DNA of 64,000 nt from Burkholderia sp. Lineage in GTDB: Bacteria; Pseudomonadota; Gammaproteobacteria; Burkholderiales; Burkholderiaceae. The stretch covers positions 62,001 through 126,000 of the forward strand of contig JAIRVP010000079.1 of NCBI GenBank assembly GCA_031253835.1, given 5' to 3'. Below the pieces are notes generated by a model, which was given only the letters and a program-made list of their open reading frames with translations, had not been told where the DNA came from and did no database searches. Of this stretch, positions 1 to 64,000 are shown piece by piece. A program made the position numbers and the translations under genes. Within the stretch, counting starts at the first letter, position 1. Every line of letters starts with the position of its first letter.

Positions 1-160
1 CGAGCACGTCGCCGTTGTCGAGCGGCGTATACGCATAGCCGAGTTCGATCGAGATGCCGCGCGCCTTCTCTTCCTTCAGGCGGTCGGTATCGACGCCCGT
101 CAGCGCGCGCGCCAGCGTCGTCTTGCCGTGGTCGATGTGCCCTGCGGTCCCGACGATCAT
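1..160 (-). CDS. selB: Selenocysteine-specific elongation factor SelB (partial, N-terminus only)
   Basis: Only the first 53 codons are present; the rest lies beyond the left edge. The start [16 protein letters not shown] contains the GTPase P-loop (AGHIDHGKT) typical of SelB, followed by [14 protein letters not shown] and [11 protein letters not shown], the switch I region. SelB brings selenocysteinyl-tRNA to the ribosome at UGA codons followed by a SECIS hairpin. Its ATG overlaps the selA stop codon (ATGA), so the two are translationally coupled. A selenoprotein formate dehydrogenase lies upstream in the same orientation, giving the client. Identification is firm for this family; the C-terminal SECIS-binding winged helices cannot be seen. 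Confidence 0.93.
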
Positions 161-1596
161 GCAGCTGGCCCTGCGAGCGTCGCGCATTGCGCGACGAGCG
201 CCGCTTCGTCGGCGGCTTCGAGGCAGCGCAGGTCGAGCCGCAGCGCGTTGTCGGCGACGCGGCCGATCACCGGGCGCGGCCATTCGCGCAGCCGCTTCTC
301 CAGTTGCGCGAGTGCGCGGCCGCCGCGCTTGCCGTCCGCCGTGCGCACGACGAGCCCGGCGCTCGGCAGTTGATCGACCGGCAGCGCACCGCTGCCGATC
401 TGGCTGAACATCGGCTCGACCGTCACGTCGAAATCGCTGCCGAGCGCCCCCTGCAGCGCCGGACGCACGCGTTCGGCGGCCTCGGCGATCTCGCGCTGCG
501 GCCGCGTCAGCAAGCGCAGCGTCGTGAGCCGGTCGCGCAGGAATTCGGGCGACTGGTACAGGCGCAGCACGGGCTCGAGCGCCGCGAGCGTCAGCTTGCC
601 GACGCGCAGCGCGCGCTTGAGCGGATGTTTCTTGATCTTCGCGATCAGCGCGCGATCGCCGACGATCAGGCCGGCCTGCGGCCCGCCGAGCAGCTTGTCG
701 CCGCTGAACGTGACAACGTTTGCTCCGGCGGCAACCGTTTCCTGCACGGTCGTCTCATGCGGCAGGCCCCATTGCGACAGGTCGGCAAGCGTGCCGCTGC
801 CGAGATCGACGGCGACCGGCACGCCGCGCTCGCGCGCGAGCGGCGCGAGTTCGGCGAGCGTCGCCTCCTTCGTGAAGCCGCTGATCGCGTAGTTGCTGCA
901 GTGCACCTTCATCAGCAGCGCCGTGCGCGGGCCGATCGCGTCCGCGTAGTCGCGCAGATGCGTGCGGTTGGTCGTGCCGACCTCGCGCAGCTTCGCGCCG
1001 GCGCGGCTCATGATGTCGGGAATGCGGAACGCGCCGCCGATCTCGACCAGCTCGCCGCGCGACACGACGACTTCCCGCTTCGTCGCGAGCGCCGACAGCG
1101 TCAGCAGCACGGCCGCCGCATTGTTGTTGACGACGGTCGCGGCTTCCGCGCCGGTCAGTTCGCACAGCAGAGCGTCGATCAGGTCGTCGCGATCGCCGCG
1201 GCGGCCCGTGGCGAGATCGAATTCGAGGTTGACGGGCTGCGTGAGCGCGTCGACCACCGCGCGCACCGCGTCGTCGGGCAACAGCGCACGCCCGAGGTTC
1301 GTGTGCAGCACGGTGCCGGTCAGGTTGAACACGGCACGCACCGCGCCCGTGCTCTGCGCGGCCAGCGTGCGCGCGACGGTGACGGCGATGCGCGGCTCGT
1401 CGAGCGGCTCGGCCGCGGCCGGATCGTGCTGCGCGGCGGACCGCCAGCGCGCCAGTTCGGCGCGGACGGCGTTCAGCACGCGCGTACGGCCATAGTCCGC
1501 GATCAGCGGTTGCAACGGTGCCGACGACAGCACGCGCTCGACGGACGGCACGCGCGCCAGCACCGCATTCAATTCATTCACACCCGGTTCGGTCAC
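157..1596 (-). CDS. selA: L-seryl-tRNA(Sec) selenium transferase SelA
   Basis: Cytoplasmic PLP enzyme that converts Ser-tRNA(Sec) to Sec-tRNA(Sec) using selenophosphate. The 479 residues fit the family (about 460). The motif [14 protein letters not shown] places the PLP-binding lysine at about residue 301, and VNNNAAAV near residue 157 and VDLGSGTL near 263 are family signatures. The start used is GTG with a GGAG-like sequence upstream. The stop overlaps the selB ATG by 4 bases. fdhE ends 75 bases upstream, so fdhE-selA-selB probably form one transcript serving the formate dehydrogenase. selC and selD were not seen in the window. Confidence 0.95.
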
Positions 1597-1671
1597 GTAG
1601 TGGTGGCTCCAGTCTCATGCTTTGCAGTCGGCCGGCGCCGGCGCTCGCGCACCGCCCCCGGCCTCGTGCCG

Positions 1672-2607
1672 TCAGTCCGCTTCCCGCGCGACGTCCGGCC
1701 ACAGCAGCGGGTTCGGCGAACTGCGCTGGTAGCCGGCCTCGTTCATCAGCAGGTCGAGCGTGAGACTCGCGAGATCGTCCGCGAGCGGCTCGAACTCGTA
1801 ATCTTTATCCTGATAGCCGATCTTGCGATAGGTCTTGCACTCGTCACACGATTCGGCCTTGACGGCTTCGCTGCCGCCTTCGATGCCGTGATACGCGATG
1901 CCCTTCGTCGAATCGCAGTGCGAGCACTTCGTGCGCACCATGTGCCACTCGGTCGTGCACAGCCCGCATTGCAGGAAACGGTAGCCCTGGTACGGGCCGC
2001 CGACCCGCACGACGCTCGCGACCGGATGCGAGCCGCACACGGGGCACAACCCCGGCTGGTCGAGATACGGGACATCGGTCGGCGTCACGCGGCTCGCGAG
2101 GTCCGTCCACACGACCTGCAGCGCCGCCATCAGGAACGGCGCGGTGGCCGGGTCGACTTCGGCGAAGCGCAGCGCGAGGATCGCGTCGGCCTGCGCGTCG
2201 AGTTCGGCCGGCGCCATCAGGCGCAGCCGGTCGAGCAGCTTCGCGAGCTGCGGATTGACGAGCCCGGCGCCTTCGACGCGGTCGAGCAGCTCGTACAGCA
2301 CGGCGCGCCAGCGCGCATCGCGCTCGCCGTCGAGCGCCGGCACGAGCGGCATCGAATGCTGCTGCGCGCGCGCGATCGCTTCCTTCGACGGCAGCGGCAA
2401 ATCCAGCGTCTGCAGCGTCGCATGCTGCGCGTCGGCGACGGTGGCCATCAGCCGCAGGTAGCCGCTGATCGGATTCAGATCGGCCAGCTTGCGCAGCCGC
2501 GCGGCGCGCGCCGCGAACGCGGTCGCGCGCTCCGGCAGGCGAAAGCGCGGAATGGCCGAATGATCGAGTGCCGAGATCTCGGTCGGTTCGAGAATGCGTT
2601 GTGTCAC
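1672..2607 (-). CDS. fdhE: Formate dehydrogenase accessory protein FdhE
   Basis: Cytoplasmic iron-binding maturation factor needed for active respiratory formate dehydrogenase. Four CxxC pairs are visible in order: CPVC, CGLC, CSHC and CDEC, matching the rubredoxin-like metal sites of FdhE. I chose the GTG at 2607 (protein begins VTQRILEPTEISALDH, 311 residues; E. coli FdhE is about 309) because GGAAG sits 8 bases upstream. An in-frame ATG at 2640 and a GTG at 2661 would extend the protein, but they lie inside a long inverted repeat that would be base-paired in the mRNA. The gene follows fdoGHI after a structured gap of about 390 bases. Identity is secure; the start is the uncertain part. Confidence 0.92.
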   Translation of the reverse strand: MTQRILEPTEISALDHSAIPRFRLPERATAFAARAARLRKLADLNPISGYLRLMATVADAQHATLQTLDLPLPSKEAIARAQQHSMPLVPALDGERDARWRAVLYELLDRVEGAGLVNPQLAKLLDRLRLMAPAELDAQADAILALRFAEVDPATAPFLMAALQVVWTDLASRVTPTDVPYLDQPGLCPVCGSHPVASVVRVGGPYQGYRFLQCGLCTTEWHMVRTKCSHCDSTKGIAYHGIEGGSEAVKAESCDECKTYRKIGYQDKDYEFEPLADDLASLTLDLLMNEAGYQRSSPNPLLWPDVAREAD

Positions 2608-2623
2608 AAATATGTCTTCCAAA

Positions 2624-2907
2624 GGGGGCTGTTTGCGCATGGAACGCGCATGCGCTGCCACGTCATCGGCCGCTCGGTAGGCGGGCGACGCCGCTAATAC
2701 GCACGTATTCCCAAGGAGCGCAACGCGGCGAGCGGCCGTTCTCGTGGCAACCCCAAATTAAAAAATCATGTCACGGGAATGCCCGAAATCGCTCGTATGG
2801 TGGCGTCGCTCGTCGCTTTTTTGGCTCGGCCAAACGGCGCTCCTCACTTCTTGCCCTACGAGCGATTTCGGGCATTCGCATGCGCGTTCCATACGCAAAC
2901 AGCCCCC
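2624..2907. repeat. Nested inverted repeats at the 5' end of fdhE
   Basis: Three inverted repeats are nested here. The outer pair is 2624-2654 with 2877-2907 (30 of 31 positions complementary). Inside are 2656-2676 with 2729-2749 (17 of 21, the mismatches being a central four-base block) and 2777-2797 with 2857-2877 (21 of 21). Between the arms of the second lies a small palindrome, aatacg-ca-cgtatt. Folded as RNA on the minus strand this gives a long stem closing a three-way junction. The outer left arm covers the upstream start-codon candidates of fdhE. It may be an RNA regulator of fdhE, or a degenerate palindromic repeat element; the sequence alone does not decide. Confidence 0.8.
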
Positions 2908-2911
2908 AAAC

Positions 2912-2933
2912 AAGCGCCGACAGGTCGGCGCTT
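2912..2933 (-). terminator. Hairpin after fdoI
   Basis: Perfect 10-bp stem (aagcgccgac / gtcggcgctt, loop of 2) followed on the minus strand by GTTTG, a weak U tract. A second GC stem (2955-2962 with 2979-2986) lies closer to the fdoI stop. The pair may terminate or attenuate fdoGHI transcription before fdhE. Confidence 0.5.
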
Positions 2934-2997
2934 CGGGCGGTTCCGACGGCTGACGGGGCGGCCCGCCGCGATCGGCGAGCCGCCCCGGTCCGGTGCG

Positions 2998-3624
2998 TTA
3001 CTTCACGCTTTCACGGAACCACTTCGGGTGATGCTTGCGGGCCCAGCCCAGCGTGACGGTGCCACGCACCATCGCGCCGATCGAGCCCTTCACCCACAAC
3101 GCCGCGTAAATGTGCACGATGATGCTCGCGATCAGCACGAAGGCCGCCACGGCATGCACGACAGCGGCCGCGCGGATCACCCCGATCGGGAAGTAGAACG
3201 AGAAGTAGCGACGCCAGATCACGACTCCCGACAACAGGAGCAGCAGCAGGCACGCCACCAACGTAAAGAATAGCAGCTTCTGCCCGGCGTTATAGCGCCC
3301 GACAGGCGGCAGCTTGTCTTCCTGGTTGGTCAGCACGTCGCCGATCTGCTTCAGCCACTGGCGATCGTCCGCGTCGAGCGCGTTGTGGTGCCAGAAGCGC
3401 ACCACGAGGATCGCGAACGACACGAACATCACGAGGCCGACGAACGGATGCAGGATCCGCGTCCACTGGCCGCCGCCGAACAGCGCGGTCAGCCAGAACA
3501 TCGACGGATGAAACAGCGCGAGCCCCGACAGCGCGAGCAGCACGAACGTGATCGCGGTGATCCAGTGGTTCGTACGCTCGTTCGCCGAGTAGCGGACGAT
3601 CAGGTTGGGGTCGTCGTGGCTCAT
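2998..3624 (-). CDS. fdoI: Formate dehydrogenase gamma subunit, cytochrome b556
   Basis: Membrane di-heme cytochrome b that anchors the periplasmic formate dehydrogenase and passes electrons to quinone. The 208 residues match FdnI/FdoI (about 211-217). Hydrophobic segments lie at about residues 22-40, 53-76, 115-136 and 150-175, with histidines in or near them (such as 58, 78, 157 and 171) available as heme ligands. The start [21 protein letters not shown] is typical. Its ATG overlaps the fdoH stop (ATGA), showing translational coupling. The choice between Fdo and Fdn naming is conventional. Confidence 0.93.
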
Positions 3625-4535
3625 TTCGCGTCCTCCTTGATGCGTCGCGCCTCGTCGCGCGCGGCCGATTCCTCTGCGTCGCTCACCTCGTTCGGACCGA
3701 CGCGGACGTAGTGGAAGAACCCGGCGAGCGCGGTCAGCGCGATGCCGGCAACCGCGAGCGGTTTCGCGATCCCCTTCCACAGCTTCACCATCGGGCTGAT
3801 CGACGGGTTGTCGGGCAGCCCGTGGTACAGCGACGGCTTGTCCGCGTGGTGCAGCACGTACATCACGTGCGTGCCGCCGACGCCCTGCGGGTCGTACAGC
3901 CCCGCATGCTCGAAGCCGCGCTCCTTCAGGTCCTCGATCCGCTCGGCCGCGTGCTGCTTCATGTCCTCCTTGGTGCCGAACACGATCGCGCCCGTCGGGC
4001 AGGTCTTCACGCAGGCCGGTTCCTGGCCGACCGCGACGCGGTCGGAACAGAGCGTGCACTTGTACGCGCGATGATCCTTCTTCGAGATCCGCGGAACGTT
4101 GAACGGGCAGCCGGTCACGCAATAGCCGCAACCGATGCAGTTCTCCTCGTGGAAATCGACGATCCCGTTGTTGTACTGCACGATCGCGCCCGGCGACGGA
4201 CACGCCTTCAGGCAGCCCGGATCCTCGCAGTGCATGCAGCCGTCCTTGCGGATCAGCCACTCGAGGTCGCCCGCCGGGTTCTCGTATTCGGAGAACCGCA
4301 TGACCGTCCACGAATGCTCGGTCAGGTCGGCCGGGTTGTCGTACACGCCGACGTTGGTGCCGACCTCGTCACGCAGGTCGTTCCACTCCATGCATGCCGT
4401 CTGGCATGCCTTGCAGCCGATGCACTTCGAAACGTCGATCAGCTTCGCGACGCTCCCGGTCACCGGTTCGCGCACCGTGGGCGGTGGCGTCGTGGTGGCC
4501 GAGACGCGCTTGATATCCAGCGATTGCAATGCCAT
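3621..4535 (-). CDS. fdoH: Formate dehydrogenase beta subunit (iron-sulfur)
   Basis: Electron-transfer subunit linking the catalytic alpha subunit to cytochrome b. Four ferredoxin cysteine clusters are visible: [35 protein letters not shown] and CTLC...CVKTC, enough for four 4Fe-4S centres. One C-terminal membrane segment (about residues 255-275, [16 protein letters not shown]) fixes it on the periplasmic face, as in FdnH. The length of 304 residues is normal. It starts 10 bases after fdoG and overlaps fdoI by 4. Confidence 0.95.
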
Positions 4536-4545
4536 CTCTTTCCCC

Positions 4546-7500
4546 TTACGCCTTTTCGACCTTCACCAGGAACGACTTGAATTCCGGTGTATAGGAGTTG
4601 CCGTCACCCACGGACGGAGTCAGGGTATTGGCGAGATAGCCGGGCTTCGTGAGACCCTTGAAGCCCCAGTGCAACGGGACGCCGACCGTCTGGACCTTCT
4701 TGCCGTCGACCGTCAGCGGCTTGATCCGCTTCGTGACGAGGGCGACCGCGATGATGTAGCCGCGCTTGGACGACACCTTCACGTGCTCGCCATGCGCGAC
4801 GCCGACTTCCTTCGCGAGGTCTTCGCCGATCTCGACGAATTGCTCGGGCTGGATGATCGAGTTCAGCCGCGCATGCTTGGTCCAGTAGTGGAAGTGCTCG
4901 GTCAGCCGGTACGTCGTCGCCACGTGCGGGAACTCCGCCACCTTGCCGAACGACGCGCGGTCGTCCGCGAACACGCGGGCAGCCGGGTTGTTCAGCGCCT
5001 GCGGGTTGTTCGGGTGCAGCGGGTTCGCGTCGAGCGGCGTCTCGAACGGCTCGTAGTGCTCGGGGAACGGACCTTCGTTCATCCCCGCGCGCGCGAAGAA
5101 GCGCGCAACGCCTTCCGGGTTCATGATGAACGGCCCCATCCCGTTTTCGGGCGATTCGTCCACCTTGAAGTCCGGCACGTCGGCGCCCTTCCACGCGCTG
5201 CCGTTCCAGCCGATCAGCTTGCGGGTCGGGTCGAACGGCTTGCCGGCGACGTCGCACGACGCGCGGTTGTACAGGATCCGCCGGTTCGCCGGCCACGCCC
5301 ACGCCCAGTTCAGCGTCTGGCCGATGCCGGTCGGGTCGGAGTTGTCGCGCCGCCCCATCTGGTTGCCGGCCTGCGTCCACGCACCGCAGAAGATCCAGCA
5401 GCCGCTCGAAGTCGTGCCGTCGTCCTTCAGCTGCGCGAACGCGGCGAGCTGCTCGCCCTTCTTCACGAGCGTCTTGGCCGGATCCTTCGGGTCGGGCAAG
5501 TCGGCGAGCGCCTTTCCGTTGAACTCCATTGCCAGCTCTTCGGGCGTCGGGCTTTCCGGGTTCGAGTACGGCCACGTGAGGTTCACGATCGGATCCGGAT
5601 ACTTGCCGCCGTCCGTCTGGTACATCTTGCGCATGCGCAGGAACAGCCCCGACATGATCTCGAGATCGCTCTTCGCCTCGCCCGGCGGCTCCGCACCCTT
5701 CCAGTGCCACTGCAGCACGCGGCTCGAACTCACGAGCGAGCCGTTTTCCTCCGCGAAGCACGTGGTCGGCAGGCGGAACACCTCGGTCTGGATCTTCGAC
5801 GCATCGACGTCGTTGTAGTCGCCGTGATGCTTCCAGAACTCGGACGTCTCGGTCGCGAGCGGATCCATGATCACGAGCCACTTCAGCTTCGCGAGGCCGG
5901 CCGCCGTCTTCACCTTCGACGGCGCCGCCGCCAGCGGGTTGAAGCCCTGGCAGATGTAGCCGTTCATCTTGCCGGCATTCATCAGCTCGATCACCTGCAG
6001 TAGGTCGTACTGCTTGTCCAGCTTCGGCAGGTAGTCGTAGCCCCAGTTGTTCTCGGCGGTCGCGGCGTCGCCCCACCACGACTTCATGAAGCTGACGTGG
6101 AACGCCTTGTAGTTCTTCCAGTAGCTCAACTGGTTCGGCCGCAGCGGCAGCTGCACGCGCTTCTTGATGTAGCCGTCGAAATCCTGCTCGGACTGCATCG
6201 GCAGCGTCATGTAGCCCGGCAGCAGGTTCGACATCAGCCCGAGGTCGGTCAACCCCTGGATGTTCGAGTGCCCGCGCAGCGCGTTCATCCCGCCGCCGGC
6301 GATGCCGATGTTGCCGAGCAGCAGCTGCACCATCGCGCCGGTGCGGATGATCTGCGCGCCGATCGAGTGGTGGGTCCAGCCGAGCGCGTACAGCACCGTG
6401 CCGGCGCGGCCGGGAACGGCCGTGGTCGCGAGCATCTCGCACACCTTCAGGAATTTCTCCTTCGGCGTGCCGCAGACCTGCTGGACCATGTCCTGCGTAT
6501 AGCGCGCGTAGTGCTGCTTCAGCAGGTTGTACACGCAACGCGGATGCTGCAGCGTCGGGTCGACCTTCACGAAGCCGTCTTCGCCGCGCTCGTAGTCCCA
6601 GCTCGATTTGTCCGGGTACGCGTGCTTCTCCGCGTCATAGCCGGAATAGATGCCGTCGTTGAACGCGAAATCCTCGCGCACGATGAACGAGAAGTCCGTG
6701 TAGTTCTTCACGTACTCGTGCTGGATCTTGTCGTTCGTCAGCAGATAGTTGATGACGCCGCCCAGGAAGACGATGTCGGTGCCGGTGCGGATCGGCGCGT
6801 AGTAATCGGCCACCGAGGCCGTACGCGTAAAGCGCGGGTCGACGACGATCAGCCGCGCCTTGCGGTGCGCCTTCGCCTCCGTTACCCACTTGAAACCGCA
6901 CGGATGGGCCTCGGCTGCATTGCCGCCCATCACGAGAATCACGTCCGCGTTCTTGATGTCGACCCAATGGTTCGTCATCGCTCCACGGCCAAACGTCGGG
7001 GCAAGACCTGCCACCGTCGGGCCATGTCAGACACGCGCCTGATTGTCGAATGCGAGCATCCCAAGACTGCGGACAGTCTTGTGCGTCAGGTAGCCGACCT
7101 CGTTGCTGCCTGCCGACGCGGCCAGCATGCCGGTCGTGAGCCAGCGGTTGACCTTCGAGCCGTCTTCGGCCGTCTCGACGAAGTTCGCGTCGCGGTCGGC
7201 CTTCATCAGCTTCGCGATGCGGTCGAGCGCGTCGTTCCACGAAATCGGTTCCCACTTGTCCGAGCCGGGCGCACGATACTCGGGGTGCGTCAGGCGGTTC
7301 GGGCTGTGGATGAAGTCGATCAGGCTCGCGCCCTTCGGGCACAGCGTGCCGCGATTGACCGGATGGTCGGGATCGCCCTCGATGTGGATGATGCTCGGCT
7401 GCGCGTTCTTCGCGCCGTCTCCGAGGCTGTACATCAGGATGCCGCAACCCACTGAACAGTAAGGACAGGTGTTGCGCGTTTCGACTGTGCGCGCCAGTTT

Positions 7501-7617
7501 GTACTGTCGGACTTCGGCAAGCGCTTCGGATGGAGAAAAGCCCATCAGGGCAAGACTCGATCCGGCAAGCGACGTGGCCGTCACCTTCAGGAACTGGCGC
7601 CGGGACATTTGTAGCAT
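4546..7617 (-). CDS. fdoG: Formate dehydrogenase alpha subunit, selenocysteine-containing, Tat-exported
   Basis: Periplasmic molybdopterin enzyme oxidising formate to CO2. It reads as one gene of 1023 residues only if the TGA at 7027-7029 is decoded as selenocysteine (residue 197): the frame before it ends [11 protein letters not shown] and the frame after it continues [21 protein letters not shown], exactly the context of Sec196 in E. coli FdnG. The N-terminus [16 protein letters not shown] is a twin-arginine signal, and CPYCSVGC begins the 4Fe-4S site. The start may be ATG 7617 or 7608; neither has a clear ribosome site. It leads the fdoGHI operon. A genome annotation that ignores recoding would split it in two. 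Confidence 0.95.
6984..7029 (-). promoter_or_regulatory. SECIS element of fdoG
   Basis: Immediately after the UGA the mRNA can fold with an apical GGCA-GGUCU-UGCC hairpin (loop at 7004-7008). The GGUCU loop and its short distance from the UGA match bacterial SECIS hairpins of fdhF and fdnG, which SelB binds. The amino acid sequence here is also conserved, so the RNA element overlaps coding. Confidence 0.85.
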
Positions 7618-7661
7618 GGCTGGTCTCGGCGTTATTGTGGGGTGGGGTGCAACTGAAAGGA

Positions 7662-7667
7662 ATTATA
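7662..7667 (-). promoter_or_regulatory. Candidate -10 box for fdoGHI
   Basis: Read on the minus strand this is a perfect TATAAT, placing a start of transcription near 7655, about 38 bases before the fdoG start. No good -35 hexamer is seen 17 bases upstream (CGATCA), which would fit an activated promoter. The 143-base gap to the divergent yihY-type gene must hold both promoters. Confidence 0.5.
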
Positions 7668-7760
7668 GACAGTTCGAGCAACTCTGATCGAATCCTCGGA
7701 TCAATACTGAATTGTCTGATTACCAACGATGATCCGCGTTCCGCGCGCAACCGACCCGTC

Positions 7761-8705
7761 ATGAAACGACCGATCACTTCCGAAGCAACCCGTCTTGCCC
7801 AGCAACAGGCCAACTGGGCCCTCACCGCGTTCAGGCGCTTCTCGTCCGACCGCTGCTCCGCGATGGCCGCGGGCATCGCGTTTTTCTCCGCGTTCTCGCT
7901 CGCGCCAATGCTCGTGATGGTGATCGCGGTGGCCGGCTGGTTCTACGGCGACGACGCCGCGCGCGGCCAGGTATTCGAGCAGGCGCACCAGCTGATCGGC
8001 GACGACGCGGCAGCCAGCATCCAGACGATCGTGCAGAACGCGCACCGCGCGGGCGAGCGCGGCGGCCTCGCCACGCTGATCTCGTTCGCCGCGCTCGCGA
8101 TCGGCGCGTCGGCCACGTTCGCGTCGCTCAGTGCCGCGCTCAGCGTGATCTGGCCGGCGACCGAGAACCGCTGGTCGAGCATGCTCGGGCTCGTGCGCGT
8201 GCGGCTGATCTCGTTCGGGCTCGTGCTCGGCGTTGCGTTCCTGCTGATCGTGTCGCTCGTGCTCGACACCGCGATCACGTTCGTCGGCACCTGGCTGCTC
8301 GGCAATTCGCCGTACGTGATCGTCACGAACCTCGTGCAGTTCTTCGTCGGCATCGCGGTGCTCGCGGCCGCGTTCGCGTCGTTGATGAAGTTCCTGCCCG
8401 ATGCGCGCGTCGCGTGGCGCGACGCCGCGATCGGCGGCATCGTGTCCGCGATCCTGTTCTCCGGCGGCAAGAAGCTGTTCGCGCTGTACCTCGCGCATGC
8501 GGGCACGGCCAGCGCATTCGGTGCAGCCGGATCGTTCGCGGTCCTGCTGATGTGGCTGTACTTCTCCGCGATCGTGCTGCTGCTCGGCGCGGAATTCGCG
8601 GCGGCGCGCGGCAATGCGCATCGGCCGGCCGGCACCGCTCCGGCCGCGGCCGCGGCGGCACAACCACAACCCGGTCCCGACAGCGACCGCACGCGCGGCG
8701 ACTGA
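7761..8705 (+). CDS. YihY/BrkB family inner membrane protein
   Basis: The 314-residue protein has the YihY/virulence factor BrkB fold: SSDRCSAMAAGIAFFSAFSLAPML near the N-terminus, then about six hydrophobic segments (roughly residues 36-58, 95-118, 140-165, 180-205, 220-240 and 250-275), with the family motif GAAGSFAVLLMWLYFSA. The tail is rich in Ala, Pro and Gln. The family was once labelled ribonuclease BN in error; its real function is unsettled (membrane or envelope role). The start MKRPITSEATRL was chosen because the upstream frame overlaps the start of fdoG. It is divergent from fdoG and has no obvious partner. Confidence 0.85.
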   Translation: MKRPITSEATRLAQQQANWALTAFRRFSSDRCSAMAAGIAFFSAFSLAPMLVMVIAVAGWFYGDDAARGQVFEQAHQLIGDDAAASIQTIVQNAHRAGERGGLATLISFAALAIGASATFASLSAALSVIWPATENRWSSMLGLVRVRLISFGLVLGVAFLLIVSLVLDTAITFVGTWLLGNSPYVIVTNLVQFFVGIAVLAAAFASLMKFLPDARVAWRDAAIGGIVSAILFSGGKKLFALYLAHAGTASAFGAAGSFAVLLMWLYFSAIVLLLGAEFAAARGNAHRPAGTAPAAAAAAQPQPGPDSDRTRGD

Positions 8706-9100
8706 TTTATCCGGCTGCAACACACCCCCGCACACCCGCCCGCCCCTTTGCAACCACGCTGTCCGCCGCGCATTTGCGCGGCGTTGACACGCATCTCGCG
8801 TGCCCGCAAGGACATTGCTGCAACCGCAAACGTTTGCATGCCTCCGTTTCCATACCAGAACCCGGCGAAACACGCGACGCGCCGCATTGCGCATCAACTT
8901 TTGAAACAATCGCATCGCAGCAATTGTCAACTATTTCAAAAACAGGAACAGTCGTTGATGTGCTTGATATATATGGACTTTTTCACGCTGTTACCTTTTC
9001 GAGACACTTTATTTTTTAAGCTTTCTTGCGTCTATGGCACTGAGCTATTCTCCAATCCGCAACAAATAACGATGAATCACTTGCGTGGAGATATTCAACG
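8706..9100 (+). promoter_or_regulatory. Upstream region of the porin gene with a LacI/PurR-like palindrome
   Basis: This gap of about 395 bases has no supported gene. At 8826-8837 lies the perfect palindrome GCAAACGTTTGC, which is the core of PurR/LacI-family operators. From about 8930 the sequence turns AT-rich, as expected of a strong promoter region, and GGAGA precedes the porin ATG. Confidence 0.5.
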
Positions 9101-10273
9101 ATGAAGAAACTCGCTCTCTCGACCCTCTCGCTCGCCCTGCTGGGCGCCGCCGGTGCTGCTCACGCTCAATCGAGCGTGACGCTGTACGGTGTGATCGACA
9201 CGTCGATCGCGTTTGTCCATGGCAACAGCGGCCAGGCCATCAACTCGTGGCAAATGCTGTCCGGTAACTTGCAAGGCCCGCGCTGGGGCTTGAAGGGTAC
9301 GGAAGATCTGGGTGGCGGCCTGAAGGCAATCTTCCAGTTGGAAAACGGTTTTGACGTCGGCACGGGCAAGCTCAACCAGGGCGGTCGCATGTTCGGTCGC
9401 CAGTCGTACGTTGGCCTGGACCACGCTCAGTACGGTACGCTGACGTTGGGTCGCCAGTACGACCCGTCCGTCGACATGGTTCAGGCCGTGACGGGTGACA
9501 ACTACTTCGGCAGCATCATGGCCACCCCGGGCGACGTCGACAACAACGACAACAGCATCCGCGTCAACAACGCGGTCAAGTATGTGTCGCCGGTCTTCGC
9601 AGGCTTCCAGGTCGAAGGCATGTACGCGCTGGGCGGCGTGGCGGGCCATCCGGGCCAAGGCCAGACGTGGAGCGCCGGTGCGGCGTACAACAACGGCCCG
9701 ATCGGCGTTGCAGCCAGCTTCCTGCGCGTGCAGAACGGCAACGATCGCACGATCGCATCGAACGGCTCGGGCGGCTGGACGAGCCCGACGGCGACCGGCC
9801 TCGACGTCTCGAACAACCCGATCGTCGGCGCATACGCAACGGCGAAGGCAATCAACATTGCGCAAGTCGCTGGCCAGTACGCAATCGGCCCGGTGACGTT
9901 CGGCCTCGGCTACAGCAACGCGCAATACAAGGCTGACAGCCTGTCGGCATTCGCGGAAACCGAGAAGTTCAACACCGGCCGTGCATTCGTGAACTACCAG
10001 GCAACGCCGGCACTGCTGCTGGGCCTCGGCTACGCATACACGAAGGCAAGCGGCGACACGGACGCGAAGTATCACCAGGTCTCGCTGGGCGCGGACTACT
10101 CGCTGTCGAAGCGCACGGACGTCTACCTGATCGGCGGCTACCAGCACGCCAGCGGCACGCAACGCGTCAATGGCACGACGACGCAAGATGCGCAAGCGTC
10201 GATCGGCTCGTACGGCTATGCCGGCACGAAGTCGCAAGAGCTGGTCGCTCTCGGCCTGCGTCACAAGTTCTAA
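9101..10273 (+). CDS. General outer membrane porin (OmpC/Opc type)
   Basis: Trimeric outer-membrane diffusion pore. Residues 1-22 (MKKLALSTLSLALLGAAGAAHA) form a signal peptide ending in AHA; the mature protein begins QSSVTLYGVIDTSI, the usual opening of beta-proteobacterial porins. The PxxG-type motif (WGLKGTEDLGGGLKAIFQLE) and the C-terminal phenylalanine (LGLRHKF), which signals the BAM machinery, are present. Length is 390 residues. GGAGA is 9 bases before ATG. Codon use is strongly biased, as in highly expressed genes. A strong terminator follows, so it is monocistronic. Several paralogues exist in Burkholderia, so no symbol is given. Confidence 0.92.
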   Translation: MKKLALSTLSLALLGAAGAAHAQSSVTLYGVIDTSIAFVHGNSGQAINSWQMLSGNLQGPRWGLKGTEDLGGGLKAIFQLENGFDVGTGKLNQGGRMFGRQSYVGLDHAQYGTLTLGRQYDPSVDMVQAVTGDNYFGSIMATPGDVDNNDNSIRVNNAVKYVSPVFAGFQVEGMYALGGVAGHPGQGQTWSAGAAYNNGPIGVAASFLRVQNGNDRTIASNGSGGWTSPTATGLDVSNNPIVGAYATAKAINIAQVAGQYAIGPVTFGLGYSNAQYKADSLSAFAETEKFNTGRAFVNYQATPALLLGLGYAYTKASGDTDAKYHQVSLGADYSLSKRTDVYLIGGYQHASGTQRVNGTTTQDAQASIGSYGYAGTKSQELVALGLRHKF

Positions 10274-10325
10274 GACGTACGTTTCCGGCGTGCATGGCGT
10301 CTCCGACGCCTTGCCGCCGACCTGG

Positions 10326-10363
10326 AAAGCCAGTCCCGGTTTCGGCCGCGGCTGGCTTTTTTT
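10326..10363 (+). terminator. Rho-independent terminator of the porin gene
   Basis: Stem AAAGCCAG / CTGGCTTT around a GC-rich loop, followed by a run of seven T residues; 52 bases after the porin stop. Confidence 0.88.
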
Positions 10364-10659
10364 CGTCCGTCTCCCACGCGTCGGCAGCGCCCGCACGGGC
10401 CGGCAACGCGAACCGGGTCCCGATGCACGCCGACCGGCCGGCAGCGGCACCTGGCGGCTGCAAACCGCCGGGAACACCGTTTGCGGATCGCTGGGCCGGT
10501 CGCCATCCGTGCGCCGAGCGACTACCATCCGCACAGCCGGCTCCGCTCATCCGGCGCGATGCCAATGTGCCGCGGCGTGTCGATTCCGGCCACCGTCGTC
10601 CGTCGTATCGATGGCGGCACGCGGTTCGCGCATCGCCCCATACACACAGGAGATTCGCC

Positions 10660-11133
10660 ATGACGATTCAGAAGATCACGCCTTTTCTCTGGTATTCGAC
10701 GGAAGCCGAAGAAGCAGCGGCCTTCTACGCACGCATCTTTCCGGATTCGCGCATCGTGCGCGTCACGGCCGTGCCCGGCACCGACGGCACGCGGATGGTC
10801 GAGTTCGAACTGTTCGGGCAGCCGTTCTTCGCGATGAGCCACCCGCGCACGGAGACGTTCAATCACGCGATCTCGCTGCTGGTCAGTTGCGCCGACCAGG
10901 CCGAACTCGACCGCTACTGGAATGCGCTGCTCGACAACGGCGGCACGGCCGACGCCTGCGGCTGGCTGAGGGATCGCTATGGCGTGTCGTGGCAGATCGT
11001 TCCGGAAGCGCTGATCCCGATGATGACCGACCGCGACCCGGTCAAGGCAGCGCGCGTGGCCGCGGCGATGATGCAGATGATCAAGTTCGACGACGCCGCA
11101 CTGAAGGCTGCCTTTGCGGGCACGGCGAACTGA
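10660..11133 (+). CDS. VOC superfamily protein, PhnB-like
   Basis: 157-residue protein of the PhnB-like VOC type (often labelled 3-demethylubiquinone methyltransferase-like). Typical features are ITPFLWYSTEAEEAAAFYARIFPDS at the N-terminus, FELFGQPFFAMSHP in the middle, and CGWLRDRYGVSWQIVPEAL toward the end. The substrate is unknown; the family contains dioxygenase-like and resistance proteins but many members have no assigned role. AGGAG precedes the ATG at good spacing. It stands alone between the porin terminator and a convergent nucleotidyltransferase gene. Confidence 0.85.
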   Translation: MTIQKITPFLWYSTEAEEAAAFYARIFPDSRIVRVTAVPGTDGTRMVEFELFGQPFFAMSHPRTETFNHAISLLVSCADQAELDRYWNALLDNGGTADACGWLRDRYGVSWQIVPEALIPMMTDRDPVKAARVAAAMMQMIKFDDAALKAAFAGTAN

Positions 11134-11173
11134 CGACGCACATCGCGGCTGCGCAGGCAGGACCGCGCGCCGA

Positions 11174-11986
11174 TCACGCGTCCCGTACCGGCCGCTCCAC
11201 CCGCAGCATCGATTCGACGGTTCGCCGTGCGTGGCCGATGAAGGCGGCGAGCGGTTCGCCGGACAGGATGGCCGCACCTGCGTCGCCACCGAGATAGGCG
11301 TCGCGCGCGGCGGCCACCACCGGTCGATGCGCGTCCGGCAGGCGCTCCAGCACCCATGCCGCGGCGACGTCCTTGGGCGCGATCGTGCCGGTCGCGGCGC
11401 TGTACCAGATGCGTGCGAGCGCGAGCACCACGTTGCACTCGTCGCCGCGCCAGTCCGGCTCGGCGTTCCATTGCGCCACGGTATCGAGCAGCGCGGCGAC
11501 GAAATCGCGCGCGGGCACCGGCTCGAACAGCGCGGCCGCAGGCGGCCCGACCAGCGCGACGCTGTGCTGTCGCGCCTTCGTCAACAGGATGGCCAGATCG
11601 TGATCGACGCGCGGCGGCTCGACGATGCCGGCGTCTAAATCGCGGCGCAGCCATTCGCCGAACTGCAGTTCGCGCCGCGCCGGATGACGCCACGGCGCCA
11701 CGTCGCCGTGCGCGACGACGGTGACCTCCAGTGCGCGCATGCCGCCTGCGCCACCCGGCGGCGCCGACACGGCGAGCAGATCGCGCATCAACGCATGCCG
11801 CACCGCTTCGTCAAGTCGCGCCGTCACCGTCACGAGCAGGTCGATGTCGCTGCGCGGTTTCAATCCGCCGTCGAGCGCCGATCCGAACAGGTGGATGGCT
11901 TCCAGCGCGGCGCCGAGATGCCGCTCGATCGCAATGCGTGCGGCGGCCGCCTGCGCGGCGATGTCGGCCGGGATGCCGTCAGTCAC
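11174..11986 (-). CDS. AadA-like aminoglycoside (3'')(9) adenylyltransferase
   Basis: The protein aligns by eye along its length with AadA (spectinomycin/streptomycin adenylyltransferase). It has the nucleotidyltransferase motif HLFGSALDGGLKPRSDIDLL, the block RRELQFGEWLRRD, DLAILLTKARQHSVALVGP, and GDECNVVLALARIWYSAATG with IAPKDVAA. The start proposed is GTG 11986 (270 residues) because AadA begins about 21 residues before IERHL; an ATG at 12058 would add 24 poorly conserved residues. There is no integron, cassette site or insertion sequence nearby, so this is a chromosomal homologue rather than an acquired cassette. Whether it confers resistance cannot be told from sequence. Confidence 0.85.
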   Translation of the reverse strand: MTDGIPADIAAQAAAARIAIERHLGAALEAIHLFGSALDGGLKPRSDIDLLVTVTARLDEAVRHALMRDLLAVSAPPGGAGGMRALEVTVVAHGDVAPWRHPARRELQFGEWLRRDLDAGIVEPPRVDHDLAILLTKARQHSVALVGPPAAALFEPVPARDFVAALLDTVAQWNAEPDWRGDECNVVLALARIWYSAATGTIAPKDVAAAWVLERLPDAHRPVVAAARDAYLGGDAGAAILSGEPLAAFIGHARRTVESMLRVERPVRDA

Positions 11987-12174
11987 GATGCGCTCGCAAC
12001 AGGCCAACAGGTCCGGCGAACACGACACGCGCTGGCGGAGAAAACAGCAGGCGCGCATGTGGATTGCCGTTCGGCATCGCGCGTGTGCGACACGTCATGC
12101 GCGTCACGACACGCATCGTGCCGGACATCGCCAACGCAGCGCCGCTGCGCTGCCGCGCGATTGGCGCGGCGCAA

Positions 12175-12207
12175 TAAAAATCCCCGCACGCTTTCGCGTA
12201 CGGGGAT
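12175..12207 (-). terminator. Terminator of the HU-like gene
   Basis: On the minus strand a 12-bp stem (one G-U pair) closes on a GAAA tetraloop and is followed by TTTT. It lies just after the HU gene stop. Confidence 0.9.
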
Positions 12208-12259
12208 CGCAGGACTCTGCAACGGCTGCCGACATGTATTCGGCAGTCGTTGCGCGGCA

Positions 12260-12709
12260 TTACGCTGCCGCGTCCTTCAGCTTCTTCAGCGCACGTGCCT
12301 TCACGCGCACGCTGGCCGGCTTCGCCGGGAACCAACGCTCTTCGCCCGAGAACGGATCCTTGCCGAAGCGCTTCTTCTTCGCCGGCACGACCTGTGCCGT
12401 GATCTTCAGCAGACCCGGCAGCGTGAATTCGCCTGCGCCCTTCTTGTGGACCGAGCCCAGCACGACGTTCTCGAGTGCGGCGAGCACTGCCTTGACCGCC
12501 TTCACTTCGACAGCTGCGCGCTCAGCGATGTGCGTTGCGAGCGATGCCTTCGTGAACTTGTCCTTCAGCGGCGTCGGAGCAGCCGGTGCTGCCTTTGCGA
12601 CAGCCTTCTTGGCCACTACTTTCTTCGCGGGCGCAGCCTTTTTGGCAGCCACTTTCTTGGTGGCCGGTGCGGCAGCCTTCTTGGCCACCTTTTTTGCGGA
12701 AGTCGCCAT
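12260..12709 (-). CDS. HU/IHF family DNA-binding protein with lysine/alanine-rich N-terminal extension
   Basis: 149 residues. Residues 1-50 are a run of Lys, Ala, Pro and Val repeats (AAKKAAPAKK type) like eukaryotic histone H1 tails, followed by an HU-type domain (about 55-149: FTKASLATHIAERA, ALENVVLGSVHKKGAGEFTLPG, KDPFSGEERWFPAKPASVRVKAR). It is a nucleoid protein expected to bind and compact DNA, the tail adding non-specific affinity. The start MATSAKK follows GGAGAAAC. A strong terminator follows. Similar tailed HU proteins occur across beta-proteobacteria. Confidence 0.9.
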   Translation of the reverse strand: MATSAKKVAKKAAAPATKKVAAKKAAPAKKVVAKKAVAKAAPAAPTPLKDKFTKASLATHIAERAAVEVKAVKAVLAALENVVLGSVHKKGAGEFTLPGLLKITAQVVPAKKKRFGKDPFSGEERWFPAKPASVRVKARALKKLKDAAA

Positions 12710-12976
12710 GTTTCTCCTACCAGGTGTGGTCGTTGGATACACGAAGCGTGCAACGCGCGCGCTTCAACGCCGGATTCTACAAGCGCCTTGACGCTTCGTG
12801 CAGTACTTTTATGCGTTTTCGCGGGGTTTCCCGCAGGTTTTGTTGCGCGCGACCGACTTCATCGACGCTCGAGCATCAAAAAACGCCGGTACGTATACGT
12901 CCAAACGAGCCCGAACGCGAATTACGTTCGATATTTGCGCACCTATACTGGGCTCGCTCAATGCCCGGATGCCTCC

Positions 12977-14095
12977 ATGCGCGAAGCCAGATACGTCAAA
13001 GGACTCGACGGCCTGCGAGCCCTCGCCGTCATCCTCGTTTTCCTGTCCCACAAGGGCCACGTCCTTGCCGTCGACGTCGGCAAGCTTGGTGTGTGGACGT
13101 TTTTCCTCATCAGCGGATTCCTGATCGTCGGCGAGCTGCATCGCAACCGTCAGGCCGTCGAGTGCGGCGCCATGACGCGCCGCCACGCGTTCGCGCTGTT
13201 CCTCGCGAAGCGCGCGCTGCGGATCTTTCCCGTGTACTACCTGCTGCTCGCCGCGCTCGCGATCGCGCACGCGCTGTTCTACCAGCGCGGCGTCAATCTC
13301 GGGCTCGCGTGGCACGCGGTGTTCCTGTCGAATTACTGGATCGGCGTCGTGAAGGACGGCTGGCCCGGCTCCACGTCGCACTTCTGGAGCCTCGCGGTTG
13401 AACAGCAGTTCTATCTGATCGCCCCGCTCGCGCTGCTCGCGGTGCCTGCCGCGCGACACGTCGCGCTCGGCATCGCGGCCGTCGCGCTGTGCGCGGTCGC
13501 GCATCTCGCGCTCTACCTGTCCGATGCGTCGCCGGTGCTGATCTACGCGTTTTCCCCGTGGAATTTCGCGCTGATCGCGCTCGGCGGCGTCGGTGCGATG
13601 GCGCTCGCCGATCGCGGCGCGGCCGCCGTGCGCCGCGTGCCGCCCGGCTGGCTCGGCGCGGCAGGCGTCGTGTTCTTCCTTGCACTGCCCGCGTGCACGA
13701 CGCTGCCCGGCGCGATCGCGGGGCTCGCCGATCTCGGCCTGTCCGCGTCGCTCGGCGCGCTGATGCTGTGGATCGTCAGCGAACCCGAGCATCCGGTCGT
13801 CGCGCTGCTCGACTGGGGCCCGCTCGTCTATCTCGGCACGATCAGCTACGGCTTCTACCTGTTCCACAACCTGATTCCGACGCGCTTCGGCGTGCTGCCC
13901 GCCGCCTTCGCGCACGTGCCGCTGCCGGAATTCGTCCGCGAAGCGCTGCCCGAAATGCTGCAATTCGCGCTCGCCGTGCTGCTCGCGCACCTGTCCTGGC
14001 GCTATCTCGAAAAGCGGCTGCTCGACTTCAAGAAACCGATCGCCACGATGCTCGCCCGGCACTTCGCGGCGCAGCCGAGCACGTCGCCGCGCTGA
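12977..14095 (+). CDS. bceU: Acyltransferase 3 family membrane protein, cepacian cluster (BceU position)
   Basis: Integral membrane O-acyltransferase (372 residues, about ten hydrophobic segments) predicted to acetylate the exopolysaccharide cepacian. It starts VKGLDGLRALAVILVFLSH, with the family Arg and the histidine near residue 25; FFLISGFLI and SHFWSLAVEQQFYL are family motifs. The symbol rests on order: it occupies the bceU place in the bceM-bceU cluster as I remember it from B. cepacia complex work. It is transcribed away from the HU gene and converges on bceT. Confidence 0.85.
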   Translation: MREARYVKGLDGLRALAVILVFLSHKGHVLAVDVGKLGVWTFFLISGFLIVGELHRNRQAVECGAMTRRHAFALFLAKRALRIFPVYYLLLAALAIAHALFYQRGVNLGLAWHAVFLSNYWIGVVKDGWPGSTSHFWSLAVEQQFYLIAPLALLAVPAARHVALGIAAVALCAVAHLALYLSDASPVLIYAFSPWNFALIALGGVGAMALADRGAAAVRRVPPGWLGAAGVVFFLALPACTTLPGAIAGLADLGLSASLGALMLWIVSEPEHPVVALLDWGPLVYLGTISYGFYLFHNLIPTRFGVLPAAFAHVPLPEFVREALPEMLQFALAVLLAHLSWRYLEKRLLDFKKPIATMLARHFAAQPSTSPR

Positions 14096-14381
14096 ACGTC
14101 ACGCAGGCGCGCACCCGATCCAAAGAAACGATCGCGGCTTCTCCGCGCTGCCCGGCGAGCGGCGCGACTTCATCGCGCGACACCGGCCGGCCCGGCGCCG
14201 GCACGCACGTCGACACACGTCACCGCGCGTCACGCCAACGGAACCGCCGAAGCGCTCGCCCGGGCCAGCGTTTCGGCACCGGTTTCACGCGCAACACCCG
14301 ACGTCGCCGGCACCCGGTTCGACGCCCGAATCCGGCACGACACAGCGGCTGCGCGCACCACGATCGCGCACGCGCAGATGC

Positions 14382-14412
14382 AAAAAAGCCCCGGCGCCTG
14401 AGCGGCCGGGGC
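14382..14412 (-). terminator. Terminator of bceT
   Basis: Minus-strand stem GCCCCGGC / GCCGGGGC followed by TTTTTT, 43 bases after the bceT stop. The 286 bases between the bceU stop and this hairpin hold no gene I can support. Confidence 0.9.
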
Positions 14413-14455
14413 CAACGGAACAACCACCACCTGAAACAACGGAGTGCGCAGCTGC

Positions 14456-15343
14456 TTATGCGACAGCAGCCAGCGCGGGCAAGCAGGTACGCAGGTATGC
14501 CTCGAATTCGCGGGCCACTTCCGGATGCTGGAGCGCGAGCTCGACGGTTGCCTTGAGGTAGCCGATCTTGCTGCCGCAGTCGAAGCGCGTGCCGAAGTAG
14601 CGATACGCGAGCACCTGCTCGTTCGCGAGCAGCGACTGGACCGCATCGGTCAGCTGCAGCTCGCCGCCGGCGCCCGGCTTGAGCTTGCGCAGATGATCGA
14701 AGATCGTCGGCATGAACACGTAGCGGCCGACCACACCGAGGTTCGACGGCGCATCCTCGGGTGCCGGCTTCTCGATGATGCCCGACAGCTTGATGACGTC
14801 CTCTTCCCATTCACGGCCTTCGACGACGCCGTACGAGCGGCTGTCCTCGCGCGCGATCGTTTCGACGCCGATCACCGAGCTGTGATAGTGGTCGAACACG
14901 TCGACGAGCTGCTTGAGCACCGGCTGCTCGCCGTGCAACAGGTCGTCCGCGAGGATCACCGCGAACGGCTCGCCGTGCACGAGCTTCTCCGCGCACAGCA
15001 CCGCATGGCCAAGGCCGAGTGCTTCCGGCTGGCGCACGTAGAAGCAGTTGACGTTGCTCGGCTTGATGCCGCGCACGAGTTCCAGCAGCTTTTCCTTGCC
15101 GCGCGCCTCGAGTTCGGCCTCGATCTCGTACGATTTGTCGAAGTGATCCTCGATCGCGCGCTTGCTGCGCCCGGTGACGAAGATCATCTCGGTGATACCG
15201 GCGTTGATCGCTTCCTCGACCGCGTACTGAATCAGCGGCTTGTCGACGACGGGCAACATCTCCTTCGGGCTCGCCTTCGTTGCCGGGAGGAACCGCGTGC
15301 CGAGACCGGCAACGGGGAACACGGCCTTGGTGACTTTCAACAT
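14456..15343 (-). CDS. bceT: UTP-glucose-1-phosphate uridylyltransferase
   Basis: Makes UDP-glucose from UTP and glucose-1-phosphate, the donor (directly and via UDP-glucuronate or UDP-galactose) for exopolysaccharide units. The start [20 protein letters not shown] has the nucleotide-binding loop; [19 protein letters not shown] and [14 protein letters not shown] follow as in GalU. The 295 residues are normal. It lies within the cepacian II cluster in the bceT position; it could equally be called galU. It has its own terminator and converges with bceU. Confidence 0.93.
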
Positions 15344-15572
15344 GTTCGCATCCTGATTGCGTTGACTGCGCCGCGTCGACCAGCGACCCGGCGCGATTGT
15401 GTTCCGAACGGCATATCGAGAATCGACGGCACTGCCAATTCCACTCCGCTCATTATCGATATGGACGATTGCCCAATGATTCCGAAAAAAATATAATCCC
15501 TTCCATTCGGTCGATATTGCCGGACCGAGTGCCGAAGCAGAAACAAATTACCGATTTTCCGGATACAAATTC

Positions 15573-15716
15573 TTACGATTCAAATTCCTCGATATAGGGC
15601 ACGCCGCCCCGTTCGAGACCCGGGCGAATCGGTTCGTTCTTCAGCGCCTCGCGGTACGCCGACAGCACGGCCATGACCAGCAGTACTGCAGCGCTCGCGA
15701 TCCAATGCATGTCCAT
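15573..15716 (-). CDS. Small single-pass membrane protein (47 residues), unknown
   Basis: A short frame starting MDMHWIASAAVLLVMAVLSA, preceded by AGGAG 7 bases before the ATG. Residues 4-20 form one hydrophobic segment; the rest is polar and acidic (ending YIEEFES). It lies between bceT and the bceS-type acyltransferase. I do not recognise a family. The good ribosome site and membrane segment support a real gene, perhaps a small partner of the polysaccharide export or acylation machinery, but that is inference from position. Confidence 0.6.
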   Translation of the reverse strand: MDMHWIASAAVLLVMAVLSAYREALKNEPIRPGLERGGVPYIEEFES

Positions 15717-15932
15717 CTTGCCGCTCCTTGCATCAATCAACTGGAGCTTCAAACTATCAGAAAAAAATCGGTAAATAATTGACGCGCCTGCGGAACCGCT
15801 TTCAGAGCGGGATAAAACCATCATGTGGAATACCGTTATTTCCGGGCGAGATTTTTTTATTCATTGATCGAATTCTTGCGCATTACGATTGGGTGAAACC
15901 TACCCTCCATCCGTCGCAAGGAATCGAATCGC

Positions 15933-17111
15933 ATGCAAGCTTTCAGCGGATCGTCTCTGACCGCGCCGCCCGTCGCCGATCACAAGGAACACGTGATCGA
16001 CGCGATGCGCGGCTTCGCGGCGCTGCTCGTCGCCTATTTCCACTGCCGGCAGGTCGTCTGGGTCGGCATGCAGAGCTTCCATCAGGCTTACGGTCATGCG
16101 CTGAGCCCGAGCGTGATCGCCGGCTACCTGACCTTCCCGTTCGCGTGGGGTTCCGCCGGCGTGCCGATCTTCTTCGTGATCAGCGGCTACTGCATCCACC
16201 GCAACGCGGCGCTCAAGCTGGCGGCCAATCCCGCGTACCGGCTCGACGCGCCGAACTTCTGGGTGCGCCGGTTCGCGCGCATCTACCCGGTGCTGCTCGC
16301 CGCGCTGCTGTTCACGCTCGCGCTCGACTCGGTCAGCCTGCAGATCGAGCCCGTCAGCCACAAGATCCGCGACGTCGGCATCGTCGCGTTCCTCGTCAAC
16401 CTGTTCTCGCTGCAAGGCGTGGCCGGCTACACGTACGGGTCGAACGGCGCGCTGTGGACGCTGTCGCTCGAGGTGCAGTTCTACGCGATCTACCCGCTGC
16501 TGTTCGCGCTGCGCCGGCGCATCGGCATGCCGGCCGTCGTGGCCGCGATCGCGATCGTCAACGTCGCGTCGGCGTGGCTGCTCGAACGGCACGACCTGCA
16601 GTTCTTCACGTCGTACTGGCTGTCCTGGACGATCGGCGCGTGGATCGCCGACGTGCGCGCGCAGCAGGCGCGCGGCGCGGCCGCAACCGTGCCGTCGCGC
16701 GCGTGGTACGTCGCGGCCGCCGTGCTGCTGGCCGCCGGCTGCGGCGCGTTCCATTTCGGCCAGTACGGCGCGTTCCAGCTGTGGTCGGCCGGCTTCGCGT
16801 GCTTCCTGTACCGCGCACTCGCCCGCCCGCCGCGCCCGACGCCGCCGCTGCGCGTGCTGAGCTGGTTCGGCGACTTCAGCTATTCGCTGTACCTCGTCCA
16901 CCTGCCGCTGTTCGTCTGCCTCGGCTCGGTGCTGTTCCACTCCGAGCTGCAGCTGTCGATCTGGCCGTCGTTCGCATTCATGGCCGCCGCGATCCCGGTC
17001 GCGTACCTGTTCTACCGGATGTTCGAACGGCCGGCGATGATGTGGTCGGCCAGCTTCAAGCCGGCGCGCCCGGCCCGCGTCGTCGCGCCGGCGCCCGAAC
17101 GGGCCGTCTGA
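15933..17111 (+). CDS. bceS: Acyltransferase 3 family membrane protein, cepacian cluster (BceS position)
   Basis: 392-residue multi-pass O-acyltransferase. Family motifs: HVIDAMRGFAALLVAYFHCR (with the histidine near residue 36), VPIFFVISGYCIH, and GALWTLSLEVQFYAIYP. It is predicted to add acetyl groups to cepacian. AAGGAA precedes the ATG. It is on the strand opposite to the glycosyltransferase and flippase genes of the same cluster and is followed by its own terminator. Confidence 0.87.
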   Translation: MQAFSGSSLTAPPVADHKEHVIDAMRGFAALLVAYFHCRQVVWVGMQSFHQAYGHALSPSVIAGYLTFPFAWGSAGVPIFFVISGYCIHRNAALKLAANPAYRLDAPNFWVRRFARIYPVLLAALLFTLALDSVSLQIEPVSHKIRDVGIVAFLVNLFSLQGVAGYTYGSNGALWTLSLEVQFYAIYPLLFALRRRIGMPAVVAAIAIVNVASAWLLERHDLQFFTSYWLSWTIGAWIADVRAQQARGAAATVPSRAWYVAAAVLLAAGCGAFHFGQYGAFQLWSAGFACFLYRALARPPRPTPPLRVLSWFGDFSYSLYLVHLPLFVCLGSVLFHSELQLSIWPSFAFMAAAIPVAYLFYRMFERPAMMWSASFKPARPARVVAPAPERAV

Positions 17112-17131
17112 CGCGGTCGGCAGGGTGTCGA

Positions 17132-17168
17132 AGCCCCCGTGCGGCGTTTGGCCGTGCGGGGGCTTTTT
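17132..17168 (+). terminator. Terminator of bceS
   Basis: Stem AGCCCCCG / CGGGGGCT around a TGCGGC-GTTT-GGCCG inner part, followed by TTTTT. Confidence 0.9.
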
Positions 17169-17395
17169 CATGGCCGGCACGCGGTTGCATGGCGGGTTGC
17201 GCAGGGATGGGCAGCCCGCAGCCGTCCGGGCGCGCTACGGCCCGCGTGGGCCGCCGCTGGCCGGTCTCCGCCACGTGACTGCCGCGGCGCAGGTTGCCGC
17301 CTCACGATCGCCATCGAAACGCGATCGGCCGATCTCGAGCCTCACCGCCTCCCATCCGTCGCCAACCACCCCGCGACAAACCACGCCCCCGAAAA

Positions 17396-17433
17396 GCAAA
17401 ACCCCCACGCGGTGCAACACCGCATGAGGGCTC
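17396..17433 (-). terminator. Terminator of bceR
   Basis: Minus strand: a long stem (GCGGTG / CACCGC core extended by CCCTCAT / GTGGGGG with mismatches), followed by TTTT; just after the bceR stop. The 227 bases between the bceS terminator and this one hold nothing else recognised. Confidence 0.8.
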
Positions 17434-17464
17434 GTTTCCCGCCGGCGCGCGCCGGCTACGGCGA

Positions 17465-19927
17465 TTATTGCTTCGCCTTCGCGGCCTTCGCCGTATCCGA
17501 CAGGATCTTCTCGACGCGTTCCACATAGGTCTCGGTACCGAACCGGCGCACCGCCGTCGCGCGCCCGCTCGCGACGAGCCGCTCGCGCAGCGCACCGTCG
17601 CGCTTCAGCGTATCCAGCGCGTTGGCCAGCGCGGTCGCGTCGCCCGGCTCGCAGAGCAGCCCGTTGTCGCCGTCCTCGATGATCTCGACGACGCCGCCCG
17701 CACGGGCCGCGACGACCGGCCGGCGCGCGAGCATCCCTTCGACGATCACGCGCCCGAACGGCTCCGGCGTGATCGACGTATGCGCGACGACGTCGACCGC
17801 CGTCATGCAGGCCGCCACGTCGCGCTGGAACCCGAGGAAATGCACGCGGTCGTCCATCCCGTGCCGCGCGACGTATTCGTGCAGCTGGGCCGCGTATTCG
17901 TCCTCGCCGAACAACGGCGCGCCGACCAGCACCACGTGCATGTCGGGATGCCGTGCGGCGGCTTCCAGCAGCACATGCTGCCCTTTCCAGCGCGCGAGCC
18001 GGCTGAACGAACCGACGAGCCACGCGTTTTCGGGCAACCCGAGGCGCGCGCGCAGCGCGGCCTGGCTGACGCCTTCCAGCGCGTCGAACGGCTCGGCCGA
18101 AATGCCGTTGAATACGACGTCGACGTGCTGCGGCGTGAAGCCCGTCAGCGAACGGAACGCCTGCGCGGATGCGTCGGAGTTCGCGATCACGCGCGTGACG
18201 CCGAGCCGCGCGCAGTACTTGATCGCCAGCAGCTGCTTGCTGCCGAAATGGTCGGTGCTGACGATGTCGCGCAGGTGCCAGACCACCGGCTTGCGCGCGA
18301 GGCGCCCGGCCAGCGCGGCGACCACCATCGCGCGCTGCGTGTTCGCGTAGATCACCTCGGCACGGCGTGCGCGGCGTGCGACATCGCGCACCAGCCGCAC
18401 GAGCTGCTTCACCGCGCCGAGCGATACGCCGCCCTGCTTGCGCACGCCCGCGAGCGCGCCCTGATCGACGACGTCGACGCGCGCGCCGATCTCGTCGAGC
18501 GCCGCGCGGAACGGGCCGTCGTCGAACAGCAGCACGTCGGCGTTCGCGCGCATGTGCTTCATGATCTCGAGCAGCGACAGCTCGGCGCCGCCGAGCACGC
18601 CGCTCTGGTCGAGCACGAGCGTCGCCGGGCCGCGCGCGGCCGGCAACGGCGCGATCGCCGTGCCGCGCTGCGCGGTCGAGCCGGGCAACGCGGCTTCAAC
18701 GTAATCGAGAAAACGCCGCCGGAACGTATCGGCGGAAAACCGCTCCGCGTTCGTGCGGCACGCGGTCGGCGTGAAACGCTGCGGCGCGCGTTCGAAATCG
18801 TCGACGGCCGCGACGATCGCGTGCGGCGTCTGTTCGTCGAAGAACAGCCCGGTCGGGTTCAGGTCCGCTTGCGGGTCGAGCACGGTTTCGAGCGCGCCGC
18901 CCTTGCCGTACGCGATCACCGGCGTGCCGCACGCCTGCGCTTCCACGACCGAGATCCCGAAATCCTCCTCGGCCGCGAACACGAACGCCTTCGCGCGCCG
19001 CATCCGGTCGTGCAGCACCGCGAACGGCTGGTAGCCCATGATCTCGACGTTCGGGCCGGCCTTCGCGCGGATCTTCTGCATCTCGGGGCCGTCGCCGATC
19101 ACGACGAGCTTGCGCTCGGGCGTGCGCGAGAAGGCCTCGACGATCAGGTCGATCTTCTTGTACGGCACCATCCGCGACGCGGTCAGGTAGAAATCGTCCT
19201 TCTCGGCGTTCAGCGAAAACGCGTCGACGTCGACCGGCGGGAAGATCACCGCCGCGTCGCGGTGGTAAACCTTCTTGATGCGCCGCGCGATGAACGCGGA
19301 GTTCGCGACGAAACCGTCCACCGCGTTCGCGGTGCGCGTATCCCAGTTGCGGATGTAGTGCAGGATCATCCGCGCGAGCAGCGATTTCGGCCCGTGCGTG
19401 AGGTTCGACTGTTCCAGGTACTGGTGCTGCAGGTCCCACGCATAGCGGATCGGCGAATGCACGTAGCTGATGTGCACCTGGTCGGGCCCCGTCAGCACGC
19501 CCTTCGCGACCGCGTGGCTGCTCGAGATCACGAGGTCGTACTCGGACACGTCGAGCTGCTCGATCGCGAGCGGCATCAGCGGCAGGTAGCTGCGGTACTT
19601 GGTGCGCGCGAACGGCAGCTTCTGGATGAACGACGTCGTCACCGGCTTGCCGCGCACGAACGCGCGATCGTCGAGGAAATCGACGAGGCTGAACAGGTCG
19701 GCGTCGGGAAAGCACGCGACGATCTGTTCGAGCACGCGCTCGGCGCCGGCATAGGTGACGAGCCAGTCGTGGACGATCGCCACGCGCAGCGCGCGCGACG
19801 GTTGCCGCGCACGGGCGCGCTCGGCCGGCGCGGGCCGGCGCAGTGCGGCGACATCGCCGGCTTCGGCCACGGCGGCATCGGCCGTGGCGAGATTCAATAC
19901 GGCGTGTTCCGCCAGATCGCGATTCAT
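17465..19927 (-). CDS. bceR: Two-domain GT4 glycosyltransferase
   Basis: 820 residues containing two tandem GT-B glycosyltransferase domains. The first (about 46-430) opens VAIVHDWLVTYAGAERVLEQ and has the donor-binding motif EEDFGISVVEAQACGTPVIA. The second (about 440-815) opens with GVLGGAELSLLEIMKHM and has PEPFGRVIVEGMLARRPVVA. It probably adds two sugars during assembly of the cepacian repeat unit on the inner face of the membrane. Its ATG overlaps the bceQ stop (ATGA). The symbol is from cluster order. Confidence 0.88.
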   Translation of the reverse strand: MNRDLAEHAVLNLATADAAVAEAGDVAALRRPAPAERARARQPSRALRVAIVHDWLVTYAGAERVLEQIVACFPDADLFSLVDFLDDRAFVRGKPVTTSFIQKLPFARTKYRSYLPLMPLAIEQLDVSEYDLVISSSHAVAKGVLTGPDQVHISYVHSPIRYAWDLQHQYLEQSNLTHGPKSLLARMILHYIRNWDTRTANAVDGFVANSAFIARRIKKVYHRDAAVIFPPVDVDAFSLNAEKDDFYLTASRMVPYKKIDLIVEAFSRTPERKLVVIGDGPEMQKIRAKAGPNVEIMGYQPFAVLHDRMRRAKAFVFAAEEDFGISVVEAQACGTPVIAYGKGGALETVLDPQADLNPTGLFFDEQTPHAIVAAVDDFERAPQRFTPTACRTNAERFSADTFRRRFLDYVEAALPGSTAQRGTAIAPLPAARGPATLVLDQSGVLGGAELSLLEIMKHMRANADVLLFDDGPFRAALDEIGARVDVVDQGALAGVRKQGGVSLGAVKQLVRLVRDVARRARRAEVIYANTQRAMVVAALAGRLARKPVVWHLRDIVSTDHFGSKQLLAIKYCARLGVTRVIANSDASAQAFRSLTGFTPQHVDVVFNGISAEPFDALEGVSQAALRARLGLPENAWLVGSFSRLARWKGQHVLLEAAARHPDMHVVLVGAPLFGEDEYAAQLHEYVARHGMDDRVHFLGFQRDVAACMTAVDVVAHTSITPEPFGRVIVEGMLARRPVVAARAGGVVEIIEDGDNGLLCEPGDATALANALDTLKRDGALRERLVASGRATAVRRFGTETYVERVEKILSDTAKAAKAKQ

Positions 19928-21390
19928 GCAGTTCTCCTCGCATTGAGACGGACAAACAGGTCACGCACGAGTGCGCGCAATCCCGGCGTCATCGTGAGCG
20001 ACCACGCGACATTCAGCACCAGCACGACCGCGCACATGCCGATCGACTGGACCAGCCCCGGCCATGCCTGCGCCAGGAACAGGCTCGCCAGCAGGAACGC
20101 GAGGTGCGCGAGCATGTCGAGCACGATCGCGCGCATCCGGATCGCCGACAGGTACAGCAGCACGCCGTAGTCGACGAGCGCGCGCGCCGCGACGACCACC
20201 GCCGCGCCGATCAGCCCGAAGTGATGAATGCCGAACCACAGGCCGCCGACGAAGAACGGCATCTCGACGAGCCCGGCGAACGCCGCGCGGGCCGGGTTGA
20301 CCTGCGACTGGATCAGGATCCGCGTCACGCTCGCCTGGCCGACGAGCCACACGCTGACCACCAGCACGCGGCCGACCGGCGCCGAATGCACGGCGAGATC
20401 GGCGCCGACCCACAGCGTGAGGAACGGCGCGAGCGCGAAGATCGCGACGATGCCGACCGGCGTGAACACGCCGTTCAGGAATTCGAGCGACTGGCGCGCG
20501 AGCGTGTCGGCGTGGTCGCGGCCGACCGCCGACAGGCGCGGGAACAGCGTGCGCACGAGCGCGTTCGGCAGCATGTTCAGGCGCGTGACGAGGTTCTGCG
20601 GCACCGTGTAGTAGGTGACGAACTTCGCGCCCATGCCGGCGCCGAGCATCACGCGGTCGAGCGTGTCGGCGATCATGCTCGTCGTGCTCGCGATCAGCAT
20701 CCAGCCGCCGAAGTTGAACAGTCCTTTCGCGGTGCCCCACTGCGGCGGATCGATGCGCCGGATCCCGAGCACCTTGATGCTGGCCTGGCCGAGCATCACC
20801 GCCGCGATCAGGCGCGCGACGACGGCCGCGGCAAGCACCGTCTGCAGGTTCGGCGCGATCCACCATGCGGCGCCGAGCGGCAGCAGCTGGAACAGGAACG
20901 TGCCGATCGTCTGGTTCGTGTTGAACACGCCGAACCGCTCGGCGCCGTTGATCGCGCCGGCGAACACCCACGACACGTTCGCGAGCGGAATCGCGAGCGC
21001 GAGCCACGGCAGCGCGAGATACACCTCGTGCTGCATCGCGGCCGAGACCTTCGTGAAGTACGCGGTGTAGATGAACGCGCCGAAATAGATCAGCAGCCCG
21101 CCGACGATGCCGGTGCCGAGATTCAGCCAGAACGCGCTCCAGAACACGCGTGCGCTTTCATCGGCATTGCCGCTCGCGAGCGCCTTCGAGATGTGGTTCT
21201 GCGCGGCCATGCTCATCCCGAGATCGAGGATCCCGAAATAGCCGATCAGCGTCCACACGAGGCTGATGACGCCATAGCGCTCGACGCCGAGCGCGTGGAT
21301 ATAGGCGGGCACCGTCACCAGCGACACGAAGGTCGGCAGGATCAGCCCGATGAAGTTGATCGAAACGTTCTTGAGTATGCCTTTGTCCAT
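19924..21390 (-). CDS. bceQ: Wzx-type oligosaccharide flippase
   Basis: 488-residue polytopic membrane protein of the MOP (Wzx/MATE) superfamily with about 12-14 hydrophobic segments. It begins MDKGILKNVSINFIGLILPTF. It should flip the undecaprenyl-linked cepacian repeat unit to the periplasm. It is coupled to bceR by a 4-base overlap and lies 43 bases after bceP. Confidence 0.88.
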   Translation of the reverse strand: MDKGILKNVSINFIGLILPTFVSLVTVPAYIHALGVERYGVISLVWTLIGYFGILDLGMSMAAQNHISKALASGNADESARVFWSAFWLNLGTGIVGGLLIYFGAFIYTAYFTKVSAAMQHEVYLALPWLALAIPLANVSWVFAGAINGAERFGVFNTNQTIGTFLFQLLPLGAAWWIAPNLQTVLAAAVVARLIAAVMLGQASIKVLGIRRIDPPQWGTAKGLFNFGGWMLIASTTSMIADTLDRVMLGAGMGAKFVTYYTVPQNLVTRLNMLPNALVRTLFPRLSAVGRDHADTLARQSLEFLNGVFTPVGIVAIFALAPFLTLWVGADLAVHSAPVGRVLVVSVWLVGQASVTRILIQSQVNPARAAFAGLVEMPFFVGGLWFGIHHFGLIGAAVVVAARALVDYGVLLYLSAIRMRAIVLDMLAHLAFLLASLFLAQAWPGLVQSIGMCAVVLVLNVAWSLTMTPGLRALVRDLFVRLNARRTA

Positions 21391-21433
21391 GCTTATGCCT
21401 TGTGTGACGTCGACGACGACGGCGCGCCGCCCG

Positions 21434-23650
21434 TCACGGTTTCCAGCGATACATCAGCACCTTGCCGCGCGCGTCTTCCTCGACGAACACGAGGTATTCG
21501 CCGTTCTCGCGCCGGAATGCGCTGATGCCGAACGGCACGTCGACCCAGCCGGATGCCTTGCCGACCTCGGTGCCCGGGTTCATCACGCCCACTTCCTTGC
21601 CGGTGTCCTTGTCGTACACGTGGATCTTGCCGACCGGTTCCACGGTGAAGATGTAGCGGCCCTCGACCGTGATCCCGATCAGGTCGAAGATCGGCTTCGC
21701 ATCGAGCTTCCACGGCAGCGCCACCTGGTAGCGCACCACCGGCGAGCCCGTCGACCACTTGTCGAAGCGGATCAGCACGCGCCCCACTTCCTTGTTGATG
21801 CCTGGCTGCGGCGGCGCGTCGGCCGTGTAGCCGGTCACGTACAGCGTGTCGGTCTGCGGCTCGTAAATCGAACGGCGCAGCTGCGTGAACGGCTGCGGCA
21901 TCGGGTAGGTCGTGACCTTGTCGTACGAGTAGATCGGGTTGCCGGCCTTGTCGACGCCGCCGTACTGGAAGCGGTGGATGCCGCGCACGTCGCTGGTCCG
22001 CCAGATGTCGCCCTTCGTGTCGACCCACCAGCCCCAGCCGCCCGCCTTCGCCTTGCCGGTCGTGTTGATCTCGGCCTCGTCGGCATCGATCCGGCCGTTG
22101 CCGTTCGCGTCGCGCCACAGCCAGTCGCCGCCCGGCGGCTTGTTCGGCACCTTGTCGACCGGCCGCGCGCGGCCCGCGATCAGGCCCGACGGAATCGCCA
22201 CCTCGCCGTCGCGCTTCGCGTCGAAGCGGTAGATCTTCAGGTGATCGGCATACATGTCGGTCAGGTACAGGAACGTGCGGCCGTCCAGGCGACGCGCGGT
22301 CGGCATGCCCGGCCACTGGTCGGTATGGAACACCGGGTCGTCCGGGTACTTGAAGCGGTTCGACAGGAAGCCGACGTATTTCCAGTCCTGGCCCGGCGGC
22401 TTCGACAGGTCGAGCTCGAAGCGCTTGTTGCCCGTGTACACGCTGTTCGGCCGCGCCGGGTCGAGCCACGCGCCGTCGACGAACAGCAGCCCCTGCACCT
22501 GCCAGCGCGGCTTGCCGTCCGGCGTGTAGCTTTCGAGCACCGCGCCGAGCCCGGCGCCGATCGTGTCGTGGCGCGGCCCGATGCCGTTCATCGACACGTA
22601 GATGTTGCCCGCGCTGTCGACGCCGACGCCCGTCAGCCCGTTGAAGCGCTGCGGCCCCGGCCGCCCCGGCACGGGGCCCGCGAAGATGCCGCCGCGCTCG
22701 CCGAACGTGCCCGACTGCGCATAGCCCTTGCCGCCTTTCGAGAAGATCAGGATCTGCTGGCGCGGCCCGTTGTCCGCGACGAGCACGCGCCCTTTCGCGT
22801 CGACCGCCACGTCCACCGCATCGGTGCCTTCCGGCAGCGCGGGCGCGTCGTCGAGCGTGCGGCCGTCCGCACGCACGTGCACGAGATGCGCGGGCCCGCT
22901 CAGCGTGTCGGTCAGCAGCCACAGCGTGCCGTCACCGGCGAGCGCGATGCGGCCCGGCTCGTGCGCGCTCCACGTCCCCTTCTGCTGCATCGTCTCGGCG
23001 TCGTAGACATCCACGACGTCGCGCGACGGATTCGTCGCGAACAGCGTCTTGTCGTCGGCCGCGAGGCCGCCCACTTCCGCCTTCGCCTCGCCCACTTCCG
23101 AGCGCGCGGGGGCCGGCACCTCGTTCATCATCATGAAGCTCGCGGCCATCCGCGCGCGGCCGGCATCGGCGCGCCCGCCCGGCGCGACCTGCGGCGACGC
23201 GCGAAACGGCGCGGGCTGCTTCATGTCGCCGATCGTGCGCCGCGAGATGCCGAACCACTGCTTGCCCTTGTCCGGCCAGATGCCGGGCGCCTGCAGGTGG
23301 CCGCGCTCGTTGCCGACGCCGATCGCGACATACGCGTACTTGCTGTTCACGGCGATCGCGTTGCCGCCGAGATTGCCCCAGCCGTGCGTGCCGCCGGCGA
23401 AGCCGAGCATCTTCCCGTCCTGGTAGACGCTCGCCTCGGCCCCGCTCTCGTCCCACGGCGCATTCGTATACACCTTGCCTTCAGGCGTCACTGCAATCGC
23501 GCGGATGTCGATCTGCGTCCAGCTGCCGTCGCCATAGCCGAACGTGTTGCCGATCCACGACGTCGTCGCGGGCAACACCGTTTCGGCCGGCGCGGCGCTC
23601 GTCAGCAGCGCCGCGCTTACCGTCATGCCTACCAGAATCAGACGTCGCAA
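21434..23650 (-). CDS. bceP: Secreted beta-propeller-like protein of the cepacian cluster
   Basis: Exported protein of about 738 residues. I favour a TTG start at 23650 because GGAGA lies 6 bases upstream and the product then begins with a clean signal peptide (LRRLILVGMTVSAALLTSAAPA, cut after APA). Repeated short blade-like stretches (AVTPEGKVYTNA, VAVDAKGRVLVADNG, GVDSAGNIYVSMNG) resemble NHL or SMP-30-type propellers. DANGNGRIDADE matches a calcium-binding EF-hand/dockerin loop. Its role in polysaccharide export or processing is unknown to me; the symbol rests on cluster order. First gene of the minus-strand bcePQR unit. Confidence 0.75.
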   Translation of the reverse strand: MRRLILVGMTVSAALLTSAAPAETVLPATTSWIGNTFGYGDGSWTQIDIRAIAVTPEGKVYTNAPWDESGAEASVYQDGKMLGFAGGTHGWGNLGGNAIAVNSKYAYVAIGVGNERGHLQAPGIWPDKGKQWFGISRRTIGDMKQPAPFRASPQVAPGGRADAGRARMAASFMMMNEVPAPARSEVGEAKAEVGGLAADDKTLFATNPSRDVVDVYDAETMQQKGTWSAHEPGRIALAGDGTLWLLTDTLSGPAHLVHVRADGRTLDDAPALPEGTDAVDVAVDAKGRVLVADNGPRQQILIFSKGGKGYAQSGTFGERGGIFAGPVPGRPGPQRFNGLTGVGVDSAGNIYVSMNGIGPRHDTIGAGLGAVLESYTPDGKPRWQVQGLLFVDGAWLDPARPNSVYTGNKRFELDLSKPPGQDWKYVGFLSNRFKYPDDPVFHTDQWPGMPTARRLDGRTFLYLTDMYADHLKIYRFDAKRDGEVAIPSGLIAGRARPVDKVPNKPPGGDWLWRDANGNGRIDADEAEINTTGKAKAGGWGWWVDTKGDIWRTSDVRGIHRFQYGGVDKAGNPIYSYDKVTTYPMPQPFTQLRRSIYEPQTDTLYVTGYTADAPPQPGINKEVGRVLIRFDKWSTGSPVVRYQVALPWKLDAKPIFDLIGITVEGRYIFTVEPVGKIHVYDKDTGKEVGVMNPGTEVGKASGWVDVPFGISAFRRENGEYLVFVEEDARGKVLMYRWKP

Positions 23651-24118
23651 TGCGCTTCTCCAGACTTGATGCAACAGCGACCGGCGTCGCCACGGACTGC
23701 CGCCGGCGCACCCTGTCGCTAAATGGGTTTCAAACGTCGCGATGCAGGTTACAAGCAAAAATAATCACAAGAAATTTGGAAATATTTGGGGATGTTTCTG
23801 CCTGAAATATCGAACCGGAACAGGCAGTAAATCGCTTCCGAAAACGGCAATAACGACCGCCTTTCGCTCGCCATCGCGTAGAAAATGCCGCTCCGCACCG
23901 CCCGTCGCGGCTGCCCGGGCGTGAACCTTTCATCCCGCGACCGGAATAATCGGCATTTGAATGTTTTCCGTCAGATAAATGGCGTGCGTTTTTTTGCCGA
24001 TTTCTTTTCCCTAGAATCGATTTCGACTCGATATTTCATTTAAAGGCATGCATTACGTTCACGCATCGGATGTGCGACACGCCGCGGCCCCCGCCGCGCG
24101 TCGCGAAGGAGCGGCGCG
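23651..24118. promoter_or_regulatory. Divergent control region between bceP and bceO
   Basis: 468 bases without a gene, much of it AT-rich, between two diverging transcription units. On the plus strand TAGAAT at 24012-24017 is a plausible -10 box, about 95 bases before bceO. The minus-strand promoter for bcePQR must also lie here; no operator is recognised. Confidence 0.5.
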
Positions 24119-27217
<3,099 letters not shown>

Positions 27218-27261
27218 CCCGGGCGACGCCGCGCACATGCGATGGCGTACGCGGAAACGAC

Positions 27262-27291
27262 AACGGGCCGCTCTTTCGAGCGGCCCGTTTC
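27262..27291. terminator. Bidirectional terminator between bceM and metZ
   Basis: Stem AACGGGCCGCTC / GAGCGGCCCGTT with a TTTC loop, followed by TCATTT on the plus strand and a shorter T content on the minus strand. It separates two convergent operons. Confidence 0.8.
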
Positions 27292-27321
27292 ATTTGCCGG
27301 CCCGGAAACCGGCGGCGCAGC

Positions 27322-28512
27322 TCAGCCTTCGAGACCGCGCGCGAGATCGGCGCGAACGTCGGCGGCGTGCTCGAGGCCGACCGCCAGGCGGATCAGCCCT
27401 TCGGTGATCCCGGCGGCCGCACGCGCTTCCGGCGTGATGCGGCCGTGCGTCGTGGTGGCCGGATGCGTGATCGTCGTGCGCGTGTCGCCGAGGTTGCCGG
27501 TGATCGACACCAGCTTCGTGCCGTCGATCACGCGCCATGCGTTCGCGCGCTGCTGCTCGGGCGTGTCGCCCTTCAGCTCGAACGACACGATCGCGCCGCC
27601 CGCCTTCTGCTGGCGCTTCGCGAGTTCATGCTGCGGATGCGATTCGAGGCCCGGGTAGAACACGCGCGCGACGGCCGGATGCGAATCGAGCCAGCGCGCG
27701 ATTTCCAGCGCGTTCGCCGATTGCTTCTCGACGCGCAGCGACAGCGTCTCCATCCCCTTCAGCAGCACCCACGCGTTGAAGGCCGACAGCGTCGGGCCCG
27801 CGCTGCGCACGAACGGGAACACCTTGCCCATGATGAATTCCTTCGAGCCGACCAGCGCGCCGCCGAGCACGCGGCCCTGCCCGTCGAGGAATTTCGTCGC
27901 CGAGTGCATCACGACGTCCGCGCCGAGCTTCAGCGGCTGCTGCAGCACCGGGCTGCAGAAACAGTTGTCGACGACGAACAGCGCGTTCGCGGCCTTCGCG
28001 ATCTTGCCGATCGCCTCGATATCGGCGAGTTCGGTCAGCGGGTTCGACGGCGTCTCGAGGAAGAACATCTTCGTTTCCGGCCGCACGGCTTCCTGCCATG
28101 CGTTCAGGTCGGTCGGATCGACGAAGGTCGTCGTGATCCCGAACTTGCTGAAGATCTGCGAGAACATCCCGAGCGTCGAGCCGAACAGGCTGCGCGAGCT
28201 GACGAGGTGGTCGCCGGCCTGCAGCGCGGACATCACGACCGACATGATCGCGGCCATCCCCGACGCCGTCGCGATGCACGCCTCGCCGCCCTCGAGCGCC
28301 GCGAGACGCTCCTGGAACATGGTGACGGTCGGGTTCGTGAAGCGCGAATAGGTGAAGTAGTCTTCCGAGTTCGCGAAGCGCTCGGCCGCGTCGGCCGCGC
28401 TCGAGAAGCAGAAGCTCGACGTGAGGAACAGCGCTTCCGAGTGCTCGTTGAAGTCGCTGCGCAGCGTGCCTGCGCGCACGGCAAGCGTGTCGAAGTTGAG
28501 GGAGTCGTCCAT
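27322..28512 (-). CDS. metZ: O-succinylhomoserine sulfhydrylase
   Basis: PLP enzyme making homocysteine directly from O-succinylhomoserine and sulfide. The 396-residue protein belongs to the Cys/Met metabolism family: FTYSRFTNPTVTMFQERLAALE, and the PLP lysine in HSATKFLDGQGRVLGG. The start MDDSLNFDTLAVRAG matches the family; the frame extends upstream but that part is leader. It follows purF after 247 bases containing a terminator hairpin, so it likely has its own promoter or is attenuated. Confidence 0.93.
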   Translation of the reverse strand: MDDSLNFDTLAVRAGTLRSDFNEHSEALFLTSSFCFSSAADAAERFANSEDYFTYSRFTNPTVTMFQERLAALEGGEACIATASGMAAIMSVVMSALQAGDHLVSSRSLFGSTLGMFSQIFSKFGITTTFVDPTDLNAWQEAVRPETKMFFLETPSNPLTELADIEAIGKIAKAANALFVVDNCFCSPVLQQPLKLGADVVMHSATKFLDGQGRVLGGALVGSKEFIMGKVFPFVRSAGPTLSAFNAWVLLKGMETLSLRVEKQSANALEIARWLDSHPAVARVFYPGLESHPQHELAKRQQKAGGAIVSFELKGDTPEQQRANAWRVIDGTKLVSITGNLGDTRTTITHPATTTHGRITPEARAAAGITEGLIRLAVGLEHAADVRADLARGLEG

Positions 28513-28572
28513 GTTCCGTTTTCCGTATCCGATGGCCGCGCGCATCGCGCAGGCCAGATCAAAACCAGGCCC

Positions 28573-28657
28573 AAAAACAAAAAGCCCGCTATGCGTCTGC
28601 ATCAGCGGGCTTCGGTGCGGTACGACAGCGATCGACTCGGGCCGGCTGTCGCCGGCC
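28573..28657 (-). promoter_or_regulatory. purF-metZ intergenic hairpins including an intrinsic terminator
   Basis: On the minus strand, hairpin 1 is GGCCGGC-GACA-GCCGGCC (28640-28657). Its loop and 3' arm can instead pair with GCTGTCG (28623-28629). Hairpin 2 (28583-28611) is AGCCCGCT plus an inner GATGC/GCAT part, followed by TTTTTG: an intrinsic terminator only about 70 bases before metZ. This may end the purF transcript or act as an attenuator for metZ. I did not recognise a known SAM riboswitch. Confidence 0.65.
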
Positions 28658-28759
28658 TTCGCTTTAGCTGTTTTGGGAAGTCGCCCCGCGTCCGCAAGCT
28701 GATATCAAATCGACGCAAGGCCACATCCTATCACGCTTCGCCGGAAGCGTGCGCCGGTG

Positions 28760-30292
28760 TCACTCGACCGACAGTTGCAGGTTCATCTGCGAACGCTCGG
28801 TGTCGCCGGCCGTGTCGCGATCGGCCTGCGACGCCGGTGCGAGACGCGCGCGCTCGATCGCATCGAGATACTCGGGCGTCACGTCGCCGGTGATGTAGTT
28901 GCCGTCGAAGCACGATGCCTCGAAGCGCTCGAGCTTCGGGTTGATGTCGCGCACCGCGCGGCGCAGGTCGTCGACGTCCTGGTAGATCAGGTGGTCGGCG
29001 CCGATCATCTTCGCGACTTCTTCGTCGGTGCGGCCGTGTGCGACGAGCTCGCCGCGCGTCGGCATGTCGATGCCGTACACGTTCGGGAACTTCACGGGCG
29101 GCGCGGCCGACGCGAAGATCACCGACTTCGCGCCCGCATCGCGCGCCATCTGCACGATTTCATGCGAGGTCGTGCCGCGCACGATCGAGTCGTCGACGAT
29201 CAGCACGTTCTTGTCCTTGAACTCGATGCTCATCGCGTTGAGCTTCTGGCGCACCGACTTCTTGCGCACGGCCTGCCCCGGCATGATGAACGTACGGCCG
29301 ACGTAACGGTTCTTGAAGAAACCCTCGCGATACTCGACGCCGAGCTTCGCGGCGACCTGCATCGCAGCCGGGCGCGACGAATCGGGAATCGGCATCACGA
29401 CGTCGATCGGCACGTTCGGCAGCTCGCGCTTGATCTTCTCGGCGAGGTAGTCGCCCATGCGCAGGCGCACGTTGTAGACGGGCACGCCGTCGAGGCACGA
29501 ATCCGGACGCGCGAGGTACACGTATTCGAACATGCACGGATTCAGCGTCGGCTGCTCCGCGCACTGCTGGCTGTGGAAGTTGCCGGCCGGATCGATGAAG
29601 ATCGCTTCACCCGGCTGCACGTCGCGCACGAATTCGAAGCCGATGCCTTCGACGGCCACCGATTCCGACGCGACCATCCACTCGGTGCCGTGCTCCGTTT
29701 CGAGCTTGCCGATGCACAGCGGGCGGATGCCGAACGGATCGCGGAACGCGAGCAGGCCGTAGCCGGCGATCAGCGACACGATCGCATACGAACCCTGCAG
29801 GCGGCGATGCACGCCCGAGACCGCCTTGAACACCGACGCCGGATCGAGCTCGAGGCCGGTGGTCGACAGTTGCAGCTCGTGCGCGAACACGTTGAGCAGC
29901 ACTTCGCTGTCGGAATTGGTGTTGATGTGCCGGCGGTCGATCCGGAACATCTCGTCCTTCAGTTGCTGCCAGTTCGTCAGGTTGCCGTTGTGCGCGAGGA
30001 TGATCCCGAACGGCGCGTTCACGTAGAACGGCTGTGCTTCGGCTTCGCTCGACGCCGAACCGGCCGTCGGGTAGCGCACCTGGCCGATGCCGTAGGTACC
30101 GGGCAGGCTGCGCATGTTGCGCGTGCGGAACACGTCGCGCACCATGCCGTTCGCCTTGTACATGTGGAAATTGCTGCCGTCCGCCGTCGCGATGCCCGCC
30201 GCGTCCTGACCGCGATGCTGCAGCAGCAGCAGGCTGTCATAGATCAGCTGATTGACCGGGGATTGGGAGATAACACCTACGATGCCGCACAT
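28760..30292 (-). CDS. purF: Amidophosphoribosyltransferase
   Basis: First step of purine synthesis: PRPP plus glutamine to phosphoribosylamine. The start MCGIVGVISQSPVNQLIYD exposes the catalytic Cys2 after Met removal. The PRPP site VLIVDDSIVRGTTS is at about residues 365-378. The 510 residues are normal. It lies 51 bases after cvpA in the classic cvpA-purF order. Confidence 0.97.
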   Translation of the reverse strand: MCGIVGVISQSPVNQLIYDSLLLLQHRGQDAAGIATADGSNFHMYKANGMVRDVFRTRNMRSLPGTYGIGQVRYPTAGSASSEAEAQPFYVNAPFGIILAHNGNLTNWQQLKDEMFRIDRRHINTNSDSEVLLNVFAHELQLSTTGLELDPASVFKAVSGVHRRLQGSYAIVSLIAGYGLLAFRDPFGIRPLCIGKLETEHGTEWMVASESVAVEGIGFEFVRDVQPGEAIFIDPAGNFHSQQCAEQPTLNPCMFEYVYLARPDSCLDGVPVYNVRLRMGDYLAEKIKRELPNVPIDVVMPIPDSSRPAAMQVAAKLGVEYREGFFKNRYVGRTFIMPGQAVRKKSVRQKLNAMSIEFKDKNVLIVDDSIVRGTTSHEIVQMARDAGAKSVIFASAAPPVKFPNVYGIDMPTRGELVAHGRTDEEVAKMIGADHLIYQDVDDLRRAVRDINPKLERFEASCFDGNYITGDVTPEYLDAIERARLAPASQADRDTAGDTERSQMNLQLSVE

Positions 30293-30343
30293 GGCATGTC
30301 CTTCAAGATGACAAAATCGGTTCCGTCCTGCCCGGCCGCGCCG

Positions 30344-30838
30344 TCACACGCGTACGTACTGGGCCATGCCGTCGGGCAGGAGCTGCTTCAGCTCGTGCAC
30401 GCCCTGTTCGGCGAAAGGACGCAATAGCGCATTGCGCCAGAAATCCTGTTTGGGCAGTTCGGTCAGCCCGGCCGCCGCGACCAGCAGCACCACCAGCACA
30501 CAGCCGCGGACGAGCCCGAACATCATGCCCAGCGAGCGGTCGACGCCGCCCAGGCCACTCGCCTGCGCGATCCGCGACAGCAGCGCGTTTGCGACACCGG
30601 CAACCAGCACGACGCCGATCACGAGCAGCGCGAAGGCGATCACCCATTGCGTCAGCGCGCCGCCCGGCCAGTTCGCCGGAATGTACGGCACGACCAGTCC
30701 GACGTAGCGGCCCGCGATCACGATCGCCGCAATCCAGCCGATCAGCCCGAATATCTCCGACACGAAGCCGCGCCACGCACCGCGCAGCGCCGACAACACG
30801 ATCACCGCCAATACAGCGTAGTCGAAAGCCGTCAGCAT
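30344..30838 (-). CDS. cvpA: CvpA family membrane protein (colicin V production)
   Basis: 164-residue inner membrane protein with four hydrophobic segments (about 4-25, 30-50, 65-85 and 105-125). It begins MLTAFDYAVLAVIVLSALRGAWRG, typical of CvpA. It is linked to envelope homeostasis and colicin V export; the molecular function is unknown. It starts 6 bases after the SPOR gene stop and precedes purF. Confidence 0.93.
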   Translation of the reverse strand: MLTAFDYAVLAVIVLSALRGAWRGFVSEIFGLIGWIAAIVIAGRYVGLVVPYIPANWPGGALTQWVIAFALLVIGVVLVAGVANALLSRIAQASGLGGVDRSLGMMFGLVRGCVLVVLLVAAAGLTELPKQDFWRNALLRPFAEQGVHELKQLLPDGMAQYVRV

Positions 30839-30844
30839 CGTGCG

Positions 30845-31684
30845 TTACTGCGTCAGACCGGCTTCGCGCACCTTCGCGATCGCGGCGGAGGCCGCCGAGC
30901 GATCCGCGAACGGGCCCGCACGCAACAGTGTAGCCGTGCTGCCGTCTGCCTGCTTGCTATGCTCGACATATGCGGGCACACCCGCCGATTTCAATTTGGT
31001 CGCCCACGAACGGGCTGTCGCGGCGTCCTTGAACGACCCGAGCTGCACCGCGAAGCGCGCACCGGCCGGCGAAGCCGGCGACGATGCGTCGCCGCTGTCC
31101 GGGCTCGCGGCGTCGGCATTCGCGACGGTCGCGGGCGCAGGCTTCGGCGCCGCCGGTTTCGCCGCGGGGGCGGCCGGCTTCGGCGCGGGCTTCGGCGGCG
31201 TCACGCTCGCCGTGGTCGTCGTATCGGGTTTCGCGGCCGGCTTGGCTGCGGGCGCCGGCACCGGAGCCGGTGCGGCCACGACAGCCGTGTCGGATGCCGG
31301 CGGTTCGTCATGCGCGACGCCGGCCTGCACGTCGGACGCATCGTCGTCACGCGGCGCGACCGCCTGGTGCGCGGGCCGGTTCGGGATGTCGATCGCGATG
31401 TCGTCCGTGACCGGCTTCGGGTGCGAATCGAGCACCATCGGCAACACGATCACGGCCGCCACGACGAGCGCGATCGCGCCGACGAGGCGACGGCGTGCAC
31501 GTTGCTTTTCTGGAAGGGTCGGATCGAGGAGCAGCGCGTCCGATTCCGGACGCTCGGTGCGGCGCGAGCGGCGCTCGACGCGTTCAGTGGTGCGCTCCGT
31601 GCGCACGTTCCGGGAGGCCCCGGTGCGACCGCCGCGCCGCGGGGGCGCGTCGTCGTCTTTTTTGCCGAACGAGAAAATTCCCAT
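30845..31684 (-). CDS. SPOR-domain protein, DedD-like
   Basis: 279 residues: a basic cytoplasmic N-terminus (KKDDDAPPRRGGRTG), one membrane segment (about 65-83, LVGAIALVVAAVIVLPMVL), a long Ala/Pro/Lys-rich periplasmic linker, and a C-terminal SPOR domain (about 205-279, RFAVQLGSFKDAATARSWATKL). SPOR domains bind denuded glycan at the division septum, and DedD takes part in constriction. It sits between folC (29 bases) and cvpA (6 bases), the position of dedD in E. coli. Confidence 0.88.
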   Translation of the reverse strand: MGIFSFGKKDDDAPPRRGGRTGASRNVRTERTTERVERRSRRTERPESDALLLDPTLPEKQRARRRLVGAIALVVAAVIVLPMVLDSHPKPVTDDIAIDIPNRPAHQAVAPRDDDASDVQAGVAHDEPPASDTAVVAAPAPVPAPAAKPAAKPDTTTTASVTPPKPAPKPAAPAAKPAAPKPAPATVANADAASPDSGDASSPASPAGARFAVQLGSFKDAATARSWATKLKSAGVPAYVEHSKQADGSTATLLRAGPFADRSAASAAIAKVREAGLTQ

Positions 31685-31713
31685 GAATGGCTGAGTCCGA
31701 AACTGCCCGTCAG

Positions 31714-33024
31714 TCAGTGTTGCTGCGATTTACGGTAGGCCAGCACGCCGGCAACCGTATGGAAACTGCCGAAAACCACGATTCTATCATTCTCGGATGC
31801 TCTTTTTAGTGCATCGCGAAACGCTTCTGCAGGCGACGCGTAACGCGTCACGCTCGAATCGGGCCCCTCCTCCACGCCGGCCTTGCGCAGCGCGGCTTCC
31901 AGCTGCTCCGCGGAGGCCGCACGCGGCAGCGGCAGGTCGGTCACGCACCAGTGGTCGATCTCGCCCTTCAGGTGCTGCAGCACGCCGTCGATGTCCTTGT
32001 CGTGCATCGCGCCGAACACCGCATACGTGTACGGGAAGAAGCCCATGTTGCCGAGGTTCTGCTCGAGCACGGCCGATGCGTGCGGATTGTGCGCGACGTC
32101 GAGCACGATCGCCGGCTTGCCGGGCAGCACCTGGAAGCGCCCCGGCAGCTCGACGTTCGCGAGCCCGAGCCGGATGTCCTGCGCGGACACCGGCAGTACC
32201 GGGCGCAGCGCCTCGAGCGCGGCGAGCGCGGCCGATGCATTGATCAGCTGATTCGCGCCGCGCAGCGCCGGATAGGCAAGCGCCGGATAGCGCTTCTCGC
32301 GGCCGAGGTAGCTCCACTGCTGGCGCTCCGCGCCGGCCTGCGCCTCGTAGCGGAAATCGCGGCCGACGAGCCACAGGTCGGCGCCGATCGCTTCGGCGTG
32401 GTCGACCAGCGTTTGCGGTGCGGCCGGATCGCCGCAGATCGCCGGCTTGCCCGCGCGGAAGATCCCGGCCTTCTCGAACGCGATCTTCTCGCGCGTGTCG
32501 CCGAGGTATTCGGTGTGGTCGATGTCGATGCTCGTGACGATCGCGCAATCGGTATCGATGATGTTGACCGCGTCGAGCCGGCCGCCGAGGCCGACTTCGA
32601 GGATCACCGCGTCGAGCCCGCGCGACGCGAACAGGTGCAGGATCGCGAGCGTCGTGAATTCGAAATACGTGAGCGACACGGGCTCGGGCAGCGACGTGCG
32701 TGCAGCTTCGACGGCCTCGAAGTGCGGCAGCAGTTCGTCATCGGTGACGTTCTGGCCGTTCACGCGTGCGCGCTCGTTGAATTCGAGCAGGTGCGGCGAC
32801 GTGTGGCAGCCGACCTTGTAGCCCGCGCGCACGAGGATCGTCTCGAGGAACGCGCAGGTCGAGCCCTTGCCGTTCGTGCCGCCGACGGTGATGACGGGGC
32901 ATGCGAATTCGAGCTGCAGCGCCGCCTTGACCTGCCCGATGCGGGTCAGGCCCATGTCGATGCCGACCGGGTGCGCGCGTTCGAGGTGCGAAAGCCACGC
33001 GTCGAGAGTGGGAAAAGTGCTCAT
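31714..33024 (-). CDS. folC: Bifunctional dihydrofolate synthase / folylpolyglutamate synthase
   Basis: Adds glutamate to dihydropteroate and further glutamates to folates. The 436-residue Mur-ligase-like protein has the ATP loop TVGGTNGKGSTCAFLETIL (about 42-60), then CHTSPHLLEFNERARVNG and the domain-2 motif VLDVAHNPHA. It is between accD and the SPOR gene in the same orientation. Confidence 0.95.
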   Translation of the reverse strand: MSTFPTLDAWLSHLERAHPVGIDMGLTRIGQVKAALQLEFACPVITVGGTNGKGSTCAFLETILVRAGYKVGCHTSPHLLEFNERARVNGQNVTDDELLPHFEAVEAARTSLPEPVSLTYFEFTTLAILHLFASRGLDAVILEVGLGGRLDAVNIIDTDCAIVTSIDIDHTEYLGDTREKIAFEKAGIFRAGKPAICGDPAAPQTLVDHAEAIGADLWLVGRDFRYEAQAGAERQQWSYLGREKRYPALAYPALRGANQLINASAALAALEALRPVLPVSAQDIRLGLANVELPGRFQVLPGKPAIVLDVAHNPHASAVLEQNLGNMGFFPYTYAVFGAMHDKDIDGVLQHLKGEIDHWCVTDLPLPRAASAEQLEAALRKAGVEEGPDSSVTRYASPAEAFRDALKRASENDRIVVFGSFHTVAGVLAYRKSQQH

Positions 33025-33058
33025 CGGATCAAATCTGGATCGGTACCGCCACTACGCC

Positions 33059-33102
33059 AAAAAACGAAGCGCGCCGCCTGACGCTGAAGCCAGGCGACGC
33101 GC
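33059..33102 (-). terminator. Terminator-like hairpin between accD and folC
   Basis: Stem GCGCG-T-CGCCTG / CAGGCG-G-CGCGC on the minus strand, followed closely by CTTCGTTTTTT. It could reduce read-through from accD into folC. Confidence 0.75.
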
Positions 33103-33123
33103 AGAGTCACAACCTTGCGCCGG

Positions 33124-33996
33124 TCAAGCCAGCGCGTCGGCCGGCTGTCGCTGCAGCAGCGCGAGCAGTTGCGCGATCTCGTCGCGCATCTTGCGACGGT
33201 CGACGATCATGTCGATCGCGCCCGTCTTCAGCAGGAATTCGGCGCGCTGGAAGCCTTCCGGCAGCTTCTCGCGGACCGTCTGCTCGATCACGCGCGGGCC
33301 GGCGAAGCCGATCAGCGCCTTCGGCTCGGCGATCACGACGTCGCCGAGGAACGCAAAGCTCGCCGACACGCCACCCATCGTCGGGTCGGTCAGCACCGAG
33401 ATGAACGGCAGCTTCGCTTCGGCCAGCTTGGTCAGCATCGCGGTGGTTTTCGCCATCTGCAGCAGCGACAGCAGGCTTTCCTGCATCCGTGCGCCGCCCG
33501 ATGCGGTGAAGCAGATGAACGGCACGTGCTGTTCCAGCGCGTTCTGCGCGCCGCGTGCGAAGCGCTCGCCGACGACCGAACCCATCGAGCCGCCCATGAA
33601 CGAGAACTCGAAGCAGGCCGCGACGACGGGCAGCGTGTGGATCGCCCCGCCCATCACGACCATCGCGTCGGTCTCGCCCGTCTCGTCCATCGCTTCCTTC
33701 AGACGATCGGGGTACTTGCGGCTGTCCTTGAACTTCAGCGTGTCGACCGGCACGATTTCCTGGCCGATTTCATAGCGGCCTTCCGGATCGAGCAGCCCGT
33801 CGAGGCGTTCACGCGCGCCGATGCGCATGTGGTGATCGCATTTCGGGCATACGTGCAGGTTCGCGTCCACGTCGTTGCGGTACAGCACGGCCTCGCAGGA
33901 CGGGCACTTGACCCACAGGCCTTCCGGAATGCCCTTGCGGCTTTTCGGGTCGGTCTGCTTGATCTTCGGCGGCAACAGTTTGTCGAGCCAGCTCAT
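33124..33996 (-). CDS. accD: Acetyl-CoA carboxylase carboxyltransferase subunit beta
   Basis: Transfers the carboxyl group from biotin to acetyl-CoA with AccA. The zinc ribbon is visible near the N-terminus (CPSC at about 30-33 and CPKC at about 49-52), and [20 protein letters not shown] forms the oxyanion/CoA region. 290 residues, as usual. It lies 62 bases after trpA. Confidence 0.97.
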
Positions 33997-34058
33997 CGTA
34001 TGGTTTCCTGTTCCGTGGCGGGCCGGGCCGCAAGGCCCGCCCGCTTCCTGTGTTGTGT

Positions 34059-34874
34059 TTATCGCGCCGTCTTGCCCGCGCCGTCCAGGGCGGCGCGCAG
34101 CTCGGCGATGAAAGTCTGCAGCGCGGCGGCGGCGGCGTCCGGCGCAGCGCTTTCGAGCAGCTGCACGAGGCGGCTGCCGATCACGACGGCGTCCGACACT
34201 TCGGCCACCGCGCGCGCCGTTTCGGCGTCGCGGATACCGAAGCCGACGCCCACCGGAACCGGCACGCGCGACTTGATGGCCGGGATTTTACCCGCAATGC
34301 TCGAAACATCCAGATTTCCTGCGCCGGTCACGCCCTTGAGCGACACGTAATACACGTAGCCGCTCGCGATCTTGCCGACGTCGGCGATGCGTTCGTCGGT
34401 CGACGTGGGCGCGAGCAGGAAGATCGGATCGATCTGCGCGGCACGCATCTTTTCGGCGAATACGCCCGCCTCTTCCGGCGGATAGTCGACGACCAGCACG
34501 CCGTCGACACCGGCCGCGTGCGCTTCGGCCGCGAACGCGTCGACGCCCATCCGTTCGATCGGGTTCGCATAGCCCATCAGCACGACGGGCGTTTTGGGGT
34601 CGGTTTCGCGGAAGCGCTTCACGTCGGCGAGCACGCTCTTCAACGTGACGCCGCGCGCGAGCGCGCGTTCCGACGAGCGCTGGATCACGGGGCCGTCGGC
34701 CATCGGGTCCGAGAACGGCACGCCGAGCTCGATCACGTCCGCGCCGCCGGCGGCGAGCGCGTGCATGAACTCGACGGTTTTCGCGGGATCGGGGTCGCCG
34801 GCCGTGATGAACGGGATCAGGCCCTTACGGCCTTGTTCGGCGAGCGCGGCGAAGGTCTGCTGAATACGGGACAT
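34059..34874 (-). CDS. trpA: Tryptophan synthase alpha chain
   Basis: Cleaves indole-3-glycerol phosphate to indole. 271 residues. The TIM barrel shows catalytic Glu in [21 protein letters not shown] and catalytic Asp in [14 protein letters not shown]. The start [18 protein letters not shown] is typical; the frame extends upstream but is not conserved. A DNA methyltransferase gene separates it from trpB. Confidence 0.96.
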
Positions 34875-34915
34875 GGCAATTTTCCTAGATGCGTTCGGCG
34901 ATGCGGCGGCGCGAT

Positions 34916-35764
34916 TCACGCGCACGCCGGCGCCGCGAGCGCGTTCACGCGCTCGTGCGCGATCGCACAATAGCTTTCGTTGATCTCGTAGCCGACGAAG
35001 TCGCGCCCCTGCCGTGCGCAGGCCACCGCGGTCGTGCCGCTGCCCATGAACGGATCGAGCACGCGGCCGCCCGGCGGGCAGCTTGCGAGCACCATCCGCT
35101 CGATGATTTCCAGCGGCTTCTGGGTCGGATGATCGACGCGCTCCGCGTGCTGCCGGTGCAGGCGCGAGACCGACCAGACGTCCTTCGGGTTGTAGCCCAT
35201 CTCCAGCCACTTGCTGCCTTCGAACAGCTTGCGCGAGCGGGCCTTCTTCGTATCGGCGTCGTACGGGATGCGGACCGGATCGAGATCGAAGTAATACGCC
35301 CTGGAAACCGCGAAAAAGCCGATGTTGTCGTGCACCGACGTGAAACGGCGCGTCGTGCCGCCCATGCTCGGCACGCGCCGGTCCCAGATGATCTCGTTGA
35401 CCATCGTGAGCTTCGTCTTCAGGAAACTGAAGATTTCCGGCGCGTACTGCCACGTGCAGAAGATGTACATCGACCCGCTCGGCTTCAGCTTCGGAATCGC
35501 GAGCTCGAGCCACTCGCGCGTCCACGCGAGGAAATCGTCGCCCGAACGCTTGTCCGAGTCGTTGCCGTAGTCCTTGCCGAGCCCGTACGGCGGATCGGCG
35601 ACGATCAGGTCGATCGACGCATCCGGCAGGTGCGCGGCATCGGTCAGGAAATCGCGGTTGTGCAGTTCGATACCGGACGGCAGCGCGCGCGGCACCGCGA
35701 CGGCGGGCTGAACCGCCTCCGCCTCGCTGGCGCCGCCGCCCGGCTCTTCGATCAGGTCACGCAT
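34916..35764 (-). CDS. Orphan DNA methyltransferase of the N6-adenine/N4-cytosine class
   Basis: 282 residues with motif IV DPPY at residues 57-60 and the SAM-binding [12 protein letters not shown] at about 237. This order (DPPY first) marks the beta class. No restriction gene is adjacent, so it is an orphan, likely regulatory, methylase. It starts 9 bases after trpB and ends 41 bases before trpA, inside the tryptophan operon. From memory, the B. cenocepacia homologue at this locus (BCAM0992) methylates GTWWAC; I hold this with moderate confidence and the motif cannot be read from the gene. Confidence 0.92.
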
Positions 35765-35773
35765 CGGTCGGGG

Positions 35774-36967
35774 TCAGAGGTCGATGCCCGATCGCTCGGC
35801 GACCGTGTGCATGTCCTTGTCGCCGCGGCCCGACAGGTTGACGAGCAGGATCTTGTCCTTCGGCAACGTCGGCGCGAGCTTCACGCCATACGCGATCGCG
35901 TGGCTCGACTCGAGCGCGGGAATGATCCCCTCGATCCGGCAACAGTCGTGGAATGCCTTCAGCGCCTCGTCGTCGGTGATCGGCACGTACTGCGCGCGGC
36001 CGCTGTCCTTCAGCCATGCGTGTTCGGGGCCGACGCCCGGATAGTCGAGGCCCGCCGATACCGAATGCGTCTCGATGATCTGGCCGTCGTCGTCCTGCAG
36101 CAGGTACGTGCGGTTGCCGTGCAGCACGCCCGGGCTGCCGGCGATCAGCGATGCCGCGTGATGGCCGGTGTCGAGGCCGTCGCCGGCCGCTTCGACGCCG
36201 ATCAGCTGCACCGATCGATCGTCGATGTACGGATAGAAGATGCCCATCGCGTTCGAACCGCCGCCGACGCAGGCGATCACCGCGTCGGGCTGCCGGCCCG
36301 CGAGTTCGGGCATCTGCACCTTGCACTCGTCGCCGATCACGCGCTGGAAGTCGCGCACCATCATCGGGTACGGGTGCGGGCCCGCGACCGTGCCGATGAT
36401 GTAGAACGTGCTCTCGATGTTCGTGACCCAGTCGCGCATCGCCTCGTTCAGCGCGTCCTTCAGCGTGCGCGAGCCCGACTCGACCGGCACGACCGTCGCG
36501 CCGAGCAGCTTCATCCGGTACACGTTCGCGGCCTGCCGGCGCACGTCCTCGGCGCCCATGTAGACGATGCACTCCATCCCGAAGCGCGCGCAGATCGTCG
36601 CGGTTGCGACGCCGTGCTGGCCGGCGCCGGTTTCGGCGATCACGCGCTTCTTGCCCATGCGCTTCGCGAGCAGCGCCTGGCCGATCACGTTGTTGATCTT
36701 GTGCGCACCGGTATGGTTCAGGTCCTCGCGCTTCAGGTAGATCTGCGCACCGCCCAGCATCTCGCTCCAGCGCTGCGCGTGGTAGATCGGCGACGGACGG
36801 CCGACGAAATACTTCAGCTCGCGCTCGTATTCGGCGACGAAATCGGGGTCGTTCCGGTATTTTTCGTACGCCGTGCGCAGTTCGTCCAGCGCGTGAATCA
36901 GCGTTTCGGCGACGAACACGCCGCCATACGGGCCGAAGTGGCCGCGATCATCAGGAAGGTTGTACAT
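35774..36967 (-). CDS. trpB: Tryptophan synthase beta chain
   Basis: PLP enzyme joining indole and serine. 397 residues. [20 protein letters not shown] carries the PLP lysine, [14 protein letters not shown] and [14 protein letters not shown] (phosphate-binding) follow. The start [19 protein letters not shown] is canonical. It follows trpF by 54 bases. Confidence 0.97.
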
Positions 36968-37021
36968 GGTGTCTCTCTCGATCGGTCGGCGCGCCCCGCC
37001 TGACAGGCCGCGCCGCTTGCA

Positions 37022-37723
37022 TCACCGGGCGTCCGCTTCGCGCACCGCGCGTACGAACGCCGCCATCCGGGCGTGATCCTTCACGCCCTTTGCGCCCTCC
37101 ACTTCGATGCCACTCGAGACATCGACAGCAAACGGACGCAGCTGGCGGATCGCATCACCGACGTTTTGCGCGCTCAAGCCACCACTCAAAACGGCCCGAC
37201 GCGCGAGCTCTGCGGGAATAAGAGACCAATCGAAGACCTTGCCGCTACCGCCGTAATCCGGCACCAGGGTGTCGAACAGGAGGCCGCGCGCTTTCGAATA
37301 ATGAAGAGCCGATTCTACCAAATCGGACGGCTGCGTCGAGGGGCCGACGCGCACCGCGCGCAGCCACGGCAGGCGTGCCGCGCGGCCGAGCGCGCCGCAC
37401 TGCTCGGGCGTCTCGTCGCCGTGGAACTGCAGCACCGTCAGCGGCACGTCGCGCACGACGGCCTCGATCTCGACTTCGGTCGCATTCACGAACAGCCCGA
37501 CCACCGACACGAAAGGCGGCGCGAGGCTCGCCAGCTCGGCCGCCTGCGCGATGGTCACCGCGCGCGGGCTCTTCGGATAGAACACGAGGCCGATCGCGTC
37601 GGCGCCGAGCGCCGCCGCGTGCAGCACGTCCTCGGGGCGCGACAGCCCGCACAGCTTGATGCGCGTGCGCGGCGGCAGGCCGGTGGCGGCGGAAGTCGAG
37701 GAAGACACGGCGTGATCCGTCAT
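37022..37723 (-). CDS. trpF: Phosphoribosylanthranilate isomerase
   Basis: Third step of the tryptophan branch. 233-residue TIM barrel: [19 protein letters not shown] has the catalytic Cys, and [19 protein letters not shown] has the Asp. The first 18 residues ([18 protein letters not shown]) are a non-conserved extension. The ATG overlaps the truA stop by 4 bases, hence coupling. Confidence 0.95.
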
Positions 37724-38532
37724 GATTGAGGGTCCAGATCGGCCCAGACGCTGCTCCACGGCACGCTGCCGAGCTGCGCGGGCGGGACGGCGAATTCCGC
37801 CGGGTAGCCGACGTGGGCGAGGTACAGCCCGTCGGCCATGAAGGTGGGTGCCGCGAGTTTGCGGTCGCGCCCGGCCAGCACGTCGGCAAGCCAGTCGGCC
37901 GGATAGCGGCCGCGCCCGACCGCGACGAGGCATCCCATCAGGTTGCGCACCATGTGATGCAGGAACGCGTTCGCACGGAAGCGGAAATGGATGAAGTGCC
38001 CCGCGCGCCGCACATCGATCTGGTACAGGTGTTTGACCGGCGTCTTCGACTGGCATTCCGACGACCGGAACGACGAAAAATCATGCTCGCCGATCAGGTG
38101 CGCGGCGGCGGCGCGCATTGCGTCGTCGTCGAGCGGCGTGTGGATCCAGCCCGCGCGCCCGGCCAGCATCGGCGACCGCACGGGATGCACGTACAGCGCG
38201 TAGTAATAGGTGCGCTCGAACGCCGAGAAACGCGCGTGGAACGTGTCCGGCATCGGCTTCGCCCATTGCACCGACACGGTCGACGGCAGGAACGCGTTGG
38301 TGCCGCGCACCCACGAGAACACCTCGCGGTCGAGATCGGTGTCGAAGTGCACGACCTGCCCGAGCCCGTGCACGCCGGTGTCGGTCCGGCCGGCGACTGT
38401 TGTATGCAGCGGCACCCGCGCGAACTCGGCCAGTGCATGCTCGAGCCGGTCCTGCACGGTCTTGCCGTGCGGCTGCGCCTGCCAGCCGCAAAACGCCGCG
38501 CCGTCGTACTGGACGCCCAGTGCGATCCGCAT
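37720..38532 (-). CDS. truA: tRNA pseudouridine(38-40) synthase
   Basis: Isomerises uridines 38-40 in tRNA anticodon arms. [18 protein letters not shown] and the catalytic Asp in [19 protein letters not shown] are visible. About 270 residues. The ATG at 38532 overlaps the last base of the fimV-like stop (TGATG); a GTG one codon earlier is also possible. Its 3' end is coupled to trpF. Confidence 0.95.
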
Positions 38533-40628
38533 CACGCCTCGTCCGCCAGCTTCGCGAGCAGCGCACGCGCATCGTCGCGCGTCGCGGCGTCGTTCGCGTC
38601 GACCACTTCCTGCAGCAGCGTCCGTGCGCCGGACAGGTCGCCCAGTTCGACGTACTCGGACGCGAGATCGAGCTTGTTGCGCGCGATGCGGGCGAGTTCG
38701 TCCGCCGTCAATGCGGGCAGCGTCACGCCCGGCGCGGACGGCAGGTCGAGATCGAAATCGAGCTTCAGTGCACCGAACTGCGCGCCGCCGAGCGGCGGCA
38801 GCGACGACAGCGCGGGCGTGCTGCTCACGTCACCGGCGGGCGTCGCCGCGTCCGGATCCCAACCGTACTCGTCGTCCTGGTCGGCCGGATGGTCCGGGGC
38901 CGGATGGTCCGAGCCAATCGGCGGATGCGACGGGGCTTGACCGTTAGTTGCGATTTTATCGGTGTTGGACTGCCCTGCCCGCGCGGACAGCTCGTCCGGC
39001 GTCAGCGGCGCTTCGTCCGACGTCCGCGGCGGCAACGGCATGTCGAGGCTGTTGAGCGCGCTGATCGCGTTCTGCATCAGCGTCGCGTGTTGCGCGTCGG
39101 TCGACGAAGGCGCAGCGGGCGTGTCAGCCGGCTTGGCGGCGGCAGCGGCCTTTTCTGCCGGTTCCGCATCGCGCGGAACCGGCGCCGGCACGGCCTCGCT
39201 CGCGGGCGGCACCGCCGCTTGCGCGACCGGCATTTCCGGCTGCTCGTCATGCGGCTTCGTGACTTCAGGCGCCGACGACGTATCCGCGGCAGTCGGCTCG
39301 ACCGTTTCGGCCGCAGCGGCAGTTGCCGCGGCAAGGTACTGATCGGACGCCGCGTCGCGCGCGACCGGCATCTCCGGCTGGATCGGCAACTCGCGGTCGA
39401 TCGACGGCGTTGCTTCGGCTTCCGGGGTCGCGGCAGCACCGGCTGCGGCTGCAGTTGCACCCGCATCGCCCGTCCCGCGGCCTTTCCTGCGCTTGCGCCA
39501 CGCAAAACCGGCCGCGAGCGCGATCACGGCTGCGCCGGCCGCGGCGACCGGTCGCCAGTCCATCTGCTCGGCACCGCGCGCCGGCGTCGCGACAGGGGCG
39601 ACAGGGGCGGCCGGTTGCGCAGGCGCCGATGCCGGTTGCGCCGCGCTGGCGGCAACGCCGGACGCCGCTTCGCTTGCCGTCGGCGCGGCTGCCGACGCAC
39701 CGGCGTCGTTCGCGGCCGGACGCGGCGCGGCGGGTGCCGGTGCGGGCACCGGCGCAACGTCGTTCGTGGTGCCCGGCTTGCCGATGCCGTGCTTCTGCAA
39801 CTCCATCAGCACGCGGTTCTTCAGCGCCAGCAACTGCTGCAGGCTCGACGGCCGCGGCTGCGACGCGCCCGTGGCGGGCGCCGCGCCGGCCGGCTCGTGC
39901 GCGCCCGAAACCTGGCTACCCGGCACCGTCTGAGCACCCGCTTCGCTCGCGGACGACGGCGCCGACTGGATCGCGCCGCTCCATACATGCGGGCCGCTTG
40001 CGCCTGCGGCAGGTGCCGCCGGCTGCAGGTTGTCGACCGCCGACGCACCGTGCGCTGCCGACGCGCCGACCGAAGCCGATGCCCCCGCTGCCGTCGCGAC
40101 GCTCGCGCCGCTCACCGGCGCCGCATGGACAGCCGGCGTGACCGGTGCCGATTGCACGGCCGAGCCGGGATGCGGCGCGGACGCGCCATGCTGCGCTTCG
40201 GCGGCACCGCTCGATGCAGCAGCAGGCGCGGACGCGGCCGCCGCACCCGATGCCGCGGAGGCACCGGCCGGCACGAGCGCCGCGCCGGTTGCGTCGAGCG
40301 CGGGCACGGTCAGCGTCGCGCCGACTTTCAGGCGGCTCGCGTCGCGCTTCATGAACGCCTGCGGATTGGCGTCGAACAGCGCGCGGCCGGCGCGCGCGAG
40401 CACGCCGGGATCGTGCGATTGCGTGGCCGCTTTCGCGATGTCGTTCAGCGACTGGCCCGGTTGGACCGTCACGGTAAGCGGTGCATCGCCGCCAGCAGCG
40501 GACGCCGGCAGTTCGACGGTGCCGACGGCCCAGGCCGATGCGGCTGCGCCGAGCGCCAGGATCGCCAGCGCGCCACGCACGGCGCGCGACAGACGGGACT
40601 GACGCGGAAACAAGGAAATTCGGGACAT
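38532..40628 (-). CDS. fimV: FimV/HubP-like peptidoglycan-binding membrane protein
   Basis: 698 residues. After a hydrophobic export signal (about 18-35), a LysM-like segment begins near residue 46 ([20 protein letters not shown]); then come a long Ala/Ser/Pro-rich low-complexity region, one membrane segment (about 390-408, [22 protein letters not shown]) and an acidic Ala/Pro cytoplasmic part. It ends in a FimV C-terminal helical motif ([25 protein letters not shown]). FimV/HubP proteins organise cell poles and type IV pili. The start [17 protein letters not shown] was chosen for the signal; the frame continues 26 codons upstream. It heads the fimV-truA-trpF run. Confidence 0.88.
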
Positions 40629-40705
40629 CGTGGGCTCTATCGCCGCGCGCGGGCGCGGCTCGGATTCGCGGTTGAAGGCGTCAATAAAGTTGCCGCAGAA
40701 ATGCA

Positions 40706-40732
40706 AAAGCGTCGCGCGGAACGCGACGCTTT
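40706..40732 (-). terminator. Perfect hairpin upstream of fimV with no gene in front
   Basis: An 11-bp perfect stem (AAAGCGTCGCG / CGCGACGCTTT, 5-base loop), followed on the minus strand by TTTTG. It looks like an intrinsic terminator but no minus-strand gene precedes it for more than 2 kb. Confidence 0.7.
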
Positions 40733-41467
40733 CGGCTGGTCTGTGCGTCGTAACCGCGTAGTTTACTTCACGCGATCACGTTCGGGCCGAATTCGTCGCC
40801 GGCCGGTGCAACCGGGCGCACTGCCGCCCGGCGATCGGGGGCCCGGCCTCCTCGGGTCTGCACTCGGCAGCCCGCACGCTGGCTGGATCAAACAAACCCG
40901 CATCGATGGATGACAGTCATCGCTACGCCGTCGCATCCAGACCGAATGACGCGGCAGTCGCACACGCCCCGCGCGACATTGCCGCCCCGGTCGTCCGGCG
41001 CAGGATCCCGACGGCGAAATCGCGCACGTCCGCTCAACAATTCGCGCTGCCTGCCGTTAATGAATGAGCCACCGATAATCAAAACAAATCCCGCCGGCCG
41101 GCCCATTCCACTCAAATAAATTTCAATCGATCGATAAGAAGGCAATTCCCCTCTCTTATTGGCGAATTGAACATTTCTTCCGCCAAAGCCACGCCCCACA
41201 AGGCTTTCGCCCAATACTCCTCAATCCATTGCTCATACAAAAGCATTCATTTCGACAACAATTCAATTACATTACACAAAATTACACAGACCAAATAATC
41301 GCCGTCGCTACGATCGCCTTCAAACAGGAATCGGCGCAATTCGGCCCTCGCGTTCACCCAAGCCGGAAAGGCGGGAGCGCGATCGGCCGGGCTGACGCCG
41401 TGCAGTGCCAGAGGTCAGCGCAGTCGCAAGGCTGCATTTACTCACCAGCTCGTTACGGGGATCGAAC
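40733..41467. other. Long intergenic region between fimV and the flgE-like gene
   Basis: About 735 bases with no supported protein gene. The part near 41,040-41,330 is clearly AT-rich compared with its surroundings. It should hold the promoter of the flgE-like gene and possibly a small RNA ending at the hairpin at 40706-40732. I see no clear sigma-28 or sigma-54 site. Confidence 0.5.
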
Positions 41468-42712
41468 ATGAGCTATCAGCAGGGTTTGAGCGGGTTGGCC
41501 GGCGCGTCGAGCAATCTCGACGTGATCGGCAACAACATCGCGAACGCAAACACGGTTGGCTTCAAGCAGGGGCGCGCGAACTTCGCGGACATGTACGCGA
41601 ATTCGGTCGCGACGTCGGTCAACACGCAGATCGGCATCGGCACGCAGCTCGCGTCGGTGCAGCGGAACTTCGGCCAGGGGACGATCAATACGACGAAGTC
41701 GTCGCTCGACGTCGCGATCAACGGCAACGGCTTCTTCCAGATGTCGAGCAACGGCGTGACCACCTACTCGCGCGACGGCACATTCCATCGCGACAAGAAC
41801 GGCGCCATCATCGACTCGCAAGGCCGCAACCTGATGGGTTACGCGGCCGGCGCGGGCGGCGCGATCAACACCGCGCAGACCGTGGCGCTGCAGGCGCCGA
41901 CCAACAACATCGCGCCGCGTGCGACGAACACGATTACCGGCCAGTTCAACCTGAACTCGCAGGACAAGGTGCCGACCAAGACACCGTTCAACGCGAGCGA
42001 CAGCACGACGTACAACTACAACTCGTCGATCCAGGTCTACGACTCGCTCGGCGGCTCGCAGCAGGTCACGATGTATTTCGCGAAGAGCGCGGCCGGCACG
42101 TGGCAGGCATACGCAGGCGTGCAGGGCCAGACGCCGACGAACCTCGGCACCGTCACGTTCGATACGTCGGGCCGGATCAGCTCGACGACATCGGCCGCGA
42201 CCGGCCAGCCGACGCCGAGCCTCGGCCAGTTCGCGTTCTCGGTTCCCAATACAACGGGCGGCGCCAACCCGCAGAACCTGACGCTCGACCTGGGCGGCAC
42301 GACGCAGTACGGCGGCAAGGACGGCGTGACCAATCTCGCGCAGGACGGCTTCGCGAGCGGCACGCTGACGACGTTCTCGATCGGCACCGACGGCAAGCTG
42401 ACCGGCAACTACTCGAACGGCCAGAGCGCGGTGCTCGGCCTGATCGCGCTCGCGAACTTCAACAACCCGAACGGGCTCGTCAACGTCGGCGGCAACCAGT
42501 ATGTCGAAACCGCCGCGTCGGGCGTGCCGCAGGTCTCCGCGCCGGGCAGCACGAACCACGGCACGCTGCAGGGCAGCGCACTGGAAAACTCGAACGTCGA
42601 CCTGACGACCGAGCTCGTGAACCTGATCACCGCGCAACGCAATTACCAGGCGAACGCGCAGACGATCAAGACCCAGCAGGCCGTCGACCAGACGCTGCTG
42701 AGCATGCGCTGA
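41468..42712 (+). CDS. flgE: FlgE-like flagellar hook protein, isolated gene
   Basis: 414 residues. The N-terminus MSYQQGLSGLAGASSNLDVIGNNIANANTVGFKQGR is the FlgE/F/G rod-hook signature, SLDVAINGNGFFQM follows, and the C-terminus NYQANAQTIKTQQAVDQTLLSMR is the matching helix. Both polymerisation ends are intact, so it could form a hook-type filament. No other flagellar gene is nearby, whereas flgE normally sits in a flgBCDEFG operon; this could be a second copy. The start was chosen by homology; the frame extends 21 codons upstream. Confidence 0.9.
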   Translation: MSYQQGLSGLAGASSNLDVIGNNIANANTVGFKQGRANFADMYANSVATSVNTQIGIGTQLASVQRNFGQGTINTTKSSLDVAINGNGFFQMSSNGVTTYSRDGTFHRDKNGAIIDSQGRNLMGYAAGAGGAINTAQTVALQAPTNNIAPRATNTITGQFNLNSQDKVPTKTPFNASDSTTYNYNSSIQVYDSLGGSQQVTMYFAKSAAGTWQAYAGVQGQTPTNLGTVTFDTSGRISSTTSAATGQPTPSLGQFAFSVPNTTGGANPQNLTLDLGGTTQYGGKDGVTNLAQDGFASGTLTTFSIGTDGKLTGNYSNGQSAVLGLIALANFNNPNGLVNVGGNQYVETAASGVPQVSAPGSTNHGTLQGSALENSNVDLTTELVNLITAQRNYQANAQTIKTQQAVDQTLLSMR

Positions 42713-42722
42713 TCCGCACATG

Positions 42723-42772
42723 AAAAACGCGCCGCGCCAGCCCTGAACCCAGGACCGACGCGGCGCGTCATT
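42723..42772. terminator. Bidirectional terminator between flgE and asd
   Basis: Stem ACGCGCCGCG / CGCGGCGCGT around a 22-base loop, with AAAAA before it (TTTTT for the minus strand, serving asd) and TCATTG after it on the plus strand. Confidence 0.75.
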
Positions 42773-42811
42773 GTGTGCAATCCGGCCCTCGGGCCGGACA
42801 CGCAACCAGGC

Positions 42812-43933
42812 TTACTTGTCGAGCAGGATGCGCAGCATGCGGCGCAGCGGCTCGGCCGCGCCCCACAGCAGCTGGTCGCCGACCGTGAATGCCGACAGGT
42901 ATTCGCCGCCCATCGCGAGCTTGCGCAGGCGGCCGACCGGCACCGACAGCGTGCCCGTGATCTTCGCCGGCGACAAGTCGCGCATCGATGCTTCGCGCTC
43001 GTTCGGCACGACCTTCACCCAGTCGTTCGCCGACGCGAGGATGCCGTTGATCTCGTCGAGCGGCACATCCTTCTTCAGCTTGATCGTCAGCGCCTGCGAG
43101 TGGCAGCGCATAGCGCCGATCCGCACGCACAGGCCGTCGACCGGGATCGACCCCGGCTCGCCCATGGCCGGCTTGCCGAGGATCTTGTTGGTTTCCGCGC
43201 CGCCCTTCCACTCTTCCTTCGACATCCCGTTGCCGAGATCCTTGTCGATCCACGGGATCAGCGAGCCGGCCAGCGGCACGCCGAACTGGCTCGTCGGCAT
43301 CGCGTCGCTGTTCATCGCGGCCAGCACGCGGCGGTCGATGTCGAGGATCGCGGAAGCCGGATCGGCGAGCTGCTCCTGCACCGCGCCGTTCAGCGCGCCC
43401 ATCTGCGACAGCAGCTCGCGCATGTTCTGCGCGCCCGCGCCCGATGCGGCCTGGTAGGTCATCGCCGTCATCCAGTCGACGAGGTTCTCGCGGAACAGGC
43501 CGCCGAGCGCCATCAGCATCAGGCTGACCGTGCAGTTGCCGCCGACGAAATTCTTCGTGCCCTTGACGAGTGCGTCCTTGATCACGTCGAGGTTGACCGG
43601 ATCGAGGATGATGACCGCGTCGTCATTCATCCGCAGCGACGATGCCGCGTCGATCCAGTAGCCGTTCCAGCCGGCCGCGCGCAGCTTCGGGAACACGTCG
43701 TTCGTGTAGTCGCCGCCCTGGCACGTGATGATCACGTCGCACTTCTTCAGCTCGTCGACGTTGGTCGCGTCCTTGAGCGTAGTCTCGTTTTTCGCGAACG
43801 ACGGCGCCTTGCCGCCCGTGTTGCTGGTGCTGAAAAACACCGGTTCGATCAGGTCGAAATCGCCTTCTTCCTGCATGCGCTGCATCAGGACGCTGCCGAC
43901 CATGCCGCGCCAACCTACGAGACCTACGTTCAT
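42812..43933 (-). CDS. asd: Aspartate-semialdehyde dehydrogenase
   Basis: NADPH-dependent enzyme at the common branch to lysine, threonine, methionine and isoleucine. 373 residues. [20 protein letters not shown] is the nucleotide-binding start; the catalytic Cys is in [24 protein letters not shown] precedes the ATG. A short Thr/Ile/Lys-rich reading frame and alternative hairpins lie directly upstream, suggesting amino-acid-responsive attenuation. Confidence 0.96.
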
Positions 43934-43954
43934 GACTAACCCTTTGCTTTGAAT

Positions 43955-43996
43955 GGAGCTTCCCCGCCATTTCCGTCCCCGCGTGACCGCGCGGGG
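43955..43996 (-). promoter_or_regulatory. Alternative hairpins between the leader frame and asd
   Basis: CCCCGCG / CGCGGGG (43977-43996, 6-base loop) lies about 22 bases after the leader stop. The same left arm (TTCCCCGC) could instead pair with GCGGGGAA further downstream, close to the asd start. Only one can form at a time, as in attenuators. No U tract follows the first hairpin, so control of translation is as likely as termination. Confidence 0.5.
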
Positions 43997-44018
43997 AAAC
44001 AGGCGGGCACGACGGCGA

Positions 44019-44138
44019 TCAGCGTTTAATGATCGTTTTCGTGGTAATGGTTTTCGTGATGACGATGGCGCGCGCACCCGCACGGGCAGTGTTGCCGTGG
44101 AGTTTCAGGACCGGGGAGATCAGGGAAATCAGCGCCAT
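44019..44138 (-). CDS. Putative asd leader peptide (39 residues)
   Basis: Short frame starting [15 protein letters not shown] and ending [16 protein letters not shown] before TGA. The last 16 codons hold five Ile, five Thr and three Lys codons, amino acids made from aspartate semialdehyde, the asd product. Its stop is 85 bases before asd. No ribosome site precedes the ATG, but a promoter 6 bases upstream would give a leaderless mRNA. It parallels the thr operon leader of E. coli. I infer a regulatory leader peptide; the frame may not be annotated elsewhere. Confidence 0.6.
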
Positions 44139-44144
44139 CGTTCG

Positions 44145-44173
44145 AGTCTACACAAAGCCGGTGGCCCGCACAA
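44145..44173 (-). promoter_or_regulatory. Candidate promoter for the asd leader
   Basis: Minus strand TTGTGC (44168-44173), 17-base spacer, TAGACT (44145-44150). The -10 box ends 6 bases before the leader ATG, so transcription would begin at or next to the A of ATG. Confidence 0.5.
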
Positions 44174-44248
44174 CGGCCAACCGTGGGCGAACCGGCCGAT
44201 TTTCGCGGCCCGTTCGCGCCCTTTCTACATTATCGGTGCCGCATCGCG

Positions 44249-45316
44249 TTACAGCGCCGCGACCACCGCGTCGCCCATCGCCGTCGTGCCGACCTGCCGG
44301 CAGCCCGGCGTCGCGATGTCGCCCGTCCGGTAACCCTGCTCGAGCACCGTTTTCACCGCGCGCTCGATGCGATCGGCCTGCTCCGCGCGATTCAGCGAGT
44401 AGCGCAGCATCATCGCGGCCGACAGGATCGTCGCGAGCGGGTTGGCAATGCCCTTGCCCGCGATGTCCGGCGCCGAACCGTGCGACGGCTCGTACAGACC
44501 CTTGTTGTTCTTGTCGAGCGACGCCGACGGCAGCATGCCGATCGAACCCGTCAGCATCGACGCTTCATCCGACAGGATGTCGCCGAACATGTTGCCCGTG
44601 ACGATCACGTCGAACTGCTTCGGCGCCTTCGCGAGCTGCATCGCCGCGTTGTCGACGTACATGTGCGACAGCTCGACGTCCGCGTATTCCTTCGACACGT
44701 CGATCATGACGTCGCGCCAGAACTGCGACGTTTCGAGCACGTTTGCCTTGTCGACCGACAGCAGCTTCTTCGCGCGCTTGCGGGCGGCCTGGAACGCGAC
44801 GTGCGCGATGCGGCGCACTTCCGGTTCCGAATAGCGCATCGTGTCGAAGCCTTCGCGTTCGCCGGCGAACGGGCCGTCCGGTGCAGCGCGCACGCCGCGC
44901 GGCTGGCCGAAGTAGATGTCGCCGTTCAGTTCGCGCACGATCAGGATGTCGAGGCCCGCGACGAGCTCGGCTTTAAGCGGCGACGCATCGACGAGTTGCG
45001 GATAGCAGATCGCCGGGCGGAAGTTCGCGAACAGCTCGAGATGCTTGCGCAGCCCGAGGATCGCCTGCTCGGGGCGCAGCGCGCGCTCGAGCGAGTCGTA
45101 CTTCCAGTCGCCGACCGCGCCGAACAGGATCGCGTCGGCTTCCTTCGCGAGCGCAAGCGTCGCGTCGGGCAGCGGATGGCCGCTCGCCTCGTAGCCCGCG
45201 CCGCCGACCGGCGCCTGTTCGAGTTCGAACTTCTCGTCGAGTGCGTTCAGCACCTTCACGGCTTCATTGACGATTTCCGGACCGATGCCGTCGCCGGGCA
45301 GCACTGCAATCTTCAT
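44249..45316 (-). CDS. leuB: 3-isopropylmalate dehydrogenase
   Basis: Third leucine enzyme, oxidative decarboxylation of 3-isopropylmalate. 355 residues. [21 protein letters not shown] start and the metal/NAD motif [26 protein letters not shown] are present. It lies 77 bases after leuD and probably shares its transcript. Confidence 0.97.
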
Positions 45317-45393
45317 GCGAAATTCCTGACTGGGTAGGTGTTATGAGGCAGGCCGGCGAACGCGCCGCTGGCGCGCCCGCCCGAAAGGCACGA

Positions 45394-46044
45394 TCAGCCG
45401 ACCAGCTTGGTGTTGAGCCACGGCTGCTTCACGAGCCGCTCGGCTTCGAACTGGCGGATCTTGTCCGCATGGCGCAGCGTGAGGCCGATATCGTCGAAGC
45501 CGTTCAGCAGGCAGTACTTGCGGAACGCGGTGATCTCGAACGGATACTCGCGGCCGTCGCCCGAACGCACGACCTGTGCGTCGAGGTCGATCGTCAGTTG
45601 AAAGCCGTTGAACGCGACCGTCTCGTTGAACAGGTGATCGACCTGCTGCTCGGTCAGCACGATCGGCAGCAGACCGTTCTTGTAGCAGTTGTTGAAGAAG
45701 ATGTCCGCGAAGCTCGGCGCGATGATCGCGCGGAAGCCGTACTGCTGCAGCGCCCACGGTGCGTGCTCGCGCGAGCTGCCGCAGCCGAAGTTCTTGCGCG
45801 CGATCAGCACCGATGCGCCCTGGTAGCGCGGCTGGTTCAGCACGAAGTCGGGGTTCAGCGGACGCTTCGAGTTGTCCTGGCCCGGCTCGCCGTGATCGAG
45901 GTAACGCCATTCGTCGAACGCGTTCGGACCGAAGCCCGTGCGCTTGATCGACTTCAGGAACTGCTTCGGGATGATCGCGTCGGTGTCGACGTTCTCGCGA
46001 TCGAGCGGCGCCACGACGCCGGTATGTACAGTGAATTTTTCCAT
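45394..46044 (-). CDS. leuD: 3-isopropylmalate dehydratase small subunit
   Basis: Small subunit of isopropylmalate isomerase. 216 residues. [30 protein letters not shown] and the loop [15 protein letters not shown] are diagnostic. The start was taken at the conserved MEKF; the upstream frame is the entericidin gene in another phase. Separated from leuC by that small lipoprotein gene. Confidence 0.96.
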
Positions 46045-46111
46045 GATCCGTCTATCCGGTTGAAGGGCCGGCACGCGGCCGGCACACATCGACAAATTCT
46101 CGGTGGCGGTG

Positions 46112-46258
46112 TCAGTCCGCGGCGCGCTGCAGCGCGTTGCCCGCGGCGTTGACGTCCTCGCCGAAGCCTCGGACGGTATTGCAGCCCGCGAGGCCGAAGC
46201 CCAGCCCGGCCAGCGCCAGCGCGGCAACCAGCCGCGCGATGACCTTCGATACCGTCAC
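46112..46258 (-). CDS. Entericidin A/B family small lipoprotein
   Basis: 48 residues starting at GTG: a basic start, hydrophobic stretch [17 protein letters not shown] with a lipobox (LAGC, Cys at 26), then [18 protein letters not shown], the entericidin signature. The mature lipoprotein is about 23 residues and should be anchored in the envelope. It begins 3 bases after the leuC stop and lies before leuD, so it is made with the leucine genes. The role here is unknown; entericidins in E. coli form a toxin/antidote-like pair tied to stationary phase. Confidence 0.85.
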
Positions 46259-46261
46259 GCG

Positions 46262-47671
46262 TTACCCCAGCTGGCGAATGTCGACGAAGTGACCTTCGAT
46301 TGCCGCGGCTGCCGCCATCGCAGGGCTCACGAGGTGCGTGCGACCGCCCGCGCCCTGCCGGCCCTCGAAGTTGCGGTTCGACGTCGACGCGCAGCGCTCG
46401 CCCGGATCGAGCCGGTCGGCGTTCATCGCGAGGCACATCGAGCAGCCCGGCTCGCGCCATTCGAAGCCGGCATCGGTGAACACCTTGTCGAGCCCTTCGC
46501 GCTCGGCCTGCGCCTTCACGAGGCCCGAGCCCGGCACGACCATCGCGAGCCGCACGTTCGATGCGACACGGCGGTTCAGCTTCTTCACGACGTACGCGGC
46601 CGCGCGGATATCTTCGATCCGCGCGTTCGTGCACGAGCCGATGAAGATCTTGTCGACCTTGATCGATGCGATCGGCGTGTTCGGCTCGAGCGCCATGTAC
46701 GCCAGCGCACGCTCCATCGCGTCACGCTTGACCGGATCCTTCTCGCGCTCGGGATCCGGCACGCGACCGTCGATCGACGTGACCATTTCCGGCGACGTAC
46801 CCCACGTGACCTGCGGGACGATCTCGCCTGCGTTCAGCTCGACCACGCGGTCGAACTGCGCGCCGTCGTCCGACTTGAACTGGCGCCAGTATTCGACCGC
46901 CTGATCCCATTCCGCGCCGGTCGGCACGAACGGACGGCCCTTCAGGTAATCGACCGTCGTGTCGTCCACGGCAACCATGCCCGCGCGCGCGCCGGCTTCG
47001 ATCGCCATGTTGCAGACGGTCATGCGGCCTTCCATCGTCAGCGCGCGGATCGTCGAGCCGCCGAATTCGATCGCGTAGCCCGTGCCGCCTGCCGTGCCGA
47101 TCTTGCCGATGATCGCGAGCACGATGTCCTTCGCGGTACAGCCGCGCGGCAGTGCACCCTCGACCTTCACGAGCATGTTCTTGCTCTTCTTCTGCAGCAG
47201 CGTTTGCGTCGCGAGCACGTGCTCGACTTCCGACGTGCCGATGCCGTGCGCGAGCGCGCCGAACGCACCGTGCGTCGACGTGTGCGAATCGCCGCACACG
47301 ATCGTCATGCCCGGCAGCGTCGCGCCCTGTTCCGGCCCGATGATGTGGACGATGCCCTGGCGCACGTCGTTCATCTTGAACTGCGTGATGCCGAACGCAT
47401 CGCAGTTCGCGTCGAGCGTGTCGACCTGCAGCTTAGAGACGGGATCGGCGATGCCGTGGCTGCGGTCCGTCGTCGGCACGTTGTGGTCCGACACGGCCAG
47501 GTTCGCGCTGATGCGCCACACCGGACGCTGCGCGATCTTCAGCCCTTCGAACGCCTGCGGGCTCGTGACTTCGTGCAGCAGCTGACGGTCGATATAGAGC
47601 AGGGTCGTGCCGTCTTCCTCGGTGTGGACCACGTGGGTGTTCCACAGTTTGTCGTAGAGAGTCTGTGCCAT
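46262..47671 (-). CDS. leuC: 3-isopropylmalate dehydratase large subunit
   Basis: 4Fe-4S aconitase-like enzyme, large subunit. 469 residues. Cluster cysteines lie in [13 protein letters not shown] and [26 protein letters not shown] is also typical. [16 protein letters not shown] is the expected start. CATAAT at 47717-47722 (minus strand) is a plausible -10 box. First gene of leuC-ecn-leuD-leuB. Confidence 0.97.
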
Positions 47672-47779
47672 GGGTATGCGGGGTCGTTGTGACTACAAGC
47701 CTTGCGGATGGAGTCGATTATGCCACGCAGCACGCGTCCCGGCGCAGGCCCGGCGCGAAAAAACCCATTAAAAACAGTG

Positions 47780-47825
47780 GTTTGGCTGGTAGTGCCAATA
47801 CCTGTATCGGCATTACCAGCCAAAC
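47780..47825. repeat. 46-bp near-perfect palindrome upstream of leuC
   Basis: Arms 47780-47801 and 47804-47825 are complementary at 20 of 22 positions, beginning GTTTGGCTGGTA. On the minus strand it is followed by CACTGTTTTTAATGGGTTTTTT, so it may be a terminator protecting leuC, an attenuator, or a protein-binding site. Confidence 0.8.
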
Positions 47826-48583
47826 GGGGTGTCGCGGTCAATTAGTCCGTGATACATCCGAGCGATTAGTTTTTGCGACAAAGCTCGCGATCAGCCCGCT
47901 CGCCTTACTCTTCCAAGGCGTCTCACGAACTAATCACCAGAGGCGCTGAAGGGGCCACTGTAGCTTTCGATGAGATGCGGCTATGGGTATCCGATGCGGA
48001 CCCGGTATGCCCTCGGTACATGGCACATCAACATCTAATCGAAAACGGCCTTGAGCCTTGGCCGAGAAGCACCGGCGCATCCCACCCGCGAGTCAATAGG
48101 CAGTCCAATGGGACGCCGAACTGGCTCTTCCGGACGCCGCGTCGGCAGAAGCCGCCCGGCTGGCCGAAGAACAGCACCGGAAATCGGCGTAACAGCTTTC
48201 GGGTCTCGCCGATGCTTGAACAGGATGCCCAAGCCGATTTGTTCAATTTTGAGCAAATCATGCCGCATCGGCGAACCTACACTCATGTACAGGCAACGCA
48301 AGCCTGTGCGAGCCGCCGGCCGGCCGGACTCGCAGCCCAACGGACGCAGCGAATGAACAACTTTGGCGACAATGTGCATGCCGTAGGCAGTTTCGAACGC
48401 TTGGCGCGATTCTGGCGCAAGCCGAAGATGCCGAAAAGGCTACCGCTCCACGCCGGTGCGCGGACCTGTCCCATGACCTCCTCCGCTCTTGCGAGTCTGC
48501 CACGGGACTCTTCGGCGGCGACAATGAGTTTCGAGAGCCTGCGGCTTGGTGGGCACCCCATTGCGGTACCCAACCCGCGGATA
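47826..48583. other. Gene-poor debris region
   Basis: About 760 bases in which no frame looks like a real protein: frames open on both strands are arginine/proline-rich and lack ribosome sites. ACTAAT/ATTAGT occurs three times near 47,838-47,935. This looks like degraded sequence at the border between the housekeeping leu block and the accessory region. Confidence 0.5.
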
Positions 48584-48835
48584 TCAGCTTGACCCACCGT
48601 CGAGACGTACTGCTCCGTCACCCTCAGGAAATTCCAGCAATATGAACTCGAAAAAACGACCCCGATTGACACCGGGAGTCATATCAGCCTCACGGGACTG
48701 TTTACCCTTCACGTAGCTCCAGTCGCCGAATACCTCGTTGGTGATCTTCAGCCCACACGCATCGGCCGTCTTACGGAATCCGTCGTAGCAAAGCTGCTCC
48801 TCGTCGACGCCTTCTTGAATGCGGCGCGCACCCGA
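48584..48835 (-). pseudogene. C-terminal remnant of an unknown gene
   Basis: An open stretch of 83 codons with no start codon near its 5' end, reading RIQEGVDEEQLCYDGFRKTA and later NRGRFFEFILLEFPEGDG before TGA. Amino acid composition is that of a normal soluble protein, unlike the surrounding frames. I do not recognise the family. It begins inside the frame of the truncated gene at 48771-48884, so two genes appear to have been joined by deletion. Confidence 0.5.
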
Positions 48836-48884
48836 TCAAAATGCCACGCAGCGCGAGTGCGAATTTCCTCATTACAGCATTCAT
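48771..48884 (-). pseudogene. Truncated 5' gene fragment after the porin
   Basis: GAAGGAGACGAAC-ATG is an excellent ribosome site, and MNAVMRKFALALRGILIGC looks like the start of an exported or lipid-modified protein. After about 20 residues it becomes arginine-rich (PHSRRRRRGAALLRRIP) and stops, where the frame has passed into another gene's remnant. Probably a gene once co-transcribed with the porin and now cut by a deletion. Confidence 0.55.
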
Positions 48885-48895
48885 GTTCGTCTCCT

Positions 48896-49960
48896 TCAGA
48901 ACGTGTGGCGGATGCCGACGACGGCCCCACTCGTCGAGCCCTGGCTCGCGTAGAGCGCACCGTTCAGGGAAAGCCCCGTGTTCATCTTTCCGTGGTTGTT
49001 GACGAACGCGAATTGCCCGTAAAGCGTCGTGCGCTTCGACAGGAAGTACTCGAAGCCAACGCCGGTCAGGATCGAATGGTTGCCCGTATCGTTTCCATCG
49101 CTCGTGTACCACGCGCCGGCGTCCACGTTCAGCGCTGGCGTGACGGCAAAGCTCAGGCCGCCGCCATATACGCGGTTGTCGAACGAGCCTGCCGGCTTGT
49201 AATTCACGAACGATGCCTTCGCGGTCAAGCGGCCGTATGTGTAGCCCGCCCCGATCGTGCGCCCCGTGAACGTGACCGTGGTCGGTACGGGAGTCGACGT
49301 CGCAGTGCCGCCCGCGTTGCCGCTGTAGAACGCCGTATCGACCGTCAATCCGCCGATTTCGTATTTCAGTCGCGCGCTGTATTGCCGCCCCGCCTGGAAA
49401 TTGCCGGGCTCGCCGCCCAGCGCGAGCATCACGCTACCTTGCAGGCCGGCGACGACGGGGCTCGTATAGGAGATGGCGTTCGGGTTGAACAGCCCCGTAT
49501 CGAGCACGCTACCGACGTAGATGACGGTAGCGCTACCGAAGTACGACACGTTGCGCGGATCGGTTTGGATCAGCGACAGCGCGAACGGCGAATACTGCAC
49601 GCCGGCCTGCACCGTGCCGAGGTCGCTCGTCAGGCCGACCCAGGCCTGGCGGCCAAAGAAGTTGCCGTTCGAGTTCGCGATGCCGCCGGTCGCCATGCTG
49701 AAGCCGCTCTCGAGCGCGAAGATCGCCTTCAGGCCGCCGCCGAGATCCTCGGTGCCCTGCATGCCGAATCGCGACCCGGCCGTGCCGCCGTCGATCATCG
49801 AGAACCGATGTGCGCCGCCGCCCGGGGTGCGGCCCGTATAGAGCAGCCCCGCGTCCAGTACGCCGTACAGCGTGACGTTGCTCTGCGCGTACGCCGATGA
49901 AGCCGCCATGCCTGATGCTGCGATGGCAAGTATGATTGCCCGAATTCCAAGAGTCTGCAT
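48896..49960 (-). CDS. Outer membrane porin of the accessory region
   Basis: 354 residues with a signal peptide (MQTLGIRAIILAIAASGMAASSAYA) and mature start QSNVTLYGVLDAGLLY; GMQGTEDLGGGLKAIFALESGF is the porin motif, and VVGIRHTF ends in the Phe needed for assembly. I chose ATG 49960 because AGGAGA precedes it; an ATG at 50002 lacks one. It differs from the porin at 9101 and is placed with catabolic genes, so it may admit the substrate of that pathway (inference). Confidence 0.9.
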   Translation of the reverse strand: MQTLGIRAIILAIAASGMAASSAYAQSNVTLYGVLDAGLLYTGRTPGGGAHRFSMIDGGTAGSRFGMQGTEDLGGGLKAIFALESGFSMATGGIANSNGNFFGRQAWVGLTSDLGTVQAGVQYSPFALSLIQTDPRNVSYFGSATVIYVGSVLDTGLFNPNAISYTSPVVAGLQGSVMLALGGEPGNFQAGRQYSARLKYEIGGLTVDTAFYSGNAGGTATSTPVPTTVTFTGRTIGAGYTYGRLTAKASFVNYKPAGSFDNRVYGGGLSFAVTPALNVDAGAWYTSDGNDTGNHSILTGVGFEYFLSKRTTLYGQFAFVNNHGKMNTGLSLNGALYASQGSTSGAVVGIRHTF

Positions 49961-50087
49961 AACCTGTCTCCTAACCGATCGATTCGTTTTTATATTTCGC
50001 ATACCTTAATTAAATATCTTGTTCACCCTCCTTCGAAGCCGCTTTACGCGGCGTCAGATCATTTCCTGTATCTGAACGACGCCCGAC

Positions 50088-50954
50088 CTATCCCGTCACG
50101 CGCTTGACCCAAGCGATCAGGTTCGCGATCACCTCGTCGCGGTTCGTCTCGTTCAGCAATTCGTGTCGCGCACCGCCATATACGTGAGTTGACAGATCGC
50201 GGAAGCCGACCCCGCGCAAGCGCGCCACGAGCGGATAGAACCACGCAAGATAGCCGTTCACCGAATCCTGGTCGCCCGTGAAAAGATAGAGCGGCAAGTG
50301 CTTCAGTACCCGCTCGAACTGAGCGGGATCCGACGTGCGGAGTCCGTGATCGAAGATCGAGAACAGCGACGCTTCCGTCAGCGCGAAGCCGCAGAGCGGA
50401 TCGGCGAGGTACGCGGCCGGCACGGCAGGTTCGCGGCTCAGCCAATCGACTACGGTGTCGGGCGACGCAATCGCCGCATTCGCGGTTTCCAGCGTCCAGC
50501 CGGAATGCCGAGGGTCGAGCAGTTCGAGCGCACTCGTGCCCGACAGCGCGAGCCCGTCGAGCAGCGCACCGTGATCGAGCAGGTAAATCTGAGCGGCGAA
50601 CGAACCCATGCTGTGCGCGAGCATCACGAGCGGCACGCCCGGATGACGCTCGCGCAGGTGGCGGCTGACGGTCGCCATATCGTCGACGAGCGCGTTGAAT
50701 CCGCCCGGGCCGAAATCGCCGAGCGTGCCATAGTCCAGCGCCGCCTGGCCATGGCCGCGGTGCTCGGTTGCGTACACCACGTACCCTTCGTTCGCCAGCG
50801 CCTGCGCGACGTGCCGATAGCGGCGCGAGTGCTCCGCCATGCCGTGCACGATCTGCACGACGCCGCGCACCGGCAGCGCGCCATGCCAGCGGAATGCCTC
50901 GATGCGATGGTCGCCGGCCGCATCGATCCGGAATGTTGATTCGGTCGTTGTCAT
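50088..50954 (-). CDS. Alpha/beta hydrolase (monoacylglycerol lipase / serine aminopeptidase S33 type)
   Basis: 288 residues. VVQIVHGMAEHSRRY is the oxyanion region, LAHSMGSFAAQIYL holds the nucleophile Ser, LFTGDQDSVNGYL the acid Asp and YGGARHELLNETNRDEV the His: a complete triad. It resembles lysophospholipase/monoacylglycerol lipases, so it probably frees a fatty or branched acid from an ester. It lies between the porin and the enoyl-CoA hydratase (40 bases). Confidence 0.87.
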   Translation of the reverse strand: MTTTESTFRIDAAGDHRIEAFRWHGALPVRGVVQIVHGMAEHSRRYRHVAQALANEGYVVYATEHRGHGQAALDYGTLGDFGPGGFNALVDDMATVSRHLRERHPGVPLVMLAHSMGSFAAQIYLLDHGALLDGLALSGTSALELLDPRHSGWTLETANAAIASPDTVVDWLSREPAVPAAYLADPLCGFALTEASLFSIFDHGLRTSDPAQFERVLKHLPLYLFTGDQDSVNGYLAWFYPLVARLRGVGFRDLSTHVYGGARHELLNETNRDEVIANLIAWVKRVTG

Positions 50955-50994
50955 TCTGTCTCTTCGTGGGTTTCTATTCTCCTTGTCGTAGAAC

Positions 50995-51795
50995 TCAGCG
51001 GCCGGCAAACACAGGCGCCCGGCGCTCCGTGAACGCTCGTATGCCCTCGCCGAAAGACGGACGATCGATCAACTCCCGCTGCCGGTCACGCTCGTAGTCG
51101 AGCTGCGCGTCGAGCCTATTACGCTCGCCCTCGTCGAACGCAGCGCGGATCTCGCCAGCCGCCCCCGCAGGCAGCAGGGCGAGTTGGGTCGCGATCCGGC
51201 TGGCTTCCTGCGTGACCGCGTCATCGTCCACGCAGCGCCAGATCAACCCCCATTCCATCGCCTGCTCGGCGCTCACGCGTTCGCCCAATAACGCGAGGGC
51301 CATAGCCCGCGCGCGGCCGACCATCTTGGGCAGGAACCAGCTGATGCTCATGTCGGGCACGATGCCTAGGGCCGGCATGAACGGCAGATGGAAATAGCTC
51401 GAGCAGGCGGCGACCACAATGTCGGCCGCGAAAACTAGGCCCACTGAGCCACCGGACACCAGTCCGTTGAGCGCGCAGACGATAGGCACCTCGCAGGCCC
51501 GCATTTCGCGGATCAGCGGGTTGACGGAGGTATCCATCCACTCTGCAGCGCCCTGCCCCACGGTCTTACCGCTGCCTCCACCCATTTCCTGTAGCGCCCC
51601 GAGGTTGGCGCCCGCCGAAAACGCTCGGCCCGTTCCCGTAAGCACGACAGCGCGGACCGAGCGGTCCTGCGCCACATCGCGGAAGGCGGCGCGCAATGCC
51701 TGCGTCATCTGCGCAGACAGTGCATTCAGGGTCCCTGGTTCGTTCAGGGTCAGCACGGCGATGCCGTCTTGCTTGCGAATGAGTACTTGTTCCAT
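50995..51795 (-). CDS. Enoyl-CoA hydratase/isomerase family protein
   Basis: 266-residue crotonase-fold protein. The oxyanion hole is formed by AFSAGANLGAL and ALNGLVSGGSVGL. The segment ALGIVPDMSISWFLPKMVGRARA resembles PaaG-like isomerases, with Asp where hydratases have their second Glu, so isomerase activity is as likely as hydration. The start MEQVLIRKQDGIAVLTL is the first with a family N-terminus. It is followed upstream by a decayed dehydrogenase gene. Confidence 0.87.
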   Translation of the reverse strand: MEQVLIRKQDGIAVLTLNEPGTLNALSAQMTQALRAAFRDVAQDRSVRAVVLTGTGRAFSAGANLGALQEMGGGSGKTVGQGAAEWMDTSVNPLIREMRACEVPIVCALNGLVSGGSVGLVFAADIVVAACSSYFHLPFMPALGIVPDMSISWFLPKMVGRARAMALALLGERVSAEQAMEWGLIWRCVDDDAVTQEASRIATQLALLPAGAAGEIRAAFDEGERNRLDAQLDYERDRQRELIDRPSFGEGIRAFTERRAPVFAGR

Positions 51796-51860
51796 GGTTT
51801 CCTCAGAATTTTGAACAGGGCCGCCCCCTCGAGCCCAAGTCACCCGGGTCGAGCACTGGC

Positions 51861-52171
51861 CTACAACAGGCCGGGATCGCCTCCACGCCAGAGGGCTCCC
51901 GCGGCGCCCAACTCGCGACACGAGCCCAGAGCAGCGCGCAGACGCTTCGCGCACGCGACCACCCTCCCATCGCGCGGTCCTCCAGGTCGCCCGGTCCGTT
52001 GAGCGGCGCGAGGGCCCCGCTCGGCGAATTTCGCTACGGCCTCCTGGATGGACGCCACAATGGCCCCGTTCATCCCGTCTCGGGTGCGATCTCAGCGTAG
52101 TGGTCCTCAATTCCCTGCAGCTCCAGCAACGAGTACAGGGCGTCGCGCACTGGCGCGGTGAACTGGTTCAT
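51861..52171 (-). pseudogene. Remnant of an acyl-CoA dehydrogenase gene (N-terminus)
   Basis: GGAAGG precedes ATG at 52171 and the frame reads MNQFTAPVRDALYSLLEL then GIEDHYAEIAPETG and stops. Long-form acyl-CoA dehydrogenases start this way (APVRDMLFVLxEL). Just downstream, in shifting frames, come SIQEAVAKFAERG, then ALAPLNGPGDLEDR, then DGRVV and a Gly-rich stretch, matching in order the next part of that family (EExAKFxExxLAPLNxxGD, then GRVxTPxGF). So several frameshifts and a truncation have destroyed a second dehydrogenase of the operon. The family is about 590 residues; under 110 remain. Confidence 0.7.
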
Positions 52172-52183
52172 GGACACCCTTCC

Positions 52184-53332
52184 TCACAAGGCTCGGGCCA
52201 CAACTTCGCGCATGACCTCGTTAGCGCCGCCGAAGATACGCTGCACCCGCGCATCGGTGTACATCCGCGCGATTAGGTACTCGTTCATGTAGCCGTAGCC
52301 ACCGAAGAGCTGGAGGCAGTCATCGATGACGCGCCCCTGCTGCTCTGTGGCCCACAGCTTGAGCATGGAGGCGCCGGCCGCATCGAGCTGGCCGTTCAGC
52401 AAGTCCTGCACGCACCGGTCCACGAACACGCGCGCCACGCGCACCATCGTGGCGATGTCAGCCAGCTTGAAGCGGACGTGCTGCATCTGCGCTAGCGGCT
52501 GGCCGAAGGCGTGGCGCTCACGCACATAGTCACGCGTGGCCTCGAACGCCCCTTCCATCGCACCCGTCGCGCCCACGCCGATCAACGTGCGCTCGTAGGG
52601 CAGGTCCGACATGAGTTGGGCGAAGCCCCGGCCCTCGACCTCGCCGAGCAGGCTCTCCGGCGCGACGCACACGTCATCGAAGAACAGCTCGGAGGTGTCC
52701 TGCGCCTTCAAGCCGATCTTGTCGAGCAGGCGCCCTACCCGGAAGCCCGGGCAGTCGGCCGTCTCCACAATGAAGATCGACATGCCCTTGGCACCGAGCG
52801 TCGGGTCGGTTTTGGCCACAACCAGCACCAGTCCGGCCAGCAAGCCGTTGCTGATGAAGGTCTTGGAACCGTTGAGCAGGTAGTGATCGCCCTGGCGCTG
52901 CGCGCGGGTGCGGATGCCCTGCAGGTCGGAGCCCGCACCGGGCTCCGTCATCGCAATCGCGCCCACTAGCTCGCCACTCGCCATGCGCGGTAGATATTTG
53001 CACTTCTGCGCCTCGGTGCCGTGGTTGAGCAGGTAGTGCGCCACGATGCTGTGCACCACGGTGGCCATGCCTGAGAGCGCGCGGTGCGACATCTGGTCGT
53101 AAATGAGCGCCTCGTGGCGGAAATCGCCGCCCATACCGCCGTATGCCTCGGGGATATCGGTGCACAGCAGGCCGAGCTCGCCCGCGCGGCGCCAGATGTC
53201 GTGCCCCACATGCCCGCGTTTACGTGCCTCCTCGTCGCCGGGAGCCAGCTCGCTGTCAAGGAAGCGAGCTACGGTGTCCTTGAACACCTCCAGGTCGGCA
53301 TCCATCCACGCCGGTTTTAGATCCAGTGCCAT
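52184..53332 (-). CDS. Acyl-CoA dehydrogenase
   Basis: FAD enzyme introducing the alpha-beta double bond. 382 residues, normal for the medium-chain fold. AIAMTEPGAGSDLQGIRTRA is the FAD/substrate signature and RVIDDCLQLFGGYGYMNEYLIARMYTDARVQRIFGGANEVMREV the C-terminal one. The start MALDLKPAWMDADL follows AGGAGA. It is 12 bases upstream of the remnant dehydrogenase and just after the first acyl-CoA ligase. Confidence 0.93.
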   Translation of the reverse strand: MALDLKPAWMDADLEVFKDTVARFLDSELAPGDEEARKRGHVGHDIWRRAGELGLLCTDIPEAYGGMGGDFRHEALIYDQMSHRALSGMATVVHSIVAHYLLNHGTEAQKCKYLPRMASGELVGAIAMTEPGAGSDLQGIRTRAQRQGDHYLLNGSKTFISNGLLAGLVLVVAKTDPTLGAKGMSIFIVETADCPGFRVGRLLDKIGLKAQDTSELFFDDVCVAPESLLGEVEGRGFAQLMSDLPYERTLIGVGATGAMEGAFEATRDYVRERHAFGQPLAQMQHVRFKLADIATMVRVARVFVDRCVQDLLNGQLDAAGASMLKLWATEQQGRVIDDCLQLFGGYGYMNEYLIARMYTDARVQRIFGGANEVMREVVARAL

Positions 53333-53349
53333 TGCATTTCTCCTATCGT

Positions 53350-54912
53350 TCAATTCACCGCGCGCTGCCGGTCCTGCCAGAAGGGCTTGCGCAGCTCGTG
53401 CTTGAGCAGCTTGCCCGCCGCCGCGGTCGGCAGCGAGTCCCTGAACTCCACGCTGCGTGGCACCTTGTAGCCCGCGATCAGGCTGCGGCAGTGCTGGATC
53501 ACCGCCTCCTCGGTCAGTACCTCGCCGGGGCACAGCACGATGACGGCATGCACCCGCTCGCCGAACTGCTCGTCCGGGACGGCGATCACAGCCGACTGCG
53601 AGACCTGCGGCATCTGCGCGATGGCGTTCTCCACCTCGGCCGAATAGACGTTCTCGCCGCCGGTCACGATCATGTCCTTCACGCGGTCGACCACGAAGAG
53701 GTAGCCGTCCTCGTCCTGGTAGGCGCTATCGCCGGTATGCATCCAGCCGCCGCGTAACGCTTGTGCGGTCTCCTGCGGCTTGTTCCAGTAGCCCTGCATG
53801 ACCATCGGTCCGCGGGCCAGGATCTCGCCCACCGTGCCGCGCGGCACGTCACGGTCCTCGCCGTCCGAGATGCGCACTTCCACCTGCGTGATCGGCAGCC
53901 CGGCGGAACCGACCTTGCTTCCGCCCTTGTAGCCCACCAGGTGAGCCTGGGCCGGAAGCACGGTGATTACCGGTGCGCATTCAGTCATGCCATAGACCTG
54001 GTAGAAGCCGACGCCGGACAGTTGCGCCATGGCGCGATTCAGCAGAGCGCTGTCGATGAGTGAGGCGCCATAGATCAGCTGCCGTACGCTCGACAGGTCG
54101 TATGTTTTGAACGCCGCATAGTCCAGCAGCCGACGCAACATTAGCGGCACCAGGAAGATCTCGGTCGCGCGGTGAACCTGGATGGCCTCCAGCACTGCCT
54201 GCTCCTCGAACATCGGCACCATCACCACGCGGTGCAGGTTCTGCATGGCCTGCAGCAGCAGCGCGCAGCCGCCAATGTGGAACAGGGGTGCCACCACAAC
54301 GGCCACGGAATCGGGTCCACGCGGAATGGCTATCAGGCAGCCCATCGCGCAGCTCACCATGTTGGCGTGACTGAGCATGACGCCTTTGGGCTGGCCCGTG
54401 GTGCCGCCGGTGTACATCACGGCCGCCAGGTCCTGGCCCTGGCGCATGGCGTCGGGCACCGGCTGCGCCCGTGCCAGCAGGTTTTCGTAGTGCTTGGCGC
54501 CATCGGGCGTCTCGCCTGCGCCGGTGTAGATGACGGTGCGCAGCGACTTGGACAGCGCGCGCAGTGCCGGAACCATGGCCTTGAAGGTGTCGTCCACCAG
54601 CAGGATGCGCGTGTCGCAGTCGTCCAGCGAGTAGGCCACCTCCTGCAGAGTCCAGCGAATGTTCACCGGGTTGACCACGCCGCCGGCCCACCAAGTGCCG
54701 TAGAGAAACTCCAGGTAGTGGTGCGAGTTCAGTGCGATCATCCCCACGCGCCCGCCCGCCTCCAGGCCCTCGGCACGCAGCACTGCGGCCAGACGCGCGA
54801 CGCGGTCAGCGAACTCTCTGTGGCTAAAATCACGGCCGGCGCTGGTCACCGCGGTCGCCCCGGGGCGTTCGCGCAGCGCCTTGTGCAGGGGCTGGGTCAG
54901 GTGGCTGTTCAT
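53350..54912 (-). CDS. AMP-dependent acyl-CoA ligase (FadD-like)
   Basis: Activates a carboxylic acid to its CoA thioester via acyl-AMP. 520 residues. YTGGTTGQPKGVMLSH is the phosphate-binding loop, YGMTECAPV motif A5, GGWMHTGDSAYQDEDGYLFV and VDRVKDMIVTGGENVYS motifs A7-A8, and the catalytic Lys is in PTAAAGKLLKHEL. I took ATG 54912 (MNSHLTQPLHKAL) because GGAGA lies 8 bases upstream; earlier starts add 3-12 residues. The acid cannot be named from sequence. Confidence 0.9.
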   Translation of the reverse strand: MNSHLTQPLHKALRERPGATAVTSAGRDFSHREFADRVARLAAVLRAEGLEAGGRVGMIALNSHHYLEFLYGTWWAGGVVNPVNIRWTLQEVAYSLDDCDTRILLVDDTFKAMVPALRALSKSLRTVIYTGAGETPDGAKHYENLLARAQPVPDAMRQGQDLAAVMYTGGTTGQPKGVMLSHANMVSCAMGCLIAIPRGPDSVAVVVAPLFHIGGCALLLQAMQNLHRVVMVPMFEEQAVLEAIQVHRATEIFLVPLMLRRLLDYAAFKTYDLSSVRQLIYGASLIDSALLNRAMAQLSGVGFYQVYGMTECAPVITVLPAQAHLVGYKGGSKVGSAGLPITQVEVRISDGEDRDVPRGTVGEILARGPMVMQGYWNKPQETAQALRGGWMHTGDSAYQDEDGYLFVVDRVKDMIVTGGENVYSAEVENAIAQMPQVSQSAVIAVPDEQFGERVHAVIVLCPGEVLTEEAVIQHCRSLIAGYKVPRSVEFRDSLPTAAAGKLLKHELRKPFWQDRQRAVN

Positions 54913-54966
54913 GAGCAGTGTCTCCATATCGTTTTCGTTCATATCCAAGGGCAGTGCCGGCCTTGC

Positions 54967-55752
54967 TCACGCCTGCATGGCCGTGGCAATAGGGGCCCCG
55001 CCGCCGAGCGCCAACCCTCCATCGACCGGCAGCACCACGCCGGTGATGTAGCTGGCCGCCTCGGAGCAGAGCCACAGGGCCGCGCGCTGGATGTCCCGCT
55101 GGGTCCCGAAGCGCTTGAGCGGCACGCAGTCGGTCCAGGCCTGGTGCGCGGCCGGTGTGGCGGCCAGCCGCCTCATGCCTTCCGTGCCATCGATCGGGCC
55201 TGGTGCGATGGCGTTCACGCGCACGCCGGAGCCCCCCCATTCCATAGCCAGCGTGCGCGTGACCTGGTCGATCCCGGCCTTGGCGGCGCAGACATGAACC
55301 TGCAGCGGCATCGGCAACCAGCTCTGCGCGGCCGTGATGTTTAGGATGGCTGCGCCAGGCTTGCGCAGATAAGGCCAGGCCATGCGCAGCACGTTGAAGG
55401 TGCCCAGCAGGTCGATGTCCACCACCGTCTTGAATCCGTTGGCCGACAACTCGGCGCCGGGCGCCAGGAAGTTCCCGGCCGCACCGGAGACCAGCACGTC
55501 GAGCGGCCCCCAAGCCTGCGCCGTCGCGGTGAGCGCCGCCTCCACGGCCGTAGCGTCGCGCACGTCGGCCGCATGGCCCAGGGCATCGGCGCCGAGCGAG
55601 CGGAGGTGAGCCACCGCCGACTCCACCTTGTCGGCGCTGCGGCTGAGCACCGCTACCCGGGCACCTTCCAGGGCAAAGGCCTCGGCGATCGCGAGGTTGA
55701 TGCCGCTGGTGCCGCCGGCCACGAAGATGGTCTTGTCGGTGAAAGAGCTCAT
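54967..55752 (-). CDS. SDR oxidoreductase, 2,4-dienoyl-CoA reductase (DECR2)-like
   Basis: 261 residues. IFVAGGTSGINLAIAEAFA is the NAD(P) site and DVLVSGAAGNFLAPG the structural motif. At the active site, LPMPLQVHVCAAKAGIDQ keeps the Lys but has His or Val where classical SDRs have Tyr, as in peroxisomal 2,4-dienoyl-CoA reductase. The role would be to remove an extra double bond during beta-oxidation of unsaturated chains. Its ATG overlaps the stop of the SnoaL-like gene. Confidence 0.82.
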   Translation of the reverse strand: MSSFTDKTIFVAGGTSGINLAIAEAFALEGARVAVLSRSADKVESAVAHLRSLGADALGHAADVRDATAVEAALTATAQAWGPLDVLVSGAAGNFLAPGAELSANGFKTVVDIDLLGTFNVLRMAWPYLRKPGAAILNITAAQSWLPMPLQVHVCAAKAGIDQVTRTLAMEWGGSGVRVNAIAPGPIDGTEGMRRLAATPAAHQAWTDCVPLKRFGTQRDIQRAALWLCSEAASYITGVVLPVDGGLALGGGAPIATAMQA

Positions 55753-56171
55753 GCGCCGGCCTCCTTCAATTGTTCGCCCATCAAGGCGATGACCGCACTC
55801 AGGCCCTTAAACGGGCGCGCCATGACCTTGAATATCGTGATCTGGCCCGCCTCGCTCCAGCGAATCAAGTCGATGCCGTTGTGGCAGATGCCGTCGCGCT
55901 CGGCCTCGAACTCAAGCACCGCACTGCGCGCAGACAACCACTCGTCCACGAAGCGGAAGCTCGAGTTCTTGAGCACCACCATCGCAGCGCGCAGGTACTT
56001 GGACATCTGGGTCTTGCCCTGCTGGGGCGTGTGTACGGCGGGCGACAGGAAGACAGCGTCGTCGGCGGGCAGTGATTCAATGTGGTTCCGGTCGTTGCGG
56101 GCAACGGCGTCGTACCAATACTGGATGGGACTGGGTTTTGAGGTCATAGCTCGTGTATCGATGTTGGACAT
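55749..56171 (-). CDS. SnoaL-like / NTF2-fold protein
   Basis: About 140 residues. The pattern IQYWYDAVARNDRNHIESLPADDAVFLSPAVHTPQQGK with a later VLEFEAERDGICHNGIDLIRWSEAG is the cone-shaped NTF2/SnoaL fold, found in isomerases, dehydratases and cyclases. The start is uncertain (MSNIDTR here, or MTSKPSP 8 codons on). It is coupled to the SDR downstream by a 4-base overlap, so a pathway role is likely but unknown. Confidence 0.75.
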   Translation of the reverse strand: MSNIDTRAMTSKPSPIQYWYDAVARNDRNHIESLPADDAVFLSPAVHTPQQGKTQMSKYLRAAMVVLKNSSFRFVDEWLSARSAVLEFEAERDGICHNGIDLIRWSEAGQITIFKVMARPFKGLSAVIALMGEQLKEAGA

Positions 56172-56194
56172 TGACTTTCTGTAAATCAACCGGC

Positions 56195-57826
56195 TCAGTG
56201 CGGCGTCACCGACACGCGGTCCTTAAACATCTCGCGCAGGCGCGCCTTGAGGAACTTCCCGGTGGCAGTCTTGGGGATGGCATCCACCCATTCGTAGTCG
56301 TCGGGCACCTGGAAGCGGGCGAGCCGGGGCGCGAGATAATTGCGCAGAGTCTGGGCATCGATCTCGGCGCCAGGGCGCTTCACGGCCACGACCAACGGGC
56401 GCTCGTCCCACTTGGGGTGCCGAATCGCGATCACCGACGCCTCGGCAATCGCGGGGTGGCTCATGACCATGTTCTCCAGGTACACGGAGCTGATCCACTC
56501 GCCGCCGGATTTCACCATGTCCTTGGTGCGGTCCACCAAGCGCATGTAGCCCTCAGGGTTGACCGTGCCCATATCCCCCGTGCGCAGCCAACCGTCGCCG
56601 GTGAACTTGTCCGGATCCGTTGGCGCGGCGTGGTAGCCGCCCGTCACCCAGGGCCCGCGCACCTGCACCTCCCCCGGGGCGACACCGTCCCACGGCAGCT
56701 CGGTGCCAGCCTCGTCCACAATGCGCATCTCCACGAACGGGACCGCCACACCCTGCATGGCGCGAACGGCCTGCTGCTCTGCCTCGGGCAAGGCCTCGTG
56801 CCGAGGCTGCAGGAATGCGAAGCTGCCCAGAGGCGAGGTCTCCGTCATGCCCCAGCAGTGCAGGACCTTCAGGTTGTGCTTCTCGAAGTTGGCGATCATG
56901 GACAGCGGCACGGCGGAGCCAGCCACCAGCATTCGCATGCCATGGGGTAGATTCCACTTGCGGTCGCCATGCTCCAGCACCTGATAGACCATCATCCAAA
57001 TCGTAGGCACGCCGAGCGCAAGCGTCGCCTTGCCCTCCTCCATCAGCGACAGCAGATCCTCGCCGCCCATGTGCGGGCCGGGCAGCACCTGACCCGCACC
57101 CACCATCAGCGCGGAGAACGGCGTGGCCCATGCGTTCGCATGGAACATCGGGGTCACGATCAGCAGGCGGTCGCGCGCCGAGAGGTTCAGCAGATCCGGC
57201 ATGCAACCCGTGACCGCGTGCAGCACCATCGATCGGTGCGAATACACCACGCCTTTGGGCTTGCCCGTGGTGCCCGAGGTGTAGCACATGGCCACGGGGT
57301 CGTTCTCGTCCTGCTCCGGGTACGCGTAGTCGGACGCATCGACGTCGATGAAGGCTTCGTAGTCGTCCACGCCAGCCGGCACCGGAGTGCCACCGTAGGG
57401 CACGACAATCACACGCGGCTGCGAGCGCAACAGTGGGCGCACGCGCTTCCACACCGGCAGCAGCACGTCGTCGATGATCAGCACCTTGTCACCGGCATCG
57501 TCCATGATGTAAGCAATGTCCTCGGGCGACAGGCGCAGGTTTAGCGTGTGTAGGACGGCCCCGGCTGCGGGAATGCCGAAGTAGCACTCGAGGTGCCAGG
57601 CATGGTTCCAGCTCATCGTCGCCACTGCCTCCGCACGGCCGACGCCGACCTTCTCACGGAGCGCCTTCGCGAGTTGGCGCGCGCGACGGTAGACCTCGGC
57701 GTAGGTGCGGGTGTAGACCGACTTGTCGGGCAGGCGGCCTACCACCTCCACATGGCCAAAGTAGCGGCCAGCCCGCTCCAGCAGCATATTGGTGCTGAGC
57801 GCAATGGGCATCATGGTCGTCTGCAT
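56195..57826 (-). CDS. AMP-dependent acyl-CoA ligase (medium/long-chain type)
   Basis: 543 residues. CYTSGTTGKPKGVVYSHRSM is the P-loop, VLHCWGMTETSPLGS motif A5, GDGWLRTGDMGTVNPEGYMRLVDRTKDMVKSGGEWIS motifs A7-A8, and PKTATGKFLKARLRE holds the catalytic Lys. GGAGACAAGAC precedes the ATG. It is a second ligase in the same operon and differs clearly from the first, so the two may act on different acids or at different stages (for example, intact substrate and a later side-chain acid). Confidence 0.92.
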   Translation of the reverse strand: MQTTMMPIALSTNMLLERAGRYFGHVEVVGRLPDKSVYTRTYAEVYRRARQLAKALREKVGVGRAEAVATMSWNHAWHLECYFGIPAAGAVLHTLNLRLSPEDIAYIMDDAGDKVLIIDDVLLPVWKRVRPLLRSQPRVIVVPYGGTPVPAGVDDYEAFIDVDASDYAYPEQDENDPVAMCYTSGTTGKPKGVVYSHRSMVLHAVTGCMPDLLNLSARDRLLIVTPMFHANAWATPFSALMVGAGQVLPGPHMGGEDLLSLMEEGKATLALGVPTIWMMVYQVLEHGDRKWNLPHGMRMLVAGSAVPLSMIANFEKHNLKVLHCWGMTETSPLGSFAFLQPRHEALPEAEQQAVRAMQGVAVPFVEMRIVDEAGTELPWDGVAPGEVQVRGPWVTGGYHAAPTDPDKFTGDGWLRTGDMGTVNPEGYMRLVDRTKDMVKSGGEWISSVYLENMVMSHPAIAEASVIAIRHPKWDERPLVVAVKRPGAEIDAQTLRNYLAPRLARFQVPDDYEWVDAIPKTATGKFLKARLREMFKDRVSVTPH

Positions 57827-57874
57827 GTCTTGTCTCCTATCTTGTATTGTTGAGGGGCGGTGCCGCCCATCCGC

Positions 57875-59020
57875 TCAATCGATGGCGCCGCACGCTTTGA
57901 GGGCGGCGATCTCCTCCGGCGCCAGTCCCCAGTCGCGCAAGATGTCTTCGGTATCCTGGTTCGCGCCCCTGGGAGCGCTGGCCACTTCGGGCTGCGTCCG
58001 GCTGAAGCGCGGTGCCGGGCCCGGCTGGGTGACACCGGCGACCTCGACGAAGGAGCCGCGCGCACGGTTGTGCGGATGCGCGGGCGCTTCGTCCCAGTCG
58101 AGCACGGGTGCCACACAGGCATCCAGCGGCGAGAGCAGTTCAGCCCATTCGTCGCGCGGGCGCGTGAGGAACACCTGCGCGAGGCGGGCCCTCAGGCGCG
58201 GCCACTGCGCAGGGTCATCCTGCGATTGGAACTCGGCCGGATCGAGCCCGATGGCCTGCAGCAGTTGGACATGGAACTGCGGCTCGATGGCGCCCACGGC
58301 CAGCGCCTTTCCGTCCGCGCACAGGTACGTGTCGTAGAAGTAGGCGCCGCCGTCCAGCAGGTTGCCGCCGCGCTGGTTACTCCAGAGACCGGCCGCCTTG
58401 AAGCCATACATCATGGCCGCGAGCAGGGCTGCGCCCTCGGTCATTGCGGCATCCACCACCTGGCCCTTGCCCAAGCGCGGCGCCGCCAGCAGCGCACAAA
58501 CCACGCCGAAGGCCAGCAGCATGCCACCGCCGCCCATGTCCGCCACCACGTTGAGCGGCACTGCGGGCTTGCCGTCCGCCGGGCCGATCCCGTGCAGTAC
58601 GCCGGTAAGCGCAAGGTAGTTGATGTCGTGCCCCGCAGTGTGCGCGAGCGGCCCAGACTGGCCCCAGCCCGTCATGCGGCCATAGACCAGACGCGGGTTG
58701 ACCGCTTCGCAATCGGCCGGCCCAACGCCGAGGCGCTCCATCACGCCGGGCCGGAAGCCCTCGATCAGCGCATCGGCCTGGGCAATGAGCCGCAGAACCG
58801 CCTCGCGTCCCTCGGGCTTCTTGAGGTCGATCGCCATTGAGCGGCGGCCGCGCGCAAGCACGTCGAAGCGGGTGTTGAGCACAGGGATCGCGGGCTTGGC
58901 GCCCTTGGCATGGACGCGGATGACCTCCGCGCCCATGTCGGCCAGCATCATTGCGGCGAACGGCCCCGGCCCAAGGCCTACCATCTCGACAATCCGCATG
59001 CCCTGCAATGGTCCGGTCAT
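57875..59020 (-). CDS. Alpha-methylacyl-CoA racemase (CaiB/BaiF family)
   Basis: 381 residues. The segment [27 protein letters not shown] carries the catalytic His and Asp of AMACR, distinguishing it from the CoA-transferases of the same family. [21 protein letters not shown] is the N-terminal CoA site. It converts (2R)-methylacyl-CoA to the (2S) form needed by acyl-CoA dehydrogenases. This is the strongest clue that the operon handles alpha-methyl-branched chains. It lies 48 bases before the second ligase gene in the direction of transcription. Confidence 0.9.
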
Positions 59021-59041
59021 GGAATGCCCCTTAATTCAGTG

Positions 59042-59131
59042 TCAACGCGAAAGGCTGCGCGGCGCGCAGCTCAGGGGCGCGCAGATCGCGGGTGCGGACA
59101 GCTTGCCCTTGAGCGCCTGTGGGATCGGCAT
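59042..59131 (-). pseudogene. Start of a nitronate monooxygenase-like gene, now a 29-codon remnant
   Basis: GGAGACC precedes the ATG and the frame reads MPIPQALKGKLSAPAICAPL, close to the usual opening of nitronate monooxygenases (LRxxLSLPVIxAPMF), then CAPRSLSR and stop. The remaining 300 or so residues are missing: the next gene starts 22 bases after the stop. An internal deletion is the likely cause. Such oxygenases are common in steroid and alicyclic catabolic clusters. The match is short, so confidence is moderate. Confidence 0.5.
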
Positions 59132-59158
59132 GGCTGGTCTCCTGGAGCCTCAGATGTC

Positions 59159-59992
59159 TCAGATGCCGGTCAGGCCACCGGTGCACATCAGCGTTTGACC
59201 GCTGACATAGCCCGCCTCCGGCAAGCAGAACATGTAGACGGCGCCCGCGGCGTCGTCGGGCGTTCCGGCGCGGCCCAGCGGGATCGTCTGCTCCATCGCG
59301 CTCAGCAGCCCCGGGTTCACGCCCAGCTTGATGTCACGGCCGTCGATGTTCTCGGTGCCACCAACGTCGGCCGGAGCCTCGGTCAGGCGCGTCTTGATCA
59401 GGCCGTAGGCGACGCAGTTCACGGTGACGTTCATGCGGCCCCATTCCTTGGCCAGCGTGCGGGTCACGCCCTCAATGCCCGCTTTGGCGGCGGCGTAGTT
59501 GGTCTGGCCCGCATTGCCGAACAGGCCCGCCACCGAGGAGATGTTGACCACGCGGCGCGAGGCAACCAAGCCGCTTTCCTGCTCGGCCTTGACGAGGTTG
59601 CGAATCACGGGCTGCGCGGCTCGCAGGATGCGGAACGGCGCCGTCAGGTGCACGTCCATGATCGCGTACCACTGCTCGTCGGTCATCTTCTGGATCACGT
59701 TGTCCCAGGTATAGCCGGCGTTGTTGACGATGATGTCGAGGCCTTTGAATTCACGCACTGCGGTGCCGATGAAGCGCTCCGAGAAGTCCGACGCCGACAC
59801 GCTGCCCGCACAGGCCAATGCCTGGCCGCCCATGGCGCGGATCTCGGCCGCCACCTCCTGGGCAGGCGCGTCGTCCAGATCGTTGACGAGCAGGCGCGCT
59901 CCCTGGGAGGCCATCTTGAGTGCAATGGATCGGCCGATGCCGCGGCCCGATCCGGTGATCAGGGCAACCTTGCCGTCGAGGGTTCCATTCAT
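59159..59992 (-). CDS. SDR 3-hydroxyacyl-CoA dehydrogenase (FabG / MFE-2 N-terminal type)
   Basis: 277 residues. VALITGSGRGIGRSIALKMA is the cofactor site, and NISSVAGLFGNAGQTNYAAAKAG contains the catalytic Ser, Tyr and Lys. The segment between NISS and the C-terminus resembles the dehydrogenase part of peroxisomal multifunctional enzyme 2. With the two adjacent hot-dog hydratases it would complete hydration and oxidation of the enoyl-CoA. The next gene upstream ends 9 bases before its ATG. Confidence 0.9.
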   Translation of the reverse strand: MNGTLDGKVALITGSGRGIGRSIALKMASQGARLLVNDLDDAPAQEVAAEIRAMGGQALACAGSVSASDFSERFIGTAVREFKGLDIIVNNAGYTWDNVIQKMTDEQWYAIMDVHLTAPFRILRAAQPVIRNLVKAEQESGLVASRRVVNISSVAGLFGNAGQTNYAAAKAGIEGVTRTLAKEWGRMNVTVNCVAYGLIKTRLTEAPADVGGTENIDGRDIKLGVNPGLLSAMEQTIPLGRAGTPDDAAGAVYMFCLPEAGYVSGQTLMCTGGLTGI

Positions 59993-60001
59993 ATCTGTCT
60001 C

Positions 60002-60433
60002 CTAGTTTTGGGTTGCGGGAAGCGCAACCATCGCTTCACCCGCGATGCGCACCTCTCCGTATTGGTTGGTGGTCTGGATCTGCACGACTGCAGTGGATTC
60101 GCCGTCAAGTTCCACGATCTCTTTCACGACGCCGCTGCAGGTGATCACATGGTCCAACTGCGTGATGCCGAGGAAACGCACGTTCCATTTGCGAAGCTGC
60201 GCCTGCGGCATCCAGTCCGTGAGCAAACGGCCAAGCCAGGCCATGCCCAGCATGCCGTGCGCGAACACGTCGGGCATACCGGCCTTGCGCGCGAAGTCGA
60301 TGTCGATGTGGATCGGGTTGTGGTCACCCGACGCGCCCGCGAACAGCGCGAGCTGGGTCCGATTTACAGGAAGCAAGGTCCGCGGGGATAATTGCGTGCC
60401 CACGGCTATTGCCGCCGAAGTAGTTGCGGTCAT
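60002..60433 (-). CDS. MaoC-like (R)-hydratase, hot-dog fold
   Basis: 143 residues. The hydratase-2 motif is complete: FAGASGDHNPIHIDIDFARKAGMPDVFAHGML, containing the catalytic Asp and His. It adds water to trans-2-enoyl-CoA. AGGAGGTG lies just before; I chose ATG 60433 over a GTG three codons upstream. It pairs with the next gene, an N-terminal-type MaoC domain, as in heterodimeric hydratases of steroid degraders. Confidence 0.9.
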   Translation of the reverse strand: MTATTSAAIAVGTQLSPRTLLPVNRTQLALFAGASGDHNPIHIDIDFARKAGMPDVFAHGMLGMAWLGRLLTDWMPQAQLRKWNVRFLGITQLDHVITCSGVVKEIVELDGESTAVVQIQTTNQYGEVRIAGEAMVALPATQN

Positions 60434-60455
60434 TGTGCTCACCTCCTCCCTGGCC

Positions 60456-60896
60456 TCAGTGGCGAACCACGACCACGCCGCTCGACTCGGCGACCAGCGT
60501 CCCCTGCGGATCGACCGTCTCGGTCCTAATCACGACGAACTCCAGGGCTCCGTTCTTCTTGTCGTAGATGTCTTCGATGCGCGAGGTGACGTGCACCGTG
60601 TCGCCCGCGCACAGCGGACGGTGATAGGTGAACGACTGCTCGCCATGCAGCACCTGCAGCATCGACACGCCGGCCTCGGCCAGCCACTTCGTCTTCAGGT
60701 CGTCCTCAATTTCGGCGGTAAAGAGAAAGGTAGGTGGTGCGGGCAGGTCGTGATAGCCGGCCGCCCGAGCGGCCTGTACGTCGGTGTAAATGGGGTTGGT
60801 TTCTCCAATGGCGGCTGCGAAGAAGCGCAGCCGCGAACGCTCGACGAGGAACTCCACGGTCGGCAGGCGGTGGCCGATCCAGTTGCGATTCAGCAT
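60456..60896 (-). CDS. MaoC-like dehydratase, N-terminal (FAS1_DH) type
   Basis: 146 residues. It begins NWIGHRLPTVEFLVERSRLRFFAAAIGETNPIYTD; the hydratase motif is only partly present (GETNPIYTD followed by AARAAGYHDLPAPPTF, no AHG), so it likely supplies the substrate pocket while the neighbouring MaoC subunit supplies catalysis. It starts 8 bases after the thiolase gene. Confidence 0.85.
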   Translation of the reverse strand: MLNRNWIGHRLPTVEFLVERSRLRFFAAAIGETNPIYTDVQAARAAGYHDLPAPPTFLFTAEIEDDLKTKWLAEAGVSMLQVLHGEQSFTYHRPLCAGDTVHVTSRIEDIYDKKNGALEFVVIRTETVDPQGTLVAESSGVVVVRH

Positions 60897-60904
60897 GGCC
60901 GACC

Positions 60905-62089
60905 TCAGACGCGTTCGTACAGGGTGACGACGCAGGCGCCGCCCAGGCCCAGGTTGTGCTGCAGGGCTAAGCGCGCGTCCTCGACTTGGCGCTTCTCGGC
61001 CGTGCCGCGCAACTGCTGCACGAGTTCGGTGCACTGCGCCAGGCCCGTGGCACCCAGCGGATGGCCCTTGGACAGCAGGCCGCCCGACGGGTTGGTAACA
61101 AACTGACCGCCATAGGTGTTGTCGCCGTCGAGCACGAACTTCTCGGCACCGCCCTCGGGACACAGGCCGAGGCCCTCGTAGGTCAGCAATTCGTTGTGCG
61201 CGAAGCAGTCATGCAACTCGACCACGTCGACGTCCTTGGCCTCAATGCCCGCAGCTTCGTAAACTTGGCGGGCAGCCTCGCGGGTCATGTCCACGCCCAC
61301 CACCTGGCGCATGTCGCCCCTGTCAAAGGTGGACGGGAAATCTGTCGTCATGGACTGGGCTCGGATGCGGACTGAGCGGTTCAAACCATGACGCTTCGCG
61401 AAGGCCTCCGAGCACACCAGCGCCGCAGCGGCGCCGCAGGTGGGCGGGCAGGCCATCAGGCGCGTCATCACGCCGTCCCACATGGAGGGCGCAGCCAGCA
61501 CTTCCTCTTCCGTCACCACGGTTCTGAACAGCGCGAGCGGGTTGTTGGCCGCGTGGCGGCTGGCCTTGGCACGGATTTTGGCGAAGGTGCTGAGCTTAGT
61601 GCCATATTGTTTCATGTGGGCCAAACCTGCGCCCCCGAAGTAGCGCAGCGCGAGCGGCACGCCTTCCACCTGCAGCAATGCGTCGGCCTGCTGCTCGAAC
61701 AGGTCAAAGGGAGTCGGACGATCGGTGAACACGGAACCCAAGGCGCCAGGCTGCATCTGCTCGAAGCCCACGGCCAGGGCGCATTCCACCGCGCCCGAGG
61801 CCACGGCCTGGCGCGCCAGGAACAGCGACGTGGAGCCCGTGGAGCAGTTGTTGTTCACGTTCACCACCGGTACGCCGGACAGGCCCACGCCATAGACAGC
61901 GCGCTGGCCGGCGCACGAGTCGCCATAGACGTAACCCGCATAGACCTGCTGGACGGCCCCGTAGTCCAGCCCGGCGTCATCCAGCGCCAGCCGGATGGCC
62001 TGCGCCCCCATCTCGTGGTATGGCGCACTCGCCCCTGGCTTGGAGAACGGGATCATCCCCACACCGGCCACCCATACGGTCTTGTCCAT
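60905..62089 (-). CDS. SCP-x-type thiolase (lipid-transfer protein family)
   Basis: 394 residues. The nucleophilic Cys is near residue 82 in NVNNNCSTGSTSLF, HDCFAHNELLTYE and GGLLSKGHPLGATGLAQ hold the other active-site residues. The SCP-x branch cleaves 2-methyl-3-ketoacyl-CoA, unlike ordinary FadA. AGGAGA lies 6 bases before ATG 62089. First gene of the long minus-strand operon and divergent from the AraC-type regulator. Confidence 0.92.
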   Translation of the reverse strand: MDKTVWVAGVGMIPFSKPGASAPYHEMGAQAIRLALDDAGLDYGAVQQVYAGYVYGDSCAGQRAVYGVGLSGVPVVNVNNNCSTGSTSLFLARQAVASGAVECALAVGFEQMQPGALGSVFTDRPTPFDLFEQQADALLQVEGVPLALRYFGGAGLAHMKQYGTKLSTFAKIRAKASRHAANNPLALFRTVVTEEEVLAAPSMWDGVMTRLMACPPTCGAAAALVCSEAFAKRHGLNRSVRIRAQSMTTDFPSTFDRGDMRQVVGVDMTREAARQVYEAAGIEAKDVDVVELHDCFAHNELLTYEGLGLCPEGGAEKFVLDGDNTYGGQFVTNPSGGLLSKGHPLGATGLAQCTELVQQLRGTAEKRQVEDARLALQHNLGLGGACVVTLYERV

Positions 62090-62277
62090 TTGCATCTCCT
62101 GGCATCTTTGTCGATCATTGGCATGTACGGTCAGCAAGGAGACGCAACCCCGCCAACCTGAGCTCAATACAAGGCAAGGCAATTACCCAGTTATTTGAAT
62201 CTCTTGCGTTTATTTTGGGGGTAACTGACGTTGTTGGGGGCGCATGAATCGCCAGTTCATTAGCATAAAATGACAAC
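62090..62277. promoter_or_regulatory. Divergent control region between thiolase operon and AraC-family gene
   Basis: 188 bases, AT-rich in the middle. TTGGGGG occurs twice as a direct repeat (62215-62221 and 62234-62240; 19-base period), a spacing typical for AraC-type operators. On the plus strand TAAAAT ends 6 bases before the regulator ATG and no ribosome site is visible, so its mRNA may be leaderless. Confidence 0.5.
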
Positions 62278-63312
62278 ATGAATCGCTCGCACACCACCAT
62301 ACCCGTGACGGTACCCATGCGCTACATGCGCGACATGGTGGCCGCCGCCGAGGCCGCCGGCATTCCGCGAGAGCGCGTGCTGGGCTGGGCTGGCGGACTC
62401 GAGGCGGACACGCTGAACGCGCAAAAGGCGCGCGTCAGCCTGCCCCAGTTCTCACGCCTTTACGGTGCGCTGGCGCTGCAGATGCACGATGAGGGGGCCG
62501 GCCTGTCAAGCCGCCGACTCGCCAACGGCGTCATGGAGACCATATGCCGAGCGGGTATCACCACCTTGACCTTGACGGAGGCCGTCGACGCGCTGTCCAA
62601 GGCGCTCAACGCGATGGCGCAGGGCATGACAGTCCAACCCGTCGTGGACGACTCGAGCTTCCGGATCGTGATCGCCGAGATCGAGCCCGTCGTGGAACGC
62701 AGGCAGTCCACCTATGAAGTCCTGCTGCTGACCATCTATGCCGTCCTGTCCTGGCTGGTCGGCCGCCGCCCGCCGCTGCTGTCCGTCGATTTCCCCTGCC
62801 CGGCCCCGCGCCACTTGTTTGAGCTTCGCACCCTCTTTGCGGGGCCGGTGCGGTTCAACCAATCCCACGCAGCGCTGCGTTTCCCCGCGAGCCAAAGCGC
62901 CCTGCCGGTCGTGCGCGCAGTGGGCGAATTGCCCAAGCTGCTGAAGAGAGCCCCCGGCAGCTTGATCGAGACGCTAATCCATCGCGGTGGCCTCACGTTG
63001 GCGATCCGCAAGCAACTGCACGTGGCCTTACCCGAACAGTTGCCGATCGAGGAAGCGGCCAAGCAGCTGTCAATGTCGGCGCGGACACTGCACCGCAAGC
63101 TCGTGGCCGAGGGCACGACATTCCAGAAGATCAAGGACGAACTCCGGCGGGACGTCGCCATCCACGCCCTCACCCGTACGAATCTGCCACTCAAGAAGAT
63201 TGCCGAGATTGTCGGGTTCCAGGATCAGTCCTCGTTCCAGCGCGCGTTCCTACTTTGGACCGGGCGCTCACCGGGCATGACCCGAAGCCGGTCGACGCAC
63301 GCCACCCGATGA
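62278..63312 (+). CDS. AraC family transcriptional regulator (OruR/ArgR-like)
   Basis: 344 residues. The N-terminal two thirds match the ligand-binding domain found in OruR-type regulators (SLPQFSRLYGALALQMHDEGAGLS). The C-terminal AraC domain has two helix-turn-helices: LPIEEAAKQLSMSARTLHRKLVAEGTTFQKIKDELRR and LPLKKIAEIVGFQDQSSFQRAFLLWTGRSPG. It is divergent from the thiolase operon and is its likely local activator, perhaps responding to a pathway acid or CoA ester. No Shine-Dalgarno sequence precedes the start. Confidence 0.9.
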   Translation: MNRSHTTIPVTVPMRYMRDMVAAAEAAGIPRERVLGWAGGLEADTLNAQKARVSLPQFSRLYGALALQMHDEGAGLSSRRLANGVMETICRAGITTLTLTEAVDALSKALNAMAQGMTVQPVVDDSSFRIVIAEIEPVVERRQSTYEVLLLTIYAVLSWLVGRRPPLLSVDFPCPAPRHLFELRTLFAGPVRFNQSHAALRFPASQSALPVVRAVGELPKLLKRAPGSLIETLIHRGGLTLAIRKQLHVALPEQLPIEEAAKQLSMSARTLHRKLVAEGTTFQKIKDELRRDVAIHALTRTNLPLKKIAEIVGFQDQSSFQRAFLLWTGRSPGMTRSRSTHATR

Positions 63313-63408
63313 ACGACCACCATGAGCATGAGCGGCGTCCGTGATGTCGACTCCGGGAGAGTTGAATATTTGTTCAAGAACGATAGAACGATGAGGGAAG
63401 CTGGAGAA

Positions 63409-63447
63409 CTTCTCTCAGGGATCGTGCAAGCACGCCCCTGAGAGAAG
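63409..63447. repeat. Perfect 12-bp inverted repeat with inner GTGC/GCAC
   Basis: CTTCTCTCAGGG (63409-63420) and CCCTGAGAGAAG (63436-63447) are exact complements, with GTGC-AA-GCAC between. It lies 97 bases after the AraC stop. Without a U tract it is a weak terminator candidate; it could also mark an element boundary. Confidence 0.7.
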
Positions 63448-63530
63448 ATGCCGCCTTTTGTGCCCAGCAATGAGCACGTGGACGCGGGCTGCGGCCGGGT
63501 TCGAAGAACTACTCCCGGGAGTTTCGGAAG

Positions 63531-63908
63531 ATGGTGACATTTCCTCCCATTCACCCCGAGACGCCCGTTTGGCCGGGCGACACGCCCGTGAGCGTCGGGC
63601 GCGTTTGGTGCGTGGAAGCCGGCTCGCCGGTCAACGTCGCGCGCGTGACCCTTTCGCCACACACCGGCGCGCACACCGACGCCCCACTGCACTACGACGC
63701 CGAAGGCGCACCGATCGGTGCAGTGCCGCTCGGCACGTATAAGGTCATCATCAGCTACGGTGATCTGATGTTCGGATCAGGGCGGTACCTCTTCGACGGA
63801 ACGACTGAAGAACAGAATCCATTGATATTCAGTGTCGACCAACTCGACAGGCTCCTGGAGGCCATCCGACTCGGCCAATGTACGCTCTCAGGTTTCTTTC
63901 TCGACTAA
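63531..63908 (+). pseudogene. kynB: Chimeric remnant of kynurenine formamidase (kynB)
   Basis: The first 69 residues are clearly Kyn[22 protein letters not shown], then [40 protein letters not shown], with the metal-binding HTGAHTDAP intact. Just before, DIS (expected before PPIHPETP) is in another frame, so a small deletion has shifted the start. After GAVPLGTYK the sequence leaves the family entirely ([19 protein letters not shown] to the stop), so about two thirds of the enzyme is replaced by unrelated sequence. It marks a recombination point at the right edge of the accessory region. Confidence 0.75.
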
Positions 63909-64000
63909 CGGGGAAGACAGGCAGATCCAGCGCGGCGATTCTTCTCTCCGGCGCAACTGCTCGAGCACCCGCCTTATCAGCTGACGGCGGCGCCTCAACA
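63909..64000. other. Right edge, no feature seen
   Basis: The last 92 bases show no gene start, hairpin or repeat I can support. Confidence 0.4.

Follow-up and report, generated by a model that had tools for sequence, protein, structure and literature searches.

A candidate attenuator upstream of asd in Burkholderiaceae, with a predicted leaderless leader frame ending in Thr, Ile and Lys codons

Results

A 39-codon frame lies between leuB and asd

The window, by which we mean the whole 64-kb stretch of Burkholderia sp. DNA that was analysed, carries on its minus strand asd, the presumed regulated gene, which encodes aspartate-semialdehyde dehydrogenase (42812..43933), and leuB (44249..45316). 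Between the two lies a short upstream open reading frame (uORF) of 39 codons, running on the same strand from an ATG at 44138 to a TGA at 44019 (44019..44138). The asd start at 43933 lies 85 nt past the uORF stop and fits the relatives, since their stop-to-asd gaps of 80–91 nt keep no single frame; a likely Shine-Dalgarno site for asd, AAAGGG (43940..43945, minus), is found 3′ of the four RNA arms described below. The uORF ends in a run of Thr, Ile and Lys codons (44022..44069, minus), a putative sensor: these three residues account for 12 of the last 14 codons, and 11 or more were reached in none of 100,000 base shuffles of the uORF. The frame that a first-pass annotation had placed directly before asd, with its terminal Thr/Ile/Lys run, is thus present.

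Other features of the locus were also inspected. Helix lengths in a hairpin inside the uORF (44099-44081) were not clearly above those of shuffles, and this candidate was rejected. The first codons of asd (e.g. 43933-43919) include GTA and GGT, which are uncommon where the genome is GC-rich; they recur in many loci of the order, including many that lack the leader, and so were not taken as part of the element. Between leuC and leuD, a small frame on the minus strand (46112-46258) resembles an entericidin-type lipoprotein.

A promoter-like site is kept a few bases before the uORF start in most loci

A promoter-like site on the minus strand (44145..44173) consists of TTGTGC (44173-44168), a 17-nt spacer and TAGACT (44150-44145), and the six bases CGAACG separate TAGACT from the uORF ATG. 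This is the layout previously claimed, and its spacing is kept in relatives. The arrangement TGTANANT, 6–8 nt and ATG occurs a single time on the two strands of the window, at the uORF ATG. A promoter scan with a consensus cut-off of 9/12 lists no site before the uORF because TTGTGC and TAGACT match 8 of the 12 consensus bases.

Spacing was scored with a −10-like hexamer defined by A at position 2, T at position 6 and at least four of six bases. In the named-genome scan, such a hexamer ends 6–9 nt 5′ of the ATG in 78 of the 79 uORF loci among the matches listed (6 nt in 55, 7 in 5, 8 in 15, 9 in 3, none in 1). Where several ATGs fitted in that scan, one with a −10-like hexamer was preferred, a bias that is avoided by the 97 loci with a single candidate. 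In these the spacing was 6 nt in 85, 7 in 3 and 8 in 7, with no hexamer in 2, so that 95/97 fall within 6–8 nt; among shuffles, 0.8% have a −10-like hexamer at exactly 6 nt. On inspection, rather than by systematic comparison, TTGTGC-like −35 sites were visible in most Burkholderia rows.

Six bases between the −10 element and the ATG would place +1 at the A of that start codon, and from the conserved spacing we predict a leaderless uORF transcript. For B. cenocepacia, published transcription start sites include those of leaderless mRNAs, and the AT-rich motif lies on average between −8 and −16 (PMC4603805, partial text); a term search of the main text of that source returned no mention of asd. 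Of the earlier claim of leaderless translation, the −10 to ATG spacing expected from it is indeed conserved, and a transcript start at the ATG itself is predicted from that spacing.

The uORF accompanies asd across several genera of Burkholderiaceae

The uORF peptide was matched in all 65 same-genus genomes (E 1.4e-4 or better), with 92–100% identity in 52 of the 65 best matches. At E values up to 0.1, matches extended to 104/398 family genomes and 6/25 genera, the weakest being probably due to chance. From identical or near-identical peptides, the genera coded g1, g3, g10, g20, g24 and g25 are inferred to be Burkholderia, Cupriavidus, Caballeronia, Paraburkholderia, Ralstonia and Trinickia, respectively. 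One to three loci were sampled from each of genera g2, g7, g11, g15, g16, g17, g18 and g21, and the leader was found in none of them.

We next considered 147 loci in which an asd start could be recognised; uORF matches had supplied many of them, and loci L001-L092 came by way of the window or of such matches. The downstream RNA motif was present in 115, and each of these also has an open uORF. Among the 32 loci lacking the motif, 29 have neither a uORF nor a fused run, two (L097 and L140) have a uORF and one (L147) has a run fused to LeuB. The genome of L097, of about 1.2 Mb, has a short Thr/Ile/Lys frame and a stop-codon hairpin without the B/D motif. Five rows in which a second asd pattern failed (L082, L086, L089, L090 and L131) were dropped. 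A second, more distant copy of asd (55–58% identity) occurs in at least four family genomes (G039, G044, G096 and G191).

Given how L001-L092 were obtained, counts based on asd matches or on the RNA pattern carry less bias. In loci fetched through asd matches alone, the frame was present in 28/40 family loci; L131 could not be placed. A scan for the RNA pattern, with one genome per species over 84,980 species, gave at least 118 stretches, of which 80 loci were listed. Among these listed matches, 80/80 lie before asd and all belong to Burkholderiaceae (Burkholderia, Paraburkholderia, Caballeronia, Trinickia, Cupriavidus and Ralstonia); 79 have the uORF, and the remaining one is cut at the locus edge. 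A search with RNA model R1 gave one strong match in the window's own genome and six, all in Burkholderiaceae, in 349 genomes of the order. A second match in the own genome (L154, E 0.001) lacked the layout of a leader and was attributed to chance. Five weak places, spread over four genomes from other families (E 0.003–0.009), were judged likewise, with four of their loci inspected. Across loci the uORF varies from 27 to 59 aa with its frame kept open. Neither a broken frame nor freely varying terminal codons, either of which would have spoken against the annotation, was found in the 115 motif loci or in 79 of the 80 listed RNA matches.

The terminal codons are strongly biased in composition and usage

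Thr, Ile and Lys are end products of the branch fed by asd. Over the last 13 codons of 117 loci, Thr accounts for 549, Ile for 410 and Lys for 325 of 1521 codons. Lys is encoded by AAA in 311/325 codons of the run, as against 5/79 in five genes of the window, and Ile by ATT in 189/410 as against 4/94. This preference may reflect either rare codons, which could favour stalling, or selection at the level of the RNA. Among 96 distinct frames, pN/pS was 0.77 for the N-terminal and 0.66 for the C-terminal part, values which indicate weak constraint on the peptide itself. The two peptide members tried matched nothing in Pfam or NCBIfam. Sensing of Thr, Ile and Lys, as proposed from the window alone, gains from the persistence of this composition across genera and in two further families (see below), with Lys the uncertain part and the least certain of the three signals. 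In the 3.5-kb loci fetched for two hom-like genes of the own genome, no short ATG frame rich in Thr and Ile was found.

Alternative RNA pairings follow the uORF

A hairpin, H1 (44016..44035, minus), spans the uORF stop codon by pairing CGATCA (44035-44030) with TGATCG (44021-44016). It is found with 6–8 pairs in 114/117 loci (L094 has four pairs; L047 and L140 lack it), and changes on both sides preserve it, as in GCGAUUA/UAAUCGU and ACGAUCU/AGAUCGU. Downstream lie four arms, all on the minus strand. From sequence and folding, arm A, CCGTCGTGCCCGCC (44002..44015), can pair with C or D, and arm C, CGCGGGGACGG (43973..43983), with A or B; arm B, TTTCCCCGC (43991..43999), can pair with C or D, on the evidence of an RNAalifold consensus over 90 sequences and of the B:D pairing given below, and arm D, GCGGGGAAG (43959..43967), with B or A, from sequence and RNAalifold. 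Two mutually exclusive hairpins sharing one arm had been claimed here, and exclusive pairings do exist by sequence, B with C or D and A with C or D.

Pairing was examined in 28 of 48 representatives, the alignment leaving out 18 Burkholderia sequences, whose C arm does not align, together with L064 and L100; another step of the analysis used 40 of the same 48. In these 28 non-Burkholderia sequences, B:D was paired in 98.8% of cells and hardly varies, A:C was paired in 96.4% with wobble changes only, and the nested hairpin of A:D and B:C was paired in 89.3%. None of the A/B/C/D pairings showed double changes beyond those of shuffles within this set. Species-swap tests gave 3/200 for H1, 6/200 for A:C, 6/200 for A:D, 50/200 for the helix between and 129/200 for B:C; the tests of B:C and of the middle helix were uninformative and were dropped.

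Folding was then modelled with a ribosome masking part of a transcript that ends 2 bases short of the end of D, and expected pairs were compared between a ribosome at the stop codon and one at codon −7. In the Paraburkholderia/Trinickia group, A:C rose from 2.4 to 6.3 pairs (7.2 with no ribosome), and in Ralstonia from 0.7 to 6.2. In Cupriavidus it rose from 3.0 to 10.3 at −7, but was 2.8 at −4 and 3.1 at −10. Little switch was seen in Caballeronia (A:C from 2.9 to 4.0) or Burkholderia (B:C from 6.9 to 4.8, A:C from 2.6 to 1.9). The modelled ribosome-dependent switch is thus weak in Burkholderia and Caballeronia, whereas Cupriavidus, Ralstonia and the Paraburkholderia group show it in part; in these models the window's own genus is the weakest of the set, a real gap. 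When eight bases were added to the modelled transcript, competition from B:D grew, and in g8 that pairing dominated.

The predicted accessibility of the asd Shine-Dalgarno region was 0.48–0.51 at every ribosome position, and that of the asd AUG was 0.27–0.43 with no clear pattern. Occlusion of the asd start, which was also considered, is not supported. A terminator scan of the window gave no terminator-like site at the leader, which sets the hairpins apart from a textbook terminator/antiterminator pair, and no U-run follows D in Burkholderiaceae (n = 94; 3.1 U per 10 nt on average and 6 at most). The RNA that begins with the last 15 codons and extends to arm B is 36% C and 17% G, a composition compatible with a Rho site (rut-like).

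Similar candidate leaders occur in two other families, in one of them also fused to LeuB

Thr/Ile/Lys-rich frames were found near asd in 6/76 loci sampled from other families of the order, three in genomes of family f14 and three in f49; in the remaining 70 the leader was not found. At least nine Thr, Ile or Lys residues in 12 were present in 4 of the six loci, compared with 0/380 shuffles. L317 also passed the composition screen; its frame ends 199 nt before asd and was taken as chance. No asd start was recognised in L311, L323, L328 and L334, and in L173 and L181 one was recognised by a wider asd pattern only.

In f49, a large family whose size suggests Comamonadaceae, asd was found in 57 of 60 genera searched, and a Thr/Ile/Lys run was present in 22/23 loci. 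This run ends a separate uORF in 12 loci and an in-frame tail of LeuB in 10 (L147, L353, L356, L357, L362, L364, L365, L367, L368 and L369), in which the tail directly precedes the asd leader RNA. The separate frames often begin MFAARPF, and by eye a TANAAT hexamer lies 6–11 nt before an in-frame ATG in each of the 12. In loci where the LeuB end was recognised, the LeuB tail contains 6–9 Thr, Ile or Lys residues in the 10 fused f49 loci; another six f49 loci have 0–1, and the 89 loci from elsewhere have no more than 2. Met, another product of the asd branch, also occurs in two f49 LeuB tails. By eye, the upstream peptide looks unrelated between families.

A stop-codon hairpin of the GGCUG/CAGCC, GAGCU/AGCUC or AGAGC/GCUCU kind is present in 18/22 f49 loci, a count made without a control, and the best helix in the other four is built from other bases. 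In the f49 A:C helix, CCGGUUCGUC/GACGAGCCGG, 95.9% of cells are paired and two pairs are double-changed; the covariation score of this helix was reached by 2/500 shuffles, and slid versions pair in 23–49%. In masked folding, a ribosome at the stop codon gave 0.2 expected A:C pairs and 6.7 B:C pairs, and one stalled 3, 6 or 9 codons back gave about 10 and about 1, respectively. The geometry fits, but the modelling is suggestive only, here and in Burkholderiaceae: a mask placed at the stop necessarily hides part of A, and A:C is already high with no ribosome (8.9 in f49, 7.2 in the Paraburkholderia group). A hairpin followed by a U-rich stretch occurs in 9/22 f49 loci, as compared with 0–2 of 50 shuffles of each region. 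Inspection of the three f14 loci by eye shows a shared-arm layout; one of them has the pair CCCCGC/GCGGGG and another CUCCGC/GCGGAG. The earlier annotation had missed the hairpin at the stop codon, the arrangement in four arms, the occurrence in further families and the fusion to LeuB.

Discussion

The layout at asd is that of ribosome-mediated attenuation, judged by its sequence, and we consider it probable that a ribosome-mediated attenuator lies before asd and senses the charging of Thr and Ile tRNAs, and probably of Lys tRNA. Translation of the uORF, starvation sensing and the direction of control are inferred. Transcription would start at, or a few bases from, the ATG of the short leader frame, which would be translated without a Shine-Dalgarno site, and the last 10–13 codons, mostly Thr, Ile and Lys, would be the sensor. 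When charged tRNA is short, the ribosome would slow within the run, leaving A free to form A:C, an antiterminator-like pairing. When it is sufficient, the ribosome would reach the stop codon, melt H1 and cover the 5′ part of A, so that C pairs with B; in Burkholderiaceae A:D would also form, giving one long hairpin. The B:C state would lower asd expression. The output may be termination of transcription, perhaps intrinsic in some f49 and perhaps Rho-dependent in Burkholderiaceae, or something else. The argument for the codons as the signal is that upstream peptides which look unrelated, among them the tail of an enzyme, end in Thr, Ile and Lys before asd, together with a stop-codon hairpin.

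Within this explanation, the same sensor might act through a different output, on asd translation or on Rho access, in place of an intrinsic terminator, a version that we hold to be possible while giving it less than even weight. The lack of a terminator in Burkholderiaceae and the rut-like composition between the last 15 codons and arm B agree with it, and there is an E. coli uORF paper in which Rho-dependent events are often mentioned (PMC12121999, partial text). The unvarying accessibility of the asd Shine-Dalgarno region and the patternless values for the AUG, however, argue against control of asd translation, and the hairpins with U-rich stretches in 9/22 f49 loci favour intrinsic termination there.

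It is also conceivable, but very unlikely, that the element acts as RNA alone, with the A/C-rich run serving as a spacer, either rut-like or unstructured, and its open frame incidental. The strong preference for AAA and ATT and the low G content of the run would suit such a spacer; the length changes that preserve the frame, the ATG conserved at the predicted start, the in-frame fusion to LeuB and the stop-codon hairpin in most loci of two families would not. Slightly less likely still is a nascent peptide that arrests the ribosome in response to a free metabolite, as TnaC does with tryptophan, rather than to tRNA charging. Although the C-terminal residues adjoining the stop codon are alike in many Burkholderiaceae (e.g. 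KTITKR), the last residues and their order vary (KR, KS, IP, IA, IS, KG) while composition is kept, and what precedes the run shows no evident relationship from one family to the next, being LeuB in 10 f49 loci. Least likely of all is a conserved small protein that has its own function, since the high identity within the genus is set against weak constraint over 96 distinct frames, no Pfam or NCBIfam match for two members, a different N-terminus in other families and, in 10 f49 loci, a run that is a mere tail of LeuB.

Four known systems come closest to the asd leader. In thrL, the leader of the enteric thr operon, a Thr/Ile run in a short frame precedes genes of the aspartate family and exclusive hairpins follow. 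The asd leader shares the run and, by sequence, exclusive pairings but sits at asd rather than thrABC, is predicted to be leaderless, includes Lys codons, lacks a U-run terminator in Burkholderiaceae and has no Rfam match; neither the Thr leader RNA nor any other Rfam model came near its gathering score at the window site or in 10 relatives. The proposal of thr-leader-type control moved to asd is supported as regards the frame, codons, spacing and conserved RNA arms, and departs from its model in the U-run missing from Burkholderiaceae. The trpL leader of Sinorhizobium meliloti differs in sequence from the asd leader and concerns Trp, trpE(G) and another bacterial class. The first bases of its transcript are the ATG of the leader-peptide frame, so that it is leaderless, and it acts by attenuation (PMC7298713, partial text), much as is predicted and proposed for asd. 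In E. coli, the topAI uORF senses ribosome stalling and controls downstream genes; unlike the asd leader it senses antibiotics rather than amino acids, at another gene (PMC12121999, partial text). The uORFC-8-2 motif before cysS in Rhodobacterales, a candidate from comparative genomics whose codons match the amino acid of the downstream gene, differs in concerning cysteine, a tRNA synthetase gene and alphaproteobacteria (PMC8632094, partial text). Among the titles and abstract openings of the open full-text literature searched, none described an asd leader peptide for these bacteria, and priority is unproven; term searches of PMC8632094, PMC2965389, PMC5760752 and PMC7563307 (partial texts) gave no mention of asd.

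With less assurance than for the attenuator itself, we lean towards a wider reading in which asd is attenuated over several families of Burkholderiales, the sensor codons being interchangeable between a leaderless mini-gene and the tail of LeuB, and one frame reporting Thr, Ile and Lys. If so, starvation control would act at asd, the branch-point enzyme, rather than at a terminal branch; several end products would be read by one frame, and a leaderless leader peptide would have persisted across several genera. Should the LeuB-fused form be real, it would show how the end of a gene already in place can be recruited by an attenuator, an arrangement that annotation would hardly flag.
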